Shown here piece after piece: positions 1-64,000 of a stretch of DNA of 64,000 nt. Origin of the DNA: an uncultured Bacteroidales bacterium (lineage in GTDB: Bacteria > Bacteroidota > Bacteroidia > Bacteroidales > CAIXZF01); NCBI GenBank assembly GCA_903923925.1, contig CAIXZF010000035.1, forward strand, positions 124,001-188,000, written 5' to 3'. A program made the position numbers and the translations under genes. The notes beneath the pieces are model-generated. The model had not been told where the DNA came from, did not search any database, and saw only the letters and a list, made by a program, of their open reading frames with translations. Position 1 is the first letter of the stretch, and each line of letters opens with the position of its first letter.

Positions 1-1
1 T

Positions 2-334
2 TGGAATGCTGAAGGAACTGTCCTTAATGAGGAAATGGTTCTTATTACACAGACTCTGAAGGAATTACAATCAATTATGACCAGCTATGTTGGTATTGTA
101 AGGTCTAATCTGCGTCTGAAAAGAGCCGCCGACAGGCTCAATATCATTTTCGATGAAACAGAAGAACTCTTTGATAAGTCGGTACTTACAGAAAAAATCT
201 GTGAGCTGCGAAACCTTATCAATGTTTCGTGGATGATAATAAGATGGGCTCAGCAACGCACAGAAAGCAGGGGATTACACTATAATATTGATTGTTTGCG
301 TACAACCAGAAAAAAATTATTCTTCGATTCCTGA
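2..334 (+). CDS. nadB: L-aspartate oxidase, C-terminal part (gene truncated by window start)
   Basis: The visible 110 residues match the C-terminal helical domain of L-aspartate oxidase, the FAD enzyme that oxidises L-aspartate to iminoaspartate in the first step of de novo NAD synthesis in the cytosol. The family signature is the stretch LRNLINVSWMIIRWAQQR followed by ESRGLHY, which lies in the capping helices after the FAD and fumarate-reductase-like domains. The frame is open to base 2, giving WNAEGTVLNEE before the first internal Met, so the real start lies outside the window. The last 18 bases overlap the 3' end of the convergent pnp gene. nadA/nadC cannot be seen from here. Confidence 0.88.
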   Translation, partial: WNAEGTVLNEEMVLITQTLKELQSIMTSYVGIVRSNLRLKRAADRLNIIFDETEELFDKSVLTEKICELRNLINVSWMIIRWAQQRTESRGLHYNIDCLRTTRKKLFFDS

Positions 335-1135
335 AAGCATTTCCTTGATAACCATTGTCATCAACGGCTCACTTTTTGCTGCAGCTTCGATCACTTCCTG
401 ATGAGTAATTTCTACGATTTTTCCTGGCACACCAAGATCAGTGACCACAGAAATGGCGAATATTTTCATCCCGCAATGACGCGCAACAATTGCTTCAGGA
501 ACTGTTGACATCCCAACTGCATCAGCTCCGCAAAAGCGAATATACTGGTACTCAGCCGGGGTTTCAAAGGTTGGACCTGTAACCGCAGCATAGACACCTG
601 TTTGGTAACGGATTCCAAAATTCGCTGCTATCGAGGTGGCTTTGTGAATAAGTTCCTGGTCATATACCTCTTTCATATCCGGAAACCGGGGACCAAGCTC
701 ACTATAGTTTTTGCCAATCAACGGGTTTGTTCCCATTAGATTTATATGATCTGTAATAAACATACAATCACCAATCTCAAAATCAGGATTAAGCCCTCCA
801 CTGGCATTGGAAATTAATAACAATTCAACTCCCAGTAATTTCATGGTCCTGACAGGAAATGCTAAATCCGCCATCTCATAACCTTCATAATAGTGGAATC
901 GCCCTTCCATAGCAACTATTTCTTTTCCGGCAAGGGTTCCCAGAATTAACTGGCCTTTATGACCTTCAACTGTGGACACCGGAAAATGAGGAATCGACCC
1001 GTACGGTATTGTGGCTTCTACTTTAATCTCATTAACCAGACCTCCAAGTCCTGTTCCGAGAATAATGCCAACTTTAGGATTTAAGGAGCTTTTCGAACGA
1101 ATATAGTCAGTGGCTTCGTTTAGCTTTTTTAACAT
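317..1135 (-). CDS. punA: Purine-nucleoside phosphorylase (trimeric, type I)
   Basis: Phosphorolysis of purine (deoxy)nucleosides to free base and (deoxy)ribose-1-phosphate in cytosolic purine salvage. At 272 residues it has the usual length of the trimeric family. Visible motifs: phosphate loop GTGLGG (27-32), RFHYYEGY (79-86), NASGGLN (110-116), GPTFETPAE (187-195, with the base-binding Glu191) and GMSTVPE (208-214). The frame stays open upstream to 1201, but the start at 1135 (MLKKLNEA) is where family homology begins; it overlaps the end of lpxK by 29 bases, indicating translational coupling. The base-contacting Asn of human PNP (Asn243) aligns to Asp233 here (in SVVTDLG), which could broaden base preference. 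Confidence 0.9.
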   Translation of the reverse strand: MLKKLNEATDYIRSKSSLNPKVGIILGTGLGGLVNEIKVEATIPYGSIPHFPVSTVEGHKGQLILGTLAGKEIVAMEGRFHYYEGYEMADLAFPVRTMKLLGVELLLISNASGGLNPDFEIGDCMFITDHINLMGTNPLIGKNYSELGPRFPDMKEVYDQELIHKATSIAANFGIRYQTGVYAAVTGPTFETPAEYQYIRFCGADAVGMSTVPEAIVARHCGMKIFAISVVTDLGVPGKIVEITHQEVIEAAAKSEPLMTMVIKEMLSGIEE

Positions 1136-2171
1136 AATCGAATATTTGAGTAATGAATAGTGATTTGCAAAAGTCATGGAAATCAACAGCAATTGGAGCA
1201 TAAAACACTGGAATATCTGCGATCTCCTTAAACAAGGCTTGATTCAGCAACCTCATTACATCCTTTTCAGTAGTAAAGATGGCCTTGTTTCGGGTGACAA
1301 TATTATGAAAACTTTCTTTAATCCTTACAGCATCTTCATAAGTATAACGGTGATGATCCTTAAAATACATTGGCTGGATTTCTTCGCAGAAACTTTTCAA
1401 ATGCGCCTCCAAAGGATAGGGATTTGCAATCCCAGCCAATACCAGAATTGTATTAAATGTGGTTTTCTCGAGAGTGGAGGCAATTTCTGTAAGTGGCACA
1501 AACCCAGAGTATTTAATGTATGAAAAACAAACAGCTTGATTAGGTAAAGGCTTGATTTTTTCTGTGAGCGTGCGTGTTGTAATCGGCGAAAATACCTTTG
1601 GCGTTTTAGTAACAACAACTATATCAGCTCTTTTTTTTTCTGATATGAATTCTCTTAAAGTCCCGCTAGGGAATACATAGTCATTGTAAAACGGTTGCAA
1701 ATAGTCGGTGAGAAGGATAGATAAGCCTGGTTTTACTCTGCGATGCTGAAAGGCATCATCAAGAAGAATCAGATCAATTTCAGGAAATTGAGACATAAGG
1801 TTCTCAATACCATTTTTCCTGTCTTCATCCACAGCTACAATTATTTCAGGATATTTTTTAAAAAATTGCATAGGTTCATCTCCAATTGAATCACTGGTAT
1901 CACCTTTTTCAGCAATTTTAAATCCTTTACTTAGTCGTTTATAACCACGGCTGAGTGTAGCAATTTTATTTTCAGGACTGAGAAGCTCTATCAGGTATTC
2001 GATATGAGGTGTTTTTCCTGTGCCACCCATTGAAAGGTTTCCAAGCGATATTATCGGAATAGGAAATTCGTAGGATCGCAGGATTCCCCAATCGTATGCC
2101 TTGTTTCGCAAAAAAGAAATAAAACCGTATAAACACGAAAAAGGATAAAGTAATAGTTTTAATTCTTTCAT
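1107..2171 (-). CDS. lpxK: Tetraacyldisaccharide 4'-kinase
   Basis: Phosphorylates the 4' position of the lipid A disaccharide precursor to form lipid IVA, at the inner membrane. It has 354 residues, normal for the family. The N-terminus KELKLLLYPFSCLYG is the membrane-interacting helix, followed by the strongly conserved ISLGNLSMGGTGKTP with a Walker A-like loop (about residues 46-55) and LILLDDAFQHRRV further on, which contains the DDxxQHRR motif typical of LpxK. The start at 2171 agrees with family alignment. The gene leads pnp on the minus strand with overlapping ends. Another lipid A gene, lpxH, is in this window 50 kb away. Confidence 0.93.
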   Translation of the reverse strand: MKELKLLLYPFSCLYGFISFLRNKAYDWGILRSYEFPIPIISLGNLSMGGTGKTPHIEYLIELLSPENKIATLSRGYKRLSKGFKIAEKGDTSDSIGDEPMQFFKKYPEIIVAVDEDRKNGIENLMSQFPEIDLILLDDAFQHRRVKPGLSILLTDYLQPFYNDYVFPSGTLREFISEKKRADIVVVTKTPKVFSPITTRTLTEKIKPLPNQAVCFSYIKYSGFVPLTEIASTLEKTTFNTILVLAGIANPYPLEAHLKSFCEEIQPMYFKDHHRYTYEDAVRIKESFHNIVTRNKAIFTTEKDVMRLLNQALFKEIADIPVFYAPIAVDFHDFCKSLFITQIFDYVKKAKRSH

Positions 2172-2392
2172 GCGTTATTTTTTTTACGAACTTAAGCTCG
2201 GGCAGATTAACTTTGCCTTAATATAATGAGTAAATAATAATCTTAAGATTTCAGTCATTATACTGATTATTTAGTAAAAAGTTCGCAAAACATTAACAAA
2301 TTGTTGGTTAGCAGTTGATTAATAAATCACTTGCTTTGCATTTAATAGGTTTTTACAACTGCTGGCTGAAATTTTAAAATAAAGTTTGGTTT

Positions 2393-3490
2393 ATGAAACT
2401 TGGAGATATTACCCTGATACTTGAACAGCTTGCACCACTTTCTCTGCAAGAGTCCTACGACAATGCTGGATTGCTGATCGGTAACCGTGACGATGAAATT
2501 TCAGGAGCATTAATTTGTCTGGATGTTACAGAAGCTGTTCTGGATGAAGCCATCCAAAAAGGTTTAAACTTGATAATTGCTCATCACCCATTAATTTTTA
2601 AGCCCCTTAAAAGAATTACCGCTTCAAATGCCACCGAAAGAATTGTTATGAAGTCTATTCAGGAAAGGATAGCAATTTATGCAATACATACCAACCTCGA
2701 TAGTGTTTTAAACGGAGTAAGTGCTTGTCTTGCAGGGAAACTGGGCCTGGTAAGTACAAGTATCCTGGCCCCACGTAAAGGAATTTTGCGGAAACTTGTG
2801 ACCTTTTGCCCATTATCTCATGCTGAGAATGTAAGGCAGGCTATTTGCAATGCTGGTGCCGGACAAATCGGAAACTACGATAATTGTAGCTTTTCAGTTG
2901 CAGGTAAAGGAACTTTCAGAGGACTGGAGAATGCAAATCCTTTTGTTGGTAAGCTTAATAGCCTTCATACAGAAGAGGAACTACGTATAGAAGTAATATA
3001 TCCTGTTTATCATGAAAGTAATGTAATAGCTGCTTTGCGGCAGACCCATCCGTACGAAGAAGTTGCGTTTGATATTTATTCTATTGAAAATGAATACAAA
3101 GATGCAGGATTCGGTATTATCGGTGAGCTGCCACAAGCAGTTGGTGAGGAAGATTTTTTGAGATTTGTAAAAACTGTTACTGCCTCCGTTTGCCTGAGGC
3201 ATACTGCATTTACCGGTAGAATGGTAAAGCGTGTTGCCCTTTGTGGAGGTTCCGGAAGCTTCCTTTTAAAAGAGGCATTGGCAGCTTCTGCTGATGTTTT
3301 CGTGACTGGAGATATAAAATATCACGAGTTTTTTGAAGCTGAAAATCGTATGATTATTGCAGATATCGGCCACTTCGAAAGTGAGCAGTTTGTACTTGAA
3401 TTGTTGCATGCCGAATTAATCGAAAAATTTCCTAACTTTGCAAACTTTATTTCCGGAGTAAATACCAACCCTATACACTGTTTATCATAA
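2393..3490 (+). CDS. Nif3-like dinuclear metal centre protein
   Basis: Member of the Nif3/YbgI/YqfO family (COG0327), cytosolic toroidal proteins with a two-metal site; some are annotated GTP cyclohydrolase I type 2, but the cellular role is unsettled. Metal ligands are visible: His64-His65 in IIAHHPL near the N-terminus and His327/Glu331 in the C-terminal motif GHFESE. The length of 365 residues shows that it is the long form with a middle CutA/PII-like insert (about 130-235) between the halves of the Nif3 domain. The zinc-ribbon gene begins 10 bases downstream, a pairing (COG0327 with COG1579) common in bacteria, so the two are probably co-transcribed. The upstream 221 bases shared with lpxK contain no convincing promoter box. 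Confidence 0.9.
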   Translation: MKLGDITLILEQLAPLSLQESYDNAGLLIGNRDDEISGALICLDVTEAVLDEAIQKGLNLIIAHHPLIFKPLKRITASNATERIVMKSIQERIAIYAIHTNLDSVLNGVSACLAGKLGLVSTSILAPRKGILRKLVTFCPLSHAENVRQAICNAGAGQIGNYDNCSFSVAGKGTFRGLENANPFVGKLNSLHTEEELRIEVIYPVYHESNVIAALRQTHPYEEVAFDIYSIENEYKDAGFGIIGELPQAVGEEDFLRFVKTVTASVCLRHTAFTGRMVKRVALCGGSGSFLLKEALAASADVFVTGDIKYHEFFEAENRMIIADIGHFESEQFVLELLHAELIEKFPNFANFISGVNTNPIHCLS

Positions 3491-3500
3491 AATTAACAAT

Positions 3501-4382
3501 ATGGCAACAACCAAATCTAAGTCGAAAACTGCTAAAGATGACGAGATTAATGAAGAAGTAGTACAAGCAGAAGAAGTTATTGTTAATGAAGAAGTACATC
3601 CAATCCAAACGGATGATGATGGCGAAGAGAAGATTGAAGTTACTATTGAGAAAAAATTAATTGCTCTTTTTACACTGCAACAAATAGATTCTCAGATTGA
3701 TAAAATTAAAATTATTCGCGGCGAACTTCCTTTGGAGGTTCAGGATCTTGAAGATGAGATTGCAGGACTTCAGCACAGGGTAGATAATCACCTTCTGGAA
3801 GTAGAAGAAATGGATAAACTCGTCAGTGAGAAGAAAATCGCGATGAAAGATAGCCAGGCTCTTATTAAAAAATATGAAGAGCAGCAGATGAATGTCAGGA
3901 ATAATAGAGAATATGATTCGCTGACAAAAGAAATTGAATATCAGGGACTTGAAATTCAATTAAGCGAAAAAAGAATCCGTGAATTTTCTACCGCAATCGA
4001 TAATAAGCGCGAAGCAATTAGTTCTGCTGAAGAAGTTCTGAAAGATAAAAATTCAGATTGGCAGGTTAAACAGGCAGAATTAAAAGATATCGTTGAAGAA
4101 ACTGAGAAAGAAGAACTTGCACTTATTGCAAAGTCAGAAGAAAATCAGAAATATATTGAAGATCGTTTAGTTACTGCCTATAAAAGAATCCGTAAAAATG
4201 CACGTAATGGTCTTGCTGTTGTTTTGATCGAGCGTGGTGCCTGTGGAGGCTGTTTTAATAAAATACCACCTCAGCATCAATTGGAAATTAATATGCACAA
4301 GAAGATTATTGTTTGTGAATATTGTGGTCGTATCCTTGTTGATGAGGCAATTGCAGCAATAGTAAACGGTACATCAAACTAA
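3501..4382 (+). CDS. Coiled-coil C4 zinc-ribbon protein (COG1579 type)
   Basis: The 293 residues split into an acidic, low-complexity N-terminal tail (1-50, rich in Glu and Lys), a long antiparallel coiled coil (about 55-235, with the conserved segment NNREYDSLTKEIEYQ), and a C-terminal zinc ribbon with Cys248, Cys251, Cys272 and Cys275 (CGGC...CEYC). This is the COG1579/zf-RING_7 architecture, also seen in Helicobacter HP0958 (FlgZ), which binds nucleic acid and flagellar sigma-54. No flagellar genes are visible and this phylum generally lacks flagella, so that role does not carry over. It is most likely a cytosolic nucleic-acid-binding adaptor. It is in an operon with nif3. The acidic N-terminal tail is longer than in typical bacterial members. 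Confidence 0.85.
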   Translation: MATTKSKSKTAKDDEINEEVVQAEEVIVNEEVHPIQTDDDGEEKIEVTIEKKLIALFTLQQIDSQIDKIKIIRGELPLEVQDLEDEIAGLQHRVDNHLLEVEEMDKLVSEKKIAMKDSQALIKKYEEQQMNVRNNREYDSLTKEIEYQGLEIQLSEKRIREFSTAIDNKREAISSAEEVLKDKNSDWQVKQAELKDIVEETEKEELALIAKSEENQKYIEDRLVTAYKRIRKNARNGLAVVLIERGACGGCFNKIPPQHQLEINMHKKIIVCEYCGRILVDEAIAAIVNGTSN

Positions 4383-4394
4383 AATTTTCCCGGA

Positions 4395-5930
4395 ATGATC
4401 CGGCTAATTAAATATTGGATTTTGAAAAAGGAGCACTTGCTGTTCCTTTTTCTTTTTTTTATAATGCAGCCCTTGTTTTCTGTTGGATATGAATACAATG
4501 CAAACTGTATGGAAGCCCATAATGCCATCTTTCGCTTGCAGTTTAACCGTGCAGTGGGAATTCTCACCCGCGAGAAACAGCTAAACCCGGGTAACCATAT
4601 CCCGGTTTTACTCGAGAATACAATAGATTTCCTGAAGGTATTCTGCAATGAAGATTCTAAAGATCTCGAAAAATTCAAGAATTCACGTGACAAGCGACTT
4701 GAATTTCTGGAAAAAGGTGATAAAAATGACCCCTACTACAATTGGTGCAGAGCCGAAGTATATCTTCAATATGCAATGTCGCGTGTTAAGTTCGAAGAGT
4801 ATATTACAGCTGTTAGGGAGATTCGTAAAGCATATGTTCTTTTGGAGGAAAACAAGAAAAAATTTCCGGATTTTCTACCCAATATAAAATCATTGGGAAT
4901 CCTTCATACTATTATTGGCTCAATACCTGATCAATATCAATGGGTTACAAAGTTGCTAAGCATTGGTGGATCCCAGCAGCAAGGTGTTGATGAAATGAAA
5001 AAGGTGATTGAGATTTCAGAGAAGTCACCTGATTTGGCGTTCCTTCATATTGAAACTGTATTAATGTTAAGCTGGATCTCCTTTACCCTTGATATGGGAA
5101 AAAAGGAAATGGCCTCTATTGATAGTTATTATAAGCAAACTACTGTTATATCGGCAGTTCATAGCAGTCCTTTAATGGCCTATACGTATGCCTATTTTTT
5201 GATTCGATATGGCCGGAATGACGATGCTCTGAAAGTCCTTTTTAATAGTAAGGATCAATTGGATACTTATCCGCTATATTACACAACGTATCTCACGGGG
5301 ATAGCCTTATTGAGCAGACTTGATACTGCTTCAGCCAAATATTTTCGATATTTTAACTATAAATATCAAGGGCGGAATTATATAAAGTCGTCGAACTATC
5401 GCCTGGCCTTAATTTCACTGCTAAAGGGCAGACCCGACGATTACAAGACAATAATGAATACAGTATTACATGTTGGTAATACTACAATTGAAGCCGATAA
5501 AGTTGCTCAGTTTGAGGCAAAATCTGGGTTGATTCCTAATGTTTCTCTTCTGAAAGCAAGACTATTATTTGACGGCGGATATTATCAAAAGTCGGAAGAA
5601 CAGCTAAAGCTATGCAACAGTAGAGGAATTTTAAAAAATAAAAGAGATTCGCTGGAATATAACTATAGGTATGCCAGGATATACCAGATGCAGGATAAAA
5701 CCGAACCCGCTATTCAAATCTTCCAGAATTCTATTGCAGAAGGAAAAGGATATCCATGGTATTTTGCAGCAAATTCAGCATTAATCCTTGCAACTATTTA
5801 CGAGGAGAAGCATAATTTTACTCTTGCAAAAAAATATTACCACCAATGTCTTGATATGGATTATGAAGAATTCCAGTCAAGCATATCAATTAAGGCAAAA
5901 TCAGGACTGAGAAGAATTGAAAAACGCTAA
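4395..5930 (+). CDS. Secreted/periplasmic TPR-repeat protein of unknown function
   Basis: A 511-residue protein with an N-terminal membrane segment (about residues 12-30, LLFLFLFFIM preceded by Lys/Arg) acting as a signal peptide or anchor, then an almost wholly helical body. TPR-like units can be seen by eye, for example near 115-150 (YLQYAMSRVKFEEYITAVREI), 395-440 (YYQKSEEQL) and the last 60 residues (ATIYEEKHNFTLAKKYYHQC). There are no catalytic motifs. It starts 12 bases after the zinc-ribbon gene and may be the third gene of that operon. I recognise the overall layout as a Bacteroidota tetratricopeptide family of unknown role. The convergent omp28 gene ends 13 bases away with no strong terminator between them. 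Confidence 0.7.
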   Translation: MIRLIKYWILKKEHLLFLFLFFIMQPLFSVGYEYNANCMEAHNAIFRLQFNRAVGILTREKQLNPGNHIPVLLENTIDFLKVFCNEDSKDLEKFKNSRDKRLEFLEKGDKNDPYYNWCRAEVYLQYAMSRVKFEEYITAVREIRKAYVLLEENKKKFPDFLPNIKSLGILHTIIGSIPDQYQWVTKLLSIGGSQQQGVDEMKKVIEISEKSPDLAFLHIETVLMLSWISFTLDMGKKEMASIDSYYKQTTVISAVHSSPLMAYTYAYFLIRYGRNDDALKVLFNSKDQLDTYPLYYTTYLTGIALLSRLDTASAKYFRYFNYKYQGRNYIKSSNYRLALISLLKGRPDDYKTIMNTVLHVGNTTIEADKVAQFEAKSGLIPNVSLLKARLLFDGGYYQKSEEQLKLCNSRGILKNKRDSLEYNYRYARIYQMQDKTEPAIQIFQNSIAEGKGYPWYFAANSALILATIYEEKHNFTLAKKYYHQCLDMDYEEFQSSISIKAKSGLRRIEKR

Positions 5931-5943
5931 TGATAAATAGCAA

Positions 5944-6789
5944 TTATTTTACTTTAACCGTCTCTACCTGGAGAATTTCCTTCGTATCTTCCCTGAAGAC
6001 ATAAACAACGATATTACAGTTTTTATCAACCCAATCTGTACTGAGATTCATGCTGAATGAATTGGTAAAAGTTGCTCCGGCTGCTCCAGCTGCTGAGTTA
6101 AGTTGTGTGCCATAGGTTCCGTTAAAAGATTTCCTGAGTACATGCATATGGATATAATCCAGGATAGTCAGATTCTGCTTTTTCTGAGGTTTAATGATAC
6201 TGTCCTCAGTAAGGTAGACGCAAAGAAAACAATTCTGCTCAATATCAGTCAGAAAATCGGTTTTAACTGTTACATTCGAAGTACGGTTTGCCTCAACATA
6301 GTTATTTGTAAGTGTTAGTTTTACAGTGGCAACATCGTTAAGCAGGGTGTCAACGGTTTCAGCCCATTTGGTATATTGCACATCCCAGCGACCGGGGGCT
6401 GAAGTAATCCTGCTTATCAGACCAATTGGGTAGGCAGCACCAAGGCCAAAATCGCCATTAAGCTGGTTGCCCTCTGGAGTACGGAAATCGTAGGTAAAGT
6501 TCCCTGAAGCATCAGGAGTGGCAAAACTCCCGGCATGAACTGCCATAACCACAACCTGATCGGGATGCTCCTCATGAATAGTTTTAGCAACTTCCGCTGC
6601 AAATGGACAGTTTGGGCATTTATGTCCGGTATAATCCTCGATCAGGATTTTTCTCTTAACTGTTGCTGTGCCAGTATCTCCTGTATCAGGAATATTGTTC
6701 CGTAAAAATGGCTCTTCTATTTTATCACAGGAAACAAAGAAATATCCTATTAACAATGCGATAAAAAAAATGGATCCGATATATTTCAT
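5944..6789 (-). CDS. Omp28-related outer-membrane lipoprotein with thioredoxin-like CPNC motif
   Basis: The 281-residue precursor starts with a lipoprotein signal peptide ending in FFVSC, with Cys21 as the probable lipidated residue. Residues 47-150 form a thioredoxin-like fold, beginning KILIEDYTGHKCPNC, with Cys58 and Cys61 as a CxxC pair. The C-terminal half (about 165-281) looks like a beta-sandwich. This is the Omp28-related family (named from Porphyromonas gingivalis Omp28), found on the outer membrane of Bacteroidota; biochemical function is unproven. It is the last gene of a three-gene operon with the DUF6029 barrel (10-base gap) and a TlpA-like thioredoxin. That context suggests a thiol-disulfide task at the outer membrane, which is inference. 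Confidence 0.85.
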   Translation of the reverse strand: MKYIGSIFFIALLIGYFFVSCDKIEEPFLRNNIPDTGDTGTATVKRKILIEDYTGHKCPNCPFAAEVAKTIHEEHPDQVVVMAVHAGSFATPDASGNFTYDFRTPEGNQLNGDFGLGAAYPIGLISRITSAPGRWDVQYTKWAETVDTLLNDVATVKLTLTNNYVEANRTSNVTVKTDFLTDIEQNCFLCVYLTEDSIIKPQKKQNLTILDYIHMHVLRKSFNGTYGTQLNSAAGAAGATFTNSFSMNLSTDWVDKNCNIVVYVFREDTKEILQVETVKVK

Positions 6790-6799
6790 ATTACCTTAA

Positions 6800-8452
6800 T
6801 TAAAAACTGCTTGTTATACTAATCTGAAAACCATTTGATGCAGGTACAGCCCTGCAAATACCACCCACACATACAATACCTTCGCGCTGACGTCCATACT
6901 GCAGTGCAATCCGGTTTGAACCTTTGGTATATCCAAGTGCAGCCATGTAATAATGGAAGCGCTTCTCGAAGTCTTCATTGCCGTAATTATACTGATCCAT
7001 CACCGAAAAGAACCATTTAGGTGCAATTGTGTATTCAACCAGCCCTGTAAACCAATCTCCTTTATCCTGTTTGCTCATTAAATTCTGCAGTTCTACCCGA
7101 ACTGCATTCTTTTCGTTGAATTTATAAGTAACATCCGCAATCCCAACATTAGCATAGATTAACGGGCCTTCGTGATTTTCAATGATAGAAATATTGTAGA
7201 TCAGGTTCAGGTAGCTAAAAATTGCCTTCCAGTGTTTGTTGAATTTATGCGTAACCTCTAAATTAAAATCCTGGAAATATAACTCATCTCCAAATGCAAA
7301 GAACTCCGATTTATAACCCATAGTGCCTGCTGAATCCATTGCAATTCCAGCTCCCGGACTTTCTTTCTTTATATTATTAATCCTTGAAAAATTGACGGAG
7401 GCATCTGTACCATATTTTCCGCCAAGTTTTGACCCTTTCTTAAACATATATTCAACCTGTCCGAAGAATCCCATTTCCCCGTTTGGCTGTGTGGAATATG
7501 GATATAATGCCGCCAATGAATATGTATGCTGTTTGGTAATTGAAGGCAGATAGCTGATTGTCAACGGATTTCCGATCATGTCTCTGTCGGTGCGGAAATT
7601 CATATTATCGATTCTTTTAGCCGCAACAATCACGCCAAGGCCTTTTTGAGAATAGGATCCACTGAGAAACAGGGCTTCACCAGGCTTGAAAATGTAATTG
7701 TTCAATGCAGAAGGATCGTTGATTTTATATGCATATTCACCCTGTAAGGCAAATCGGCCGCGGGAAATATCAAACCGGCCTGCAAAAGCTGCAACATTTA
7801 CCGGCAACTTGTATTTTGAAGTTGGTTTATCTTTCTGATACTTGCTGATTGCACTTCCACCAAGAATAATTTTTGTCTTAGAATCCTTCATTCTGCTACA
7901 AAGATCATTCAGGGCAAACTCACCATCAATGCCTCTTAAAACGCCGGCACTTTTTGCCCAGTAAATGCGCTGATTGCCAACTATTCCTTTCAATGTGATC
8001 CCGTTAACCGGAGTAAATTTCACACGGATTCCATCCATTGCATTATCAATTCCAAGTGTTTTCTCTTCGTAACTTCTGAAAATCAATCCATTGCCAAACT
8101 GATCGTAGAAATTACCTACAGTAACTTCAAGTTCGTCTTTTTTATAAGTTGCAAAGCGATAGGGAAGTCCATTCCCGGCATAAGCATCATCATACCCTTT
8201 CATTGGCCCCAGGTAAGCCTCATAGCGGATACCTGAAGTGAAATTCCCATTCGTATATATAAGATTCAGGAAACTGTTCGAAAGTATCTTTTCTTTGACC
8301 TCATAAGCATTTATTGCGGAGTCAGTAATATAGTACTGACCTTCAAATGAAAAATTACCATGAATATTTCCATTTGAGTTCAATTCCTGGGAAAATACGA
8401 ATCCTCCTATCGCCAATGTAAAAAAAGTCAGTAGTAATAAAGTTTTCTTCAT
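6800..8452 (-). CDS. DUF6029 family outer-membrane beta-barrel protein
   Basis: A 550-residue protein with a clear signal peptide (MKKTLLLLTFFTLAIGGFVFSQ), then alternating amphipathic strands and a C-terminal aromatic residue (Phe) typical of outer-membrane barrels. Conserved stretches such as EVTVGNFYDQFGNGL, followed closely by the DNAMDG segment, match what I recall of DUF6029, a Bacteroidota-only family of unknown function. The last hairpin carries two cysteines, CVGGIC (528 and 533), directly before PASNGF and the final strand, so a disulfide there is likely. It sits between a TlpA-like thioredoxin gene (21-base gap) and omp28 (10-base gap), the only barrel in the operon. Transport or scaffold function is unknown. 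Confidence 0.78.
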   Translation of the reverse strand: MKKTLLLLTFFTLAIGGFVFSQELNSNGNIHGNFSFEGQYYITDSAINAYEVKEKILSNSFLNLIYTNGNFTSGIRYEAYLGPMKGYDDAYAGNGLPYRFATYKKDELEVTVGNFYDQFGNGLIFRSYEEKTLGIDNAMDGIRVKFTPVNGITLKGIVGNQRIYWAKSAGVLRGIDGEFALNDLCSRMKDSKTKIILGGSAISKYQKDKPTSKYKLPVNVAAFAGRFDISRGRFALQGEYAYKINDPSALNNYIFKPGEALFLSGSYSQKGLGVIVAAKRIDNMNFRTDRDMIGNPLTISYLPSITKQHTYSLAALYPYSTQPNGEMGFFGQVEYMFKKGSKLGGKYGTDASVNFSRINNIKKESPGAGIAMDSAGTMGYKSEFFAFGDELYFQDFNLEVTHKFNKHWKAIFSYLNLIYNISIIENHEGPLIYANVGIADVTYKFNEKNAVRVELQNLMSKQDKGDWFTGLVEYTIAPKWFFSVMDQYNYGNEDFEKRFHYYMAALGYTKGSNRIALQYGRQREGIVCVGGICRAVPASNGFQISITSSF

Positions 8453-8473
8453 GCAAATTGTTTTTCAGTTTTG

Positions 8474-9001
8474 CTATTTAGTATCAATCGATTCGCCTTT
8501 GGCAACTTTCTTCACCAATTCAATTAGTTCGAGCTCAGCACCTTCAGCAAAAGAAGTATGCTGCCATACGATTTCACCTTTTCCGTTTAATAAAAATGTA
8601 TGAGGGATCATGTTAACATTCATTGCACGTTTAAAGTCACTGTTCTGATCCAGCAAAACCTCATAATCCCAGTTTTTACTTTCTACTGTTGGTTTTACCC
8701 TTGAACTTGAGCGTGAATCATCAATGGAAACAGCATAAAGTTTTACCCCAGTTTCTTTTACCCAATCCGGATATACCTCAGAAATGGTTGTAAGTTCTTT
8801 GACGCAAGGTTTACACCAAAGTGCCCAGAATGAAACTATCATGGGCTTGCCATTGTTTGAGAGACTGGCAGTATTAATTGTTTTACCATCAACCGTTTTA
8901 ATGTCAATTGACGGTAATTTGCTGGTTTTTGGAGCAGTTTCCTGAGAAAAAGCAGAAATTGTGACCATTATTCCAACAAAAATCAATGATAAATACTTCA
9001 T
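8474..9001 (-). CDS. TlpA/ResA-like periplasmic thioredoxin
   Basis: A 175-residue precursor with a signal peptide (cleavage near FSQ, residue 20) and a single TlpA/ResA thioredoxin domain. The active site is FWALWCKPC with Cys63 and Cys66; the cis-Pro loop is at NMIPHTFLL. CKPC is an uncommon dipeptide for this family (CxPC is usual), and no membrane anchor follows the signal, so the protein should be soluble in the periplasm. It would reduce or exchange disulfides in exported proteins. It is the first gene of an operon with the DUF6029 barrel and Omp28 lipoprotein, both of which have cysteine pairs and are plausible partners. A promoter-like box lies at 9042-9049. Confidence 0.88.
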   Translation of the reverse strand: MKYLSLIFVGIMVTISAFSQETAPKTSKLPSIDIKTVDGKTINTASLSNNGKPMIVSFWALWCKPCVKELTTISEVYPDWVKETGVKLYAVSIDDSRSSSRVKPTVESKNWDYEVLLDQNSDFKRAMNVNMIPHTFLLNGKGEIVWQHTSFAEGAELELIELVKKVAKGESIDTK

Positions 9002-9041
9002 AGGGAAGAAATTAGGTGTTAAAAATTGTGATTTTGGGCTA

Positions 9042-9049
9042 CAAAATTA
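9042..9049 (-). promoter_or_regulatory. -7 promoter box (TAATTTTG) for the TlpA/DUF6029/Omp28 operon
   Basis: Read on the minus strand this is TAATTTTG, an exact match to the Bacteroidota TANNTTTG box. A partial -33 element (ATTG) starts about 19 bases upstream. Transcription would begin near 9036, leaving a leader of about 35 bases before the start codon at 9001. Confidence 0.5.
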
Positions 9050-9063
9050 GGTATTTCTTTTGA

Positions 9064-10044
9064 TCAGGCAATATAAACTTCCAATATCTGTGCCATAGGT
9101 TTCGGGTTAAGCAAAACTATATTTAACTCATTGGGAATCAATACACAATCTCCTGTTTTTACATGAATTGTTCCTTGATCCCATCCCAAGTCATATGCTC
9201 CTGACACGCAGGTGTGAATTATAAAGGAATCTAGTTCCGAGTAATCTTTTCGTATTGATTTACTAATGTTTATAATTCCAGTATTAAAAAACGGTGACTT
9301 AACCACAGAGGTCGTACCATTCTCTTTTAAAGAATAATGAGTCTTGTAATCCTCCTCAACAGTAAAATCGATGGCATCAATTGCCTGATCAGTATGGAGT
9401 TCCCGTAAAATCCCCCTGTGGTCAATCCGGTCCCAGTCGTAAATGCGGTAAGTAATATCCGAAGTTTGCTGAATTTCAGCCAGTAACATACCTGGTCCAA
9501 GAGCATGAACCCGCCCTGCCGGCGTATAGTATACCTCACCTGCTTTAACTTTTTCAATGTTCAAAACACTTTTGAGGGTTTTATTATTGAGATGGGTAAG
9601 ATATTCCTGTTTATTTATTTTTGTCTTAAAGCCTGTGATAAGCTCAGCTTCATCATCTGCCTGGATAATATACCACATCTCTGTCTTACCATTTCCGGCA
9701 TGTCGCTTCATTGCCAGTTCATCATCAGGATGTACCTGAATAGAAAGGTAATCGTTAGTGTCCAGAATTTTCACAAGAATCGGGAATTCTGTGCCATATT
9801 TCTCATAAACCTGGTCGCCGAGCAGGTCGCCCATGTAAATTTCCGCAAGTTCGTTCAGCTCGTTTCCTTCAAGAAATCCTTCGCTAACAATTGTCTGATG
9901 CCCATTAACCCCGGAAAGTACCCAGGCTTCTCCGCAATTCGGAATATCTCCAACATTTTGCCCAAGTACATTTTTTATTTTTTGTCCTCCCCAGATTTTG
10001 TCCAGGAAAAGAGGTTTGAATTTTAAAGGATATAGCGTGTTCAT
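9064..10044 (-). CDS. manA: Mannose-6-phosphate isomerase, class I
   Basis: Interconverts mannose-6-phosphate and fructose-6-phosphate, linking glycolysis to GDP-mannose and surface polysaccharide synthesis; cytosolic zinc enzyme. The 326-residue length fits the short type I form found in Firmicutes and Bacteroidota. Zinc ligands are visible: the QVHP motif (103-106) with His105, Glu122 in KTEMWYI, and His180 in YTPAGRVHALG. The N-terminal KPLFLDKIWGG segment is also typical. It has its own minus-strand transcription start region; TAAAAGTA at 10090-10097 is a one-mismatch -7 box. GDP-mannose made through this enzyme would feed the GDP-mannose epimerase-like gene at 39.7 kb. Confidence 0.92.
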   Translation of the reverse strand: MNTLYPLKFKPLFLDKIWGGQKIKNVLGQNVGDIPNCGEAWVLSGVNGHQTIVSEGFLEGNELNELAEIYMGDLLGDQVYEKYGTEFPILVKILDTNDYLSIQVHPDDELAMKRHAGNGKTEMWYIIQADDEAELITGFKTKINKQEYLTHLNNKTLKSVLNIEKVKAGEVYYTPAGRVHALGPGMLLAEIQQTSDITYRIYDWDRIDHRGILRELHTDQAIDAIDFTVEEDYKTHYSLKENGTTSVVKSPFFNTGIINISKSIRKDYSELDSFIIHTCVSGAYDLGWDQGTIHVKTGDCVLIPNELNIVLLNPKPMAQILEVYIA

Positions 10045-10167
10045 GATATTGAGTTTTATTACTGAACATGTAGGTCTTTTCTGATGGTATAAAAGTAATG
10101 AATGCTTGTTAATGTTGGAAAAGAAAGTGTTTTTGTTGCAAATACAATAGTTTCAAAAGAAAGTTTA

Positions 10168-10175
10168 TATCTTTG
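10168..10175 (+). promoter_or_regulatory. -7 promoter box (TATCTTTG) of the MgtE_N/CBS-NRAMP operon
   Basis: TATCTTTG is an exact match to TANNTTTG. No perfect -33 element lies at the usual distance. Transcription would start near 10180, so the first large gene has a leader of about 150 bases, far longer than the 5-40 bases implied at most other promoters in this window. The leader contains a 13-codon ORF and a hairpin. Confidence 0.5.
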
Positions 10176-10240
10176 CACCTGAGGCATGTTTTTTAATATG
10201 CTGAAAATGACTAGTTTAGATAATTAATAAGAATACGAAA

Positions 10241-10282
10241 ATGGACGATGGACCTGCGGGTAAACCTGAAATTATAATATAA
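10241..10282 (+). CDS. Putative leader peptide MDDGPAGKPEIII
   Basis: A 13-codon ORF in the long leader of the MgtE_N/CBS-NRAMP operon, with an A-rich upstream context (GAATACGAAA) of the kind Bacteroidota ribosomes use. The peptide begins with two Asp residues and has two Pro residues and a Glu before three Ile codons (ATT ATA ATA). In enterobacteria the mgtA leader peptide MgtL, also acidic and proline-rich, destabilises translating ribosomes at low Mg2+ and so switches the downstream gene. A similar role here is inference from composition and context only; an ORF of this length can occur by chance. Confidence 0.35.
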   Translation: MDDGPAGKPEIII

Positions 10283-10285
10283 ATC

Positions 10286-10323
10286 GCGGAGTGTTGTCCT
10301 ATCCGATTGAGGCATCTTTCCGC
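10286..10323 (+). promoter_or_regulatory. Hairpin in leader just before the CBS gene start
   Basis: GCGGA at 10286-10290 pairs perfectly with TCCGC at 10319-10323, enclosing 28 bases in which CCT and AGG can form a short inner stem. It begins 4 bases after the leader-peptide stop codon and ends 8 bases before the first ATG of the downstream gene, so it could respond to ribosome position and hide the start region. There is no T-run after it, so it does not look like an intrinsic terminator. I see no match to the M-box or to the yybP-ykoY manganese riboswitch cores. Confidence 0.35.
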
Positions 10324-10330
10324 TAAAAAC

Positions 10331-11608
10331 ATGGAAGGAATTGCTATGACCTCGATCAACACCTTTTACCTTAGCCGTATTATCGGTCATAAGGTAGTAT
10401 CAGAGCATAGAAAAGCAGTTGGGAAGTTAATGGATCTGGCCGTTGAAATGAATTCAGTCAGGCCCAGGGTTATTGCAGCCAAAGTAAAGTTTGGATCTCA
10501 GCCTATTCTCATCGATTTTGCCAATCTAACTGTTCAGAAACACAACAGCCAGTACCACATTGAATGCAGCCGAATAGAAGAAGTTGATACTCCTAAGGAT
10601 AACGTGTTATTCCTGATGAAACACGTTATGGATAAGCAGATTGTTGACATTGACGGAAGAAAACTTGAACGTGTAAATGATATCAGACTAGCTTACCTTT
10701 CCTCTGGCTTATTTGTTGTAGCTGTTGATGTTGGTACAGAAGGTCTGTTTCGAAGACTTTCAATGTCGAAATCAATAAACAAGGGACTAAAACCATTTGG
10801 TACAGCTTTACCCAGCAAGCTTATTTTATGGGATGATGTTGCTGCAATTGGTTTATCCAATGAAGGAATAAAACTTTCAAAAGAGCAAAGTAAACTTGAA
10901 ACTCTCCATCCTTCGGATCTCGCTGATATTCTGGAAGACCTTGATCATAAAACACAAGTTGCCGTTTTTGAATCCCTTGATGAAGAAAAAGCAGCTGATG
11001 TTCTTGAAGAAATGGAGACAGAAGCTCAGGTAAACCTCCTCGAGAGTTTATCTGTGGAAAAAGCTGCCGACGTGCTCGAAAAAATGCCGGCAGATGAGGT
11101 TGCTGATATTCTTGATGACCTCGAAAAGGAAAGAGTAGAGGAGCTTCTGGAGGAAATGGAGGATACTGCTTCTGATGAAGTTAGGGAACTTATGGAGTAC
11201 CCCGAGAATTCTGTCGGAAGCCTGATGACAACAGATTTCTTTAGTTTCAATGAAAAAATGACAGTCGATGAAACGCTTAAAGAACTTCGCAGGCTAAAAC
11301 CACCTTCAGATTCTATCTATTACCTTTATGTGCTGGATGATCTGGATAGACTTGTTGCTACCGTTTCGCTCAGAGACCTGATTGTTGCTGAACCAAGTAC
11401 TTCCCTGGAACAGATCATGAACAGGAAAGTTATAAAAGTTCATGATAATGAACGAATAGATTCCCTGGCTGAGATCATTTCAAAATACAACCTTATCGCA
11501 ATTCCTGTAATTGATAAAAAACAAAAAATGGCTGGAATGGTAATTATTGATGACGTTGTATTTACGTTGCTTAAAACCAGGCGTAGAAAAACTCTAAAGG
11601 AAGATTGA
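10331..11608 (+). CDS. PRC-barrel / MgtE N-terminal / CBS-pair regulatory protein
   Basis: About 425 residues with no membrane segments. Two PRC-barrel-like beta domains come first (about residues 10-150, e.g. LSRIIGHKVVSEHRKAVGK and DIDGRKLERVNDIRLAYL), then an MgtE_N superhelical domain (about 190-300) of repeated LADIL/AADVL units (LHPSDLADILEDL, EKAADVLEEM, DEVADILDDL), then a CBS pair (about 300-415). In MgtE the MgtE_N and CBS modules bind Mg2+ and gate the channel; here the channel domain is missing and a separate NRAMP-related transporter gene starts 1 base later. It therefore probably senses Mg2+ for that transporter. The start is 10331 (A-rich context, MEGIAM) or 10346 (MTSINTF, preceded by AAGGA); a TTG at 10307 is unlikely. 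Confidence 0.82.
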   Translation: MEGIAMTSINTFYLSRIIGHKVVSEHRKAVGKLMDLAVEMNSVRPRVIAAKVKFGSQPILIDFANLTVQKHNSQYHIECSRIEEVDTPKDNVLFLMKHVMDKQIVDIDGRKLERVNDIRLAYLSSGLFVVAVDVGTEGLFRRLSMSKSINKGLKPFGTALPSKLILWDDVAAIGLSNEGIKLSKEQSKLETLHPSDLADILEDLDHKTQVAVFESLDEEKAADVLEEMETEAQVNLLESLSVEKAADVLEKMPADEVADILDDLEKERVEELLEEMEDTASDEVRELMEYPENSVGSLMTTDFFSFNEKMTVDETLKELRRLKPPSDSIYYLYVLDDLDRLVATVSLRDLIVAEPSTSLEQIMNRKVIKVHDNERIDSLAEIISKYNLIAIPVIDKKQKMAGMVIIDDVVFTLLKTRRRKTLKED

Positions 11609-11609
11609 G

Positions 11610-12863
11610 ATGATGCTAGCCCAGAAAACCAAGCGAATATCAATTGGTCGGAGAATTGCCATTTTTATGGCTATTCTGGGTCCTGGTATTATAACCGGCA
11701 GTGTGGATAATGATGCAGGAGGCATAACTACATATTCTGTTGCAGGAGCTGTTTATGGATACAATATGTTGTGGACCTTATTGCCTGCTTTTATTGTTCT
11801 CATCGTGGTTCAGGAAATGAATGCCAGAATGGGAATCGTTACAGGCAAAGGTCTTGCGGATTTAATCCGGGAAAATGCACGTGTTAAGCTATCTTTTCTA
11901 ATTTTTGCTGCCCTTCTTCTTACAGACCTTGGGAATACTACTACCGAATTTGCTGGTGTTGCTGGTAGCATGGCGGTTTTTGGAGTCAGCAAATATATTT
12001 CTGTACCTCTGGTTGGCTTTGGAGTCTGGTTACTTGCTTTGCGCGGAACATACCGTTTCATCGAAAAAGTGTTCCTGATATTCAGTGTATTCCTGCTAAC
12101 ATATGTGGTTTCTGCATTCCTTGGGAAACCTCATTGGTCAGAAATTGGACATGCGCTGATTAGCCCTAAAATTGAACTAAATATCGCCTACATTACTATG
12201 GTAGTTGGTATTATCGGAACTACAATAGCACCATGGATGCAGTTTTATATGCAAAGTGCAGTAATTGAGAAGGGCCTTAAACAGGAAGATTATAAGTTTG
12301 CTGTCGTTGATGTTATTATTGGTTGTATCGCAACTGTTGTTGTTGCCTTTTTTATCATTGTTGCTTGCGGGGCTACTCTCCATCAGAACGGCGTTACAAT
12401 AAATGAAGCTAAGGATGCTGCCTTATCTCTTAAACCTCTTGCTGGTAATTTTGCTTCGCAGGTTTTTGCCTTTGGTTTGTTTGTTGCATCTGTTTTTGCT
12501 GCTACTGTGCTTCCCGTGGCCACCTCTTTCTATATCTGCCAGGCATTTGGCTTTGAGGCTGGACTTGATAAAAAATTCAAAGAAGCTCCACAGTTTTATT
12601 CGCTATATACCTTCATGCTTGTCGTGTCAATGGGAATTATTCTAATTCCTGATGCTCCTTTGATTCAGATAACGATTTGGTCGCAGGTTTTGAATGGGGT
12701 ATTATTACCTGTTGTTTTGGTAAGTATGATGTTGCTAATCAACAAGAAAGAGATTATGGGAGAGTATACGAATAACTCTTTGCAGAATATAATTGGATGG
12801 TCAACTGTTATCATTCTGGTTGGATTATCCCTTACTCTTGTCGTTTTAAATGTGTTTACTTAA
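11610..12863 (+). CDS. NRAMP-related divalent metal transporter, probable Mg2+ type (NRMT)
   Basis: A 417-residue inner-membrane protein with about 11 hydrophobic segments and the NRAMP/SLC11 fold (GPGIITGSVDNDAGG in TM1, GIVTGKGLADL after TM2). The ion-binding motifs are not canonical: DPGN of TM1 is DNDA, and the MPHN-type motif of TM6 is APWM (GTTIAPWMQFY), so the metal-coordinating Met is Ala. In NRAMP-related magnesium transporters loss of this Met goes with transport of Mg2+ rather than Mn2+/Fe2+. The start codon comes 1 base after the stop of the MgtE_N/CBS gene, so the two are translationally coupled, which also points to Mg2+. Transport of another hard cation cannot be excluded. Confidence 0.85.
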   Translation: MMLAQKTKRISIGRRIAIFMAILGPGIITGSVDNDAGGITTYSVAGAVYGYNMLWTLLPAFIVLIVVQEMNARMGIVTGKGLADLIRENARVKLSFLIFAALLLTDLGNTTTEFAGVAGSMAVFGVSKYISVPLVGFGVWLLALRGTYRFIEKVFLIFSVFLLTYVVSAFLGKPHWSEIGHALISPKIELNIAYITMVVGIIGTTIAPWMQFYMQSAVIEKGLKQEDYKFAVVDVIIGCIATVVVAFFIIVACGATLHQNGVTINEAKDAALSLKPLAGNFASQVFAFGLFVASVFAATVLPVATSFYICQAFGFEAGLDKKFKEAPQFYSLYTFMLVVSMGIILIPDAPLIQITIWSQVLNGVLLPVVLVSMMLLINKKEIMGEYTNNSLQNIIGWSTVIILVGLSLTLVVLNVFT

Positions 12864-12874
12864 TTTAACATTAA

Positions 12875-13432
12875 ATGGTTATCATTGGAATAACAGGAAC
12901 ACTTGGTGCCGGCAAAGGTACAATTGTTGAATACTTGATATCAAAGAAAGGCTTCTTGCACTTTAGTGTAAGAGCTTTTGTTACTGAAGAAATTGTTCGC
13001 CGGGAACTGGAAATTAATCGTGATAGCATGGTTCTGGTGGCGAATGAACTCAGAGCCTTGAATGGGCCTGCTTATATGGCAGAAGCACTCTTCGAAAGAG
13101 CACAGCTTAGCGGCAAAAATTGCATAATTGAAAGCATAAGAACTCCGGCAGAAGTTGAGATTCTTAAAAAGAAATCAACATTTTATTTATTCGCTGTTGA
13201 TGCCAGACCGGAAATCCGGTACAAACGAATAAGGGAGAGAGGTTCTGAAACCGATAGAGTATCGTATCAGAATTTTCTTGATAATGAAGAACGGGAAATG
13301 GAATCTAACGATCCTAATCACCAGAATATCCGCCTTTGTATTGATATGGCTGATTTCGTCTTCAATAATGACAAGAGTATTAATAATTTGCAGGTACAGC
13401 TTGATGGTGTGCTTGATAAAATATTGCCTTAA
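12875..13432 (+). CDS. P-loop nucleotide-kinase-like protein (dNMP/dephospho-CoA kinase fold)
   Basis: A 185-residue soluble protein with Walker A loop GTLGAGKGT (8-16) in the opening MVIIGITG, a lid-like basic segment RYKRIRERGSETDR (about 108-121), and the DxxR-type helix region IVRRELE. It resembles the dephospho-CoA kinase/UPF0200/phage dNMP-kinase group, but the true CoaE cannot be distinguished by eye. The gene ends 8 bases before the dCMP deaminase gene. Fungal dCMP deaminases and the anti-phage deaminase AvcD carry a P-loop kinase-like domain fused to the deaminase, so a functional pair is plausible: supplying, sensing or phosphorylating (d)NMPs. It starts 11 bases after the NRAMP gene and may share its transcript. 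Confidence 0.75.
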   Translation: MVIIGITGTLGAGKGTIVEYLISKKGFLHFSVRAFVTEEIVRRELEINRDSMVLVANELRALNGPAYMAEALFERAQLSGKNCIIESIRTPAEVEILKKKSTFYLFAVDARPEIRYKRIRERGSETDRVSYQNFLDNEEREMESNDPNHQNIRLCIDMADFVFNNDKSINNLQVQLDGVLDKILP

Positions 13433-13440
13433 CAAGAACT

Positions 13441-13953
13441 ATGGAAAACAGTAACTATACAAGTCATTATACCAGGCCTACCTGGGATGAATATTTCATG
13501 GAGGTTGCAAATACAATCGCAAAACGTGCAACATGCGACAGAGGTCGGAGTGGATGTGTGATTGCCAGGAATAAACAAATCCTTGTAACCGGATATGTCG
13601 GGTCTCCGCTGGGTTTACCACATTGCGATGAAGTAGGGCATCTTTTTAAACAAGTAACACACGAGGATGGCAAGGTAACCAACCATTGTGTCCGTACAGT
13701 TCATGCAGAGCAAAATGCAATTTGCCAGGCTGCTAAGCTTGGTGTTTCACTCGATGGAGCAACACTTTATTGCAGAATGACACCCTGCCGTACTTGCGCA
13801 ATGCTGATTATTAATTGCGGTATTGTGAGGGTTGTTTGCGAATTTAAGTATCATGCCGGTATTGAATCCGAAGGACTTTTCGATGAAGCAGGTGTAAAAC
13901 TGGATTATGTGAATACCGAAATACTTCAGTATTCAAGGCAAAAATCAGAATAG
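13441..13953 (+). CDS. Deoxycytidylate (dCMP) deaminase
   Basis: Zinc enzyme that deaminates dCMP to dUMP for thymidylate synthesis; cytosolic, usually a hexamer regulated by dCTP/dTTP. It has 170 residues with the cytidine-deaminase zinc motifs HAEQNA (His88, Glu90) and PCRTC (Cys116, Cys119). The inserted segment with HCDEVGHLF (61-69) and NHCVRTVHAE is characteristic of dCMP deaminases rather than tRNA or riboflavin deaminases. It follows the P-loop kinase-like gene with an 8-base gap, and a clear terminator lies 5 bases after its stop, so it closes the operon. Confidence 0.93.
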   Translation: MENSNYTSHYTRPTWDEYFMEVANTIAKRATCDRGRSGCVIARNKQILVTGYVGSPLGLPHCDEVGHLFKQVTHEDGKVTNHCVRTVHAEQNAICQAAKLGVSLDGATLYCRMTPCRTCAMLIINCGIVRVVCEFKYHAGIESEGLFDEAGVKLDYVNTEILQYSRQKSE

Positions 13954-13958
13954 TTAAC

Positions 13959-13994
13959 AAAAAGAGACTGCTTTATACAAAACAGCCTCTTTTT
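13959..13994 (+). terminator. Intrinsic terminator after the dCMP deaminase gene
   Basis: Twelve-base arms (AAAAAGAGACTG and CAGCCTCTTTTT, one mismatch) enclose a 12-base loop, and the 3' arm ends in five T. The A-run at the 5' side and T-run at the 3' side make it usable in both directions, serving also the convergent thioredoxin gene that ends at 14025. Confidence 0.8.
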
Positions 13995-14024
13995 CAAGAA
14001 ATCTTTATTCCCCTATTCGAACTA

Positions 14025-14846
14025 TTATTTTTGTACGTGCAATTTTGAAGTCATTAGTAACTGATCATCATAAAGAGCCCTCACAAGATATGTTCCCATT
14101 GGCAGCTCAGGGATGTTCATTTTTAGTTGTTGTCCGCCACTGTTGAGATCTAATGTTTTTTCTGCAAGGTTACGTCCCATCATATCTATAACCTGCAAAG
14201 TTACTTTTCCAGCCTTTTTAAGATTCAACTCAACAAAAAATGCATCAGTTGCGGGGTTTGGATAGATTTTACCAGTCGATGCAGAAGCGATTTCCACTAC
14301 GCTTGAGTAACAGTTTGTGGGTGTTAAAACACCTGAAGGGAATCTTGCTTCAATATCAGCTATTGTATTAATTGGCCAGATATCAGTAGCAATAAATGTG
14401 GAATCCGGGCCAATCAGGCAAATAGTAGGATATGCTGCAGGACTAAAAACACCTGCAACGGCTGAACCACCATTCATTCCCGCCCATTGAGGATAAGTAT
14501 CAGCTGTATCACCACCTGAATTCAGAATGAAAGTAAAAAGCAAAGCATTAGTGCCAATTGGATCACATTCGTTTCCCAATACTATAACATTACCTTGATT
14601 ACAACCATATTTATGATAGAACTGATCAATTTTAGGAGCTGTAGCCAGGCAGGGTCCGCACCAGTATGCAAAAAAATCGATAACCACATATTTCCCCTGA
14701 CTGCAGTATTCATACAGATGGTGGGTCTGACCGTGATAATCCGTTGATGTAAAGTCAGGAGCCACTGAGCCAATCGAGAAAGGAAGCTGAGCACGCACTC
14801 CGAAAAGCATAACAGCCATTACAAATGTCAATGTAAATTTCTTCAT
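14025..14846 (-). CDS. Secreted thioredoxin-domain protein with T9SS type A tail
   Basis: The 273-residue precursor has a signal peptide (MKKFTLTFVMAVMLFGVRAQ), a redoxin/TlpA-like domain (about 25-180) with active site AYWCGPC, and a T9SS C-terminal domain (about 193-273) with the KIYPNPATD motif and the closing segment MGTYLVRAL...LHVQK. The tail would direct it across the outer membrane through the SprA-containing T9SS, so this is a thiol enzyme on or outside the cell surface. Extra cysteines (YGCNQGN, NECDP, TICLIG, NCYSS) might form disulfides. It stands alone, convergent to the dCMP deaminase operon. The 195 bases upstream hold no convincing minus-strand promoter. Confidence 0.87.
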   Translation of the reverse strand: MKKFTLTFVMAVMLFGVRAQLPFSIGSVAPDFTSTDYHGQTHHLYEYCSQGKYVVIDFFAYWCGPCLATAPKIDQFYHKYGCNQGNVIVLGNECDPIGTNALLFTFILNSGGDTADTYPQWAGMNGGSAVAGVFSPAAYPTICLIGPDSTFIATDIWPINTIADIEARFPSGVLTPTNCYSSVVEIASASTGKIYPNPATDAFFVELNLKKAGKVTLQVIDMMGRNLAEKTLDLNSGGQQLKMNIPELPMGTYLVRALYDDQLLMTSKLHVQK

Positions 14847-15024
14847 AAAAATTTTAGATTAGTTAGTACAATTATATGAATTAATTTAACAAGTTGTTAA
14901 GATTTTTCTTTTAGTTTTGTAATTGAGACATTGAATCCTGTTTTGCTGCATTAATATTGTTTTAATAGGTTTCTGATAGCTCTGAGTTCATGTTTTTTTA
15001 TTTAGATTAGTAATTTTAGGTATA

Positions 15025-15032
15025 TAATTTTG
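15025..15032 (+). promoter_or_regulatory. -7 promoter box (TAATTTTG) for the pentapeptide-repeat gene
   Basis: An exact TANNTTTG match with a partial -33 element TTTAG about 20 bases upstream. The box ends 9 bases before the start codon at 15042, so transcription would begin only about 3-5 bases before the ATG and the mRNA would be nearly leaderless. Confidence 0.5.
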
Positions 15033-15041
15033 TAAGAACTG

Positions 15042-15614
15042 ATGAGCTCAGGATATTTTGTAGAAACAGTTTTTGAGAATACTGATTACTCCTTAATAGG
15101 TTTAAATCCAGGAGAGTATGAGGATTGCACATTTGTAAATTGCAATCTTTTCAAAATTGATCTGTCTGCCTTTAAATTCTCTGCCTGTAATTTCAAAGCT
15201 TGCGATTTGAGTCTGGTTAAATTAATTAAAACTTCTTTCAGAGAAGTCAGATTTAATGATTGCAAATTAATGGGATTGCACTTCGATGATTGCACAGATC
15301 TCTTATTTTCAGTTTATTTTGAAGATTGTAACCTGAATCTATCATCTTTTTACAAAAGAAAATTAAAAAAATCAGTCTTTAAAAATTGCAGCCTCAGGGA
15401 ATCGGATTTTACAGAATCGGATTTAAGTAATTCGATAGTTGATAATTGCGATCTGTCAATGGCTATGTTTGAGAATACCATTCTGGAAAAAGCAGATCTA
15501 AGGACTTCATTTAATTATACAATTGATCCCGAGTTGAACAGGATAAAAAAAGCCAGATTTTCATCTGCCGGAATTATTGGACTGCTCAGTAAATATGATA
15601 TAGAGGTTGAATAG
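15042..15614 (+). CDS. Pentapeptide-repeat protein, Qnr-like length
   Basis: A 190-residue cytosolic protein made of pentapeptide repeats of the A(D/N)LXX class with central Phe/Leu: for instance FVNCNLFKIDLSAFKFSAC and the segment FKNCSLRESDFTESDLSNS. This should fold as a right-handed quadrilateral beta-helix. The end of the repeat array is followed by a short C-terminal segment (IIGLLSKYDIEVE) like the dimerising tail of Qnr and MfpA, and the length is close to Qnr (about 215). Those proteins mimic DNA and protect gyrase from quinolones or toxins. Whether this one does is not known; pentapeptide proteins have many roles. A hybrid histidine kinase follows 28 bases later. Confidence 0.82.
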   Translation: MSSGYFVETVFENTDYSLIGLNPGEYEDCTFVNCNLFKIDLSAFKFSACNFKACDLSLVKLIKTSFREVRFNDCKLMGLHFDDCTDLLFSVYFEDCNLNLSSFYKRKLKKSVFKNCSLRESDFTESDLSNSIVDNCDLSMAMFENTILEKADLRTSFNYTIDPELNRIKKARFSSAGIIGLLSKYDIEVE

Positions 15615-15642
15615 TATACGAATTTGGTAAATTGTTGAAATT

Positions 15643-17301
15643 ATGAATGATACAGATAAATCAAGAGAAGAAGTTATACAAGAGCTGCTTATATTGAGAA
15701 AGGAGCACGAATCCTTAAAAATTTTGTATAACGATGATATTGCTGCACTAAAATTAGCCGAAGAAGAACTCGAAGAAAATAAAGAAAAATATCGCGGTTT
15801 AAGTGAAGCAGCCTTTGAGTCTATTTTTATTTCAGAAAAGGGGCTTTGCATTGAACAAAACCAAACGGCAGAAAAGGTTTTTGGGTATACCAACCAGGAA
15901 GCAATTGGTAGATATGGCACTGAGTGGATTATTCCTGAAAACAGGGATATGGTGATGCAAAATATGCTTGACGGCTATGAGCAGCCCTATGAAGTTACTG
16001 CATTGCGAAAAGATGGTTCAAAATTTCCATGCATGCTTCGTGGAAAGATGATGCATTATAAGGGAAGAATTGTGCGCGTTACATCTTTAAGCGACATCAC
16101 AGATCGCAAAAGGGTAGAGGAAGAATTAATAATCGAAAAGGAGCATGCTGAGGAGAGCGATCGTTTGAAATCAGCTTTTCTGGCCAATATGAGCCATGAG
16201 ATCAGAACACCAATGAATGGGATTCTTGGTTTTGCTGGATTGTTGAAGCATCCAAAGTTAAGCGGAGAGGAACAAAAACAATATATCAGTATTATTGAAA
16301 ATAGCGGTCTTCGAATGTTGAATATTATTAATAATATTATTGATATTTCCAAAATTGAAGCTGGTTTAATGAAACTTGATATTAAAGACTCAAATATTAA
16401 TGATCAGCTGGAGTACTTGTTTGCTTTTTTTAAACCTGAAGTGGAAGGCAAAGGAATGAAAATTTCATACACTTGCAGCCTTTCAGGAATTGAGGCAAGA
16501 ATTTCTACGGATAGAGAAAAACTATATGCGATTTTAACAAATCTTATTAAAAATGCTATCAAATACAGTGATCATGGAGTAATTGAATTCGGATACAGAC
16601 TTAAAGAGTCTCAATCGGAAATCAATTTTACCAGAATTACTGAGCTTGAATTTTTTGTAAAAGATAATGGTATAGGTATTGCTACCGACAGACAAGCTGC
16701 AATCTTTGAGCGGTTTATCCAAGCTGATATTGCTGATACTCATGCATTCCAGGGAGCAGGACTTGGATTGTCCATTTCTAAAGCCTTTGTAGAAATGCTG
16801 GGAGGTAATATTCGTGTTGAAAGCGAGGACGGAAAAGGTTCTGTTTTCTATTTCACTATACCATACATACAAGGTAATACAGAAAATAACGAAATTGAAG
16901 TATCAACTCAGACTTTTAATGAAGTTAATAGTGTCAAAAACCTGAAGATTTTAATAGCAGAGGATGATGAAACTTCAGTATTATTCATGGTAAATGTATT
17001 GAAAGAGTATGGACGTGAGATCTTAACAGTGAATAATGGAATAGATGCAGTGGAAATGTACAGAAGAAATCCCGATATCGATTTGATCCTGATGGATATT
17101 AAAATGAACAATATGGATGGATATGAAGCAACTCGTCAAATCAGAAGTTTTGACAAGGATGTCGTTATTATTGCTCAAACTGCTCACGGCCTGAGTTCCG
17201 AAAAATCAAAAGCTGCTGATTCCGGATGCACAGATTACATTTCTAAACCATTGGACTTGATCGCCTTAGATGGTTTAGTTCAAAAATATTTCAAGAAATA
17301 A
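15643..17301 (+). CDS. Hybrid sensor histidine kinase (PAS-HisKA-HATPase-REC)
   Basis: A 552-residue soluble kinase with no transmembrane segment. The order is an N-terminal coiled coil (1-50), a PAS domain (about 50-155, ending SLSDITDRKRVEEEL), HisKA with phospho-acceptor His185 in NMSHEIRTPMNG, a HATPase domain (N box NLIKNAIKYS, G1 VKDNGIGI, G2 GAGLGLSISKAF) and a C-terminal receiver (about 425-552) with acidic pair EDDE and phospho-acceptor Asp in LILMDIKMNNMDG. It would sense a cytosolic signal by PAS and relay it to an unlinked phosphotransfer or response protein, since none is encoded nearby. It may be co-transcribed with the pentapeptide gene. Confidence 0.92.
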   Translation: MNDTDKSREEVIQELLILRKEHESLKILYNDDIAALKLAEEELEENKEKYRGLSEAAFESIFISEKGLCIEQNQTAEKVFGYTNQEAIGRYGTEWIIPENRDMVMQNMLDGYEQPYEVTALRKDGSKFPCMLRGKMMHYKGRIVRVTSLSDITDRKRVEEELIIEKEHAEESDRLKSAFLANMSHEIRTPMNGILGFAGLLKHPKLSGEEQKQYISIIENSGLRMLNIINNIIDISKIEAGLMKLDIKDSNINDQLEYLFAFFKPEVEGKGMKISYTCSLSGIEARISTDREKLYAILTNLIKNAIKYSDHGVIEFGYRLKESQSEINFTRITELEFFVKDNGIGIATDRQAAIFERFIQADIADTHAFQGAGLGLSISKAFVEMLGGNIRVESEDGKGSVFYFTIPYIQGNTENNEIEVSTQTFNEVNSVKNLKILIAEDDETSVLFMVNVLKEYGREILTVNNGIDAVEMYRRNPDIDLILMDIKMNNMDGYEATRQIRSFDKDVVIIAQTAHGLSSEKSKAADSGCTDYISKPLDLIALDGLVQKYFKK

Positions 17302-17377
17302 AAAGAGATATTCGGAGCTCCTGACCATAAGTAGTAACCTAATAGATTGATTCAAGACATTTTACATCTTTGTATCG

Positions 17378-17785
17378 ATGCTAGATAAACTAAAAAATGA
17401 ACTTTTTGATGTCATTTCAGCAAAGAGCCAGTTTACAGATGTTGGAGAGATTATTTACACAACTTTTTCTTTGAAGATACGGCTTATAATTTAATCGGCT
17501 TTACAAAAGATATCAATGTTCTTTATGCAGTTGTCCAGCAAGCTTATGTTACTATTACTTGTAATACAGATTTGAATCAATTAAAATCATGTTTGAATTC
17601 AAATGGTTTTCAAAATACTCGGAATAATGATTATTTCAATCCAGTTATAGGAATTATTTTAGAAGACTTAGCATGATGAAAATGTTTTGACTAGAAATGG
17701 AATTCTATATTTTATCGACACAGTTTTTTATATTACTGAAGATTTTTGGTCCCAAAGTCGAATTTATTATGGAACTCCAACTTAG
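17378..17785 (+). pseudogene. Frameshifted remnant of a polyvalent-protein-type kinase (Kinase-PolyVal-like)
   Basis: The 569 bases between the hybrid kinase and tauE have no intact ORF, but three reading-frame pieces join into one protein. From ATG 17378 the frame reads MLDKLKNELFDVIS up to about 17458; the next frame reads FFEDTAYNLIGFTKD and continues to GIILEDL near 17673; one extra base there shifts to HDENVLTRNGILYFIDTVFY and on to a stop at 17783. DLHDENVL followed by LYFIDTVF resembles the catalytic-loop and DFG-like region of the kinase family found in polyvalent proteins of phages and conjugative elements. Two single-base shifts leave it inactive, and the N-terminal lobe is missing. 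No other mobile-element gene is present. Nothing is visible in the bases either side (17302-17377, 17786-17870). Confidence 0.6.
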
Positions 17786-17870
17786 CATCGGCAGATCAGG
17801 TGTGTAAGCTTTAACTAAAACTTAAGAAGGGAAGAAAGAACGAAAAGCATATGTGTTCAATTTAAATAAT

Positions 17871-18671
17871 TTACACATCAGAAATTGACTTCATCATCTG
17901 AAAAACAGAAGCCTTAAAGTCGTAAAAACCAAAGGTTTGGATAACAGTAACAATTACAAATACCACCAATAGCCATCTTATAAAATTAACTCCCCAGTGA
18001 ATTGCATATTTTGTGGCAAGCCATGCACCGGCAATATTTCCAATCGCATGAATTAACCCATATTTGTAGTTCACCTGACCATGCCACATAAAGATAAGCA
18101 GCGTAAAAGGCACATAAAGGAGTACTACCCAAACCTTTACAGCATTAGCCCGAATAAGATCAAATCCTGCCCCTAACACTGCAGCAGCTATCAGATAATA
18201 TCCAACACCAACATAGATCAATCCGCCATAAATCCCGATCAGAAAGAAAACGAACAACAACATGAATGTTGGCTTTTGGTTTATCAGATTTTCTTTCCCT
18301 TTCAACCATCTTGCTGGTTTGTAGATTACAAAAAACAACATTATTATCATGGAAATAGCCAGGATAATCTCAAATGCCCTTGCATTAATATCAATTGCTA
18401 TCCAGGTTCCGATAATGGATCCGATAACGGTTGGTATTCCAAGAATTGTAGCCTTGTGTAAATCGAGTGCCTTTTGCTTTCTGAATCCAAAGGAACTTGT
18501 AAGTGTCTGGAATACAACAGCTACCCTGTTTGTTCCATTAGCAACTGCAGGCGGTAAACCAAGAAACATGAACAAGGAAAGTGAAATAATTGTTCCTCCT
18601 CCTGCAAGAGTATTGATAAATCCGACGAAAAGGCCGGAAATAATTAAAGCTGTAATTATTATCCAGGACAT
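17871..18671 (-). CDS. TauE/SafE family (DUF81) membrane permease
   Basis: A 266-residue inner-membrane protein with about eight hydrophobic segments, opening with GLFVGFINTLAGGGTIISL, the glycine-rich TauE/SafE motif, and its internal repeat near IYGGLIYVGVGYYLIAAA. Members export or import sulfite, sulfonates or other small organic anions. The start is 3 bases downstream of the stop of the amino-acid permease gene, so it is the last gene of the suf-dxs-permease run. Being at the end of a cysteine-desulfurase operon makes a sulfur-compound substrate attractive but unproven. Confidence 0.85.
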   Translation of the reverse strand: MSWIIITALIISGLFVGFINTLAGGGTIISLSLFMFLGLPPAVANGTNRVAVVFQTLTSSFGFRKQKALDLHKATILGIPTVIGSIIGTWIAIDINARAFEIILAISMIIMLFFVIYKPARWLKGKENLINQKPTFMLLFVFFLIGIYGGLIYVGVGYYLIAAAVLGAGFDLIRANAVKVWVVLLYVPFTLLIFMWHGQVNYKYGLIHAIGNIAGAWLATKYAIHWGVNFIRWLLVVFVIVTVIQTFGFYDFKASVFQMMKSISDV

Positions 18672-18674
18672 TGC

Positions 18675-20405
18675 TTAGTTATTCGACTTGACTTTGCTTA
18701 ATGTCCTTAATCGTGAATGTTTATATCCATAAGTAAAATACAGCAATAGTCCAACAATCAGCCAGATCAGAAATCTAAGCCAGTTCGTTACTCCAAGTTC
18801 CGACATCAGGTAAAGGTTTGTCAGAAGACCAAGAACAGGAATTAGCGACAATTGTTTAACGATGCTCAACGTAGTTAAGCCAATGCTTACAATTATAAAT
18901 ATCATTGAAGGCCAGTTGTGGTGCCAGTTTCCTTTCACAAACAGGCTGCCAAGGCCTTCAGGATACCAGATCCATAAAATAAGCAGTATGCAAATCCAGA
19001 TGATGGGCAGCCATTTCCTGCTATCATAGAAAGGCACCCTGAACCCTTTTTTTCTGGTAGAAGTATCCTGATCTTTTTTAATAATGAGGACCCCGCCTGA
19101 AACAAGAACAAAAGCAAAGAGTGTTCCTATACTAGTAAGGTCTGTTACTTCAGTAAGGTTTAGAAATAATGCCGGAACAGCTACGAAAATTCCGGTGATT
19201 ATGGTTGCAAACCATGGCGTTTTGTATTTAGGATGAATGCTTGAGAATATCTTTGGTAGCAGACCATCGCGGCTCATACTCATCCATATTCTTGGCTGGC
19301 CAATCTGAAATACCAGCAGTACGCTCGCCATTGCAATTACAGCACTAAATGCAATAAGTCCCGAAAATTTTAGAAGATGTACTCTTTCAAAAACGTAGGA
19401 AAGCGGGTCTCCAACACTTAACTCTTTATAACTAACCATTCCAGTTAACACCAGGCTTATAACTATGTAAAGTACTGAAGTTATTGCCAGAGAGAGCATC
19501 ATTGCTTTTGGAAGGTCTTTTTGTGGATTATTGCATTCTTCAGCAGTGGTTGAAATGGCATCAAAACCGATATAGGCAAAGAATACTCCAGCCACTCCTT
19601 TCAGAACACCGGGAAGTCCGTTTGGAGCAAAAGGTGACCAGTTGCCCGGATTTACATAAAAAACCCCTACACCGATAAATGCCATCAGGATAATGAGCTT
19701 CAGCAAAACCATAATATTTCCGGCAACTTTCGACTCATGAATCCCAACATACACCAGTGATGAAATAAACATCACGATGCCAAAGGCAGGGAGGTCAAAA
19801 ATTATGTGAAATCCAAATATTTGTGGTGCTGAGGTCCAAGCCAGGTAAGCTTCCCGGATATTGTAAGCTAGATTTTCAACGGAGGTTCCATGTGCAATCT
19901 GAATAATGGCTTCCTTGTAACCTCTGGATGCAGAAAGAAAATCAACAGTAAGGAATTCCGGAACTTTTAACCCTATTCCTGATAAAAGTGAAGTGAAATA
20001 TTCGGACCATGAAATTGCTACTGCCACATTCCCGACAGCGTATTCCATGATAAGATCCCAACCAATAATCCAGGCAATTAACTCTCCAAAACTAGCATAG
20101 GCATAAGTGTAAGCGCTGCCACTAATGGGTATGGCAGAAGAAAATTCCGCATAACATAAGGCGGAAAATCCACAGGCTACAGCAGTAAAGATAAATAAAA
20201 GGCTTACTGCCGGACCTCCGGCTTCAGCTGCTGTCCCTATTGTGCTGAAAATTCCTGCTCCAATTATTGCAGCAATTCCAAGAGCTGTAAGATCACGTAC
20301 ACTTAGGTTTCTCTTCAAAGAATGACCGGTTTTCCCAGGTTCATCAGCATGCGCAAGTATCGAATCGATAGTCTTTTTTCTGAATAGGTCGGACCGGAAC
20401 ATCAT
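18675..20405 (-). CDS. APC-family amino acid permease (cationic amino acid transporter type)
   Basis: A 576-residue inner-membrane transporter with about 13-14 hydrophobic segments. The TM1 motif is ALGIAAIIGAGIFSTIG, the substrate-binding GAGIF of the APC superfamily; TM6 region has FFAYIGFDAISTTAEE, typical of the CAT/YfnA subgroup. The N-terminal segment with LKRNLSVRDL precedes TM1, also typical of that group. It probably imports an amino acid by proton symport; specificity cannot be read from the sequence. It starts 13 bases after dxs and ends 3 bases before tauE, so the three are likely co-transcribed. Either of two adjacent ATG codons may be the start. Confidence 0.88.
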   Translation of the reverse strand: MMFRSDLFRKKTIDSILAHADEPGKTGHSLKRNLSVRDLTALGIAAIIGAGIFSTIGTAAEAGGPAVSLLFIFTAVACGFSALCYAEFSSAIPISGSAYTYAYASFGELIAWIIGWDLIMEYAVGNVAVAISWSEYFTSLLSGIGLKVPEFLTVDFLSASRGYKEAIIQIAHGTSVENLAYNIREAYLAWTSAPQIFGFHIIFDLPAFGIVMFISSLVYVGIHESKVAGNIMVLLKLIILMAFIGVGVFYVNPGNWSPFAPNGLPGVLKGVAGVFFAYIGFDAISTTAEECNNPQKDLPKAMMLSLAITSVLYIVISLVLTGMVSYKELSVGDPLSYVFERVHLLKFSGLIAFSAVIAMASVLLVFQIGQPRIWMSMSRDGLLPKIFSSIHPKYKTPWFATIITGIFVAVPALFLNLTEVTDLTSIGTLFAFVLVSGGVLIIKKDQDTSTRKKGFRVPFYDSRKWLPIIWICILLILWIWYPEGLGSLFVKGNWHHNWPSMIFIIVSIGLTTLSIVKQLSLIPVLGLLTNLYLMSELGVTNWLRFLIWLIVGLLLYFTYGYKHSRLRTLSKVKSNN

Positions 20406-20418
20406 AGGCTCTAGGTTT

Positions 20419-22323
20419 TCAATTTGTTTTCATCATCACTTTAACTGCATTAATTATCCCGTTCACATCATATCCGCATAGTTCATGTAATTCCTCCTGA
20501 GTTCCTTGTTCGATAAATTCATCTGGAATGCCCAGCCTTTTGATTTTTGAACTGTAATTATTATCGGACATGAATTCTAATAATGCACTGCCCAGTCCTC
20601 CAATAATGGTTCCGTCCTCAATTGTAATTATTTTGTTAAACTTTTTAAATATTGTGTGAAGTAGTTCTTTATCAATGGGTTTAAGATAACGCATGTCAAA
20701 ATGTGCACAACTGATATTCAATTTTGAAAGTTGAATAACTGCTTTCTCAGCATAGATGCCTGTAGTTCCCAAAGTAACCAATGCAATTTGAGTCCCCTCA
20801 CAAAGCTGTCTTCCTTTTCCAACGGGTATTTCAATGAATTCCTGTTTCCAGTTCGGTGTAACACCTCTTCCCTTAGGATATCTGATGGCAAATGGCCCTT
20901 TACCCGGAAGCTGGGCCGTGTACATCATATTTCTTAATTCCAGCTCATTCTCTGGCGCAGCAATTGTCAGGTTAGGTATACTTCTCAAATAGGCAAGGTC
21001 GAATGCTCCGTGATGTGTGGGGCCATCTTCCCCAACCAAACCACCACGGTCGAGACAAAGCACTACATGTAATTTCTGAAGAGCTACGTCGTGTATAACC
21101 TGATCGAAGGCTCGTTGCATAAAGGAGGAATAGATGTTGCAGAAAGGGATCATGCCAGAGGCTGCCAACCCTGCTGAGAAAGTTACTGCATGCTGTTCAG
21201 CTATCCCCACATCAAAAGCCCTTTCAGGCATTTTGTTCATCATCAGATTCAATGAGCACCCCGAAGGCATTGCTGGTGTAATTCCAACAACTTTATTGTT
21301 ACGTTCTGCTAATTCAATAATGGTTCTGCCAAATACATTCTGATATTTTGGAGCAGTACTCTGGCATGGATCTACCAGAATTTCTCCTGTACTCTTGTCG
21401 AAAAGTCCGGGAGCATGGTATTTTACCTGATCCTTTTCTGCTGCCGCATACCCTTTACCTTTTGTAGTAAGTACATGCAGGAGTTTTGGCCCCGGGATAT
21501 TCTTTAAATCACTCATCAATTTAGTCAACCTTACAACATCATGCCCGTCAACAGGTCCAAAATACCGAAAATTGAAAGATTCAAAGAGATTGCTTTTTTT
21601 AAGAATAGTAGTTTTCAGTGCGTTCCCGATTTGTTTCACTACTGCACGCGAGTTAGCACCATACCTAGTATTACCGCCCATCAGAAACCAGATTTTATCA
21701 CGAATCCGGTTATACGTTTTTGAAGTGGTAATATCAGTTAGATATTCTTTAATCGCCCCTACATTTTTATCAATAGCAATGCCGTTATCATTCAGAATAA
21801 CAAGGAGATCAGCCTTGGAAACACCAGCATTGTTCATTGCCTCCATGGCCATACCCCCGGTCATTGCCCCGTCGCCGATTATTGCAACATGATGCCGTGA
21901 GCGGATATTTAAAAGCCGGGCAGCCTCAGCCATTCCAAGAGCGGCTGATATTGATGTGGATGAGTGACCTACCCCAAAGGAATCATATTCACTCTCACTC
22001 ATCTTCGGGAATCCACTGATTCCTTTTAAAGTGCGGTTTGTATAAAATAGATCTCTTCTTCCGGTAATAATTTTGTGCGCATATGCCTGATGACCAACAT
22101 CCCAGATAAGTTTATCATCCGGTGTGTTAAAAACGTAATGTAACGCAACCGCAAGCTCTATAGTACCAAGACTTGCTCCAAGATGACCTGGATTTGCTGA
22201 AATAACATCAAGGATGAATTGCCTGATTTCATCGCAAAGTTGAATGAGCTCCTCTTCCGATAATTTCTTTACATCATCCGGCGAATTTATTCCTGAAAGT
22301 ATTTTTCCAGCCCCTGGTGACAT
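20419..22323 (-). CDS. dxs: 1-deoxy-D-xylulose-5-phosphate synthase
   Basis: Thiamine-diphosphate enzyme that condenses pyruvate and glyceraldehyde-3-phosphate, the first step of the MEP isoprenoid pathway and a source of thiamine and pyridoxal precursors. It has 634 residues, full length. Visible motifs: PGHLGASLGTIELAVALH (about 45-62), the ThDP-binding GDGAMTGG (150-157) with downstream NDN, DGHDV in the middle, and the second-domain DRGGLVGEDGPTHHG. The C-terminal transketolase domain is complete. It lies 25 bases after the sufT-like gene. The MEP enzymes IspG and IspH are Fe-S proteins, which gives this link to the suf genes a simple logic. Confidence 0.95.
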   Translation of the reverse strand: MSPGAGKILSGINSPDDVKKLSEEELIQLCDEIRQFILDVISANPGHLGASLGTIELAVALHYVFNTPDDKLIWDVGHQAYAHKIITGRRDLFYTNRTLKGISGFPKMSESEYDSFGVGHSSTSISAALGMAEAARLLNIRSRHHVAIIGDGAMTGGMAMEAMNNAGVSKADLLVILNDNGIAIDKNVGAIKEYLTDITTSKTYNRIRDKIWFLMGGNTRYGANSRAVVKQIGNALKTTILKKSNLFESFNFRYFGPVDGHDVVRLTKLMSDLKNIPGPKLLHVLTTKGKGYAAAEKDQVKYHAPGLFDKSTGEILVDPCQSTAPKYQNVFGRTIIELAERNNKVVGITPAMPSGCSLNLMMNKMPERAFDVGIAEQHAVTFSAGLAASGMIPFCNIYSSFMQRAFDQVIHDVALQKLHVVLCLDRGGLVGEDGPTHHGAFDLAYLRSIPNLTIAAPENELELRNMMYTAQLPGKGPFAIRYPKGRGVTPNWKQEFIEIPVGKGRQLCEGTQIALVTLGTTGIYAEKAVIQLSKLNISCAHFDMRYLKPIDKELLHTIFKKFNKIITIEDGTIIGGLGSALLEFMSDNNYSSKIKRLGIPDEFIEQGTQEELHELCGYDVNGIINAVKVMMKTN

Positions 22324-22348
22324 TTATCCCTTTCGTTTTGAAAATCAG

Positions 22349-22669
22349 TTAAAGCATCCCCAGATCGAGTTTTGCTGCATCAGTCATTAAATCCATAGTC
22401 CATGGTGGGTCAAGAACGACTTCTACAGTTGCATTCCTTACACCGTCAACCATTTTAATCCTATCTCTGACTTCAACCGGTAAGGATTCTGCAACCGGAC
22501 AATTAGGAGCTGTTAATGTCATTCTTACATGAACTGCTTGATTATCATTGATAATGATATCGTAAATTAACCCCAGATCATATATATTTACTGGAATCTC
22601 AGGATCATAAATGGATTTTATTGCCTCAGTGACCCTTGATTCCAGTAGTCGTTTCTCTTCTAACTCCAT
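22349..22669 (-). CDS. MIP18/DUF59 Fe-S assembly protein (SufT-like)
   Basis: A 106-residue DUF59 protein (MIP18 family) with the hallmark YDPEIPVNIYDLGLIYDI near residues 21-38 and the conserved cysteine in LTAPNCPVAESLP. Family members (SufT, PaaD-like) help maturation of Fe-S proteins rather than building the scaffold. It starts 2 bases after the sufE stop codon and precedes dxs, so it is an integral member of the suf operon. SufT in other bacteria often carries an extra N-terminal domain; this is the short form. Confidence 0.88.
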   Translation of the reverse strand: MELEEKRLLESRVTEAIKSIYDPEIPVNIYDLGLIYDIIINDNQAVHVRMTLTAPNCPVAESLPVEVRDRIKMVDGVRNATVEVVLDPPWTMDLMTDAAKLDLGML

Positions 22670-22671
22670 AA

Positions 22672-23100
22672 TTAATTTTCTCCGTTCTTCGTTTTAATAA
22701 CTAAAGCGTACAGCTTCATTTGTTTGATCATTGAAGTAAGGCCATTTGATCTGGTCGGAGAAAGATGTTCTTTTAATCCTATTCTATCAATAAACTCTAA
22801 CTTCGAATCAAGGATTTCATCCGGAGTCTGACCTGATAATACCCTGATCAGCAGATTAATAATCCCTTTCGTAATCACAGCATCACTATCTGCATAGAAA
22901 AAGACTTTACCCTCTTCAAAGCCGGCGTGAAGCCATACCCTCGACTGACATCCAGGAATAAGATTATTATCTATCTTAAACTTGTCCTCAATCTTTGGAA
23001 GGTCTTTACCCATTTCAATAATATGGTTGTATTTATCCATCCAGTCATCGAAAACCATAAATTCCCCAACAATCTGTTCCTCTAAATCCCGGATACTCAT
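22672..23100 (-). CDS. sufE: SufE sulfur acceptor for cysteine desulfurase
   Basis: Takes persulfide sulfur from SufS and passes it to the SufBCD scaffold. It has 142 residues with the acceptor cysteine Cys51 in LIPGCQSRVWL, the family signature, and the C-terminal segment GLKEHLSPTRSNG. It follows sufS after an 81-base gap that contains a -7-like box at 23146-23153, so sufE, the sufT-like gene and dxs may also have an internal promoter. Confidence 0.94.
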   Translation of the reverse strand: MSIRDLEEQIVGEFMVFDDWMDKYNHIIEMGKDLPKIEDKFKIDNNLIPGCQSRVWLHAGFEEGKVFFYADSDAVITKGIINLLIRVLSGQTPDEILDSKLEFIDRIGLKEHLSPTRSNGLTSMIKQMKLYALVIKTKNGEN

Positions 23101-23145
23101 AAACGTTAAATCAAAAAATTAGTATCAGCCTCTGTATAACCTTTA

Positions 23146-23153
23146 CAAAAATA
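23146..23153 (-). promoter_or_regulatory. Possible internal -7 box (TATTTTTG) before sufE
   Basis: On the minus strand this reads TATTTTTG, an exact TANNTTTG match, in the 81-base sufS-sufE gap, the longest gap in the suf run. No -33 element is evident. A start near 23140 would give a 40-base leader for sufE. Confidence 0.35.
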
Positions 23154-23181
23154 GAATACTTTGAAGAAATTCCCGATTTCT

Positions 23182-24402
23182 TTAGCTAAACATTTTTATT
23201 GTTCTCAACAAGCTGTTATAAAGTATGTCAATTTCTGTCTTGGTATTATATAATGCAAAAGATGCTCTCATTGTTCCCTGAATGCCATATCTATCCATAA
23301 GTGGTTGAGCACAATGATTCCCTGTTCTTATCGCTATTCCCAGCTGATCAAGGATAGTACCAATATCATATGGATGAATTGTTTCGTGAATAAAGGAAAT
23401 TACTGCTGCTTTGTTATCTGAATTACCGATAATTCGTATTCCGTTAATCCTCTTAAGTTCTTCTGTTGCATAGGTTAGCAGCTCATGCTCATGTTTTGCA
23501 ATTTCCTTCATTCCTATACTCAAAATATAATTTATCGCTTTTTCAAGTCCAATAGCATCACCAACGTTGGGTGTTCCTGCTTCAAATTTGAAAGGTAATT
23601 CATTATATGTTGTGCGGACAAAGCTTACATCCTGAATCATTTCGCCACCACCCTGGTAAGGTGGCATCTCCTCAAGCCATTTTTCTTTGCCATACAGAAT
23701 TCCAATACCCATTGGTGCATACATTTTGTGTCCTGAAAAACAATAAAAATCTGCATCCAGATCTCTAACATCTACCTGCTGATGGGAGATTGCCTGAGCA
23801 CCGTCAACAAGTACAGGAATATTCCTGCTATGCGCTGTTGCTATCATTTCCTTTACCGGAACAATGGTTCCCAAAGCATTCGAAACATGTGTTATCGCAA
23901 CAATTTTTGTTTTCTCATTTAACAGCTTCAGGTAGGAATCTGTCTCAATATCGCCTTTATCACTCACAGGAATTACCTTCAATAGTGCACCTCTTTCCTC
24001 ACAAGCCATTTGCCATGGTACAATATTGGAATGGTGTTCCATCCATGAGATCAACACCTCATCTCCGGGTTTAAGAAATTTCTTACCGAATGAAGTTGCT
24101 ATCAGGTTAATAGATTCAGTAGTGCCGCGGGTAAAAATTATTTCATGCCTGTGTTCTGCATTGATGAATTTCCTTACGGTATCCCTCACAGATTCATAGG
24201 CATTTGTTGCTTTCTGACTCAGGAAATGAACACCTCTGTGGATATTGCTGTTGTACGTGTTGTAGTAATCAGATATAGAGCCGATTACATCATTAGGTTT
24301 TTGAGTTGTGGCTGCATTGTCGAAATAAACCAGAGGCTTTCCATGAACCTGCTGATTAAGAATTGGGAAGTCGACACGGAGTTTTTGTACATCAAATATC
24401 AT
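23182..24402 (-). CDS. sufS: Cysteine desulfurase SufS
   Basis: PLP enzyme releasing sulfur from L-cysteine as enzyme-bound persulfide for Fe-S cluster assembly. It has 406 residues. Residues seen: PLP-binding Lys226 in FSGHKMYAP, PLP-contacting His in MEHHSN (121-126), and catalytic Cys364 in RTGNHCAQPL, the RxGxHCA motif of group II desulfurases that work with SufE. The start is 1 base after the sufD stop, so translation is coupled. Confidence 0.95.
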   Translation of the reverse strand: MIFDVQKLRVDFPILNQQVHGKPLVYFDNAATTQKPNDVIGSISDYYNTYNSNIHRGVHFLSQKATNAYESVRDTVRKFINAEHRHEIIFTRGTTESINLIATSFGKKFLKPGDEVLISWMEHHSNIVPWQMACEERGALLKVIPVSDKGDIETDSYLKLLNEKTKIVAITHVSNALGTIVPVKEMIATAHSRNIPVLVDGAQAISHQQVDVRDLDADFYCFSGHKMYAPMGIGILYGKEKWLEEMPPYQGGGEMIQDVSFVRTTYNELPFKFEAGTPNVGDAIGLEKAINYILSIGMKEIAKHEHELLTYATEELKRINGIRIIGNSDNKAAVISFIHETIHPYDIGTILDQLGIAIRTGNHCAQPLMDRYGIQGTMRASFALYNTKTEIDILYNSLLRTIKMFS

Positions 24403-24403
24403 C

Positions 24404-25816
24404 TTATAACCTGCTTAGATCAATGTCGAAACTTATTTGTCTGTTTGCATTGCAATCGAGAATGCATTGGTCACAGTCGGATAATTCTCCCTTTAATCTC
24501 CTGTAAACCAATTCATCAATTTGTTTGCGTAAAGGTACAATTTGAATTTTATTAATTACCTCGGCAGCAAAAGCATACATTAACAACATTCTTGATGTAT
24601 TTTCCCGTATTCCTCTTGAACGCATATAGAATAAAGCTTCCTGGTCAAGCTGGCCTACTGTGGCACCATGACTGCATTTTACATCATCAGCATAGATCTC
24701 GAGATGTGGCTGAGTGTGCATTGTAGCTTTGTCGGTGAGTAAAATATTTTTATTATTCTGAAATGCATTTGTTCGCTGTGCATCTTTCTTTACCAGGATA
24801 TGTCCGGTAAAAACACCCATCGACTGATCATCTAATATGCCTTTGTAGAGCTGATGGCTCACAGAATCAGTATTGCAGTGTTCAACCAAAAGAAAATTGT
24901 CTACATGCTGATCTTTATCAATCAGAAATACACCATTCATATTTGCTGTACATCCTTTTCCTTCCATTTTCACATAAAGATTATTCCGTATTAATCCACC
25001 GTTTAATGTGATAACATTTGATGTTAAAGTGCTATTTGCAGCCTGGTTGAAATATGTAGAAGTTATTTGCGTGGAATCATTGTCCTTATTCTGAAGTTTG
25101 TAATGATCTACTGTGGAACCTTCGCCGATAACAATTTCAGTGACAGAGTTGATAAATGTGTATTTATGTTCAATCGAATGATCACAGTGAACAAGCTGAA
25201 GCTTACTGTTTTTACCCAAAATAACAAGGTTTCTTGGTTGAATAAACAGGTTGTCCTCAGTATTAATAATGTTAACAATCTGAATAGTTTTAGATACTGT
25301 TACATTGTCAGGAACATAAATGAAAACACCATCCAAAGCAAAAGCCGCGTTAAGCGCGTTGATACTGTTATTTTCAATTGAGGCATATTTTGAAAAATGT
25401 GCCTCGACCAGATCTGGGTATAAAACACAGGCCTTTGAAAAACTTCCGATAATAGTGCCGTCCTTTAAAATTGTAATATCTTCATTTCCTAAGAACCAGC
25501 CGTTGTATAGTGTTACCAGAAAAGTGTCGAGATGATGAATATCACATTTGAAAATTGTTGAAACATCCAGCTTTACTTCTGGATTTCCTAATTGTAAAGT
25601 GTACTCTTTATTAATTGATTTACTGAGATTAGTTGATCTCCAATCTTCAAGTTTTGTATGAGGAAAACCCTTTTTCATGAAAGTATCCATTGCTTTTAGC
25701 CGGATTTCTTTGAAAAGAGGCGTCTCATCTGCAGTTAAGGTGGTAATATTTTCTTCAAAGTGATGAATAAGTTTCTCCTTGAGACTTATTTCAGAAATTA
25801 TTATATCGTTTTTCAT
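24404..25816 (-). CDS. sufD: Fe-S assembly protein SufD
   Basis: Beta-helix partner of SufB in the SufBC2D scaffold complex, cytosolic. It has 470 residues, somewhat longer than many SufD proteins because of an N-terminal helical region. The C-terminal family signature is clear: CSHGATVGQLDQEALFYMRS, including the His thought to take part in cluster assembly at the SufB-SufD interface. It lies between sufC (12-base gap) and sufS (1-base gap). Confidence 0.93.
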   Translation of the reverse strand: MKNDIIISEISLKEKLIHHFEENITTLTADETPLFKEIRLKAMDTFMKKGFPHTKLEDWRSTNLSKSINKEYTLQLGNPEVKLDVSTIFKCDIHHLDTFLVTLYNGWFLGNEDITILKDGTIIGSFSKACVLYPDLVEAHFSKYASIENNSINALNAAFALDGVFIYVPDNVTVSKTIQIVNIINTEDNLFIQPRNLVILGKNSKLQLVHCDHSIEHKYTFINSVTEIVIGEGSTVDHYKLQNKDNDSTQITSTYFNQAANSTLTSNVITLNGGLIRNNLYVKMEGKGCTANMNGVFLIDKDQHVDNFLLVEHCNTDSVSHQLYKGILDDQSMGVFTGHILVKKDAQRTNAFQNNKNILLTDKATMHTQPHLEIYADDVKCSHGATVGQLDQEALFYMRSRGIRENTSRMLLMYAFAAEVINKIQIVPLRKQIDELVYRRLKGELSDCDQCILDCNANRQISFDIDLSRL

Positions 25817-25828
25817 GACTGTTTTTCC

Positions 25829-26578
25829 TTAGTTAACATCTTTTTTCAGCCATTCATAGCCTTTTTCTTCTAATTCAAGGGCAAGTTCTTTACCACCGGA
25901 TTTTACAATCTTTCCTTCAAATAACACATGTACAAAATCAGGAACAATAAAATCAAGTAATCTCTGGTAGTGTGTTATTACAATAAATGCATTATCAGGT
26001 CTTTTCAGCTTATTAACGCCGTTAGCAACAACTTTCAATGCATCAATGTCAAGTCCAGAGTCTGTTTCATCCAATATTGCCAGCTTTGGCTCAAGCATTG
26101 CCATCTGGAAAATCTCATTCTTCTTCTTCTCTCCACCGCTGAACCCTTCATTAACAGAACGGTTTGTTAGCATCGAAGTGATTTCCACAAGTTTTTTCTG
26201 CTCTTCCATAAAAGCAAGAAACTGGGTTGATGTCAATGGATCCAGACCACGATACTTACGTTGCTCATTCACAGCAGTTTTCATGAAATTGGTCATGCTA
26301 ACTCCTGGTATTTCAACAGGATATTGAAATCCAAGGAATATTCCTTCACTCGCTCTTTCTTCCGGAGCTAAGGCAAATATATCTTTTCCTTTAAACAGAA
26401 TTTCACCTCCGGTAACTTCATATATATCGCGTCCTGCAATTACCGAAGCCAGCGTACTCTTGCCAGTTCCGTTCGGCCCCATAATGGCATGTACTTCGCC
26501 TTCATTCACTTCAAGATTTAAACCTTTAAGAATTGATTTCCCTTTGATCGATACTTGTAAATTCTTTATTGATAGCAT
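25829..26578 (-). CDS. sufC: Fe-S assembly ATPase SufC
   Basis: ABC-type ATPase that drives conformational change of the SufB-SufD dimer; cytosolic, not a transporter. It has 249 residues, with Walker A GPNGTGKST (34-42), Q-loop region GIFLGFQYPVEIPGV, signature FSGGEKKKNE and Walker B LAILDETDSGLD. The FQYP and SGxxKKxNE forms are specific for SufC. The upstream gap to sufB (73 bases) contains a heptamer repeat. Confidence 0.95.
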   Translation of the reverse strand: MLSIKNLQVSIKGKSILKGLNLEVNEGEVHAIMGPNGTGKSTLASVIAGRDIYEVTGGEILFKGKDIFALAPEERASEGIFLGFQYPVEIPGVSMTNFMKTAVNEQRKYRGLDPLTSTQFLAFMEEQKKLVEITSMLTNRSVNEGFSGGEKKKNEIFQMAMLEPKLAILDETDSGLDIDALKVVANGVNKLKRPDNAFIVITHYQRLLDFIVPDFVHVLFEGKIVKSGGKELALELEEKGYEWLKKDVN

Positions 26579-26623
26579 AGTATATAATGTTTCAAAAGTT
26601 CTTATTTAATTTACCCCCGCCCA

Positions 26624-26651
26624 CTGCCTTCTGCTTCCTGCCTCCTGCCAT
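26624..26651. repeat. Four tandem 7-bp units (CTGCYTY type) between sufB and sufC
   Basis: Reading the plus strand, CTGCCTT, CTGCTTC, CTGCCTC and CTGCCAT follow one another without spacing, preceded by a C-rich patch (26613-26622). The last unit abuts the end of sufB. On the transcript (minus strand) it is purine-rich. Composition is sharply unlike the AT-rich neighbourhood. Confidence 0.75.
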
Positions 26652-28094
26652 TCACCCAACACTTCCCTCAAGACTAATAGACAACAACTTCTGAGCTTCT
26701 ACTGCAAATTCCATTGGTAATTTACTTAGAACCTCTTTAGCATACCCATTAACGATAAGCCCGATAGCACTTTCCGTATTAATTCCGCGTTGCTTGCAAT
26801 AAAAGAGCTGATCATCTGAAATCTTCGAAGTTGTTGCTTCATGCTCAACAATAGCACTTTTGTTTTCTACTTTAATGTAAGGGAATGTATGAGCTCCACA
26901 TTTATCACCTAGAAGCAGAGAATCACACTGACTGTAATTTCTTCCCTGATCAGCTTTTTTCGACATTCTCACAAGTCCTCGGTAACTGTTATTGCTATAA
27001 CCGGCAGAAATTCCTTTAGAAATAATTGTACTCCTCGTATTTCTACCCAGGTGTATCATTTTGGAGCCTGTATCTGCCTGCTGATAATTGTTAGTCACAG
27101 CAACTGAATAGAATTCTCCTACAGAATTATCACCCATTAAAACGACACTTGGATATTTCCATGTAATTGCTGATCCGGTTTCAACCTGTGTCCACGAAAT
27201 CTTACTGTTGTGTCCTTTGCAGATTCCTCGCTTTGTTACAAAATTATAAATGCCACCCTCGCCCTTTTTATTTCCGGGGTACCAGTTCTGAACTGTAGAG
27301 TATTTTACCTCAGCATCCTTCAGTGTAATGATTTCTACTACAGCTGCATGCAGTTGGTTCTCGTCCCTCATAGGTGCAGTACATCCTTCCATATAACTCA
27401 CATAGGCACCCTCTTCTGCCACAATAAGTGTCCTCTCAAATTGTCCTGTTCCGGCTGTATTTATTCTGAAATAGGTCGATAACTCAATCGGACAACGAAC
27501 ACCCTTTGGTATATAACAAAATGAGCCATCAGTAAAAACAGCCGAGTTTAAAGTGGCAAAATAATTATCATCATAAGGCACGGCCATTGCCATATAGGAT
27601 TTTATCAGTTCTGGATGATGCTGAATAGCCTCACTGAATGAGCAGAAAATAATCCCCAGCTTTCCCAACGTTTCCGTAAATGTTGTCTTAACGGAAACAC
27701 TGTCAATTACTGCATCAACAGCAACACCCGTCAGCCGTTTCTGTTCTTCAAGAGAAATTCCCAGTTTCTCAAAAGTCTTTATTAATTCAGGGTCAACTTC
27801 ATCGAGACTTGATAATTCCTTCTTCTGTTTTGGAGCAGCATAAAAAATAATTTCCTGGTAATTAATTGGAGGATGATGCAGATGAGCCCAGGTAGGTTCT
27901 TCCATCTGTAGCCATCTTCTGTAGGCTTTCAACCTGAAATCAAGCATCCATTCCGGTTCATTTTTCTTTGCCGAAATAAAACGAACAATATCTTCACTTA
28001 AGCCTTTTGGGGCAGTATCCATTTCAATGTCGGTAACAAATCCGTATTTGTATTCCCCTGAGGTTACTTCCGACAATATAGCATTTGAATCCAT
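26652..28094 (-). CDS. sufB: Fe-S assembly scaffold SufB
   Basis: Main scaffold subunit on which the nascent cluster forms in SufBC2D. The 480 residues are typical. Recognisable parts: [16 protein letters not shown] at the start, the FCSFSEAI segment, [14 protein letters not shown], and near the C-terminus [17 protein letters not shown] followed by [17 protein letters not shown]. It is first in the suf operon; the box at 28136-28143 would give a leader of about 35 bases. thiL is divergent on the other side. Confidence 0.95.
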
Positions 28095-28135
28095 TTATTT
28101 TGGAGCCGTTTAGGCTTATTTAGATTAAATTAGTG

Positions 28136-28143
28136 CAAAATTA
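28136..28143 (-). promoter_or_regulatory. -7 promoter box (TAATTTTG) of the suf operon
   Basis: Minus-strand TAATTTTG matches TANNTTTG exactly and lies 41 bases before the sufB start. No clear -33 element and no IscR-like palindrome are visible, so iron or sulfur control cannot be read from the sequence. Confidence 0.5.
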
Positions 28144-28263
28144 CTCAATTTGATGTAAACTGAGGCCAGATTTGGCATTAATTCAAACAATTTCGGTACT
28201 TAAAAGTTTGTATAAAATAGGAGTAAACAATAAGAATACTGTTTTAGCAGGATCAAATTACCC

Positions 28264-28271
28264 TAATTTTG
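28264..28271 (+). promoter_or_regulatory. -7 promoter box (TAATTTTG) for thiL-uvrC
   Basis: Exact TANNTTTG match; a weak TTTT element lies about 17 bases upstream. Predicted start near 28277 puts transcription downstream of the TTG at 28172, which supports ATG 28304 as the thiL start. Confidence 0.5.
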
Positions 28272-28303
28272 CAATCCCGATTTTCAACTTTGTACCCGAT
28301 ACT

Positions 28304-29353
28304 ATGATAAACGAACAAAATAGCAGAACAGAGCTTTCAGAATTAGGCGAATTTGGCCTGATTCACCACCTTACTCAAGGTATTAAACTGGTAAATCCTG
28401 AAACGCTAATGGGAGTTGGCGACGATGCAGCTGTAATAATGGCAGGGGAGAAACTTACGCTGTTTTCAACCGATCTGTTGGTTGAAGGTGTCCATTTCGA
28501 TCTGGCCTATTACCCTCTTAAACACCTTGGCTACAAGGCTGCGGTGGTAAATTTCTCAGATATTGCTGCCATGAATGGTTCTCCAAAGCAGATTACTGTT
28601 GGTATGGCCGTCAGTAACAGGTTTCCTCTGGAAGCACTTGAAGAAATATATAGCGGTATTCTTACAGCCTGTGCGAAATATAAAGTGGATCTGGTCGGAG
28701 GCGACACAACTTCAAGCAACAAAGGACTCTTTCTATCGATATCTGTTTTAGGTGAAACAAGCCAGGAGGAGGTAACCTATAGAGGCACTGCCAGTGAAGG
28801 TGACCTGATCTGCGTTACCGGCGATCTTGGTGGAGCTTATGCCGGATTATTGCTGCTGGAAAGAGAAAAACAGGTTTTCAAGGTTGATCCTCAGATGCAG
28901 CCAGAACTTGATGGTTATGATTATGTATTGGAGCGGCAGCTTAAACCAGAGGCCAGAACAGAGTTTCGGGAAATATTCAGAATTGCTGGTATAAAACCAA
29001 CTTCAATGATTGATATTTCGGATGGGCTTGCCTCGGAAATCCTCCATATTTGTATTGATTCAGGTGTAGGATGTGCTCTTTACGAGGATAAAATTCCGGT
29101 TGATATGGTTACCGAACAGGTAGTTAAAGAGTTTAATATTGACCCGAGCATAGCTGCTCTGAATGGTGGCGAAGATTATGAACTCCTTTTTACTGTAAAG
29201 CAGCAGGATTATGAGAAGGTAAATGCACTTGCAGGTGTAAGTGTCATTGGTCATATTACTCACAGTTCTGGCGGCGTTAATCTTATTTCCATATCAGGCA
29301 CAAGTATTGCACTTAATGCTCAGGGCTGGGACGCCTTCCTCCGTAAAGAGTAA
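28304..29353 (+). CDS. thiL: Thiamine-phosphate kinase
   Basis: Phosphorylates thiamine monophosphate to the cofactor thiamine diphosphate; cytosolic. It has about 349 residues of the PurM/SelD fold: GVGDDAAVI near the N-terminus (metal/ATP site), TDLLVEGVHFDL, the central DLVGGDTTSS, and near the end MIDISDGLASEI and NGGEDYELLFT. The reading frame is open back to a TTG at 28172, but ATG 28304 (MINEQNSR) is chosen because the family N-terminus starts there and a promoter box lies in between. uvrC starts 8 bases after the stop. The product ThDP is the cofactor of Dxs encoded across the divergent region. Confidence 0.92.
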   Translation: MINEQNSRTELSELGEFGLIHHLTQGIKLVNPETLMGVGDDAAVIMAGEKLTLFSTDLLVEGVHFDLAYYPLKHLGYKAAVVNFSDIAAMNGSPKQITVGMAVSNRFPLEALEEIYSGILTACAKYKVDLVGGDTTSSNKGLFLSISVLGETSQEEVTYRGTASEGDLICVTGDLGGAYAGLLLLEREKQVFKVDPQMQPELDGYDYVLERQLKPEARTEFREIFRIAGIKPTSMIDISDGLASEILHICIDSGVGCALYEDKIPVDMVTEQVVKEFNIDPSIAALNGGEDYELLFTVKQQDYEKVNALAGVSVIGHITHSSGGVNLISISGTSIALNAQGWDAFLRKE

Positions 29354-29361
29354 ATTTCATA

Positions 29362-31185
29362 ATGTCAGCTGGCTTCACCAAATCCACCGAAATCGGACTC
29401 CTCCTCAAAACAATTCCGGAGAATCCTGGCGTCTATCAATATTTTGATGACCAGGGAACGATTATTTATGTTGGGAAAGCTAAAAATCTGAAAAAAAGAG
29501 TTTCCTCTTATTTTAACAAGGACCAGTCAGGGTACGGTAAAGTAGCTGTCCTGGTAAGGAAAATCGTCGATATCCGCTTTATAATTGTGGATACTGAACT
29601 CGATGCACTTCTCCTCGAGAATAACCTGATAAAGAAATACCAGCCCAGGTATAATGTCATGTTAAAAGATGACAAGACCTATCCCTGGATTTGCATGAAA
29701 AATGAACCCTTTCCCAGAGTATTTCCTACCAGGAATCTTCATAATGATGGCTCCGAATACTTTGGGCCGTATGCTTCGGTGAGGATGATGAATACGCTCC
29801 TGGAACTTATCAGGCAGTTGTATCCTGTAAGAACCTGCAACCTGAAACTTACAAAAGATAGTATTGAGAGCAGAAAATTCAAGGTTTGTCTCGAATACCA
29901 TATTGGTAATTGCCGTGGACCTTGTGAAGCATTACAAGCTGAAGAAGATTACAACATGATGTTGAAGTCAATTAAAGATATTATTAAGGGGAATATTCAT
30001 GCTGCTACGCAGGCATTGCGCTCAATGATGATGAATTATGCCCGCAATCTGGATTTTGAAAAAGCGCACATTGTAAAGGAGAAACTTGAACTTCTGGAGA
30101 AATACCAGGCAAAATCTACTGTAGTAAACCCGAACATTGATAATGTGGATGTTTATTCAATCGTAAGTGATGCATCCTGTGCCTGCATTAATTATATGAA
30201 AGTTGTACATGGTTCTATAATTCAGGCACATACTATTGAACTGAAGAAAAAACTGGATGAAACGGATAAGGAATTATTTACACTTGGAATTATCGAATTA
30301 CGAACGCGCTTTCAAAGCACTGCAAAAGAAATAATCCTGTCAATTGAACCGGAACTGGAGATTCCGGGTGTAACGTATACCATTCCGCAAAGAGGGGATA
30401 AGAAAAAATTACTCGAATTATCAGAAAGAAATGTAAAGTATTTTCTGCTTGAGAAACTGAAGCAAAAGGAATTGGTTGATCCTGAACGGCATACAAATAG
30501 AATCCTGAATCAGTTAAAAACGGACTTGCATCTTCCTTCTCTTCCAGTAATTATTGAGTGTTTTGATAATTCAAATATTCAGGGCGATTTTCCGGTTGCT
30601 GCCATGGTAGTCTTTAAAAATGCAAGACCAGAGAAAAGAGAATACCGCCACTTTAACATTAAAACTGTTGAAGGTCCAAATGATTTTGCCTCAATGGAGG
30701 AAGTTATTTACAGGCGCTATAAACGTATGATTGATGAGGAGAAACAATTACCTCAGCTAATCGTTGTCGATGGAGGGAAAGGACAGCTAAGTTCTGCTGT
30801 TAAAAGCCTCGAGAAACTCGATCTATACGGCAAAATACCCATTATCGGCATTGCCAAGAAACTGGAGGAAATATATTTTCCCAACGATTCTATTCCACTC
30901 TACATCGACAAAAAATCTGAAAGTCTAAGAGTAATCCAGCAAATGCGGGATGAAGCTCATCGTTTCGGAATTACCCATCACCGGAATAAAAGACAAAAAG
31001 AAACAATAAAGTCCGTTCTGACCGATATCCCTGGAATTGGATACAATACAGCACAGAAATTATTATGGAAATTCAAATCGGTGAAAACCATCACAAAGAC
31101 CTCACTTGAAGATCTTGAAAAGGTATTGGGGAAATCAAAAGCCCGAATTGTCTTCGACTTTTTTCGCGAGAATCCTGTTAGTTAA
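29362..31185 (+). CDS. uvrC: UvrABC excinuclease subunit C
   Basis: Makes the two incisions flanking bulky DNA lesions after UvrA/UvrB recognition. The 607 residues show the full order: GIY-YIG nuclease domain (about 13-95, GVYQYFDDQGTIIYVGKAKNLKKRV), a cysteine-containing segment CLEYHIGNCRGPCEA, UVR domain binding UvrB (about 205-240), RNase H-like nuclease domain (ECFDNSNIQGDFPVA, VVDGGKGQLSSA) and C-terminal helix-hairpin-helix (about 550-607). The start ATG lies 8 bases after thiL. The convergent gcvH gene ends only 3 bases past the stop. Confidence 0.96.
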   Translation: MSAGFTKSTEIGLLLKTIPENPGVYQYFDDQGTIIYVGKAKNLKKRVSSYFNKDQSGYGKVAVLVRKIVDIRFIIVDTELDALLLENNLIKKYQPRYNVMLKDDKTYPWICMKNEPFPRVFPTRNLHNDGSEYFGPYASVRMMNTLLELIRQLYPVRTCNLKLTKDSIESRKFKVCLEYHIGNCRGPCEALQAEEDYNMMLKSIKDIIKGNIHAATQALRSMMMNYARNLDFEKAHIVKEKLELLEKYQAKSTVVNPNIDNVDVYSIVSDASCACINYMKVVHGSIIQAHTIELKKKLDETDKELFTLGIIELRTRFQSTAKEIILSIEPELEIPGVTYTIPQRGDKKKLLELSERNVKYFLLEKLKQKELVDPERHTNRILNQLKTDLHLPSLPVIIECFDNSNIQGDFPVAAMVVFKNARPEKREYRHFNIKTVEGPNDFASMEEVIYRRYKRMIDEEKQLPQLIVVDGGKGQLSSAVKSLEKLDLYGKIPIIGIAKKLEEIYFPNDSIPLYIDKKSESLRVIQQMRDEAHRFGITHHRNKRQKETIKSVLTDIPGIGYNTAQKLLWKFKSVKTITKTSLEDLEKVLGKSKARIVFDFFRENPVS

Positions 31186-31188
31186 AAT

Positions 31189-31569
31189 CTAATGAGCAGC
31201 GAAGGCCTCATAAGCAGCGGCATCCATCAGTTCATTAACCTCATCAGGATTGCTTAGCTTTATCTTAATGATCCAGCCTTTTTCATAGGGATCCTGGTTT
31301 ACAAGCTCAGGATTTGCTTCCAGATCATCGTTAAACTCGATAACTTCGCCAGAAACCGGCATAAAGATATCGGCTACTGTTTTCACGGCTTCAATAGTCC
31401 CGAAACTTTCGCCTTTTTCAAGCTCTTCGCCAACTGTTGGTACTTCAATAAATACGATATCTCCCAACTCTCCCTGGGCATGATCCGAAACACCAATAAA
31501 GGCTTCTTCGCCTACAACATTCAACCATTCGTGGTCTTTAGTGTACCTGTAATTTTCCTTGATATTCAT
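31189..31569 (-). CDS. gcvH: Glycine cleavage system H protein
   Basis: Lipoyl carrier that shuttles the aminomethyl group between P, T and L proteins of the glycine cleavage system. It has 126 residues with lipoylated Lys63 in GTIEAVKTVADI, HEWLNV near the N-terminus and NPYEKGW-like QDPYEKGWIIKI. It follows sprA on the same strand but has its own well-formed promoter at 31597-31628. The ruvA-sprA-gcvH order is widely kept in this phylum. Confidence 0.95.
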   Translation of the reverse strand: MNIKENYRYTKDHEWLNVVGEEAFIGVSDHAQGELGDIVFIEVPTVGEELEKGESFGTIEAVKTVADIFMPVSGEVIEFNDDLEANPELVNQDPYEKGWIIKIKLSNPDEVNELMDAAAYEAFAAH

Positions 31570-31596
31570 AGTAAAATGGCTTTTGAAAATTTACTC

Positions 31597-31628
31597 CAAA
31601 CCTACGCCAATTTTGTTGCATTAGCAAA
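31597..31628 (-). promoter_or_regulatory. Complete promoter (TTTG-N20-TAGGTTTG) for gcvH
   Basis: Read on the minus strand, TTTG (31625-31628) and TAGGTTTG (31597-31604) are separated by 20 bases, matching both elements of the Bacteroidota housekeeping promoter with accepted spacing. Transcription would start near 31591, 22 bases before the gcvH start. Confidence 0.7.
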
Positions 31629-31691
31629 TTTGGAAATGCATAATATTCACCATTTTTCATGAAAAAAGAGATGATTCTAATGAACAACTTC

Positions 31692-34600
31692 TTATTGAGC
31701 AAGGGTAAATCTTAGTGTTATACCTCCGTTTGTTGTGGAGTTTGGATAGGAAGACGAAATGTATGGTTTATTGATAATTTTATCAAAGAATAACCTAACA
31801 TTGAACCGTTGATTAATCATGTATTCCGCAGATGTATTTATAGAAATTACTTTCTGTCCTGCCGAAATCTGATCAATGTCTTCATCAATACGTCTCAAGG
31901 TCGTTTTATTATTCTTTATCGAAAAATCAGCCTTCACATTAAGGTCGCTTTTGATTTTTGTCTTTTTACCGCCATTTACAGGCTTAACAGTAAACTGAAC
32001 GTCCTTAAACCGATAACCTATGCCAACAACAAACTCATTGCTCAGAACTTCTGTTAACTGATTATTTGTGAAACTAAAAGACATATTCCTGGTCTTTTTA
32101 ATCTCAATCTTAGTCATCAGACTGTTATTCCATGTCAGGTCAAAATCGATCAACGGATTAAATTGTTCACTGATTGAAACAGCCTGAATCTGATATTGAG
32201 AAATGAAGTTATTGATAGTGTTCAACTCCGATGCAAATCCACCACTTTCACCATATAAGAGGTCAGAGGTAAAATTCCCCACACTGTAAGTCGAACGGTA
32301 ACCATGAGAAATATTGATATTTTTCAAATAACGTTTAAGGAATTCAATCTTTGTTAATCCATTAAATGTTACTCTCCAGTTTGGCATCGGAATTTTCGGA
32401 AACGGGCTAAGCATAACGCTGCTTGCACTTCTACCGGAATAAGCTGAAAGGAAGGCAGGGATTAGCACTTCCTGAGAAGTAGGACTGTAGCCGGAAGGAT
32501 AACCTGTACTGTCTGTTGTATTTCCATTCCAGTTAGGATTCTGTTCTGCAAGTCTCCATGCAATTTCCATCCTGTTCTCTCTCATTTTATTAAACACTGG
32601 CGAAATATTATCGGAAGTATTTTTGGTGAAGGCAGTATTCCAGCTTAGGAAAGAAATACTGAATGTACCATTCGTAGTTGGCGAAGAATGTTTGAACATC
32701 TCCGTAGACTTGTTGTAAACAAAGTATTCCTGGTGATTTTGCGTATACGTTCGGGTTGCAGTGAGCTCTATCCTCATATCCTGGTATGGCTCCAATGTAG
32801 CCCTGATATTGAGGTTCTCATTCATTTTTGTACTGTAGGATGCATTAAGTGCAGTATCCGTGGTCAACCATTCAATGAAATCTTCAGGACCATTTGGTTG
32901 CTGACCAAATACAAAACCCAATCCCGGCGCATCCATTTTCATATCATTTCCAAAATACTGAGGCACAGGAACGAAACCCGGTAATAAAGTTCCTTCACCT
33001 TTTTGATAGGTAACAGAACCATTTTTTAAACTTGTCAGAATCCTGAATGTGTTCTTTGTAATCTCTTTTAACCAATCAATTTTGGGCTTCTTTGTTTTTG
33101 CAGTATCTGCTTCGGGAGTATTGGACAATTTCCCTTTATCATCGGTCTTTGCACCCTTAGGCTTAGGACCGGCTTTAGGAGGTTGTTTGTTATCGATACC
33201 AAGTTTTTTCAGGAATCCTATCTTATTGTAAAGTGTCGTCATATTCAAACTTCCATTGAATTGTTTCATGTTTGAATTTTCAATAGTGTTTCCGAATCTA
33301 GCTTGTAAGGATTTAGGCGAGGCTGTCCACCTGTAGTCGCTGCTGTACATTACTGAAGCAGACACAAAGCTTAAAAGAGGGATCTTGTTTATTGGCAGGT
33401 TGTAATTTATATCCAGTGATTGTGTATAGTTATTCATAGTGCCGAAGCCATAAATCTCTTTTAATACACTGTCTTTGTAAGCCTGGTAAGTATTGGCTGC
33501 CTTGTCAATTGCTCCCGGTGGTTCATGAATATAAGCTGCTGCATTGGCAGAATAATCAACGCGTATACTTTGTGTTAAATCGAATTTCAGATCGTAAACA
33601 CGGGTCCAATCCCACTTTTTCAGGTAAGTAGGAAAAATGATGATATCTCCGATACTTTTCTTACGCATCAGCCTCTCAGAGTATTCCCTGTTCATATCTG
33701 TTCTGAACGACATTAATTTCGGTGCATAAAAGAAATTAAAATCAGAAATCAACTTCAATGCCTTAGTCTTATTCAGAAAACCTATACCAGAAAGAGGCCT
33801 TACATTCTTCGGATTGAGTGTAAAATTATATCCTAAACCACCCCGGTAAGTTTTCTTCGAATCATATTGGATATCAATGTTTCTGTGGAAAATTTCTGAG
33901 TAAGCATAGGTAACATCAAAATTCTCAATATCATAAAAATGCATCTTTTTATTTTCACCAACCTTTTCCCTGCGTACGTTCATGAAATTGATGTTTTTAC
34001 GCCTGGTATAGTCAATGGCAATGTTTTTAATTGAGTCGCGCTCAGCCTGAGTTTCATATGAAGCAATATCATCCTTGAAGTTAACATCCGGGTTTAAAGG
34101 GTTGTACTCAGGAACACTGCGTTTCTCTGAATAATCAATGTGCATTGGTATTTTTAACCCGGCCTGCTTTGGAAGAAGCTTGCCAACTTCAAGATTTGTG
34201 GCAATATCAAATTGTGCTGTTGTTTCCTTCTGTCGTTCATTTACTTTTTGCTCTATACTTCCAAAACCGGCAGTACTGTAAAGCCCCGACACCACAACAT
34301 TACCCAGATCAGCCAGGTTCGTGTTTACACGGGCAGTAGCAGCCCATCCGCCTTTTTCATTAAAATCGGTTAAACGTAACTCATTCACCCATATTTCAGC
34401 ACATTTCGTCTGGGCATCATCTGGTTCCGAGATACCATGTTTTCTCGGATTACGCACTCCAATCATAATTGCTTTAACCTCGCTAAGACTTGGCATGCCC
34501 ACAACTGTAATTTTATTGTCCCCATCATCAACAACATAGGGCATTGATGTGGAAACTACACTGCCACCGCCTCTTAATGCTACATTTCTCTCCTGTTTTG

Positions 34601-37600
34601 CATTTACAAGTTTATCAAGTGTAATATCAAAAGTGTTTGATGATGGCCAGATATCGTCAACATTAGACGCACTGGTGAACCATGGTGTAAACTGAAGAGG
34701 AACCTCGTACTCATAATAGTTCTGTGTGAAGTCAGACCCAATCCGGATGAAACATGTCAGATCTCCTTTAGGATAGGAATCCGCACCTGGGTTGTCTGTT
34801 CCTGAATATGATTTTTCGGCGTGTACATACATTTTCAGATGTTTGAACTTACGGAAGTCAAAATCAGTTGTTTTAAAAGCTGCACGGGCATCGCCATCTT
34901 CTAAATTACATACTTTGAAAAGCATTGATTGCTCATTCAGTTGTTGTAAGGTAGTTGTTCCAAGGTTTATTTCCCTTTCGATATCAGGAGGTATTACATA
35001 AGGTACCGGTACTTTTTTTCCATTCTCCTCGATACTCACTGTTGACATGTCAAAAGAAGTCAGACTATTAATATCATTTGGAATATATTCCCCCGGAGCA
35101 AGCAATTGGTAAGGGTATTTACGCCATTCACTTCTTACAAGTTCGAATGTAGCCATACGGCAAACCACAGGGCTGCGGAAACCTTTAAAAAACATCCTGA
35201 GAAAACGAATTGATTTAAAATCCTGGATATTCCCTACAACTTTATCAGGGCTTGACACAGGAATTTTAAACTGATACCAGGTAACTGTACCTGTTGATCC
35301 GTTTGCGAGAGGAATTCCTTCTGCTGTATATTTGTCAGCAATATAGTTTTCGCCAACTTTCATTTTACTGGAATCCAGTTCGATCCGGTATTGGTAATAC
35401 CTTTCTTCCTCACTAAGAGTATTGTCACGGTTTATATCTTCTTCATTCGGGACATTGGTGGCAGCAGTTGGATAGCCCTCAGGATTTTGTGCATCAGTAG
35501 GGGAGTTGCCATCTGGTTGATTATATTTTTTATAGCGTTCCAATACGCTGGTATAAACACTGTTTGGATCATCATAATCACTGCCTCTGAAATAATGGTA
35601 ATCATCTCCTGACGGGTCTGCAGAGGCTTTCTGGTAAGCAACTGAACCTGTTCCGTAAGTGTTGGCAATTTTGGCAAGGTATGTGCTGCTAAAGAAGGAC
35701 TGCTCATCTGCATCACTTAATCCATCATACCCAATATCCTGAAACTCCCTAGATGCAGGATCATTATTGAAAGAATTTACCAGTGCTGTTAATGTTGGGA
35801 CTCGGCCCCATATGGTAGTATCAACGTTTGTAACTGTAGAAGTAGTTGGTAAACCCTGCTCAAAACTTTTCCTTGAATCACGTAAAATGTCTTCAGAAAT
35901 ATCACCCAGATCCATTACCAATTGACCTTTATTGCCTTTATCAGCATTATCGGTAAATGGATCCATCATCCAGAATTCAATATATTCAACATTTGTAGCC
36001 TCAAAATCTGTAGTTTCAATTTTTCGCATTATACCACCCCATCTTGTCTCAGGCTGCTTTAATTTTCCTTCATTGTCAATACCATATGAAATACCAGCTT
36101 CACCATCAACATCATAATTGTAAGGTCCTCTGTCTTCAGGATAAAACGCGAGGTTAAATATTGGCAGATTCATTGGTTGTCCGTTGGCCGGCTGCTTATT
36201 TGGGAAAACCTCAGTTTCAATAACATCACGAACAAGGTTTTTCGAAATTTCATCTTTGCTAACATTACCAGGTCTTAAACTGGATCCGGTACGGTCATAA
36301 AAAATAGGCTCAATTGTATACCAGGCTAATTTTGCTCTGTTAAAGCCATATTTCAGACCGCTCCCTGGCAATGCTTCCTTAAAATCATCTGGTTGTCCCT
36401 GCGGTGTTGATGCTAAGAACCATGTTCCGACATTTTTTAAATCGATAGTCGATTTTGTTCCTTCAAAATCATCAATATACGTTGTGCCACTTTTACCAAC
36501 AGCTTTGGAATGGCCTGGAATAAAATCAGCAAACTCACCCTCGATTGTAATTTTAGAAGGAGCTTTTGTTGAATAGAATGGAAGTTTATCAAGCATTTTG
36601 GTGATAAATGGGGACTCAGTCTGATAATTAAAATCAAAACCTGCAATAGTATTTGAAATTGGCTCATCGCCATAGTTAACTTTCTGAGTAAGAGGACGCT
36701 CTGTTAGATTCAGCAATGTAGCACCCAGATTAAGATCTTTGTTCACTTTATGATCAACATGAATACCCCATAAACGCTTCGTCTGGATATTAAACATTGA
36801 ATTGTTCTCAAGAGAAATCTTAATAGGATTACCAGAATTGAGAATTCCCTCGTCTATAATTTTTACCCTGCCTAAGGTGTAATCCACTGTATATTGAACA
36901 TTTTCAGTAAGTGGAATTCCTCCTGCAGTCACTTTTACAGATCCCTGTGGTACATTAATAGCATTTAGGGCAATTTCTGATCCTGAGGCTGATTTGTACT
37001 TTCCTTCAATTATGAACTTATTTTTATCAGGATATTGCTGGGCTCCACTTTTGGTCATTGTATAGAGCGAATCAAAACAATACTTGTTTGCCAGTTCATT
37101 ATCCATGAGACTATCTCTCAGAACAGAACCGAAAGGTTCAAGTACTGGAAAATAAATTCTGCCGTTAGATGAATTTATGGTTCCACCAGTTCTGGCAGCA
37201 TTGTCAATAAAATCAAAAACACCATCACCTGGTGGATTCATCATTTGATCAACATTGTCAAGATTCATCACTCCAATCAAAGGACGGCCTTTTATCCTGC
37301 CTTCGGTCAGATATCCTGTTGGAATCCCATTTTCGTTACCTGAATATAAGATGTTTAGTATAAAATCTTCCTTATTAACCTGATATGCTCCTATCGAATA
37401 AACGTTTTTCATCATAAGTTTCCAGAGAGGCAAACGTGTGTTGGTAGCTGTACTCTTCAACAACTTAACAACAAGGCATTTAGGAGATGTAATTCCCTGA
37501 TCTGAAAATTCACCAACCTGGAATACACTGTCCTGTCCGATAACCTGGTATTGATAAGCAACTGCCAGAGTCTGATCTGAATTTAAAGTAGTATTTATGG

Positions 37601-38963
37601 AAATGAAACCAAGTTTACTGTTAAAAGAATACTCTGATTGATTCAGTTTTCTTGCACTTTCTATTTTAGTATAGTCCTCTCCTGAAGTAAATCCAAATAC
37701 ACCTGTAAGATAATCGGTTACCGTATTAATGTTCCGGATTTTCGATGTATCCATCTGCTGCATCAGGTCGTTCGATTTATTCGAAGGATATTGCCCGCCT
37801 GCTAAGGAATTGATCTTTGGATTGAAAGGATAATATTCGCCCAAGTCTGAAAAAGCAACAAGATTTCTGTTGTCGGTAACTGCCGGGCCAATATTTGTTA
37901 TCCAGACTTCAATTTTGGTTATATTAACAGGTGAATTGATTATCGGCAATTCTGCAAGTGAGGAATTGAATTTTTCCCTGAAATGTTGTGCAAGGAAAAA
38001 GTGCCTGTTATCCTCGTATTGATCTGCAGTTAATTTAAAATCGTGTAACTGCGCCCCTCCCTCAACTGTAATAGTTTGACTTTCACTTTTTTGTTGAGAA
38101 AAAACACCGGTAACCATCGTTTTACCAAATTGGAGTTTCGTTTTTATTCCAAAAAGGCTCTGACTTCCTGTGATAAGCGTGCTGTTAAGAGGTAATGTTA
38201 CATCGCCTGCCTCAATTAATTTTATAATTTCATCTTCTTTACCTTCGTATTTTAATTTCAGTTTATTCTCAAATTCGAAAGTTGCTTCAGTATTGTAATT
38301 TGTTTTGAACTCAATTTTATCGCCAATTTTAGCGATAACACTCATCTGAATTTTCTCCTGAAAATCGAAATTTGTTTGTCTGCGTTGCCTTATATCAAGG
38401 GCAGGATCGTCGCGGCGGTTCGAAAGAACGCCAAATGTAAGTTCGGCAGATCCACTCGGTCTGATATCAACAGTGTTTCCTCCGAAAATTCTGTCGAAAA
38501 CTTCTCCTCCTACTTTGAGAGCAGGCAGAAAAGCATTACGTTTTTCATTCCCAGTGGTATTTGAGCGTTGCTGCCAATAATTATTAAGGGAATTTCGAAG
38601 GTCGTAATTCATATACTCCTCGAATGTCATGTAATTCGGAGTACGGTAATACTGATCTCCAATTTTCTCCAGGAAATAATACCTGTTTGTAACAGGATCG
38701 TATTCAACTGATGAGCTAATATTTGGCGGATTTTGCAGATATAGCCCACTCTGAGGCTGTTGTCCGGAGAAAATCGGATTTTCAGGCTTTAGTGGATAGG
38801 CTAGTTGAGTATTGCCAGGTTTGCTGGTATCGCCGGGGGTGGTGTCAGGTGGTAATTGGCGATGAGTTTCTATGAAATTATTAATTTCTCCACTTCCGTA
38901 TACAGCAGAAAAGATTAACAAAGTAAAGATTGATCTTAGGATATATTTTATCGTTCGCTCCAA
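31692..38963 (-). CDS. sprA: T9SS outer-membrane translocon / gliding protein SprA
   Basis: A 2423-residue giant barrel protein that forms the outer-membrane channel of the type IX secretion system. After a signal peptide (LRSIFTLLIFSAVYG, about 9-23) come the conserved repeats of the family: the segment with GGNTVDIRPSGSAELTFG, IGDKIEFKTNYNTEATF, GNTVDI, SYSGTDNPGADSYPKGDL, and a strand-rich C-terminal half ending in ITLRFTLAQ with a typical barrel C-terminus. The size agrees with known SprA/Sov (about 2400-2500). No ATG is available: the only possible start in frame after the upstream stop is TTG at 38963. ruvA lies 32 bases upstream on the same strand. The T9SS cargo proteins in this window are its probable substrates. 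Confidence 0.95.
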   Translation of the reverse strand: MERTIKYILRSIFTLLIFSAVYGSGEINNFIETHRQLPPDTTPGDTSKPGNTQLAYPLKPENPIFSGQQPQSGLYLQNPPNISSSVEYDPVTNRYYFLEKIGDQYYRTPNYMTFEEYMNYDLRNSLNNYWQQRSNTTGNEKRNAFLPALKVGGEVFDRIFGGNTVDIRPSGSAELTFGVLSNRRDDPALDIRQRRQTNFDFQEKIQMSVIAKIGDKIEFKTNYNTEATFEFENKLKLKYEGKEDEIIKLIEAGDVTLPLNSTLITGSQSLFGIKTKLQFGKTMVTGVFSQQKSESQTITVEGGAQLHDFKLTADQYEDNRHFFLAQHFREKFNSSLAELPIINSPVNITKIEVWITNIGPAVTDNRNLVAFSDLGEYYPFNPKINSLAGGQYPSNKSNDLMQQMDTSKIRNINTVTDYLTGVFGFTSGEDYTKIESARKLNQSEYSFNSKLGFISINTTLNSDQTLAVAYQYQVIGQDSVFQVGEFSDQGITSPKCLVVKLLKSTATNTRLPLWKLMMKNVYSIGAYQVNKEDFILNILYSGNENGIPTGYLTEGRIKGRPLIGVMNLDNVDQMMNPPGDGVFDFIDNAARTGGTINSSNGRIYFPVLEPFGSVLRDSLMDNELANKYCFDSLYTMTKSGAQQYPDKNKFIIEGKYKSASGSEIALNAINVPQGSVKVTAGGIPLTENVQYTVDYTLGRVKIIDEGILNSGNPIKISLENNSMFNIQTKRLWGIHVDHKVNKDLNLGATLLNLTERPLTQKVNYGDEPISNTIAGFDFNYQTESPFITKMLDKLPFYSTKAPSKITIEGEFADFIPGHSKAVGKSGTTYIDDFEGTKSTIDLKNVGTWFLASTPQGQPDDFKEALPGSGLKYGFNRAKLAWYTIEPIFYDRTGSSLRPGNVSKDEISKNLVRDVIETEVFPNKQPANGQPMNLPIFNLAFYPEDRGPYNYDVDGEAGISYGIDNEGKLKQPETRWGGIMRKIETTDFEATNVEYIEFWMMDPFTDNADKGNKGQLVMDLGDISEDILRDSRKSFEQGLPTTSTVTNVDTTIWGRVPTLTALVNSFNNDPASREFQDIGYDGLSDADEQSFFSSTYLAKIANTYGTGSVAYQKASADPSGDDYHYFRGSDYDDPNSVYTSVLERYKKYNQPDGNSPTDAQNPEGYPTAATNVPNEEDINRDNTLSEEERYYQYRIELDSSKMKVGENYIADKYTAEGIPLANGSTGTVTWYQFKIPVSSPDKVVGNIQDFKSIRFLRMFFKGFRSPVVCRMATFELVRSEWRKYPYQLLAPGEYIPNDINSLTSFDMSTVSIEENGKKVPVPYVIPPDIEREINLGTTTLQQLNEQSMLFKVCNLEDGDARAAFKTTDFDFRKFKHLKMYVHAEKSYSGTDNPGADSYPKGDLTCFIRIGSDFTQNYYEYEVPLQFTPWFTSASNVDDIWPSSNTFDITLDKLVNAKQERNVALRGGGSVVSTSMPYVVDDGDNKITVVGMPSLSEVKAIMIGVRNPRKHGISEPDDAQTKCAEIWVNELRLTDFNEKGGWAATARVNTNLADLGNVVVSGLYSTAGFGSIEQKVNERQKETTAQFDIATNLEVGKLLPKQAGLKIPMHIDYSEKRSVPEYNPLNPDVNFKDDIASYETQAERDSIKNIAIDYTRRKNINFMNVRREKVGENKKMHFYDIENFDVTYAYSEIFHRNIDIQYDSKKTYRGGLGYNFTLNPKNVRPLSGIGFLNKTKALKLISDFNFFYAPKLMSFRTDMNREYSERLMRKKSIGDIIIFPTYLKKWDWTRVYDLKFDLTQSIRVDYSANAAAYIHEPPGAIDKAANTYQAYKDSVLKEIYGFGTMNNYTQSLDINYNLPINKIPLLSFVSASVMYSSDYRWTASPKSLQARFGNTIENSNMKQFNGSLNMTTLYNKIGFLKKLGIDNKQPPKAGPKPKGAKTDDKGKLSNTPEADTAKTKKPKIDWLKEITKNTFRILTSLKNGSVTYQKGEGTLLPGFVPVPQYFGNDMKMDAPGLGFVFGQQPNGPEDFIEWLTTDTALNASYSTKMNENLNIRATLEPYQDMRIELTATRTYTQNHQEYFVYNKSTEMFKHSSPTTNGTFSISFLSWNTAFTKNTSDNISPVFNKMRENRMEIAWRLAEQNPNWNGNTTDSTGYPSGYSPTSQEVLIPAFLSAYSGRSASSVMLSPFPKIPMPNWRVTFNGLTKIEFLKRYLKNINISHGYRSTYSVGNFTSDLLYGESGGFASELNTINNFISQYQIQAVSISEQFNPLIDFDLTWNNSLMTKIEIKKTRNMSFSFTNNQLTEVLSNEFVVGIGYRFKDVQFTVKPVNGGKKTKIKSDLNVKADFSIKNNKTTLRRIDEDIDQISAGQKVISINTSAEYMINQRFNVRLFFDKIINKPYISSSYPNSTTNGGITLRFTLAQ

Positions 38964-38995
38964 ATTCTGGGTGTGATTAGAAAAGCGTCAGCTTA

Positions 38996-39580
38996 CTACA
39001 AAAGTTTTAATGCAAATTTTATTAATTCTTCCAAACTCAATGACTCACCTCTTTGCTTTACAACAAGTGCAATGGCCTTTTCTGCCTGGTTTTTAGGAAA
39101 TCCAAGCGTAATTAAGGCTGATAACGCTTCTTTGGTTACAGTATTGTGTGTTGTAGCAAAAAATTCACCCTGCAAAACTTCCTTTGCAAGCTTGTCTTTT
39201 AGCTCCAGAACTATCTTTTGGGCAGTTTTTGCTCCAATACCTTTTACCGATTGTAAAGTTGAGTAATGATCTGAAACTATTGCCTGATAAATCTCACGAA
39301 GATTCAACGAGGAAAGTATCATTCTGGCCGAATTCGCCCCAACTCCCTGAACTGTAATGAGTTGTCGGAACAAACTTCTTTCTTCCTGGTCAGCAAAACC
39401 GTACAATAAATGAGCATCTTCCCTGATTGCCAGATGTGTATATAAACGGCAACGCCCGGAATCACTCAGTTTCGAATACGTTTGAAGGGAAATATTAATA
39501 TGATAACCCACACCATTGCATTCAATAATTGCATAGGTGGGCGTTTTTTCAACAATATTTCCTTCGATAAATGAGATCAT
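38996..39580 (-). CDS. ruvA: Holliday junction helicase subunit RuvA
   Basis: Binds four-way DNA junctions and loads RuvB for branch migration. It has 194 residues with N-terminal OB fold (MISFIEGNIVEKTPTYAII, GVGYHI), two helix-hairpin-helix motifs (VQGVGANSARMIL and VKGIGAKTAQKIVLEL) and a C-terminal RuvB-binding three-helix domain (EALSALITLGF). It is upstream of sprA with a 32-base gap and probably shares the promoter at 39622-39629. ruvB is not in the window. Confidence 0.95.
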   Translation of the reverse strand: MISFIEGNIVEKTPTYAIIECNGVGYHINISLQTYSKLSDSGRCRLYTHLAIREDAHLLYGFADQEERSLFRQLITVQGVGANSARMILSSLNLREIYQAIVSDHYSTLQSVKGIGAKTAQKIVLELKDKLAKEVLQGEFFATTHNTVTKEALSALITLGFPKNQAEKAIALVVKQRGESLSLEELIKFALKLL

Positions 39581-39621
39581 AAGTTTATATGAATGAATTT
39601 CGGTTTATCCGAAAAAGGCTG

Positions 39622-39629
39622 CAAAAATA
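39622..39629 (-). promoter_or_regulatory. -7 promoter box (TATTTTTG) for ruvA-sprA
   Basis: Minus-strand TATTTTTG is an exact TANNTTTG match, 41 bases before the ruvA start, with no clear -33 element. No better candidate exists in the 32-base ruvA-sprA gap, so this is the likely source of sprA transcription. Confidence 0.45.
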
Positions 39630-39673
39630 TCAATTTTTAATTTACTGAATTTAATGCTGTTAATAATTAGGCA

Positions 39674-39681
39674 TACCTTTG
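39674..39681 (+). promoter_or_regulatory. -7 promoter box (TACCTTTG) for the epimerase gene
   Basis: Exact TANNTTTG match 31 bases before ATG 39713; divergent from the ruvA promoter 45 bases away. It supports 39713 rather than a distant start. Confidence 0.5.
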
Positions 39682-39712
39682 TAAATCTTTACACCAAATA
39701 TTGAGTTTTATT

Positions 39713-40675
39713 ATGAAGAAAACAGCATTAGTACTGGGTGCTGGCGGGTTTATTGGCAGCCATCTTGTAAAAAGATTAAAAAGTGAAGGATTTGTTGTCA
39801 GAGGCGTGGATTTGAAATATCCTGAATATAGTAAAACTAAGGCTGATGAATTTATAATCGGTGATCTAAGAGATCAGGCAGTTTGCAGGAAGATTCTTGA
39901 TAAGCAATTTGATGAAGTTTATCAGCTTGCTGCAGATATGGGTGGTGCAGAATATATTTTCACTGGTGAGAATGACGCGAATGTAATGCATAATTCAGCT
40001 TTGATTAACCTCAATATAGCCGGATTGGCGTATAAGTTTAAGGTAGGAAAGTTATTTTATTCCTCTTCAGCCTGCATTTATCCAAAATACAACCAAATGG
40101 ATCCTGAAAATCCTAAGTGTTCTGAAGATTCTGCATATCCGGCATTTCCAGACAGTGAATATGGTTGGGAAAAATTATTCAGTGAACGATTATATTTATC
40201 ATTCCTGAGAAATTTTCATCTGAATGTAAAAATTGCACGTTTCCACAATATTTTCGGACCTGAAGGAACATATCAGGGGGGGAAAGAAAAAGCTCCTGCA
40301 GCAATCTGCAGAAAAGTTGCTTTATGTAAAGATGGCGGAACAATTGATATTTGGGGAGATGGTAAACAAACCAGATCTTTCCTTTTCATCGATGAATGTT
40401 TAGATGGTGTACGAAGGCTTATGGATTCTGGCTTTTCAGGCCCGTTTAATATTGGGTCTGAGGAAATGATAAGTATCAATGACCTTGCAAAAATGGTAAT
40501 TAATATTTCTGGCAAGAGTCTTAATATCAGAAATATTGAGGGTCCTGAGGGTGTAAGGGGGAGAAATTCGGATAATAAGCTTATCAGGGAAACTCTCAAT
40601 TGGGAACCAAAAGTTCCTTTACGAATCGGAATCGAAAAAACATATGAATGGATCAGCCATCAATTAGCGATTTAG
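39713..40675 (+). CDS. NAD-dependent sugar-nucleotide epimerase, GDP-mannose 3,5-epimerase-like
   Basis: A 320-residue extended short-chain dehydrogenase/reductase. NAD-binding GAGGFIG (9-15), catalytic YGWEK (Tyr150, Lys154). It looks strikingly like plant GDP-mannose 3',5'-epimerase: SSSACIYP with Cys121 (epimerisation acid/base Cys), RFHNIFGPEGTY and GGKEKAPAAICRK with a Lys matching the second acid/base, WGDGKQTRSF, FNIGSEEM and GPEGVRGRNSDN. The reaction would be GDP-mannose to GDP-L-galactose or GDP-L-gulose, for a surface glycan. TTG 39701 is in frame, but ATG 39713 (MKKTALVLG) gives the proper fold start. No other sugar gene is adjacent; manA is 30 kb away. Confidence 0.85.
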   Translation: MKKTALVLGAGGFIGSHLVKRLKSEGFVVRGVDLKYPEYSKTKADEFIIGDLRDQAVCRKILDKQFDEVYQLAADMGGAEYIFTGENDANVMHNSALINLNIAGLAYKFKVGKLFYSSSACIYPKYNQMDPENPKCSEDSAYPAFPDSEYGWEKLFSERLYLSFLRNFHLNVKIARFHNIFGPEGTYQGGKEKAPAAICRKVALCKDGGTIDIWGDGKQTRSFLFIDECLDGVRRLMDSGFSGPFNIGSEEMISINDLAKMVINISGKSLNIRNIEGPEGVRGRNSDNKLIRETLNWEPKVPLRIGIEKTYEWISHQLAI

Positions 40676-40741
40676 TAAACTATTTCATGCATAGATTGTT
40701 GTATATTTTTTAATTTCGTACTCTTAACCGTCTGTTATTCG

Positions 40742-40749
40742 TATATTTG
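40742..40749 (+). promoter_or_regulatory. -7 promoter box (TATATTTG) for the T9SS cargo gene at 40779
   Basis: Exact TANNTTTG match with a TTTC element about 23 bases upstream. Start of transcription near 40755 leaves about 24 bases before ATG 40779. Confidence 0.5.
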
Positions 40750-40778
40750 GAGTTACTAATCAAATTAAAATAGTGAAA

Positions 40779-42353
40779 ATGCCAAAAGGGCTATATACGT
40801 TAATTGTCTTATTGCTATTGCAAACCAGCATATTTTGCCAGGTTTATAACAATAATTCTAATTTCGTTGTAAAACCTAATGAAAACGTTTATGTTCAGGG
40901 AGATTTCACTAATCAGAGTACCGGAAAGCTTGTTTTGCAGGGCACAATTCATCTCCAGGGAAATTGGACAAACAACGCCGCTACAGCTGGTATCATTAAT
41001 AATTCGACAAATGGTTTAGTAAGAATGATTGGTTCCACGCAGCAGACAATTGGCGGCCAAACCGGAACCATTTTTAATAACCTTGAAATTGCTAATGCTG
41101 CTCATGTTAGCCTGGCAAAAGATGCAACAATAAATGAGGTACTTACTTTTACTGCTGGCAAAATTATAACGAGTGCTAACTATGTAATTGTTCCGAATAC
41201 CGCTACTTCTGCAATGGTGGGTTATAATAGTAGCAGGTATATCGTGGGAAACCTGAGACGGTATTTTACTGGCACAACAAATGCATACGATTTGCCTCTT
41301 GGAACAATGGCGAATTATGAACTTGCAACAATAAAGTTCAATGCTTATACCGGAATGACCTATCTGAATACTACTTTCATACAGTCTACTATTGCTCAAC
41401 CTTTGCATTACCCCAATCCATCAGCAATTTATGTTTACCCTGATGCACTTAACCCGGTTGCCAATCCACTCTCGATATTTATGAGTAAATATTCATACAT
41501 CTGGGAATTTCTGGATTATGGGTACTGGACTATCACTCCTGATGCTGGCTCATCCTCAAGCTATAAACTTACGGCAACTTCAAAGGGACATTCAAATGGA
41601 GGGTCGACACCAGGCCAGCATGCGCTGATCAAACGAAGTGCCGCCGGTGCATGGAGAGCAGAAGGTTTCTATCCCTTTAATTCTCAGTTAGGAACTGGAA
41701 ATTCAGATGTTACTGTTTATATGGATCAGATGTCAACGTTCTCCGATTTTATAATTGGAAAAGCTTTTGATGGCTGGGGTCCGCTTGGAATAGTTCTCCT
41801 TGATTTTAATGCAGTTTGTAATGAAAATAAAGTCAGGCTAACCTGGACAACTTCAAACGAGGAAAACAATGATCATTTTGTACTTGAACGCAGTTTAAAC
41901 CTCGTAAGTTGGATGGAAGTAGCCCAGATTAAAGGATCAGAAAACAGCCATGGTAATATCAATTACGAAGCTTTTGACGAATCCCCCTTCCCGGGAGTAT
42001 CTTACTACAGATTAAAACAAGTTGATATTGATGGAACTGTTACTGTTTATGAAGATCAGTGGATTCAATATGTTAATTGCGGTACAGATGGAAATTTTGC
42101 GGTGCAGATTTATCCTGATGGAAATCACAACATTATCGCAACGTTTATGTCTCAGAATGAAGGAGATCCTTTTAAGATTGAAATATCAGATTTGTTAGGA
42201 AGAATAGTTGCTCTAAACACTGGTATAACTGAGCTTGGAAATAATACTGTTAAAATTACAGTTCCTGCTTCCAGCAGCATTTATATGGTTAGTTATAAAA
42301 GCCAGGGGATGATAAAAACACGTAAAGTGTTTATTTCTAAAGATCAACAATAA
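40779..42353 (+). CDS. Secreted cell-surface protein with T9SS type A-like tail
   Basis: About 524 residues. A signal peptide (LYTLIVLLLLQTSIFCQ) is followed by beta-rich repeats at 30-150 (NVYVQGDFTNQSTGKLVLQG resembles filamentous-type right-handed beta-helix rungs), a middle domain of unknown type, a fibronectin-like segment (KVRLTWTTSNEENNDHFVLERS, YYRLKQVDIDG) usual just before T9SS tails, and a C-terminal tail (about 445-524) ending MVSYKSQGMIKTRKVFIS. The tail lacks the usual YPNP and reads QIYPDGNHN, so sorting is likely but less certain. GTG 40773 is an alternative start. No enzyme motif is seen; a structural or adhesive role is inferred. Confidence 0.78.
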   Translation: MPKGLYTLIVLLLLQTSIFCQVYNNNSNFVVKPNENVYVQGDFTNQSTGKLVLQGTIHLQGNWTNNAATAGIINNSTNGLVRMIGSTQQTIGGQTGTIFNNLEIANAAHVSLAKDATINEVLTFTAGKIITSANYVIVPNTATSAMVGYNSSRYIVGNLRRYFTGTTNAYDLPLGTMANYELATIKFNAYTGMTYLNTTFIQSTIAQPLHYPNPSAIYVYPDALNPVANPLSIFMSKYSYIWEFLDYGYWTITPDAGSSSSYKLTATSKGHSNGGSTPGQHALIKRSAAGAWRAEGFYPFNSQLGTGNSDVTVYMDQMSTFSDFIIGKAFDGWGPLGIVLLDFNAVCNENKVRLTWTTSNEENNDHFVLERSLNLVSWMEVAQIKGSENSHGNINYEAFDESPFPGVSYYRLKQVDIDGTVTVYEDQWIQYVNCGTDGNFAVQIYPDGNHNIIATFMSQNEGDPFKIEISDLLGRIVALNTGITELGNNTVKITVPASSSIYMVSYKSQGMIKTRKVFISKDQQ

Positions 42354-42414
42354 ATCGCCTGTATTCTGAAAATTCTTCAGATGAATGTTCAATAGTATCA
42401 GCAGAATACATAGC

Positions 42415-43041
42415 TTACTCCTTTCGAAAATAACGTTCAAGCAAACTAGCCACTGATGCATGTGTTGTCTCTATTATTCCCTCTATTTCATTACGGTAAA
42501 ACCATTTTACTTCTGTAATATCTTCTTCAGTCTGAGGGGATAAACTCTCTCCAGCCGAAGTATGCATTATATACCACTTGGTTCTTTTAAGAGCCATTCT
42601 GTTTTTTAGTTGAAAAATATGCCAGGTTTTGCCAAGTTCAGAAGTTATTTCAACAGAAGGCAATCCGGTTTCTTCCATCACCTCTCTTACTGCTGCCTCA
42701 TTAAATGATTCTCCGGAATCTAATTTACCCTTAGGAAGATCCCATTTTCCACGTCTGAAAATAAAGAGATATTGAGAACTGTCGTTTAGCACCATTCCGC
42801 CGGCAGCATTGATTATTTTAAATTGTTTCTTAAAAAGCTGGAACAATGAATCAGTGGCACAATTTGAACGAAGAATTGTCGTTCTTGGTCCCGTCATTGC
42901 AATAAAAGTCGCAATAGACAGCTGGAGTTCTATTTCTGAGTTTACCACAATTTCTTTACTATCAGAAAGAATTTCCATGTCGCAATCACATCCTTGAAGA
43001 TAGATTACCTTGTCGTTATGATAAATTTTGTAATTTTGCAT
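42415..43041 (-). CDS. Nudix hydrolase with N-terminal extension
   Basis: About 208 residues. The Nudix box is perfect: GKLDSGESFNEAAVREVMEE followed by TGL fits Gx5Ex7REUxEExGU (about residues 110-132). It is preceded by WDLPK, and an N-terminal beta/alpha extension of about 75 residues (YKIYHNDKVIYL) is characteristic of a Bacteroidota Nudix subgroup. The substrate, a nucleoside diphosphate linked to another group, is unknown. The frame is open back to 43122, but MQNYKIYH at 43041 (or ATG 43044) fits the family; both starts lie against or overlap the pyrE start codon at 43043. CAAATTAA in early pyrE could be its -7 box with one mismatch. Confidence 0.87.
   Translation of the reverse strand: MQNYKIYHNDKVIYLQGCDCDMEILSDSKEIVVNSEIELQLSIATFIAMTGPRTTILRSNCATDSLFQLFKKQFKIINAAGGMVLNDSSQYLFIFRRGKWDLPKGKLDSGESFNEAAVREVMEETGLPSVEITSELGKTWHIFQLKNRMALKRTKWYIMHTSAGESLSPQTEEDITEVKWFYRNEIEGIIETTHASVASLLERYFRKE
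43031..43038 (+). promoter_or_regulatory. -7 promoter box (TAATTTTG) for pyrE inside the Nudix gene start
   Basis: Exact TANNTTTG match whose last base is 4 bases before the pyrE ATG at 43043, so a transcript from it would start at or next to the start codon (leaderless). It also forms codons 2-4 of the divergent Nudix gene. Confidence 0.45.
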
Positions 43042-43042
43042 C

Positions 43043-43693
43043 ATGAATAAAAGAGATGATATAGCGTTAGCAACTGCTGAATTTTTGCTGCAAATTAAAG
43101 CAATTAAACTTGATAATGCCAATCCGTTTACCTGGGCCTCCGGATTAAAGTCGCCAATTTATTGTGATAACCGTAAAACTTTATCATATCCTAAAATAAG
43201 AACGTTTATCCGTCAGGAGTTTGTTAGAATGATAAACGAAGAAATTGGATCTGTAGATGTTGTTGCAGGTGTTGCAACTGGTGCTATTGCACAGGGTGCC
43301 CTCGTAGCCCAGGAGCTTGGACTTCCATTTGTGTATGTTCGTGCTGCCGAAAAGAAACATGGCCTTGAAAATAAAATTGAAGGTGTTGTTGAATCGGGAC
43401 AATCTATTGTAGTTGTTGAAGACCTTGTTTCTACTGGGAAATCGAGTCTTGAGGCTGTTGATGCATTACGTGCCGCTGGTTGTAATGTGAAGGGAATGGC
43501 TGCCATCTTCACGTATGATATGAAAATAGCTCAGGAAAACTTCGCAAAGGCAAAGGTTAAGTTATTTACCCTTACCAATTATGATACCCTTATCCGTAAA
43601 GCATTAATGTCTCATTTCATTACAGAGGAAGATCTGCAGTCTCTGATCAAATGGCGCGAGAATCCCCAAAAGTGGGCTGAGAAATTCCAATAA
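43043..43693 (+). CDS. pyrE: Orotate phosphoribosyltransferase
   Basis: Converts orotate and PRPP to orotidine-5'-phosphate in pyrimidine synthesis; cytosolic. The 216 residues include the orotate-binding FTWASGLKSPIYCDNR (28-43), the flexible-loop segment AEKKHGLENKIEG, and PRPP motif VVVEDLVSTGKSS (about 127-139). The start cannot lie further upstream in this frame without running into the opposing Nudix promoter. The SRPBCC gene starts 3 bases after the stop and is co-transcribed. Confidence 0.95.
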   Translation: MNKRDDIALATAEFLLQIKAIKLDNANPFTWASGLKSPIYCDNRKTLSYPKIRTFIRQEFVRMINEEIGSVDVVAGVATGAIAQGALVAQELGLPFVYVRAAEKKHGLENKIEGVVESGQSIVVVEDLVSTGKSSLEAVDALRAAGCNVKGMAAIFTYDMKIAQENFAKAKVKLFTLTNYDTLIRKALMSHFITEEDLQSLIKWRENPQKWAEKFQ

Positions 43694-43696
43694 ATT

Positions 43697-44110
43697 ATGA
43701 CAACAATTGAAAGTGAAAAGCTGCTGATAAAAGGTCAGGCGGAGGCATTGTATACCTTTCTGAGCAATTTTAACAACTTCGGGAAGATTATACCGTCGCA
43801 GATAGCAAATTGGAAATCAACGGAAGTGGAGTGTTCTTTTACCATCCAGGGAATGGCAGATATTGTTTTAAGAATTGTAGAAAAACAACAATTCAGTCAT
43901 ATCCGGATTGCTGCATCAGGAAAAACACCTGTCCCTCTTGAATTATTATGGAAATTTAGTCAGGTGAATAATTTGGAGACAGAAACATTTCTGACCGTTC
44001 AGGCCGAAGTTAATCCAATGATGGCTATGATGGTTAAATCTCCTCTTCAGAATTTCGTGAACATGCTTGTTGGAAAGCTAAAGGAAATGGCAGAGGCAGG
44101 ATTGGTATAG
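43697..44110 (+). CDS. SRPBCC/START-like small protein
   Basis: A 137-residue cytosolic protein with the helix-grip pattern: an N-terminal strand (IESEKLLIKGQAEALYTFLSNFNNFGKIIP), a run of beta strands, and a long C-terminal amphipathic helix (SPLQNFVNMLVGKLKEMAE). This matches SRPBCC/polyketide-cyclase-like proteins that bind hydrophobic ligands; the ligand is unknown. It sits 3 bases behind pyrE, so co-transcription is almost certain, but no metabolic link is evident. Confidence 0.75.
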   Translation: MTTIESEKLLIKGQAEALYTFLSNFNNFGKIIPSQIANWKSTEVECSFTIQGMADIVLRIVEKQQFSHIRIAASGKTPVPLELLWKFSQVNNLETETFLTVQAEVNPMMAMMVKSPLQNFVNMLVGKLKEMAEAGLV

Positions 44111-44117
44111 CTTGGAA

Positions 44118-44136
44118 TCTGCTCTGCTAGAGCAGA
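44118..44136. terminator. Hairpin between convergent SRPBCC and birA genes
   Basis: TCTGCTCT and AGAGCAGA form a perfect 8-base stem with a 3-base loop, overlapping the last codons of birA. No T-run follows on either strand, so termination would be inefficient or factor-dependent. Confidence 0.4.
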
Positions 44137-44873
44137 AATTTAACATCTTTCAGGTCGCAGCAGCAAATTTCACCGGAATCACTTTCGAGAATTAGTCTTC
44201 CATATTCATCAAGTCCCGTAATTTTGGCAATTATTTTGTTTCCTTTAAATAAGTAGGGGAAATATCCTGTTCTGCGGTATAAGTTTAGCATGTAATTGAT
44301 ACTGATATCAGAACAATCCTCAGAATTCAGCTTTTTATACCAGAAAGTAAACGATTCTACCAAGGCTTTAAACACTTCTTTTATTTCTATTGATATACCT
44401 GCTACCATTGATATGGATATTGCATTTGGTATTGAAGCAGGGAATTTTTTCTGATTTACATTAATTCCTATGCCAACAATGCTCGCATCCAGAATTCTAC
44501 CGGAAATAAAATTTTTTATCAATATACCAGCTACTTTTCTGTCACCAACATAAATGTCGTTTGGCCATTTAATATGGATTTTGGCTTCTTCTGGCAGAAA
44601 CTTCTCTATTGCTTCAGTTACAGCAAGAGAGACCATTTCGTTTAAACTGAATTGATTAGCTGGATTCAGGAATTGCGGTTTAAGAAGAATACTTAATGTA
44701 AGATTATCACCAGGGGCACTATGCCATGAATTTGAATCTTGTCCTTTGCCTGCAAATTGCTCTCTGGCAATAATAATGGTTCCTTCTTCAATAGTATTTT
44801 TGGAATATTCTTCCTCCAGGTAAAAATTTGTTGAATCAACTTTTTGAAGTTCAATAATTTTGTTGCCAATCAT
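44127..44873 (-). CDS. birA: Biotin--[acetyl-CoA-carboxylase] ligase (no repressor domain)
   Basis: Attaches biotin to the carboxyl carrier protein through biotinyl-AMP. The 248 residues contain VDSTNFYLEE (12-21), the adenylate loop AGKGQDSNSWHSAPG (a variant of GRGRxGRxW), and KWPNDIYVGDRKVAGIL, with a short C-terminal SH3-like domain. There is no N-terminal winged helix, so it cannot act as a repressor. A -7 box at 44914-44921 lies 41 bases upstream, back to back with the histidine kinase gene. Confidence 0.93.
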   Translation of the reverse strand: MIGNKIIELQKVDSTNFYLEEEYSKNTIEEGTIIIAREQFAGKGQDSNSWHSAPGDNLTLSILLKPQFLNPANQFSLNEMVSLAVTEAIEKFLPEEAKIHIKWPNDIYVGDRKVAGILIKNFISGRILDASIVGIGINVNQKKFPASIPNAISISMVAGISIEIKEVFKALVESFTFWYKKLNSEDCSDISINYMLNLYRRTGYFPYLFKGNKIIAKITGLDEYGRLILESDSGEICCCDLKDVKFLL

Positions 44874-44913
44874 TTTTGCTATTTATAGTTGGACTCTAAA
44901 TTCAGATGTCATT

Positions 44914-44921
44914 CAAAATTA
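44914..44921 (-). promoter_or_regulatory. -7 promoter box (TAATTTTG) for birA
   Basis: Minus-strand exact TANNTTTG match in the 64-base birA/kinase divergent gap. For the plus-strand kinase gene the only box-like sequence is TAACTTCG at 44926-44933 (one mismatch), 4 bases before its start, so the two promoters would nearly coincide. Confidence 0.45.
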
Positions 44922-44937
44922 TTAATAACTTCGGGCA

Positions 44938-46245
44938 ATGGATAAAAAAAGATTCAATCTGGTAATTATATTGACTTCTGCAGCCTTGCTGGGTATCATT
45001 TTAATGCAGGCTTATTGGGTAATGGATGCATTTAAACTCAAGGAATCCCAATTTGAGCACCGTGTAAAGTTAGCACTTAAAAGTGTTGTTGATGAGATGA
45101 TGTTAACACAACCGGATTCAATCAGAGAAAATAATTCAGGTTGCGGAATGTCTTGCGAAAGTGGGATGATAGTATTTGACGATTGTGTGAAGCCAAGAGT
45201 ACTGGATTCTCTGATTAATCTGGAATTTAAACAGCTGGATGTTGACAGGGCATTTTATTATGGGGTTATTAATAAAACATCGCATCAGATTAGTTTTGGG
45301 AATTACGGGAATTACGGTGAGCAATTGTTTACATCTGTACATTCTATATCACTTTCTTGTCTGTACCGACCGGAAATTCATGTTTTAGTTGTTTATTTTC
45401 CCGATCAGTCACTGATTATCTGGAATGAACTTCTGGGCTGGTTGATAATATCTGCGATTCTGTTGCTTTTACTGATAGGTGGTTTTTCGTACAGTGTGAT
45501 TTCATTAATGAAGCAGAAAAAATTAGGTGAGATGAAATCTGATTTTGTTAACAATATGACGCATGAATTTAAAACTCCTATTTCAACCATTTCTCTGGCT
45601 TCAGAAATGCTTTTGAATCCTTCTGTTGCTGGTGATATTGAAAAGACTCACAGATATGCTAATATTATCCAATCTGAGAATGCACGATTAAGAAAGCAAG
45701 TTGAACAAGTGCTGCAAATAGCTGTTTTAGATAAAGGCGAATTTAGTTTGAAGCAGAGGCAAATTGATGTTCACAAAGTAATTGAGCATCTGATTAAAAA
45801 TTTCTCAATTGTTGTTAAAAAGCGGAGAGGGGAAATAAAAATGGAATTAAGTGCTAAAAATAGCATTATTGTAGCAGATAAGGATCATCTTTCAAACGTG
45901 ATAATGAACCTGCTTGATAATGCTGAAAAGTATTCACACTGTGCGCCTCTGATAACTGTTAGAACATGGAATGCTGAAAAGGGCATTGTAATAGGTGTTG
46001 AAGATCAAGGAATTGGAATTAGTCCTGAAAATCAAAAGCAGATATTTAAAAATCTTTACCGGGTGCCAACAGGGAATGTTCATAATGTTAAAGGTTTTGG
46101 TATTGGATTATACTATTCTAAAACAATTGTTGAAGCTCATAAAGGAACAATTACTTTGCAGAGTGAACCAAAGCAGGGTAGTAGGTTTGAAGTTTATTTA
46201 CCTTTTTACCAAATAGAATCTGATGAACAAGAACGGCAAAAATAA
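44938..46245 (+). CDS. Membrane sensor histidine kinase, RprX-like
   Basis: A 435-residue kinase with two membrane helices (about 9-29 and 166-189) around a small periplasmic domain, no HAMP, then HisKA with His209 in NMTHEFKTPIS and a HATPase domain (MNLLDNAEKYS, EDQGIGI, GFGIGLYYSK). The N-terminal LLGIILMQAYWVMDAFKLKESQF is typical of the RprX family of Bacteroidota. The periplasmic domain has four cysteines (69, 73, 83, 141), including GCGMSC, which suggests a disulfide or metal-based signal. The response-regulator gene begins inside its 3' end (23-base overlap). Confidence 0.92.
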   Translation: MDKKRFNLVIILTSAALLGIILMQAYWVMDAFKLKESQFEHRVKLALKSVVDEMMLTQPDSIRENNSGCGMSCESGMIVFDDCVKPRVLDSLINLEFKQLDVDRAFYYGVINKTSHQISFGNYGNYGEQLFTSVHSISLSCLYRPEIHVLVVYFPDQSLIIWNELLGWLIISAILLLLLIGGFSYSVISLMKQKKLGEMKSDFVNNMTHEFKTPISTISLASEMLLNPSVAGDIEKTHRYANIIQSENARLRKQVEQVLQIAVLDKGEFSLKQRQIDVHKVIEHLIKNFSIVVKKRRGEIKMELSAKNSIIVADKDHLSNVIMNLLDNAEKYSHCAPLITVRTWNAEKGIVIGVEDQGIGISPENQKQIFKNLYRVPTGNVHNVKGFGIGLYYSKTIVEAHKGTITLQSEPKQGSRFEVYLPFYQIESDEQERQK

Positions 46246-46945
46246 ATTGGCAAAAATTCTATTGGTCGAAGATGATCCGAATCTAAGTGAGGTGCTTAGA
46301 GATTTTCTTGAGCTGGAAGGATATGACATTGTGAGATCGTTTGATGGCGAGGCTGGGCTTTCTTCTTTTTACAGGCAATTTTTTGACCTGTGCCTGGTAG
46401 ATGTGATGATGCCTAAAATGGATGGATTTACAATGGCCGAAGAGATAAGAAAACTAAATAAAGATATTCCTGTTATTTTTATTACAGCTAAGGCTATGAA
46501 AGAAGACAGGATTAAAGGTTTCCGCATAGGATGTGACGATTATATATGCAAGCCGTTTAGTACAGAGGAGCTGTCTTTACGAATTAGTGCTGTTTTAAAG
46601 CGGTGTCAGTCGAATGTTGGGTATAGCAAAGTGATTGATAAGGAGATTTTTCAGATAGGAAAGTTCACTTTTGATTATTCAAATATGATATTGAAATCGG
46701 AGGAAACAACCCAGAATCTTACCAGAAAGGAAGCCGATTTACTCCGACTATTAGTTCTAAATAAAAACCAATTGCTCAAGAGGGAAACTGCATTGAAAAT
46801 AGTATGGGGAGATGATGACTATTTCATCGGAAGGAGTATGGATGTCTTTATTACAAAACTCAGAAAATACCTTAAAGAAGATACTGGTCTAACAATATTA
46901 AATGTTCATGGAACAGGATTCAAACTCGAAGTTATTGAGGACTAA
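46223..46945 (+). CDS. OmpR-family response regulator, RprY-like
   Basis: The 240 residues comprise a receiver domain (about 10-125; acidic pair EDD at 16-18, phospho-acceptor Asp60 in LVDVMMPKMDG, Thr in FITAKA, Lys in YICKPF) and a winged-helix DNA-binding domain (about 145-240, NLTRKEADLLRLL and SMDVFITKLRKYL). It overlaps the kinase gene by 23 bases, so the two are a cognate pair. Targets are not evident; the neighbouring TonB-dependent receptor is convergent and ends 2 bases past its stop. Confidence 0.93.
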   Translation: MNKNGKNKLAKILLVEDDPNLSEVLRDFLELEGYDIVRSFDGEAGLSSFYRQFFDLCLVDVMMPKMDGFTMAEEIRKLNKDIPVIFITAKAMKEDRIKGFRIGCDDYICKPFSTEELSLRISAVLKRCQSNVGYSKVIDKEIFQIGKFTFDYSNMILKSEETTQNLTRKEADLLRLLVLNKNQLLKRETALKIVWGDDDYFIGRSMDVFITKLRKYLKEDTGLTILNVHGTGFKLEVIED

Positions 46946-46947
46946 CC

Positions 46948-49257
46948 TCAGAAAGTCCAGTTAACACCGAAACTTGGTAACATCGGAAGCTGGTAAACGA
47001 TTGTGTTTGTTATCCTGTTTACATAAAAAAGGTTCTTTCTGTCGTAAACATTTGTTACACTAAAATCAAATTCAAGGAAACTCTCTTCGCTCAATTGAAA
47101 TTTCCTTTTAACGTTGATATCGAGTCTGTGATAAGTGGGTAAGCGACCTTCGTTAAGGTTCCCATATATCAGGGCGAGATCTTCATTTGAGGCTGTATAA
47201 TCGGTGTTTATTCCATCAGTAAAAGTAATTCTGCCATAATTTCCTTGCGTAAGTGTAAAAGGGAAGCCTGTGCCAAAATTCCAACGGGCATCAAACTCCC
47301 ATTCATTATTTTCGCCAAGGAATACGGAGCCAACCAGGTTAATGTTATGCCTTCTGTCGTAATGAGGCACATAATGGGTTATTCCATCATATTTGTTTAC
47401 AAATGCGTAGGAATATACTGCCCAGAAATAAAATTTCTTCAAATCAACTTTTGCTGAAAAATCAATACCCTTTGCATTTCCAGATTCAATAATAAAATCT
47501 TTTTTGAGAACATCTGGCTTATCTGAATATTCCGGTGAATCTTCAAATACCTTATTCCTGTTAATATTCGTAAGCTGCGAGAAATTTTTGTAATAGGCCT
47601 CAAGGTTGAGAGTGAGGTAAGACAATGGGTCATATTCAAGACCGCCTACAAGGTGCTGGGATTTTTGAAGTTTTGAATTTACAGTTTTGCCATCAAACTG
47701 TTCAGGTAAATCATCCGGTCCTGACAGAAATCCGTAAAATAAATTCACGACATCTCTATCAGAATTGGCTGATATCAGATTTTGTGAATATAATCCGCCT
47801 GCAAATTTCAAACGTAAATGGTTCGATATATTATATTTCAAAGCCAGCCTGGGTTCAGGCGAGAAGTTTGATAATGAAGCATACCATTGAAAACGCAATC
47901 CCGGATCAATAATTAATTTCCCTTTATTTATCTTATATTTCAGAAATCCGGCAATTTCAGTTGTGTTCTGGGTTTGATCAATTTGACGGCCAACAGAATT
48001 GTAAAATTGAAAAATAGTTTTAAAGCCAAGCATTTCAAACCCGTACTTCAATTCATTTTTTCCCATGAAATAAGTGAAATTCAAACCGGAATTAAATCCG
48101 GAAATTGAACTTTCACGAGGTTTATTATCAGACTCACTTAGCGTCATTTTATATTTTGAATAAGCAAAATTACCTTGGATAAGCACAGGGGAAGCGCCTG
48201 GAATAATTATAAAATTCGAGCCGCCTCCACTCGATTTCCATTGAAAGTCGGAAATAGCATTGTAGTTAACCTTGTCATCAAAATTAAAACCAAAGAAATT
48301 TAACTTGCTCCCATTTCCGGAATTGAGTGAAACTTTGCTGTAAATATCAAGATAGTTGTAGGGTAATCCATTCTTGTCCACATACTTGTAGAAAACTTTA
48401 GAGCTCTCTTTTAGATAGGAGTTTTTAACAGACAACACAAAAGAAGAACTGCTTGTTTCGTCTTTCTTTGCTTTCGATAGCGGTCCTTCAACTAAAACTT
48501 TTGCTCCAAAAACGCTGGCACCTAATTTCCCGGCGAGTCGTTTTTTATTACCATCCCTTGTAGTAACATCCATAACAGATGATATTCTGCCTCCATAATC
48601 AGCGCCAAAACCGCCAGTATAAACATCTGCATTTTTAATTAAATCCGTATCAAACACAGAAAACAGGCCAATAGAATGGAATGGATTATATACAATCATT
48701 CCGTCTAACATCACCTTATTCTGAACAGGCGAACCTCCACGTATATATAATTGCCCTCCCTGATCCCCGGTAAAAATGACACCCGGTAATACTTGTAAGT
48801 ATTGAGCCAGGTCGGGTTGCCCGCCAATTGTTGGCAACTGTTTAATCTGCTTCGGCGTAATCTTTACTACAGATGTTTTTATCTCAGTTTTTGACTCCTG
48901 ACGAGCTGCAGAGATGTTAGCCCCTTTAAGTAGAATATTTGCCTTATTTAAAAATAATTTCTTAGTTAATACGTCCCCGTTCTTTATCGTAATAGATTCA
49001 TTAAGAGTGTCATATCCCATGCAACTTACTCGTAAATTATACGTACCCGGTGGAACCTGTGTAATCACAAAATATCCGTTTACATCTGTTGATGCACCCC
49101 ATGTTGATTTAACAATATAAACATTGGTGAAAATTACAGGTTCACCTGTATTTTGTTCATAAACAAAACCTCTGATACTTCCATTCTGAGCATTTACAGC
49201 AGGTAAAATACAGACGAAAATTGAAAGTAATGATAGTATGTGTCGAAGTATCCGCAT
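46948..49257 (-). CDS. TonB-dependent outer-membrane receptor with carboxypeptidase-like N-terminal domain
   Basis: About 769 residues: signal peptide (LRHILSLLSIFVCILPAVNAQ), CarboxypepD_reg-like domain (about 24-100, GSIRGFVYEQNTGEPVIFTNVY and GYFVITQVPPGTYNLRV), plug domain (PTIGGQPDLAQYLQVLPGV, GGQLYIRGGSP, NKVMLDGM) and a beta barrel ending FGVNWTF. It lacks SusC signature length and has no SusD partner, so it belongs to the general TonB receptors; ligand unknown. The frame extends to 49362, but that would overlap the carbonic anhydrase gene; MRILRHIL at 49257 begins a proper signal peptide. Confidence 0.88.
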   Translation of the reverse strand: MRILRHILSLLSIFVCILPAVNAQNGSIRGFVYEQNTGEPVIFTNVYIVKSTWGASTDVNGYFVITQVPPGTYNLRVSCMGYDTLNESITIKNGDVLTKKLFLNKANILLKGANISAARQESKTEIKTSVVKITPKQIKQLPTIGGQPDLAQYLQVLPGVIFTGDQGGQLYIRGGSPVQNKVMLDGMIVYNPFHSIGLFSVFDTDLIKNADVYTGGFGADYGGRISSVMDVTTRDGNKKRLAGKLGASVFGAKVLVEGPLSKAKKDETSSSSFVLSVKNSYLKESSKVFYKYVDKNGLPYNYLDIYSKVSLNSGNGSKLNFFGFNFDDKVNYNAISDFQWKSSGGGSNFIIIPGASPVLIQGNFAYSKYKMTLSESDNKPRESSISGFNSGLNFTYFMGKNELKYGFEMLGFKTIFQFYNSVGRQIDQTQNTTEIAGFLKYKINKGKLIIDPGLRFQWYASLSNFSPEPRLALKYNISNHLRLKFAGGLYSQNLISANSDRDVVNLFYGFLSGPDDLPEQFDGKTVNSKLQKSQHLVGGLEYDPLSYLTLNLEAYYKNFSQLTNINRNKVFEDSPEYSDKPDVLKKDFIIESGNAKGIDFSAKVDLKKFYFWAVYSYAFVNKYDGITHYVPHYDRRHNINLVGSVFLGENNEWEFDARWNFGTGFPFTLTQGNYGRITFTDGINTDYTASNEDLALIYGNLNEGRLPTYHRLDINVKRKFQLSEESFLEFDFSVTNVYDRKNLFYVNRITNTIVYQLPMLPSFGVNWTF

Positions 49258-49309
49258 ATTTTGTCTGAAAGAAGTTAGGAAAATCAATGATGTTGCAAAT
49301 ATACAGATT

Positions 49310-49834
49310 TTATTTTTCAGGATTATCGTACCAACTGGCATACATATTATAACTGTTGGCAATTCTCATAATCTGACCTTCTATTAAGTTTTTATCAATT
49401 TCCTTGACAAATTTAGCAGGAAGACCTGCAAATAAACTCCCGGATTTTACAAGCGTGTTTTCTAATACAACAGCTCCTGCAGCAATAACAGAATTACTTT
49501 CTATTATGGCTCCATCCATTACAATTGCCCCCATTCCGATAAGCACATTATCCATAATCGTACAACCATGAATTATTGCCCCATGAGCAATAGACACATT
49601 ATCACCAATGGTAACAGCTGCCTTTTGATAGGTGCAATGAATTACGGCTGCATCCTGAATGTTTACATTATTCCCGATTCTGATCGAATGAACATCTCCC
49701 CGAATAACAGCACTGAACCAAACACTGCAATTGTTTCCCATCACAACATCACCTGTAATCACTGCATTATCAGCGAGAAAGCATTCCTCTCCGAATTGCG
49801 GAGATATCCCCTTAACTGATTTAATTATGGCCAT
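49310..49834 (-). CDS. Gamma carbonic anhydrase family protein
   Basis: A 174-residue left-handed beta-helix of hexapeptide repeats (e.g. VVMGNNCSVWFSAVIRGD, IRIGNNVNIQDAAVI). The three zinc-ligand histidines of gamma carbonic anhydrases appear in AVIHCTYQ, IAHGAII and IIHGC. It may hydrate CO2, but many YrdA/PaaY-like members are weak enzymes or have thioesterase roles. It is upstream of the TonB receptor gene with a 52-base gap, and divergent from corA. Confidence 0.88.
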   Translation of the reverse strand: MAIIKSVKGISPQFGEECFLADNAVITGDVVMGNNCSVWFSAVIRGDVHSIRIGNNVNIQDAAVIHCTYQKAAVTIGDNVSIAHGAIIHGCTIMDNVLIGMGAIVMDGAIIESNSVIAAGAVVLENTLVKSGSLFAGLPAKFVKEIDKNLIEGQIMRIANSYNMYASWYDNPEK

Positions 49835-49930
49835 AACGTCTTTTTAAATGTTTTTATAGATGTGCAAAGGTGTGAAATCGATTACAATATTCACCATCTA
49901 TTTATTAAAACAATAAGAGCTCGCTTTTTT

Positions 49931-49938
49931 TACCTTTG
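49931..49938 (+). promoter_or_regulatory. -7 promoter box (TACCTTTG) for corA
   Basis: Exact TANNTTTG match ending 17 bases before the corA ATG. CAAAGGTG at 49865-49872 is a one-mismatch box facing the other way, toward the carbonic anhydrase gene. Confidence 0.5.
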
Positions 49939-49955
49939 CTGCAAAGCAGGAATAA

Positions 49956-51023
49956 ATGAAGAACCAACGAAAAAAAATCTCAGTTAAAGCAGGTATGCCA
50001 CCTGGTTCAATGGTGCACATTGGAAAACATTCAACTGTTTTTCCTCAAATACACCTGTTTAATTATTCTCAGTCAAATGTTGATGAAACTGAAATAACAG
50101 ACCTTGCCCAGATTGAGCCTTATCTTCTAAAACCGGAAACTGTTACATGGGTTGATATGAAAGGACTCAATCACCTTGAAACTGTTGAGGCTATTGGTCA
50201 GCTATTTAATATTCATCCTTTAGTCCTTGAAGATATTGTTAATGCTGAACAACGTCCGAAATTTGAAGATTACGACAGTTACCTCTTTTTTACGTTGAAA
50301 ACTATGGAGGTTAATGGAGAAATGTTTAAAGTTGAATATGGCCAGATTAGCATTTTAGTTGGTAAAAATTTCGTTGTTACTTTCCAGGAAAAAAGCAATA
50401 ATTTATTTGGTACAATTCGGAATCGATTACTAAGTGGCGCAAGTCGTGCAAGGTCGCGAAAACCTGATTTTCTTGTTTACCTGATAGTTGATACTATTGT
50501 AGATGCTTATTTTCAGGTAGTTGAGAAATTTTCAGATATTCTTGAAGATGTTGAAGAAAAAATGTTGAATGATGATAGCGGGAAGAGTATTCTAAATTTG
50601 CAGGCTTTACGGCGGAATCTTTCGCAGCTGTTAAGAACTCTTTATCCTTTGCGTGAAGCTCTCTCCCGTCTTGAAAAACGTGATTGCAAGCTATTGTTTC
50701 CAGAAACCCTGATTTTTTTCAGAGATATTTATGATCATACTATTCATTTGATCGAATCAATAGAAAATCAACGCGATATACTTTCAGGCGCAATGGATGT
50801 TTACCTAACCACGATTAACAATCGTATGAATGGTATCATGAAAGTACTTACGATTATTGCAACTATTTTTATTCCTTTGTCGTTTATAGCTTCTGTTTAT
50901 GGCATGAATTTCCAGAATTTCCCTGAACTTACATGGAGATTCGGATATTTGTACTTCTGGATTTTAATTCTGGTGATAATTGGTATTATGTTTTATTATT
51001 TTAAGCGTAAGAAATGGATGTAG
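49956..51023 (+). CDS. corA: CorA-type Mg2+/Co2+ channel
   Basis: A 355-residue pentameric inner-membrane channel. A large cytosolic alpha/beta and helical funnel domain (1-295) is followed by two C-terminal membrane helices with the signature YGMN (315-318) at their junction, then FQNFPEL and a basic tail KRKKWM. The N-terminal LEDIVNAEQRPKFEDYD and DVEEKMLNDD are typical of the COG0598 proteins with both Mg2+ and Co2+ transport. This gives the window two candidate Mg2+ uptake systems (the other at 11.6 kb). The next gene overlaps its last 10 bases. Confidence 0.94.
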   Translation: MKNQRKKISVKAGMPPGSMVHIGKHSTVFPQIHLFNYSQSNVDETEITDLAQIEPYLLKPETVTWVDMKGLNHLETVEAIGQLFNIHPLVLEDIVNAEQRPKFEDYDSYLFFTLKTMEVNGEMFKVEYGQISILVGKNFVVTFQEKSNNLFGTIRNRLLSGASRARSRKPDFLVYLIVDTIVDAYFQVVEKFSDILEDVEEKMLNDDSGKSILNLQALRRNLSQLLRTLYPLREALSRLEKRDCKLLFPETLIFFRDIYDHTIHLIESIENQRDILSGAMDVYLTTINNRMNGIMKVLTIIATIFIPLSFIASVYGMNFQNFPELTWRFGYLYFWILILVIIGIMFYYFKRKKWM

Positions 51024-52231
51024 GGAAAATTAAAATCAGTTGCCTTATTCTTTTACTTGGAATTCTCCTTGCTATCTTTCAATCGTGCAAATTGAAAGAT
51101 CGCAGGAATGAAGTATCTATTACAATAAACCTCGATGATGTGGATTTGAATGGGTATGTTTACGTTAAAGAATTGAATGTAAGAAGTTTTAAGGTTTTAG
51201 ATTCTGTCAAAGTAAAGGCTAAGGGCAGGTTTTCGTTTCGCATAAAACAGGATTCTGCCGGTTTTCTGCTACTGGGAAATGCGGATAATAATTTTCTTAC
51301 TCTTCAGACTGAACCCGGTGAGAAAATTGAAATTACACTAAAATCCCAGCTATTTCAAAGCGATTATCTGGTGAGTGGTTCTCCGGGTTCTTCTCTTCTG
51401 AAAGTATTTTTTGACCAGAATAAAAATAGCAAAAGCAAGGTTGATTCTCTTGGCAGAATCTTTAATAATTCGCGGGAAAGCTCTGACTTTACAAAAATCC
51501 GTGCACGTTTGGATTCATCCTATAACACTATCAGCAGTGAAGTAAAAAAGTCTGCAACTTCAATAATTTTAAAGAATTTGTCGAGTCTGGCCTCAGTTTA
51601 TATTCTTAACCAAAGTTTTGGGCCTGCATTGATTTTTAGCGAAAAGGATGATTTTGAATTATTCCGGTTGACTGATAGTGCAGTTTTTTTAAGATATCCG
51701 ACTAATAAACATTCCATTGATCATCATCAGAGAGTACATGAAATAATTCAAAGACAAGCAGCTGAAAAAGAAAGTGCGGAACGGCTAGCCAGCGGGCAAA
51801 CAGCTCCCGAAATAAAATTGAAAGACATTAACGGAATTGAACATTCTCTGAGATCTGAGAAAGAAAAAGTTACTGTTCTTTATTTCTGGCAGTCAATGTG
51901 CGGAAAATGTCGCCGGGATCATCCTGCATTGCGTAATTTTTATAGTGCAAATAAGAACCTGGGTGTTAACCTTTGGGTGATTTCTTTGGATGATAATTCT
52001 GAGATGACTCAAGCTGCAGTAAAACTTGATAAAATTGATGGTTTGGTTTTTAATATTATTGGAGGGATTAATGCTCCATTGGCAAAAGATTACAACATTA
52101 CACAGGATTTACCTGTTTATTATATTATTGGCAGGGATGGAACTATCGTTTCCAGAGAAAGTTCTATTGATAAAGTTAATGAAATTGTTAAAATGATTTT
52201 GCCTAAAAACATCATGAAATTACAAATTTGA
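51014..52231 (+). CDS. DUF4369 / thioredoxin-like lipoprotein
   Basis: The 405-residue precursor has a lipoprotein-like signal ending AIFQSC (Cys25), a DUF4369 beta domain (about 33-135), a helical linker (about 140-255) and a TlpA/AhpC-TSA-like thioredoxin domain (about 260-395) with active site WQSMCGKC and cis-Pro region TQDLPVYYII. This layout is common in Bacteroidota envelope proteins of unproven role; thiol exchange in the periplasm is inferred. It overlaps corA by 10 bases, implying coupled translation, with lpxH following. Confidence 0.85.
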   Translation: MDVGKIKISCLILLLGILLAIFQSCKLKDRRNEVSITINLDDVDLNGYVYVKELNVRSFKVLDSVKVKAKGRFSFRIKQDSAGFLLLGNADNNFLTLQTEPGEKIEITLKSQLFQSDYLVSGSPGSSLLKVFFDQNKNSKSKVDSLGRIFNNSRESSDFTKIRARLDSSYNTISSEVKKSATSIILKNLSSLASVYILNQSFGPALIFSEKDDFELFRLTDSAVFLRYPTNKHSIDHHQRVHEIIQRQAAEKESAERLASGQTAPEIKLKDINGIEHSLRSEKEKVTVLYFWQSMCGKCRRDHPALRNFYSANKNLGVNLWVISLDDNSEMTQAAVKLDKIDGLVFNIIGGINAPLAKDYNITQDLPVYYIIGRDGTIVSRESSIDKVNEIVKMILPKNIMKLQI

Positions 52232-52251
52232 CATCACTGATGGATTCCACA

Positions 52252-53010
52252 ATGAAGAAAATATATTTTGCCTCCGATTTTCATTTTGGAGTTCCCGATC
52301 ATGCCAGCAGCCTGAGTCGTGAACGACTTTTTATAAAATGGCTTGAAATTGTAAAGGCTGACGCATCTGAGATTTTTCTAATGGGCGATCTTTTCGACTT
52401 CTGGTTTGAATACAATACCGTAATTCCAAAGGGATTTGTAAGATTATTAGGCAAACTTGCTGAGTTGACAGATTCTGGTATCCAGATCCATCTTTTCAGA
52501 GGAAATCATGATATTTGGGCATTTGATTATTTGAATAAAGAGTTGGGAATACAACTTCACAGAGCTCCTGTTGTAAGAGAATTCAGTGGGAAGAAATTTT
52601 TTCTGGCTCATGGTGATGGTTTGGGTCCCGGAGATCATGGCTACAAGTTTCTTAAAGCAGTTTTTGAGAGTCCCATGAACCAATGGCTTTTTCGTTGGCT
52701 GCATCCTGACATAGGTACTCGTATGGGCTTATTTTTCTCACGTAGGTCGAGGATTTCAAACGATGCTAAAGCAGGTAAAAAGGAAAATTCACTTCAACTT
52801 GAAGGTGAACGTTTATTCCAGTTTTGTAAAGAGTATGTCAATAAACACAGTGAGATAAACTACTTTATTCTTGGGCACAGGCATTTACCCTATGATGCAA
52901 AAGTAAATGAAAATTCAAGATTTATCAATCTGGGAGATTGGATAACACACTTTTCGTATGCTGAGTATGACGGTAAGGAACTGAATCTGAAGGAGTTTAA
53001 ACCTTATTAA
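52252..53010 (+). CDS. lpxH: UDP-2,3-diacylglucosamine diphosphatase (LpxH-like)
   Basis: Hydrolyses UDP-2,3-diacylglucosamine to lipid X in lipid A synthesis, at the membrane surface. About 252 residues of the calcineurin-like phosphoesterase fold with all metal motifs: SDFHFG (Asp-X-His), GDLFDFW, RGNHD, AHGDG and LGHRH. Bacteroidota members are annotated as LpxH-family or related hydrolases; the assignment rests on motif order. ATG 52252 (MKKIYFASDF) is preferred to the TTG at 52228 or ATG 52240. Its 3' end overlaps the convergent gapA gene by 14 bases. Confidence 0.85.
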   Translation: MKKIYFASDFHFGVPDHASSLSRERLFIKWLEIVKADASEIFLMGDLFDFWFEYNTVIPKGFVRLLGKLAELTDSGIQIHLFRGNHDIWAFDYLNKELGIQLHRAPVVREFSGKKFFLAHGDGLGPGDHGYKFLKAVFESPMNQWLFRWLHPDIGTRMGLFFSRRSRISNDAKAGKKENSLQLEGERLFQFCKEYVNKHSEINYFILGHRHLPYDAKVNENSRFINLGDWITHFSYAEYDGKELNLKEFKPY

Positions 53011-54007
53011 ACAATTCAATCAATTCAACAAGTCTGGAAGAGTACCCCATTTCATTATCATACCAGGCTACTACCTTTACAAGCTTGTTTTTATCGCCTA
53101 GTACCGCTGTGAGTCCGGCATCGAATATTGCAGAATGAGGATTTCCGATTATGTCGATGGAAACGATTGGATCTTCTGTATATTCAAGAATACCTTTAAA
53201 CCGGCCATTAGCCGCTTTTTTAAAGGCATAATTTATTTCTTCAACAGAAGTCGTATTCCTTAAGGTGCAAGCAAAATCTGTTAAACTACCATCAGGAACT
53301 GGTACCCTGATTCCAGAGCCGGCAAGATTGTTTCTTAAATGAGGGAAAATATGTGTTGCGGCTTTTGCAGCTCCTGTAGTTGTTGGAACAATTGAGTAAG
53401 CTGCTGCTCTTCCTCTTCTGTAGTCAGTATGAGGGGCATCAAGCAGATTCTGATCATGAGTGTATGAATGAACTGTTGTAATAAACCCTTTTTCGATTCC
53501 CCACAAGTCATCTAAGACTTTAATTAGAGGAGCAACACAATTGGTTGTACAGCTTGCATTCGAAATTACGAGATCATTCTTTTCAATAGTATCTTCATTT
53601 ATGCCGACTACGATATATTTTACTCCTTCACCTAAGGCCGGTGACGAAATAATTACCTTTTTTGCACCAGCTTTTATATGCAGAAATGCCGATTTTTTAT
53701 CTCTGAAAACACCTGTCGATTCAACAACAATGTCAATTCCAAGTGCCTTCCATGGAAGCCTTTCAGGAGCGGCTTCTGAATATACAAAAGTAGATTTTCC
53801 GTTTACAACAATCCTGTCATCATTACTTTCAATAGTACCCGGAAACCGGCCATGAACAGAATCGTATTTTAATAAATGAGCCAGAGTTTTTGAATCACTC
53901 AGGTCGTTAATCGCAATTATATCGATGTTCTTGTTTTTCTGGATATTGCGAAAGGTTACACGGCCGATTCGGCCAAAACCATTTATAGCAACCCTGATTT
54001 TATTCAT
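52997..54007 (-). CDS. gap: Glyceraldehyde-3-phosphate dehydrogenase
   Basis: NAD-dependent oxidation of glyceraldehyde-3-phosphate in glycolysis. The 336 residues include Rossmann INGFGRIGR (8-16), catalytic SNASCTTNC and the His-containing TTVHSYTHDQ. Several positions are unusual relative to the common bacterial enzyme: the S-loop end reads GAAKAATHIFPHLRNNL and GSGIRVPVPDGS rather than the usual GKLDGMAxRVPVPNGS pattern. It therefore looks like a divergent Gap paralogue, perhaps a second copy in the genome. A promoter box lies at 54037-54044. Confidence 0.92.
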   Translation of the reverse strand: MNKIRVAINGFGRIGRVTFRNIQKNKNIDIIAINDLSDSKTLAHLLKYDSVHGRFPGTIESNDDRIVVNGKSTFVYSEAAPERLPWKALGIDIVVESTGVFRDKKSAFLHIKAGAKKVIISSPALGEGVKYIVVGINEDTIEKNDLVISNASCTTNCVAPLIKVLDDLWGIEKGFITTVHSYTHDQNLLDAPHTDYRRGRAAAYSIVPTTTGAAKAATHIFPHLRNNLAGSGIRVPVPDGSLTDFACTLRNTTSVEEINYAFKKAANGRFKGILEYTEDPIVSIDIIGNPHSAIFDAGLTAVLGDKNKLVKVVAWYDNEMGYSSRLVELIELFNKV

Positions 54008-54036
54008 GGCTTAATCTTTTGGTCGTATTAGGGACA

Positions 54037-54044
54037 CAAAAGTA
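54037..54044 (-). promoter_or_regulatory. -7 promoter box (TACTTTTG) for gap
   Basis: Minus-strand exact TANNTTTG match 29 bases before the gap start codon. It lies in the 62-base gap after the large T9SS gene, so gap need not depend on that upstream gene. Confidence 0.5.
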
Positions 54045-54069
54045 ATTTAAAAATGGATGTCATTTTCGT

Positions 54070-56916
54070 TTACCGGAAAAGGCTCAATTTACCATAATAA
54101 CTATGTTTCCCTCCCTGGGCATCTTTATATTTGCTTATGACTGTATATACATCAACAGGTGCAGCCTGCCCTTTGAATTTGCCATCCCATCCCTGGGTCA
54201 TATCGTCAGCACTGAACACAAGTTCGCCCCATCTGGAGAAAATATCAACATGGAATGCTTTAAGGTTTGTTCCGAAAGCCAGAAAATAATCGTTATGCCC
54301 ATCATTATTCGGTGTAAAGGCATTAGGAAAATAAATTGTGTTGTCAGGATAAACGATTACTTCATTTTTTGCCGAATCTAAACAACCATAAATGTTTTCA
54401 ATAATCAGCATGATTTGATAAATACCTGTATCTGAATAAACATGCATTGCATTCTGAAGGTCAGAGTAGGAATTATCTCCAAAATTCCAGGTCCAAACTA
54501 CAGGGCTACCCATAGATTGGTCATAGAATTTCACTTGTGGATCCATAATACTGACTCTTTCCGGAAAGATTGAAAGTTCTGCTTCAGGCACCGGATAGAC
54601 ATTTACATAAGCAGTTTTTGTCATGGTGTCTGAACATCCATATTGATTTGCAACTGCCAATGAAACTGTATAAACTCCGCTGCGAATATAATCTAGTTCA
54701 GGTTCTTCTACACCTGTAGTTTGTCCGTTTCCTAAGCTCCATTGGTATTGTGCTCCTGGAATTACATTCTGAGTCAAATCTGTAAATTTCACATGCAGTG
54801 GCGGGCATCCACTCAAACCAACACCAATAAAATCAGTTATTGGAATTTGAATAACATTTACGGAATCAATAAATACAGGACTTTTGCATCCCCATTGTGT
54901 CACCTGTAATTTCACTGTATGCACTCCGGGATCAAGCCATCCAATAGCTATCGGGCCAGAACCAGTTCCCAAATTCTGACCATTGTCAAAATTCCATGCA
55001 AAATCAGATCCTGTAACAGCATTTCCAATGTAATTAACTACAGTTTGAGCTCCCACACAGATTGTATCCAGAGAAAATGTAAAGTTAGACTGAGGAATTG
55101 GTTTAACAGTAACACCAACTGATGCAGAGCTTTCACAGCCATAAATACTGGTCCCGTTTACAGAATAAAGCGTGTTGGCAGGTGGTGATACCTGAGGTGA
55201 TCCCAGAGTTGTCTGTCCAGCTAACGAAGGATCTTGTGGCGTAGATGTCCAAATGTAAGTATTCCCTCCAACTGCATTCAGCCCGGCATGAAACCCGGGA
55301 CAAATGGAGTCAGCGTCTGTTGTTACTATTAAAGAAGGCAAAGGATGAACTGTTATTTTAACTGTATCAATATCAGAACAAACATCTGTAACTGTTACAA
55401 TATAAATTGTAGTTATAGCAGGCGAAACTGAAATTGCGGCAGTATTGTTACCATTGTTCCACAAATAGCTCACACCTCCACTTGCCAGAATATTTGCAGT
55501 TCCTCCTGCACATATCGCAGTATCAAGTCCTGCATTTGCAGTAGGACCGTTTATTGTAACCATTACACTATCCTGAATCGTAACATTGCACATGTCGGTT
55601 ACACTTAAGTGGAAAAGTGTAGATATTGTTGGGTTTACAATTATTGTATCCGTGAGATCGCCTGAACTCCAATTGTAGGTATAAGGTCCCAATCCACCCG
55701 TATGTTCACCATTTAGCTCCAGCGGATGTCCGCACAATGAAGAAGTATCTGCTTGAACAATTGAGCCATCAAGCGGTATATAATCGATAATTGTAAAGTA
55801 AATTGTGTCAAATTCTGTGAGGCAGATAGAGCGGGGAACAATTAATATAACTGTTTCTGGTCCTTCTGTTATTCCATCTGCTATTGCATGAATAACGATT
55901 GATGCAGAATCACCTCCTGCAGGGACTGTCAATGGCGGGAAAATGGAATCATAATCAATTCCCATTGTTGCTGTTCCATTGGGTGAAATTGTAAATGGAA
56001 TTACATAGCCATCAGGATAAACTTGTGGCATTTTAAATGAAAGTATGGCATCATTGCATCCTTCAATAGCTTCAATTGAGCTTGCCGCCGGATTTGTAAA
56101 AACGATATTGGCCTGGATTCCTCCGCTGGAAAAACTACCTTCTTCTAAAAATACACCTGAATCATAAACAGGATCACCTGCATCAGCAATAGCAATTTTA
56201 ATATGATAGAGTGTACAGGGAACTACTAAACACCAGGCCGTTAATACTACTGTTAAACCATCATATTGGATTGACACACCTGACATATTGTTTACATAAA
56301 ATGAACAATTAACACAAGGTCCTCCATTTGAACTACCATTGTTGACTGTATTTATTGATACAGGAGTATTTGTTGTGCTTGGAATAATGGCAACATTTTT
56401 ATCAGTGAATGTTGAATAATCAATTGGATCCAAGCCGGTTACAAAAAAACCGAATACATCATTCATTGAATTTACAAATTCAGGATATTCATCTGATCCG
56501 AAAATATATCTGAATTTCATTGTATCACCCTGCGGAATAAAATCAAATTCAAGGACAGATGCATCAAAAGTATTCTGATTTGCCAGACCCGACAATAAGG
56601 CATTACCTGGTGTGCCCTGAGAAAATCCTGCACTTGATGAGTTATTAGGACCGATTGCAACCGATGGTTTACCGGAAGTAATCAGAAGTCCGCTTTGCAA
56701 CCCAAGATTAGTAGGATTAGAACCAGTGCTAAAAGTACCGATAGAACTCGGTGCTCCGGTAAGTGTAACATTAAATGCCGACATGCCAGCGCCTAAAAGG
56801 ACATTCTGAACAAGCGAAGTTGGATCATCTCCCTCTGTGGTTATTAACTGACCGTGGGCCGAAATAGTCAATAATAAACACAAAAAAACTAAGCCCTGAT
56901 AATATAGGTTCTTCAT
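54070..56916 (-). CDS. Large surface protein: choice-of-anchor L, Calx-beta-like, PKD repeats, T9SS type B tail
   Basis: About 948 residues. Signal peptide (GLVFLCLLLTISAHGQ), then a choice-of-anchor L-type domain (about 25-270, with GLLITSGKPS and FIFGSDEYPEF-like FRYIFGSDEYPEFVN), a Calx-beta-like domain (about 270-380, GITEGPETVILIVP), several Ig/PKD-type repeats (about 385-850, with WNFGDNSYSD) and a C-terminal CHU_C/gliding-motility domain (YFPNAFTPNNDGHND, IFSRWGELVF) that is the type B T9SS signal. It probably acts as an adhesin or structural filament on the cell surface. The frame is open to 56973, but MKNLYYQG at 56916 starts the signal peptide. Confidence 0.9.
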   Translation of the reverse strand: MKNLYYQGLVFLCLLLTISAHGQLITTEGDDPTSLVQNVLLGAGMSAFNVTLTGAPSSIGTFSTGSNPTNLGLQSGLLITSGKPSVAIGPNNSSSAGFSQGTPGNALLSGLANQNTFDASVLEFDFIPQGDTMKFRYIFGSDEYPEFVNSMNDVFGFFVTGLDPIDYSTFTDKNVAIIPSTTNTPVSINTVNNGSSNGGPCVNCSFYVNNMSGVSIQYDGLTVVLTAWCLVVPCTLYHIKIAIADAGDPVYDSGVFLEEGSFSSGGIQANIVFTNPAASSIEAIEGCNDAILSFKMPQVYPDGYVIPFTISPNGTATMGIDYDSIFPPLTVPAGGDSASIVIHAIADGITEGPETVILIVPRSICLTEFDTIYFTIIDYIPLDGSIVQADTSSLCGHPLELNGEHTGGLGPYTYNWSSGDLTDTIIVNPTISTLFHLSVTDMCNVTIQDSVMVTINGPTANAGLDTAICAGGTANILASGGVSYLWNNGNNTAAISVSPAITTIYIVTVTDVCSDIDTVKITVHPLPSLIVTTDADSICPGFHAGLNAVGGNTYIWTSTPQDPSLAGQTTLGSPQVSPPANTLYSVNGTSIYGCESSASVGVTVKPIPQSNFTFSLDTICVGAQTVVNYIGNAVTGSDFAWNFDNGQNLGTGSGPIAIGWLDPGVHTVKLQVTQWGCKSPVFIDSVNVIQIPITDFIGVGLSGCPPLHVKFTDLTQNVIPGAQYQWSLGNGQTTGVEEPELDYIRSGVYTVSLAVANQYGCSDTMTKTAYVNVYPVPEAELSIFPERVSIMDPQVKFYDQSMGSPVVWTWNFGDNSYSDLQNAMHVYSDTGIYQIMLIIENIYGCLDSAKNEVIVYPDNTIYFPNAFTPNNDGHNDYFLAFGTNLKAFHVDIFSRWGELVFSADDMTQGWDGKFKGQAAPVDVYTVISKYKDAQGGKHSYYGKLSLFR

Positions 56917-56993
56917 AATTGCAATTAGGAATTCACTTAACACTTCATAATGTATATACCGGAGACAAAACAAAGTCTCATTAGGTTGTCTTA

Positions 56994-57026
56994 TTTGTTC
57001 AATTTAACTGAAATACAGTATTTTTG
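56994..57026 (+). promoter_or_regulatory. Complete promoter (TTTG-N21-TATTTTTG) for the peptidase operon
   Basis: TTTG at 56994-56997 and TATTTTTG at 57019-57026 are 21 bases apart, matching both Bacteroidota promoter elements. Transcription would start near 57032, about 20 bases before the first start codon of the four-gene run 57053-62594. Confidence 0.7.
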
Positions 57027-57052
57027 CTCGTTGAAACTTCTAAATTACAAAA

Positions 57053-58429
57053 ATGAACCAGATTGATACATTCGTAGAAGAGAATAAAGAAAGATTTCTC
57101 GAAGAACTTTTCGGATTACTAAGGATACCAAGCGTAAGTCCTGTACCTGAGCATAAAGAAGATATGGTAAAAGCTGCTGAATACTGGAAAGACTTACTCC
57201 TTAAAGCTGGAGTTGACAATGCTGCTGTAATGCCAACTGCCGGCAATCCTGTTGTTTTTGGCCAGAAAATTGTCGATTCATCTAAACCAACAGTACTTGT
57301 ATATGCTCATTATGACGTAATGCCTGCTGATCCTTTTGAACTATGGACAACGCCACCTTTCGAACCTCAGATTCGCGATGGTAAGATATTTGCCCGTGGC
57401 GCTGATGATGATAAAGGACAGAGTTTTATGCATGCAAAAGCTTTTGAAGCTATGCTTGCCACTGGGACATTACCTTGTAATGTAAAATTTATGATTGAAG
57501 GTGAGGAGGAAATGGGCTCCCCGAGCTTAACTGAATTTTGTATTGTGAATAAACAAATGCTGCAGGCTGATACAATATTGGTATCAGATACTGGAATGAT
57601 TGCTCAGGATACTCCTTCATTAACTGCAGGTTTGAGAGGCTTGGCTTACATGCAGGTGGAGGTAACCGGTCCGGATAAAGATCTGCACTCCGGTCTTTTT
57701 GGCGGAGCTGTTCCAAATCCGATTAATGTCCTGTGTAAAATGATTGCGTCTCTTCATGATGAGAACGGTTATATTACAATTCCTGACTTTTATAAGGATG
57801 TTGAAATTCTTAATGAAGAAGATCGCATCGATCTGGCCAGAGCTCCCTTTAATATCGAGGTTTATAAACATGCCCTTTCCCTGAATGAAGTTCAGGGTGA
57901 AGCCGGGTATACAACAATGGAAAGAACGGGTATTCGTCCGGCACTTGATTGTAATGGAATCTGGGGAGGTTATACTGCAGAAGGATCAAAAACTGTTATT
58001 CCATCAAAAGCTTATGCCAAGATTTCAATGCGTTTAGTCCCTAATCAGGATCACCATAAAATTGCAAAATTATTTACTGAACACTTCCAGAACCTCGCTC
58101 CGAAATCCGTGAAGGTTAAAGTTGAGGCATTGCATGGAGGACAAGCCTACGTTTCACCTTCTAAAAATCCTGCTTATCGTGCTGCAGTTAGGGCTTATGA
58201 AACAACTTTTGGCAAAAAACCTGTTCCTGTTCGTAGCGGAGGCAGTATTCCAATAATTTCGGCATTCGAACAAATACTGGGTATAAAATCCATATTAATG
58301 GGATTTGGACTGGAAAGCGATTCAATACATTCGCCGAATGAGAATTATCCACTGTTTAATTTCTTCAGGGGTATTCAGACAATTCCTTATTTCTACAAAT
58401 ATTTTGTAGAAGAACTGGCTGCAAAATAG
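57053..58429 (+). CDS. M20 family dipeptidase (CNDP/carnosinase-like)
   Basis: A 458-residue cytosolic two-zinc peptidase. The catalytic motifs of the M20 family are present: YAHYDVMPAD with first metal-ligand His, the bridging Asp in ARGADDDKGQ, general-base EGEEEMGSP, and the His-bearing C-terminal DSIHSPNEN; a lid/dimerisation domain lies at about 195-360. The PFELWTTPPFEP segment is characteristic of the carnosinase/cytosolic non-specific dipeptidase branch. No signal peptide. First gene of a four-gene run; the next M20 gene starts 5 bases later. Confidence 0.92.
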   Translation: MNQIDTFVEENKERFLEELFGLLRIPSVSPVPEHKEDMVKAAEYWKDLLLKAGVDNAAVMPTAGNPVVFGQKIVDSSKPTVLVYAHYDVMPADPFELWTTPPFEPQIRDGKIFARGADDDKGQSFMHAKAFEAMLATGTLPCNVKFMIEGEEEMGSPSLTEFCIVNKQMLQADTILVSDTGMIAQDTPSLTAGLRGLAYMQVEVTGPDKDLHSGLFGGAVPNPINVLCKMIASLHDENGYITIPDFYKDVEILNEEDRIDLARAPFNIEVYKHALSLNEVQGEAGYTTMERTGIRPALDCNGIWGGYTAEGSKTVIPSKAYAKISMRLVPNQDHHKIAKLFTEHFQNLAPKSVKVKVEALHGGQAYVSPSKNPAYRAAVRAYETTFGKKPVPVRSGGSIPIISAFEQILGIKSILMGFGLESDSIHSPNENYPLFNFFRGIQTIPYFYKYFVEELAAK

Positions 58430-58434
58430 TTAAA

Positions 58435-59625
58435 ATGGAAATTATTGTCAAAAAAATTAAGGAGTTATCTTCTCTTTACAAAGATGAGATAATAGCTTTA
58501 CGCCGTCATTTTCATGCTAACCCCGAACTTTCGGGTAAAGAAATAAAAACGGCTGAATTTATTGAAAAAAATCTGCAATTGTGGGGTATCTCTTATGTTA
58601 GCGGAGTTGCAGGTACTGGAATTCTGGCACAGATTAGCGGCAAAAAGGCTAACAAAAGTGTTGCTCTTCGTGCTGATATGGATGCTTTGCCTATAACTGA
58701 AGCAAATGATGTTAAGTACAAAAGTCTCAACCATGGAGTTATGCATGCTTGCGGACATGATGTCCATATGGCTTGCCTTCTTGGTGCCGCAAAAATTCTG
58801 AACACCTTGAAAGATGATTTTGAAGGTAATGTCCGGCTTTTATTCCAGCCTTCCGAGGAAACTTTTCCGGGTGGTGCTAAAGGAATGATAGCAGAAGGAG
58901 CTCTCGAAAATCCAATACCTGATGTTATCCTTGGTCAACATACATTACCTACTCTCGAAGCTGGGAAAGTAGGAATGAAATCCGGAAAATATATGGCATC
59001 AACAGATGAAGTCTTCCTTACAGTAAAAGGCAAAGGCGGTCATGCCGCCACTCCCGATCTGGTTGTAGATACCGTTGCAATTGCTGCTCAAATAGTAGTC
59101 TCATTGCAGCAGCTGGTTAGTAGAAAAGCCAATCCCGCAATCCCTACCTTACTTTCTTTTGGCAGATTTATTGCGGATGGAAGAACGAATATAATTCCGG
59201 ATGAAGTAACAATTGGAGGAACCTTCAGAACTTTTGACGAAACCTGGCGGGCTGCTGCTCATGAACATATTGAAAAAATAGCCAAATCAGTAGCAAATGG
59301 GTATGGTGGCGATTGTGAAGTCTTTATTAATAAAGGATATCCTTTCCTCGTAAATGATGAAGATCTTACTTCAAGGTCCTTTAATAATGCAGTGAAATAC
59401 CTTGGAGCAGAAAATGTAGTAGAACTCGACATGCGAATGACAGCTGAGGATTTTGCATACTATACACAAAAAATCCCAGGATGTTTTTACCGCTTGGGTG
59501 TTAGAAATGAGTCGAAAGGGATTACATCCAATTTGCACACATCTACCTTCGATATTGATGAAAAATCCTTAGAAACAGGAATGGGAGTGATGGCCTGGCT
59601 TGCAGTTTGTGAATTGTTTTTATAA
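58435..59625 (+). CDS. M20D amidohydrolase (N-acyl-amino acid/hippurate hydrolase type)
   Basis: The 396 residues show the M20D motif set: RRHFHANPELSGKE at the N-terminus, ALRADMDALPI, MHACGHDVHMA (metal ligands Cys and His), QPSEETFPGGAKGMI with the general-base Glu, and the C-terminal RMTAEDFAYYTQKIPG. Members remove acyl, benzoyl or other groups from amino acids. There is no signal peptide, so it is cytosolic. The tandem of two M20 enzymes suggests uptake and breakdown of short or blocked peptides. Confidence 0.93.
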   Translation: MEIIVKKIKELSSLYKDEIIALRRHFHANPELSGKEIKTAEFIEKNLQLWGISYVSGVAGTGILAQISGKKANKSVALRADMDALPITEANDVKYKSLNHGVMHACGHDVHMACLLGAAKILNTLKDDFEGNVRLLFQPSEETFPGGAKGMIAEGALENPIPDVILGQHTLPTLEAGKVGMKSGKYMASTDEVFLTVKGKGGHAATPDLVVDTVAIAAQIVVSLQQLVSRKANPAIPTLLSFGRFIADGRTNIIPDEVTIGGTFRTFDETWRAAAHEHIEKIAKSVANGYGGDCEVFINKGYPFLVNDEDLTSRSFNNAVKYLGAENVVELDMRMTAEDFAYYTQKIPGCFYRLGVRNESKGITSNLHTSTFDIDEKSLETGMGVMAWLAVCELFL

Positions 59626-59633
59626 TCATTTTG

Positions 59634-60680
59634 ATGGAAGTATCAGGAAAGAATTACCGGGCAGTATGGCTTGAAGGGCAATCGGTATGCATGATTAATC
59701 AGATTTTGCTCCCGTATCAGTTCGAGGTTTTCAAAACTACTGTATATGACGAAACCTGTTTGGCAATTAAAAATATGATTGTAAGAGGTGCCGGAACAAT
59801 CGGAGCGACAGCAGCTTTTGCAATGGCTCAGGCTTTCCTTGAGGCTGGAGTTAAAGATGCAGAATCCTATGTGTGCTTTGCCCGTAAGGAGATAGAGGCT
59901 ACAAGACCAACAGCTTTTGATCTTTTTTATGCTGTTGAGAAGGTTTTTGAAGCCGGATTATCAGGGCTCAAAACCGGAGGAATCAGAGTAGCCAGGCAAA
60001 TGGCAGTTAATGAAGCACTATCAATTTCTGATATTTACGTTGCTAATGCCAAAGCAATTGGCATTCAGGGAAATGAACTGATTAAAGATGGCATGCAAAT
60101 TCTAACGCATTGCAATGCTGGATGGCTTGGGCTTCTTGACTGGGGTAGCGCACTTTCCCCAATTTATTTAGCGCATGCTTCCGGAAAAAGAGTTCATGTT
60201 TTTGTGGATGAAACCCGTCCGCGAAGTCAGGGCGCGCGCCTTACTGCATGGGAACTGATGAATGCCGGAATCCCTCATACAATTATCCCGGATAATGCCG
60301 CTGCCCATTTAATGTCAATCGGTAAAATCGATATGGTAATTACTGGGGCCGACCGGATTGCCGCCAATGGGGATACTGCGAACAAAATAGGAACACTTGA
60401 AAAAGCTATTGTTGCTAAGGAATATTCAATTCCATTTTATATTGCCGCACCTTCTTCAACTTTTGACAGAAACTGCCCAGCAGGGAGTGATATTATCATT
60501 GAAGAAAGAGATGAGGATGAAGTTCTATACGTATCCGGACTTACAAAGAAAGGTCACATGGAAGAAGTATTAGTATGTAATCCGGGCTCTCACGCATTTA
60601 ATCCCGCCTTTGATATTACACCGGCAAAATATATTTCAGGATACATTACCGAAAAGGATATTCTTGTATCTTTAGTGTAA
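59634..60680 (+). CDS. mtnA: S-methyl-5-thioribose-1-phosphate isomerase family protein
   Basis: An aldose-ketose isomerase of the eIF-2B-related fold. About 348 residues with the substrate loops RGAGTIGATAAFAMA (family RGAPAIG-like), the catalytic Cys region THCNAGWLG, VDETRPRSQGARLTAWEL, the catalytic Asp in TGADRIAANGD and NCPAGSDIIIEER. MtnA acts in methionine salvage from methylthioadenosine; the close relative ribose-1,5-bisphosphate isomerase cannot be excluded by eye. No other salvage gene (mtnK, mtnB, mtnD) is nearby. TTG at 59631 precedes the ATG chosen, 8 bases after the M20D stop. Confidence 0.85.
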   Translation: MEVSGKNYRAVWLEGQSVCMINQILLPYQFEVFKTTVYDETCLAIKNMIVRGAGTIGATAAFAMAQAFLEAGVKDAESYVCFARKEIEATRPTAFDLFYAVEKVFEAGLSGLKTGGIRVARQMAVNEALSISDIYVANAKAIGIQGNELIKDGMQILTHCNAGWLGLLDWGSALSPIYLAHASGKRVHVFVDETRPRSQGARLTAWELMNAGIPHTIIPDNAAAHLMSIGKIDMVITGADRIAANGDTANKIGTLEKAIVAKEYSIPFYIAAPSSTFDRNCPAGSDIIIEERDEDEVLYVSGLTKKGHMEEVLVCNPGSHAFNPAFDITPAKYISGYITEKDILVSLV

Positions 60681-60692
60681 AATTAAATTCTC

Positions 60693-62594
60693 ATGAGCAA
60701 TCGATTCTCGTATTCGATTATTCTTGCCATTACCTTCTTGTTAACTATTCCCATTTCAGAGGCACAGAATTGGAAGTATACCCAGGCAACGCTTCCATCC
60801 CACACTGGCAAGAATTCAAATTTGGAGCTTTTGCACCGCGATAATCAGGGCAATTTCTATTGCAGAATACTGTATCACGATTCGGTTACTGTTGGAGATA
60901 CTACATTCAGACATGAGAATCCCTATCCTCAAAATTTTAATTACTGGGTGTTTGCAAAATACGATAAGGATTTAAAGTTTGTAAAAGCAATTGATCTTCA
61001 TTCCGAGTATGTCTATCCGTATATGTATCCGCAAATTACAACAGATGAATCCGGAAGTGTTTTTATCGCTGCTGAATTTACTTTTTCTGTTTATTTATCG
61101 GATAGCCTGATTGGACCTAATCCAATAGGTTCGGAATATACCCCCATTGTTTATGTGGCAAAACTGAATTCTGAGTTTAAAATTCAGTGGGTCAGAGTCA
61201 TTGCTTCTACATTGCAAATATGGTTTACGGGATTTTACGCTGATAAAGATAATAATCTGATTTTAGCAGCAGAACATTCCGGGAATGGAGCTACACCCGG
61301 CAAAGTCTGGTACTTTGGGCAAGATAGCGTAAACTATCTTGATCATCATTTGTCTCTCCTGAAATTGAGCACTGATGGAAATTTAATCTGGCGAAGTGAA
61401 GTAAATAGCCTTAATTATGGTCCAAGCGGAAGGAGTGTTTTTTTAGGAGACGATGGTTTTACTTATTTGGAGGGAAATACTTTCGCATCTCTAATCATTG
61501 GAAATGATACTCTGCTTCATCCACATCCAAATAAGCAGCTTCCTTTCATAGTAAAGTTTGACACTGACGGAAAGGTTGTCAACGCACAAATTCTGGATCT
61601 TTCTTTAAACTTTATCGACCTGAAAATTGATGCCAAAGGCGATAGATATTTTTCCTGTTTTGCATATGATACCTGCTATTTTGGTCAGGATACAATTATT
61701 CAAACTGGAGATACTGTTGTAACAATGATAGGGAAAATGAACAGCCTCAGCCAGCCATATTGGTTCGATTTTCTGAAAGTTAAGACAGAAACGAACAGGC
61801 CGGCATTGTTATTCCGATTGGCTCTAACTGGCGACAGCCTGACTTTTGCTACTACCTGCGGCTATAGTTTTACCTTACATGGCAAAAATTTTAATGTCGG
61901 AACCCTTACAGATGTGCTTGTGGGGCAGTATTCTCCAGATGGCGATCTTCTATATACTTTCCTGACAGATAATAAAGATGGGATAAGTGTTGATCATATC
62001 ATCCAGGATGATTGTAAAGATTTGTTTATTAGTGGAATGTTTAAAGGTGAAACACATTTCGGTAAAGACACACTAATACCCAGACAGCAATATGCTCAAG
62101 ACGGGTATCTTGCCTGTATTGAAAGGTATTCGTCACGAAAATTTCACCTCGGCAGAGATACAATCCTTCGCAGCGGAGATGAAATTAATCTCATGATTCA
62201 AGAAGGATACCAGCACTATTTGTGGTCCACAGGTGTAACGACGAATACCATTCAGATATCGGGAAATTCAATCGAACCAGGACTTCATACAATCTGGGCA
62301 AAAGTTATGGATGCAAATTGCCTAATCAGCGATACTATTAACATTGTTATTATTAATAATGAGCTGATTATTTATCCAAACCCAACTGCTGGTATGTTTT
62401 ATCTCGATGTTTTCAGCGATTACAATTCTATAAAAATATTCAATTACCAGGGTCAGCTGGTTTATGAATCGACACTAACTCAAAAACAACAATCAACTGT
62501 TCAGATTGATATTGGCAGGTTTTCTGGCGGAATGTATACAATTCAGGTACAAACGCAAAATGGGATGCTGCTAAAAAAGATTGTTTTATTGTAA
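60693..62594 (+). CDS. Secreted protein with beta-propeller-like repeats and T9SS type A tail
   Basis: A 633-residue precursor with signal peptide (FSYSIILAITFLLTIPISEAQ). The body (about 25-480) has repeated strand-turn units containing D-x-GN/D-x-G motifs (KYDKDLKF, LSTDGNLIWRS, KFDTDGKVV, QYSPDGDLLY), suggestive of an SBBP/propeller-like fold. A PKD-like segment follows (about 480-550, HYLWSTGVTT), and the C-terminal 75 residues carry the type A signal (IIYPNPTAGMFYLDV, GGMYTIQVQT, KKIVLL). It would be placed on or outside the surface by the T9SS. It starts 12 bases after mtnA; the functional link to the peptidases is unclear. Confidence 0.83.
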   Translation: MSNRFSYSIILAITFLLTIPISEAQNWKYTQATLPSHTGKNSNLELLHRDNQGNFYCRILYHDSVTVGDTTFRHENPYPQNFNYWVFAKYDKDLKFVKAIDLHSEYVYPYMYPQITTDESGSVFIAAEFTFSVYLSDSLIGPNPIGSEYTPIVYVAKLNSEFKIQWVRVIASTLQIWFTGFYADKDNNLILAAEHSGNGATPGKVWYFGQDSVNYLDHHLSLLKLSTDGNLIWRSEVNSLNYGPSGRSVFLGDDGFTYLEGNTFASLIIGNDTLLHPHPNKQLPFIVKFDTDGKVVNAQILDLSLNFIDLKIDAKGDRYFSCFAYDTCYFGQDTIIQTGDTVVTMIGKMNSLSQPYWFDFLKVKTETNRPALLFRLALTGDSLTFATTCGYSFTLHGKNFNVGTLTDVLVGQYSPDGDLLYTFLTDNKDGISVDHIIQDDCKDLFISGMFKGETHFGKDTLIPRQQYAQDGYLACIERYSSRKFHLGRDTILRSGDEINLMIQEGYQHYLWSTGVTTNTIQISGNSIEPGLHTIWAKVMDANCLISDTINIVIINNELIIYPNPTAGMFYLDVFSDYNSIKIFNYQGQLVYESTLTQKQQSTVQIDIGRFSGGMYTIQVQTQNGMLLKKIVLL

Positions 62595-62623
62595 TGTTAT
62601 TTATCAGGATTCAAATCACAGTT

Positions 62624-64000
62624 TTATCCTAGTTTTTTGGCAAGATCTTCGCGTCTGAGACGTTTCAGCGTTTCCCGAACCCAGGTTTTGTTTGATACAG
62701 TATACCAGAAAAAGAAGCGTTTCTGATCATTCTTTTGCTCTGCTGTACGTGCAACAAATACTGGTTTCCCTGAATAAGGATCAAGCCCGGTATGATACAT
62801 AACGGATGATAATGTCATTGGGGTAGGAGTGAGGTCCTGAACCTGTTCAAGCTGGAATCCCATGTCCTTAGTTTCTGCAGCAAGCTCTGCCATGTCCTCC
62901 AGTGTACAACCTGGATGACTGGATATAAAATATGGGATTAGTTGTTGTCGCTTATTGTGCTTCCTGTTGATTTCATCAAACTGGTAGCTAAGCTCATGAA
63001 ACAGTTTGAACGACGGTTTTCTCATAATTTTTAAAACTTCATCTGAAGTATGTTCCGGAGCTACTTTTAGCCTTCCTGATACGTGGCGGGTAACCAGCTT
63101 TTCAAGATATTCTTTATACCCGTTTTTATTGGAATCTGCTTCAGGCCTGCCAAGAAACATATCATATCGAACACCACTGCCAACAAAAACTTTTTTAATA
63201 TTTGGCCTGAGAATGGCTTTGTCATACAGCTGAATCAGAGGCTTGTGATTGGTATTCAGATTTTTGCAAATTGAGGGAAAAATACAGGAGGGTCTTGCAC
63301 ATTTTGCACACATTTCAAGGTCAACGCCCTGCATTTTGTACATATTGGCCGAAGGGCCTCCAAGGTCACTCACATAGCCTTTAAAATCTGGCATATCTGA
63401 AATTGCATCAACTTCTTTGAGAATGGATTTCTCTGAGCGGCTGCTTATAAATTTTCCCTGATGTGCAGAGATGGTGCAAAAACTGCAACCTCCGAAACAT
63501 CCCCTGTGCATAGTTACCGAATGCCGGATCATCTCATAGGCGGGAATAGTGCCTCTTTTAAGGTATTTTGGGTGAGGTAATCTTGTGAAGGGAAGGTCGT
63601 AAAATGAATCCATCTCCGATTCTTTAAAAACCGGATAGGGTGGGTTTACAACAATCGTATTGTCGCCGGTAGGTTGTAATAGAACATCTGCTTGCAATTT
63701 GTTCGAAGTAGTTTCAATGGCCTTAAAAGCCTGGGCGAAAAGCCTCCTGTCTTTAAAACAGTTTTCATGTGATGGAAGAAGGATTTCTGATGCCGATTGA
63801 ACTCGATGTCCCTTCACAACGAAAGCTGTTTGCGGAATATTTATTAATTCTGAAATAGACTTTAAATCATTCAGATTCTTAGCAATTTCGAGTATGGCAG
63901 TTTCTCCTTGCCCATAAACTAAAAGATCAGCTTTACTATCTATTAGTATTGAAGGCTTGATGGAATCCTGCCAATAATCGTAATGACTAAGCCGCCGAAG
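62624..64000 (-). CDS. YgiQ family radical SAM protein (N-terminus beyond window end)
   Basis: The frame runs from the stop at 62624 to the right edge without interruption (458 residues visible), starting mid-gene at LRRLSHYDYWQDSI, which corresponds to the B12-binding-like N-terminal region (DSKADLLVYGQGE). The radical SAM cluster motif CFGGCSFC (CxxxCxxC) is in MHRGCFGGCSFCTI, and a second Cys cluster ACAKC-like CAKCARPSCIFPSIC suggests an additional Fe-S site. C-terminal YgiQ domain (ALxR-rich end KRLRREDLAKKLG) is complete. The reaction of YgiQ is unknown. GTG 63817 is only an internal codon. Confidence 0.93.
   Translation of the reverse strand, partial: LRRLSHYDYWQDSIKPSILIDSKADLLVYGQGETAILEIAKNLNDLKSISELINIPQTAFVVKGHRVQSASEILLPSHENCFKDRRLFAQAFKAIETTSNKLQADVLLQPTGDNTIVVNPPYPVFKESEMDSFYDLPFTRLPHPKYLKRGTIPAYEMIRHSVTMHRGCFGGCSFCTISAHQGKFISSRSEKSILKEVDAISDMPDFKGYVSDLGGPSANMYKMQGVDLEMCAKCARPSCIFPSICKNLNTNHKPLIQLYDKAILRPNIKKVFVGSGVRYDMFLGRPEADSNKNGYKEYLEKLVTRHVSGRLKVAPEHTSDEVLKIMRKPSFKLFHELSYQFDEINRKHNKRQQLIPYFISSHPGCTLEDMAELAAETKDMGFQLEQVQDLTPTPMTLSSVMYHTGLDPYSGKPVFVARTAEQKNDQKRFFFWYTVSNKTWVRETLKRLRREDLAKKLG

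Follow-up and report, generated by a model that had tools for sequence, protein, structure and literature searches.

How is Mg2+ uptake controlled where a sensor has been parted from its channel? The question is raised by two adjoining genes of an uncultured Bacteroidales bacterium, lying in a 64,000-nucleotide stretch of contig CAIXZF010000035.1 (hereafter, the window). The first gene (REG) encodes a soluble relative of the Mg2+-sensing part of MgtE, the second (NRMT) an NRAMP-related transporter, and both follow a long leader (Table 1). The initial annotation, made from the sequence alone, proposed an undescribed Mg2+ homeostasis operon in which the displaced sensor gates a transporter of another fold. 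The comparative analysis points to the leader: the operon is probably a Mg2+ uptake unit (REG and NRMT) under a Mg2+-sensing leader peptide of the MgtL/MgtQ kind, acting as a translation attenuator.

Table 1. Leader features and genes of the REG-NRMT operon (positions in the window)
Feature	Position	Strand	Basis
-7 promoter box, Bacteroidota type, TATCTTTG	10168..10175	+	TAnnTTTG consensus; predicted transcript start a few bases downstream
Upstream open reading frame (uORF), 13 codons, MDDGPAGKPEIII then stop, acidic/proline leader peptide	10241..10282	+	Counterparts in 40/46 REG leaders
Anti-sequestor hairpin, 5' arm, starting 3 nt past the uORF stop, within the footprint of a terminating ribosome	10286..10291	+	Predicted
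Sequestor hairpin, 5' arm, GGCATCTTTCCG, complementary to the REG Shine-Dalgarno	10311..10322	+	Predicted; coevolution test
Anti-sequestor hairpin, 3' arm, TTCCGC, overlapping the arm that pairs with the Shine-Dalgarno	10318..10323	+	Predicted
Sequestor hairpin, 3' arm, containing the REG Shine-Dalgarno GGAAGGA	10332..10345	+	Predicted
REG: PRC barrel, second beta domain, MgtE_N and CBS pair; soluble, Mg2+ sensor-like	10346..11608	+	Pfam, structure model, homologue residues
NRMT: NRAMP-related Mg2+ transporter	11610..12863	+	Pfam Nramp 1.3e-94; EleNRMT (7qia) E 3.5e-109; tree

The sensor-like protein and its transporter

The ATG at 10346 is the likelier start of REG because it has a Shine-Dalgarno (SD) sequence and agrees with the homologues; the TTG at 10307, the start given in the list of open reading frames, is an unlikely one. 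Within the resulting 420 residues, Pfam finds the PRC (1.3e-7), MgtE_N (2.4e-27) and CBS (4.2e-13) domains and no C-terminal MgtE channel domain, as initially described. The AlphaFold model (mean pLDDT 83) consists of an N-terminal beta barrel, a second beta domain (residues 86-161, approximately), a linker of low confidence (166-183), the MgtE_N helices, and the CBS pair. It matches the Mg2+-bound cytosolic domain of MgtE with a target TM-score of 0.80 over about 230 residues. REG thus resembles this domain in T. thermophilus (2yvy) by its MgtE_N and CBS fold, but lacks the channel and carries two additional N-terminal beta domains. No second MgtE_N protein was found in the host's own genome.

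Sensor residues were counted in 47 close REG homologues, using the numbering of T. thermophilus MgtE, in which E59, D91, D95, and D247 belong to the sites Mg7, Mg4, Mg6, and Mg4, respectively (PMC5882242), and Phe227 stacks ATP (PMC5529423). Acids are retained at these four ligand positions: the E59 position is acidic (Asp) in 47/47 homologues, D91 in 40/47, D95 in 47/47, and D247 in 46/46 (one gap). The Mg5 ligand D226, by contrast, is Asn in 45 of the 47, and Phe227 is replaced by Leu or Met. At the position of D250, nine of the 47, including the REG of the window, have Phe. REG is still a plausible Mg2+ sensor, with altered sites.

A single base separates the REG stop codon (TGA, 11606-11608) from the NRMT start codon (ATG, 11610), in agreement with the first reading. 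The best solved relative of NRMT in a phmmer search is EleNRMT of Eggerthella lenta (7qia, 3.5e-109), with the next chain at 5.6e-26; the match covers 400 residues and includes an identical TM6 stretch, TTIAPWM, and the Asp-Ala-Gly-Gly of TM1. The signature of NRMTs (M to A in TM6, N to G in TM1, and A to T ahead of the TM6 site; PMC8806188) is present in the window protein (NDAGG and TTIAPWM, as in EleNRMT), while MntH copies retain DPGN and MPHN. Alignment with MntH places DAGG (in VDNDAGG) opposite DPGN and APWM opposite MPHN, so that the motifs first reported are there, but the TM1 register, given as DNDA for DPGN, was off by two. In the tree, the MntH copies split from the NRMT group with a support of 1.0; among them is the host's only other NRAMP, which is of the MntH type (L001). 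Match, signature, and tree together bear out the assignment of the protein to the NRMT family, and Mg2+ transport is predicted for it. The EleNRMT paper (PMC8806188) mentions neither an operon nor a CBS partner.

The claim that the operon is undescribed fails, since the gene pair and the feedback idea have been in print since 2014. Shin et al. (2014; PMC4072509) placed NrmT genes next to a gene for an MgtE N-domain and suggested feedback control. As in the window, these operons pair an NRAMP-descended Mg2+ transporter with a soluble MgtE N-domain protein, whereas the leaders recognised there are M-box riboswitches and that of the window contains a uORF; the paper names no PRC or CBS domain, and the passages considered here no uORF. 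It also reports Mn2+-transporter behaviour for the NRMT-family member from A. capsulatum. The protein pair alone is, therefore, one more member of a published kind. Four elements of the initial interpretation are supported: a Mg2+ homeostasis operon, an NRMT-type transporter, the retained MgtE-site acids, and the tight linkage of both genes.

This linkage, which the initial annotation had proposed to survey, is tight in Bacteroidota and Bacillota: close REG homologues lie directly 5' of NRMT in nearly all loci with checkable flanks (Bacteroidota, Alicyclobacillus). The exceptions are G996 (locus L005), where NRMT is located elsewhere than REG, and G021 and G1048, where REG is present and NRMT was not found in the assembly. 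In the latter two, REG (L047:2743-4008 and L163:6745-8019, respectively) has the uORF leader. The spread is patchy, with REG in 33/344 genomes of the host's order (E 1e-70) and 7/395 genomes of a class sample (E 1e-45). No natural REG-NRMT fusion occurs among the loci encountered. On a Tsukamurella plasmid (L078:3001-4814), the gene of a distant REG homologue overlaps that of a DUF1003 protein, as if the sensor module paired with other proteins as well. On two further plasmids, from two phyla (Citrobacter IncHI1B, L076; Cellulomonas, L079), NRMT and REG adjoin an ArsR-family regulator and a heavy-metal P-type ATPase.

Control could reside in the proteins only, REG binding NRMT and closing it at high Mg2+, with the PRC barrels as adaptor and the leader incidental. 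The cross-phylum linkage with almost no intergenic gap, the retained Mg4/Mg6/Mg7-type acids, and the structural match to Mg2+-bound MgtE all fit such gating. As the sole mechanism it is nonetheless unlikely: the conserved uORF and stems of the leader would be left unexplained, G021 and G1048 have REG and no NRMT that was found, and, in Shin et al. (2014; PMC4072509), a Mg2+ uptake mutant was rescued no further when the MgtE-like protein was added to the A. capsulatum transporter. Gating of NRMT by REG is compatible with leader-peptide control, and both may hold.

A conserved uORF and two predicted competing hairpins in the leader

The leader was rightly called long, with about 170 nt between the -7 box (10168-10175) and REG, but the uORF inside it had been missed. 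It was first spotted by side-by-side reading of REG upstream regions from many genomes, and 19 leaders of this first set contain it. A rule was written from these: the frame has 7-30 codons and begins 80-165 nt ahead of REG, codon 2 is acidic, two acids fall within codons 2-4, and a proline within codons 3-5. It was fixed before being applied to the second set, which comprises 25 loci of the host's order. Among the 24 usable leaders of this set, 22 pass, including L129, which is identical to L005. With these two counted once, a counterpart is present in 40 of the 46 REG leaders from Bacteroidota; all 40 peptides have Asp2, with two acids among residues 2-4 and proline among residues 3-5.

None of 482 upstream regions of other ORFs on the same DNA passes the rule (513 regions minus 31 matches, all 31 ahead of REG), nor does any of 32 leaders of Bacteroidota MgtE proper, or any of 28 CorA leaders, even with a looser rule; the CorA gene of the window itself (49956-51023) has a leader without such a uORF. 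Shuffled leaders pass in 6/2300 cases (0.26%). The six REG leaders lacking a qualifying uORF are L037, L049, L050, L082, L130 (one of the two second-set leaders that fail, reading MDPYPSR), and L143. In L082/L096 (G847), a locus with a close REG homologue, the leader is seemingly disrupted by short repeats (ATTAACAATTGACCATTGAC) and the uORF reads MDVCQWLMVNC. The distant f139 group, in which REG is about 30% identical and the transporter lies upstream, shows no such uORF 5' of the transporter. A frame starting MDDPGSNSTT upstream of a distant NRMT (L092, G646), far off and longer, is possibly another case.

A TAnnTTTG box precedes the uORF in 38/40 leaders (shuffled rate 6.75%), mostly 33-36 nt ahead of its start, which puts the uORF close to where the transcript begins; in the window, this distance is 73 nt.

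Several features of the uORF bear on whether peptide or RNA is under selection. Codon 2 encodes Asp in 40/40, through GAC or GAT; Pro5 is missing in four peptides only, all of which have Pro3 instead (the MDPD type: MDPDS, MDPDT, VDPDG); lengths vary from 10 to 23 codons, and L087 starts with GTG. When alignment columns are permuted, the acid/proline rule is kept in a mean of 11.1 and a maximum of 15 of 19 distinct sequences, compared with 19/19 observed. Identity between leaders is 0.64 over the first seven uORF codons, versus 0.34 in most flanks. The two Asp codons, the exchange of Pro3 and Pro5, the GTG start, and the column permutation thus point to selection acting on an acidic/proline peptide, of the type whose destabilising effect on ribosomes at low Mg2+ is known. 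The motif MDEGP is milder than the EPDP of MgtL (PMC11282234).

Between the uORF and REG, a pyrimidine-rich element has two predicted alternative partners: the uORF's end together with the bases after the stop (anti-sequestor), or the REG SD (sequestor). Against dinucleotide shuffles, the mean z-scores of the two stems, which overstate independence because the leaders are related, are -3.2 and -2.4, respectively, in the 19 leaders of the first set, and -2.55 and -2.31 in the second, where the stems share at least 4 bases in 18/21. In the window leader alone, the anti-sequestor has a predicted energy of -13.3 kcal/mol and the stems rise weakly above shuffles (z of -1.7 for the anti-sequestor and -0.5 for the sequestor). 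With a ribosome over the uORF stop, the unpaired probability of the REG SD is 0.02. Pair counting would depend on an alignment that is unreliable between uORF and SD, and was replaced by an arm-swap test: the two arms of a leader pair better with each other than with arms taken from other leaders, and 0/20,000 permutations do as well for either stem, a count that the relatedness of the leaders likewise inflates. Read as a sum rather than as probabilities, the stem statistics are strong.

The anti-sequestor arm includes the uORF stop codon in many leaders, and a terminating ribosome must open it there. The predicted stems are mutually exclusive, coevolving, and tied to the uORF and the REG SD, and control of REG is predicted from them. 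Free-energy folding favours the sequestor in most full leaders, and the ON state would, therefore, rely on co-transcriptional folding.

Upstream of a Mg2+ gene, a conserved leader block with alternative, riboswitch-like hairpins is also what an RNA aptamer would present, be it a new riboswitch for Mg2+ or for another ligand, the open frame then being coincidental. This is very unlikely, as conservation follows codons: Asp2 is written in two ways, proline moves between codons 3 and 5, L087 uses GTG, and the frame closes after 10-23 codons. Furthermore, an Rfam search detects no known riboswitch in the REG leaders, and the M-box covariance model (RF00380) has no match in the window at gathering score, while the same kind of search finds the M-box in the Bacillota loci L006 and L077.

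Magnesium as the candidate signal

Other loci support Mg2+ as the signal of the leader peptide. In the orthologous operons of Alicyclobacillus, the corresponding position is taken by an M-box Mg2+ riboswitch (159 and 145 bits). In G996, the split-off NRMT has a leader of its own, with MDDLPESILLINFEAEEIL and both stems. A canonical MgtE gene (L035:1338-1434, G049) is preceded by an acidic/proline uORF, MKDDPYSCCLINH, and two alternative stems (z of -4.0 and -4.8); this uORF passes the looser rule only, because its acids stand at codons 3-4.

The uORF might instead report on the supply of proline or aspartate, on EF-P, or on some other state of translation, through ribosomes that stall rather than fall off. 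Every uORF peptide contains proline, and ATP and charged tRNA-Pro act on the mgtM and mgtP leaders of Salmonella (PMC8092293). Such a signal is quite unlikely here, since each peptide has only one or two prolines, the acidic residues are more constant still, the downstream genes serve Mg2+ transport, and the M-box takes the place of the uORF in Bacillota.

With a Mg2+-sensing leader peptide, the switch would work as follows. At ample Mg2+, the ribosome would read the uORF to its end and sit on the stop codon, blocking the anti-sequestor; the pyrimidine-rich arm would then pair with the REG SD, and the operon would be off. At low Mg2+, the nascent M-D-(D/E/P)-x-P would destabilise the 70S ribosome and cause drop-off within the first codons, so that the end of the uORF would be freed, the anti-sequestor could form, and the released SD would allow REG and NRMT to be made. 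A second feedback on NRMT, at the protein level, may come from REG, which keeps part of its Mg2+ sites. We infer uORF translation, Mg2+-dependent drop-off, the direction of switching, and the gating of NRMT by REG from sequence comparison.

A close parallel is mgtQ, in the mgtCBRU operon of Salmonella (Choi et al. 2021; PMC8092293), a very short ORF whose Asp2, Pro4, and Glu5 recall the Asp2, proline, and second acidic residue of the window uORF. It acts through alternative stem-loops, which free the sequestered RBS of the Mg2+ transporter gene mgtB on ribosome abort; the same arrangement is predicted for the window leader. While mgtQ has 8 codons and lies between genes, before mgtB, in Enterobacterales, the Bacteroidota uORFs have 10-23 codons and lie at the transcript 5' end, before an MgtE-like sensor and NRMT. 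MgtL of mgtA (E. coli, Salmonella) also combines an acidic/proline peptide start with a downstream Mg2+ transporter, and the MDPD and MDPEP variants are nearly identical to its EPDP motif. MgtL works via Rho-dependent transcription termination, whereas hiding and freeing of the SD is predicted for the REG leader.

To our knowledge, sensing of low Mg2+ by the ribosome itself, via a leader peptide, has been described so far only in enterobacteria. It seems reasonably likely, if somewhat less so than the reading of the operon itself, that Bacteroidota evolved such peptides (M-D-x-x-P or M-D-P-D) independently: a ribosome fall-off sensor coupled to a two-hairpin translation attenuator, at the place of the Bacillota M-box, following a split-off transporter, and recurring before at least one canonical MgtE (L035). 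No acidic/proline Mg2+ leader of Bacteroidota was found in the literature searched, which includes few subscription journals, so that an earlier description is possible; the leader, very probably a Mg2+-sensing uORF attenuator, is new for Bacteroidota and NRMT as far as this literature shows, the protein pair being of a known kind.

If true, Mg2+ sensing through the stability of the translating ribosome would be a recurrent solution, found again in a far-removed phylum and for another transporter, rather than an enterobacterial oddity. One orthologous operon would have two Mg2+ sensors in two phyla, a riboswitch and a leader peptide. Some forty natural destabilising peptides would become available to define which nascent chains cause ribosome fall-off, and the leader would directly mark the NRMT of these species as a Mg2+ gene.

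Elsewhere in the window, positions 31692-38963 encode a SprA-type (motility/secretion) protein of 2423 aa, ordinary for Bacteroidota.
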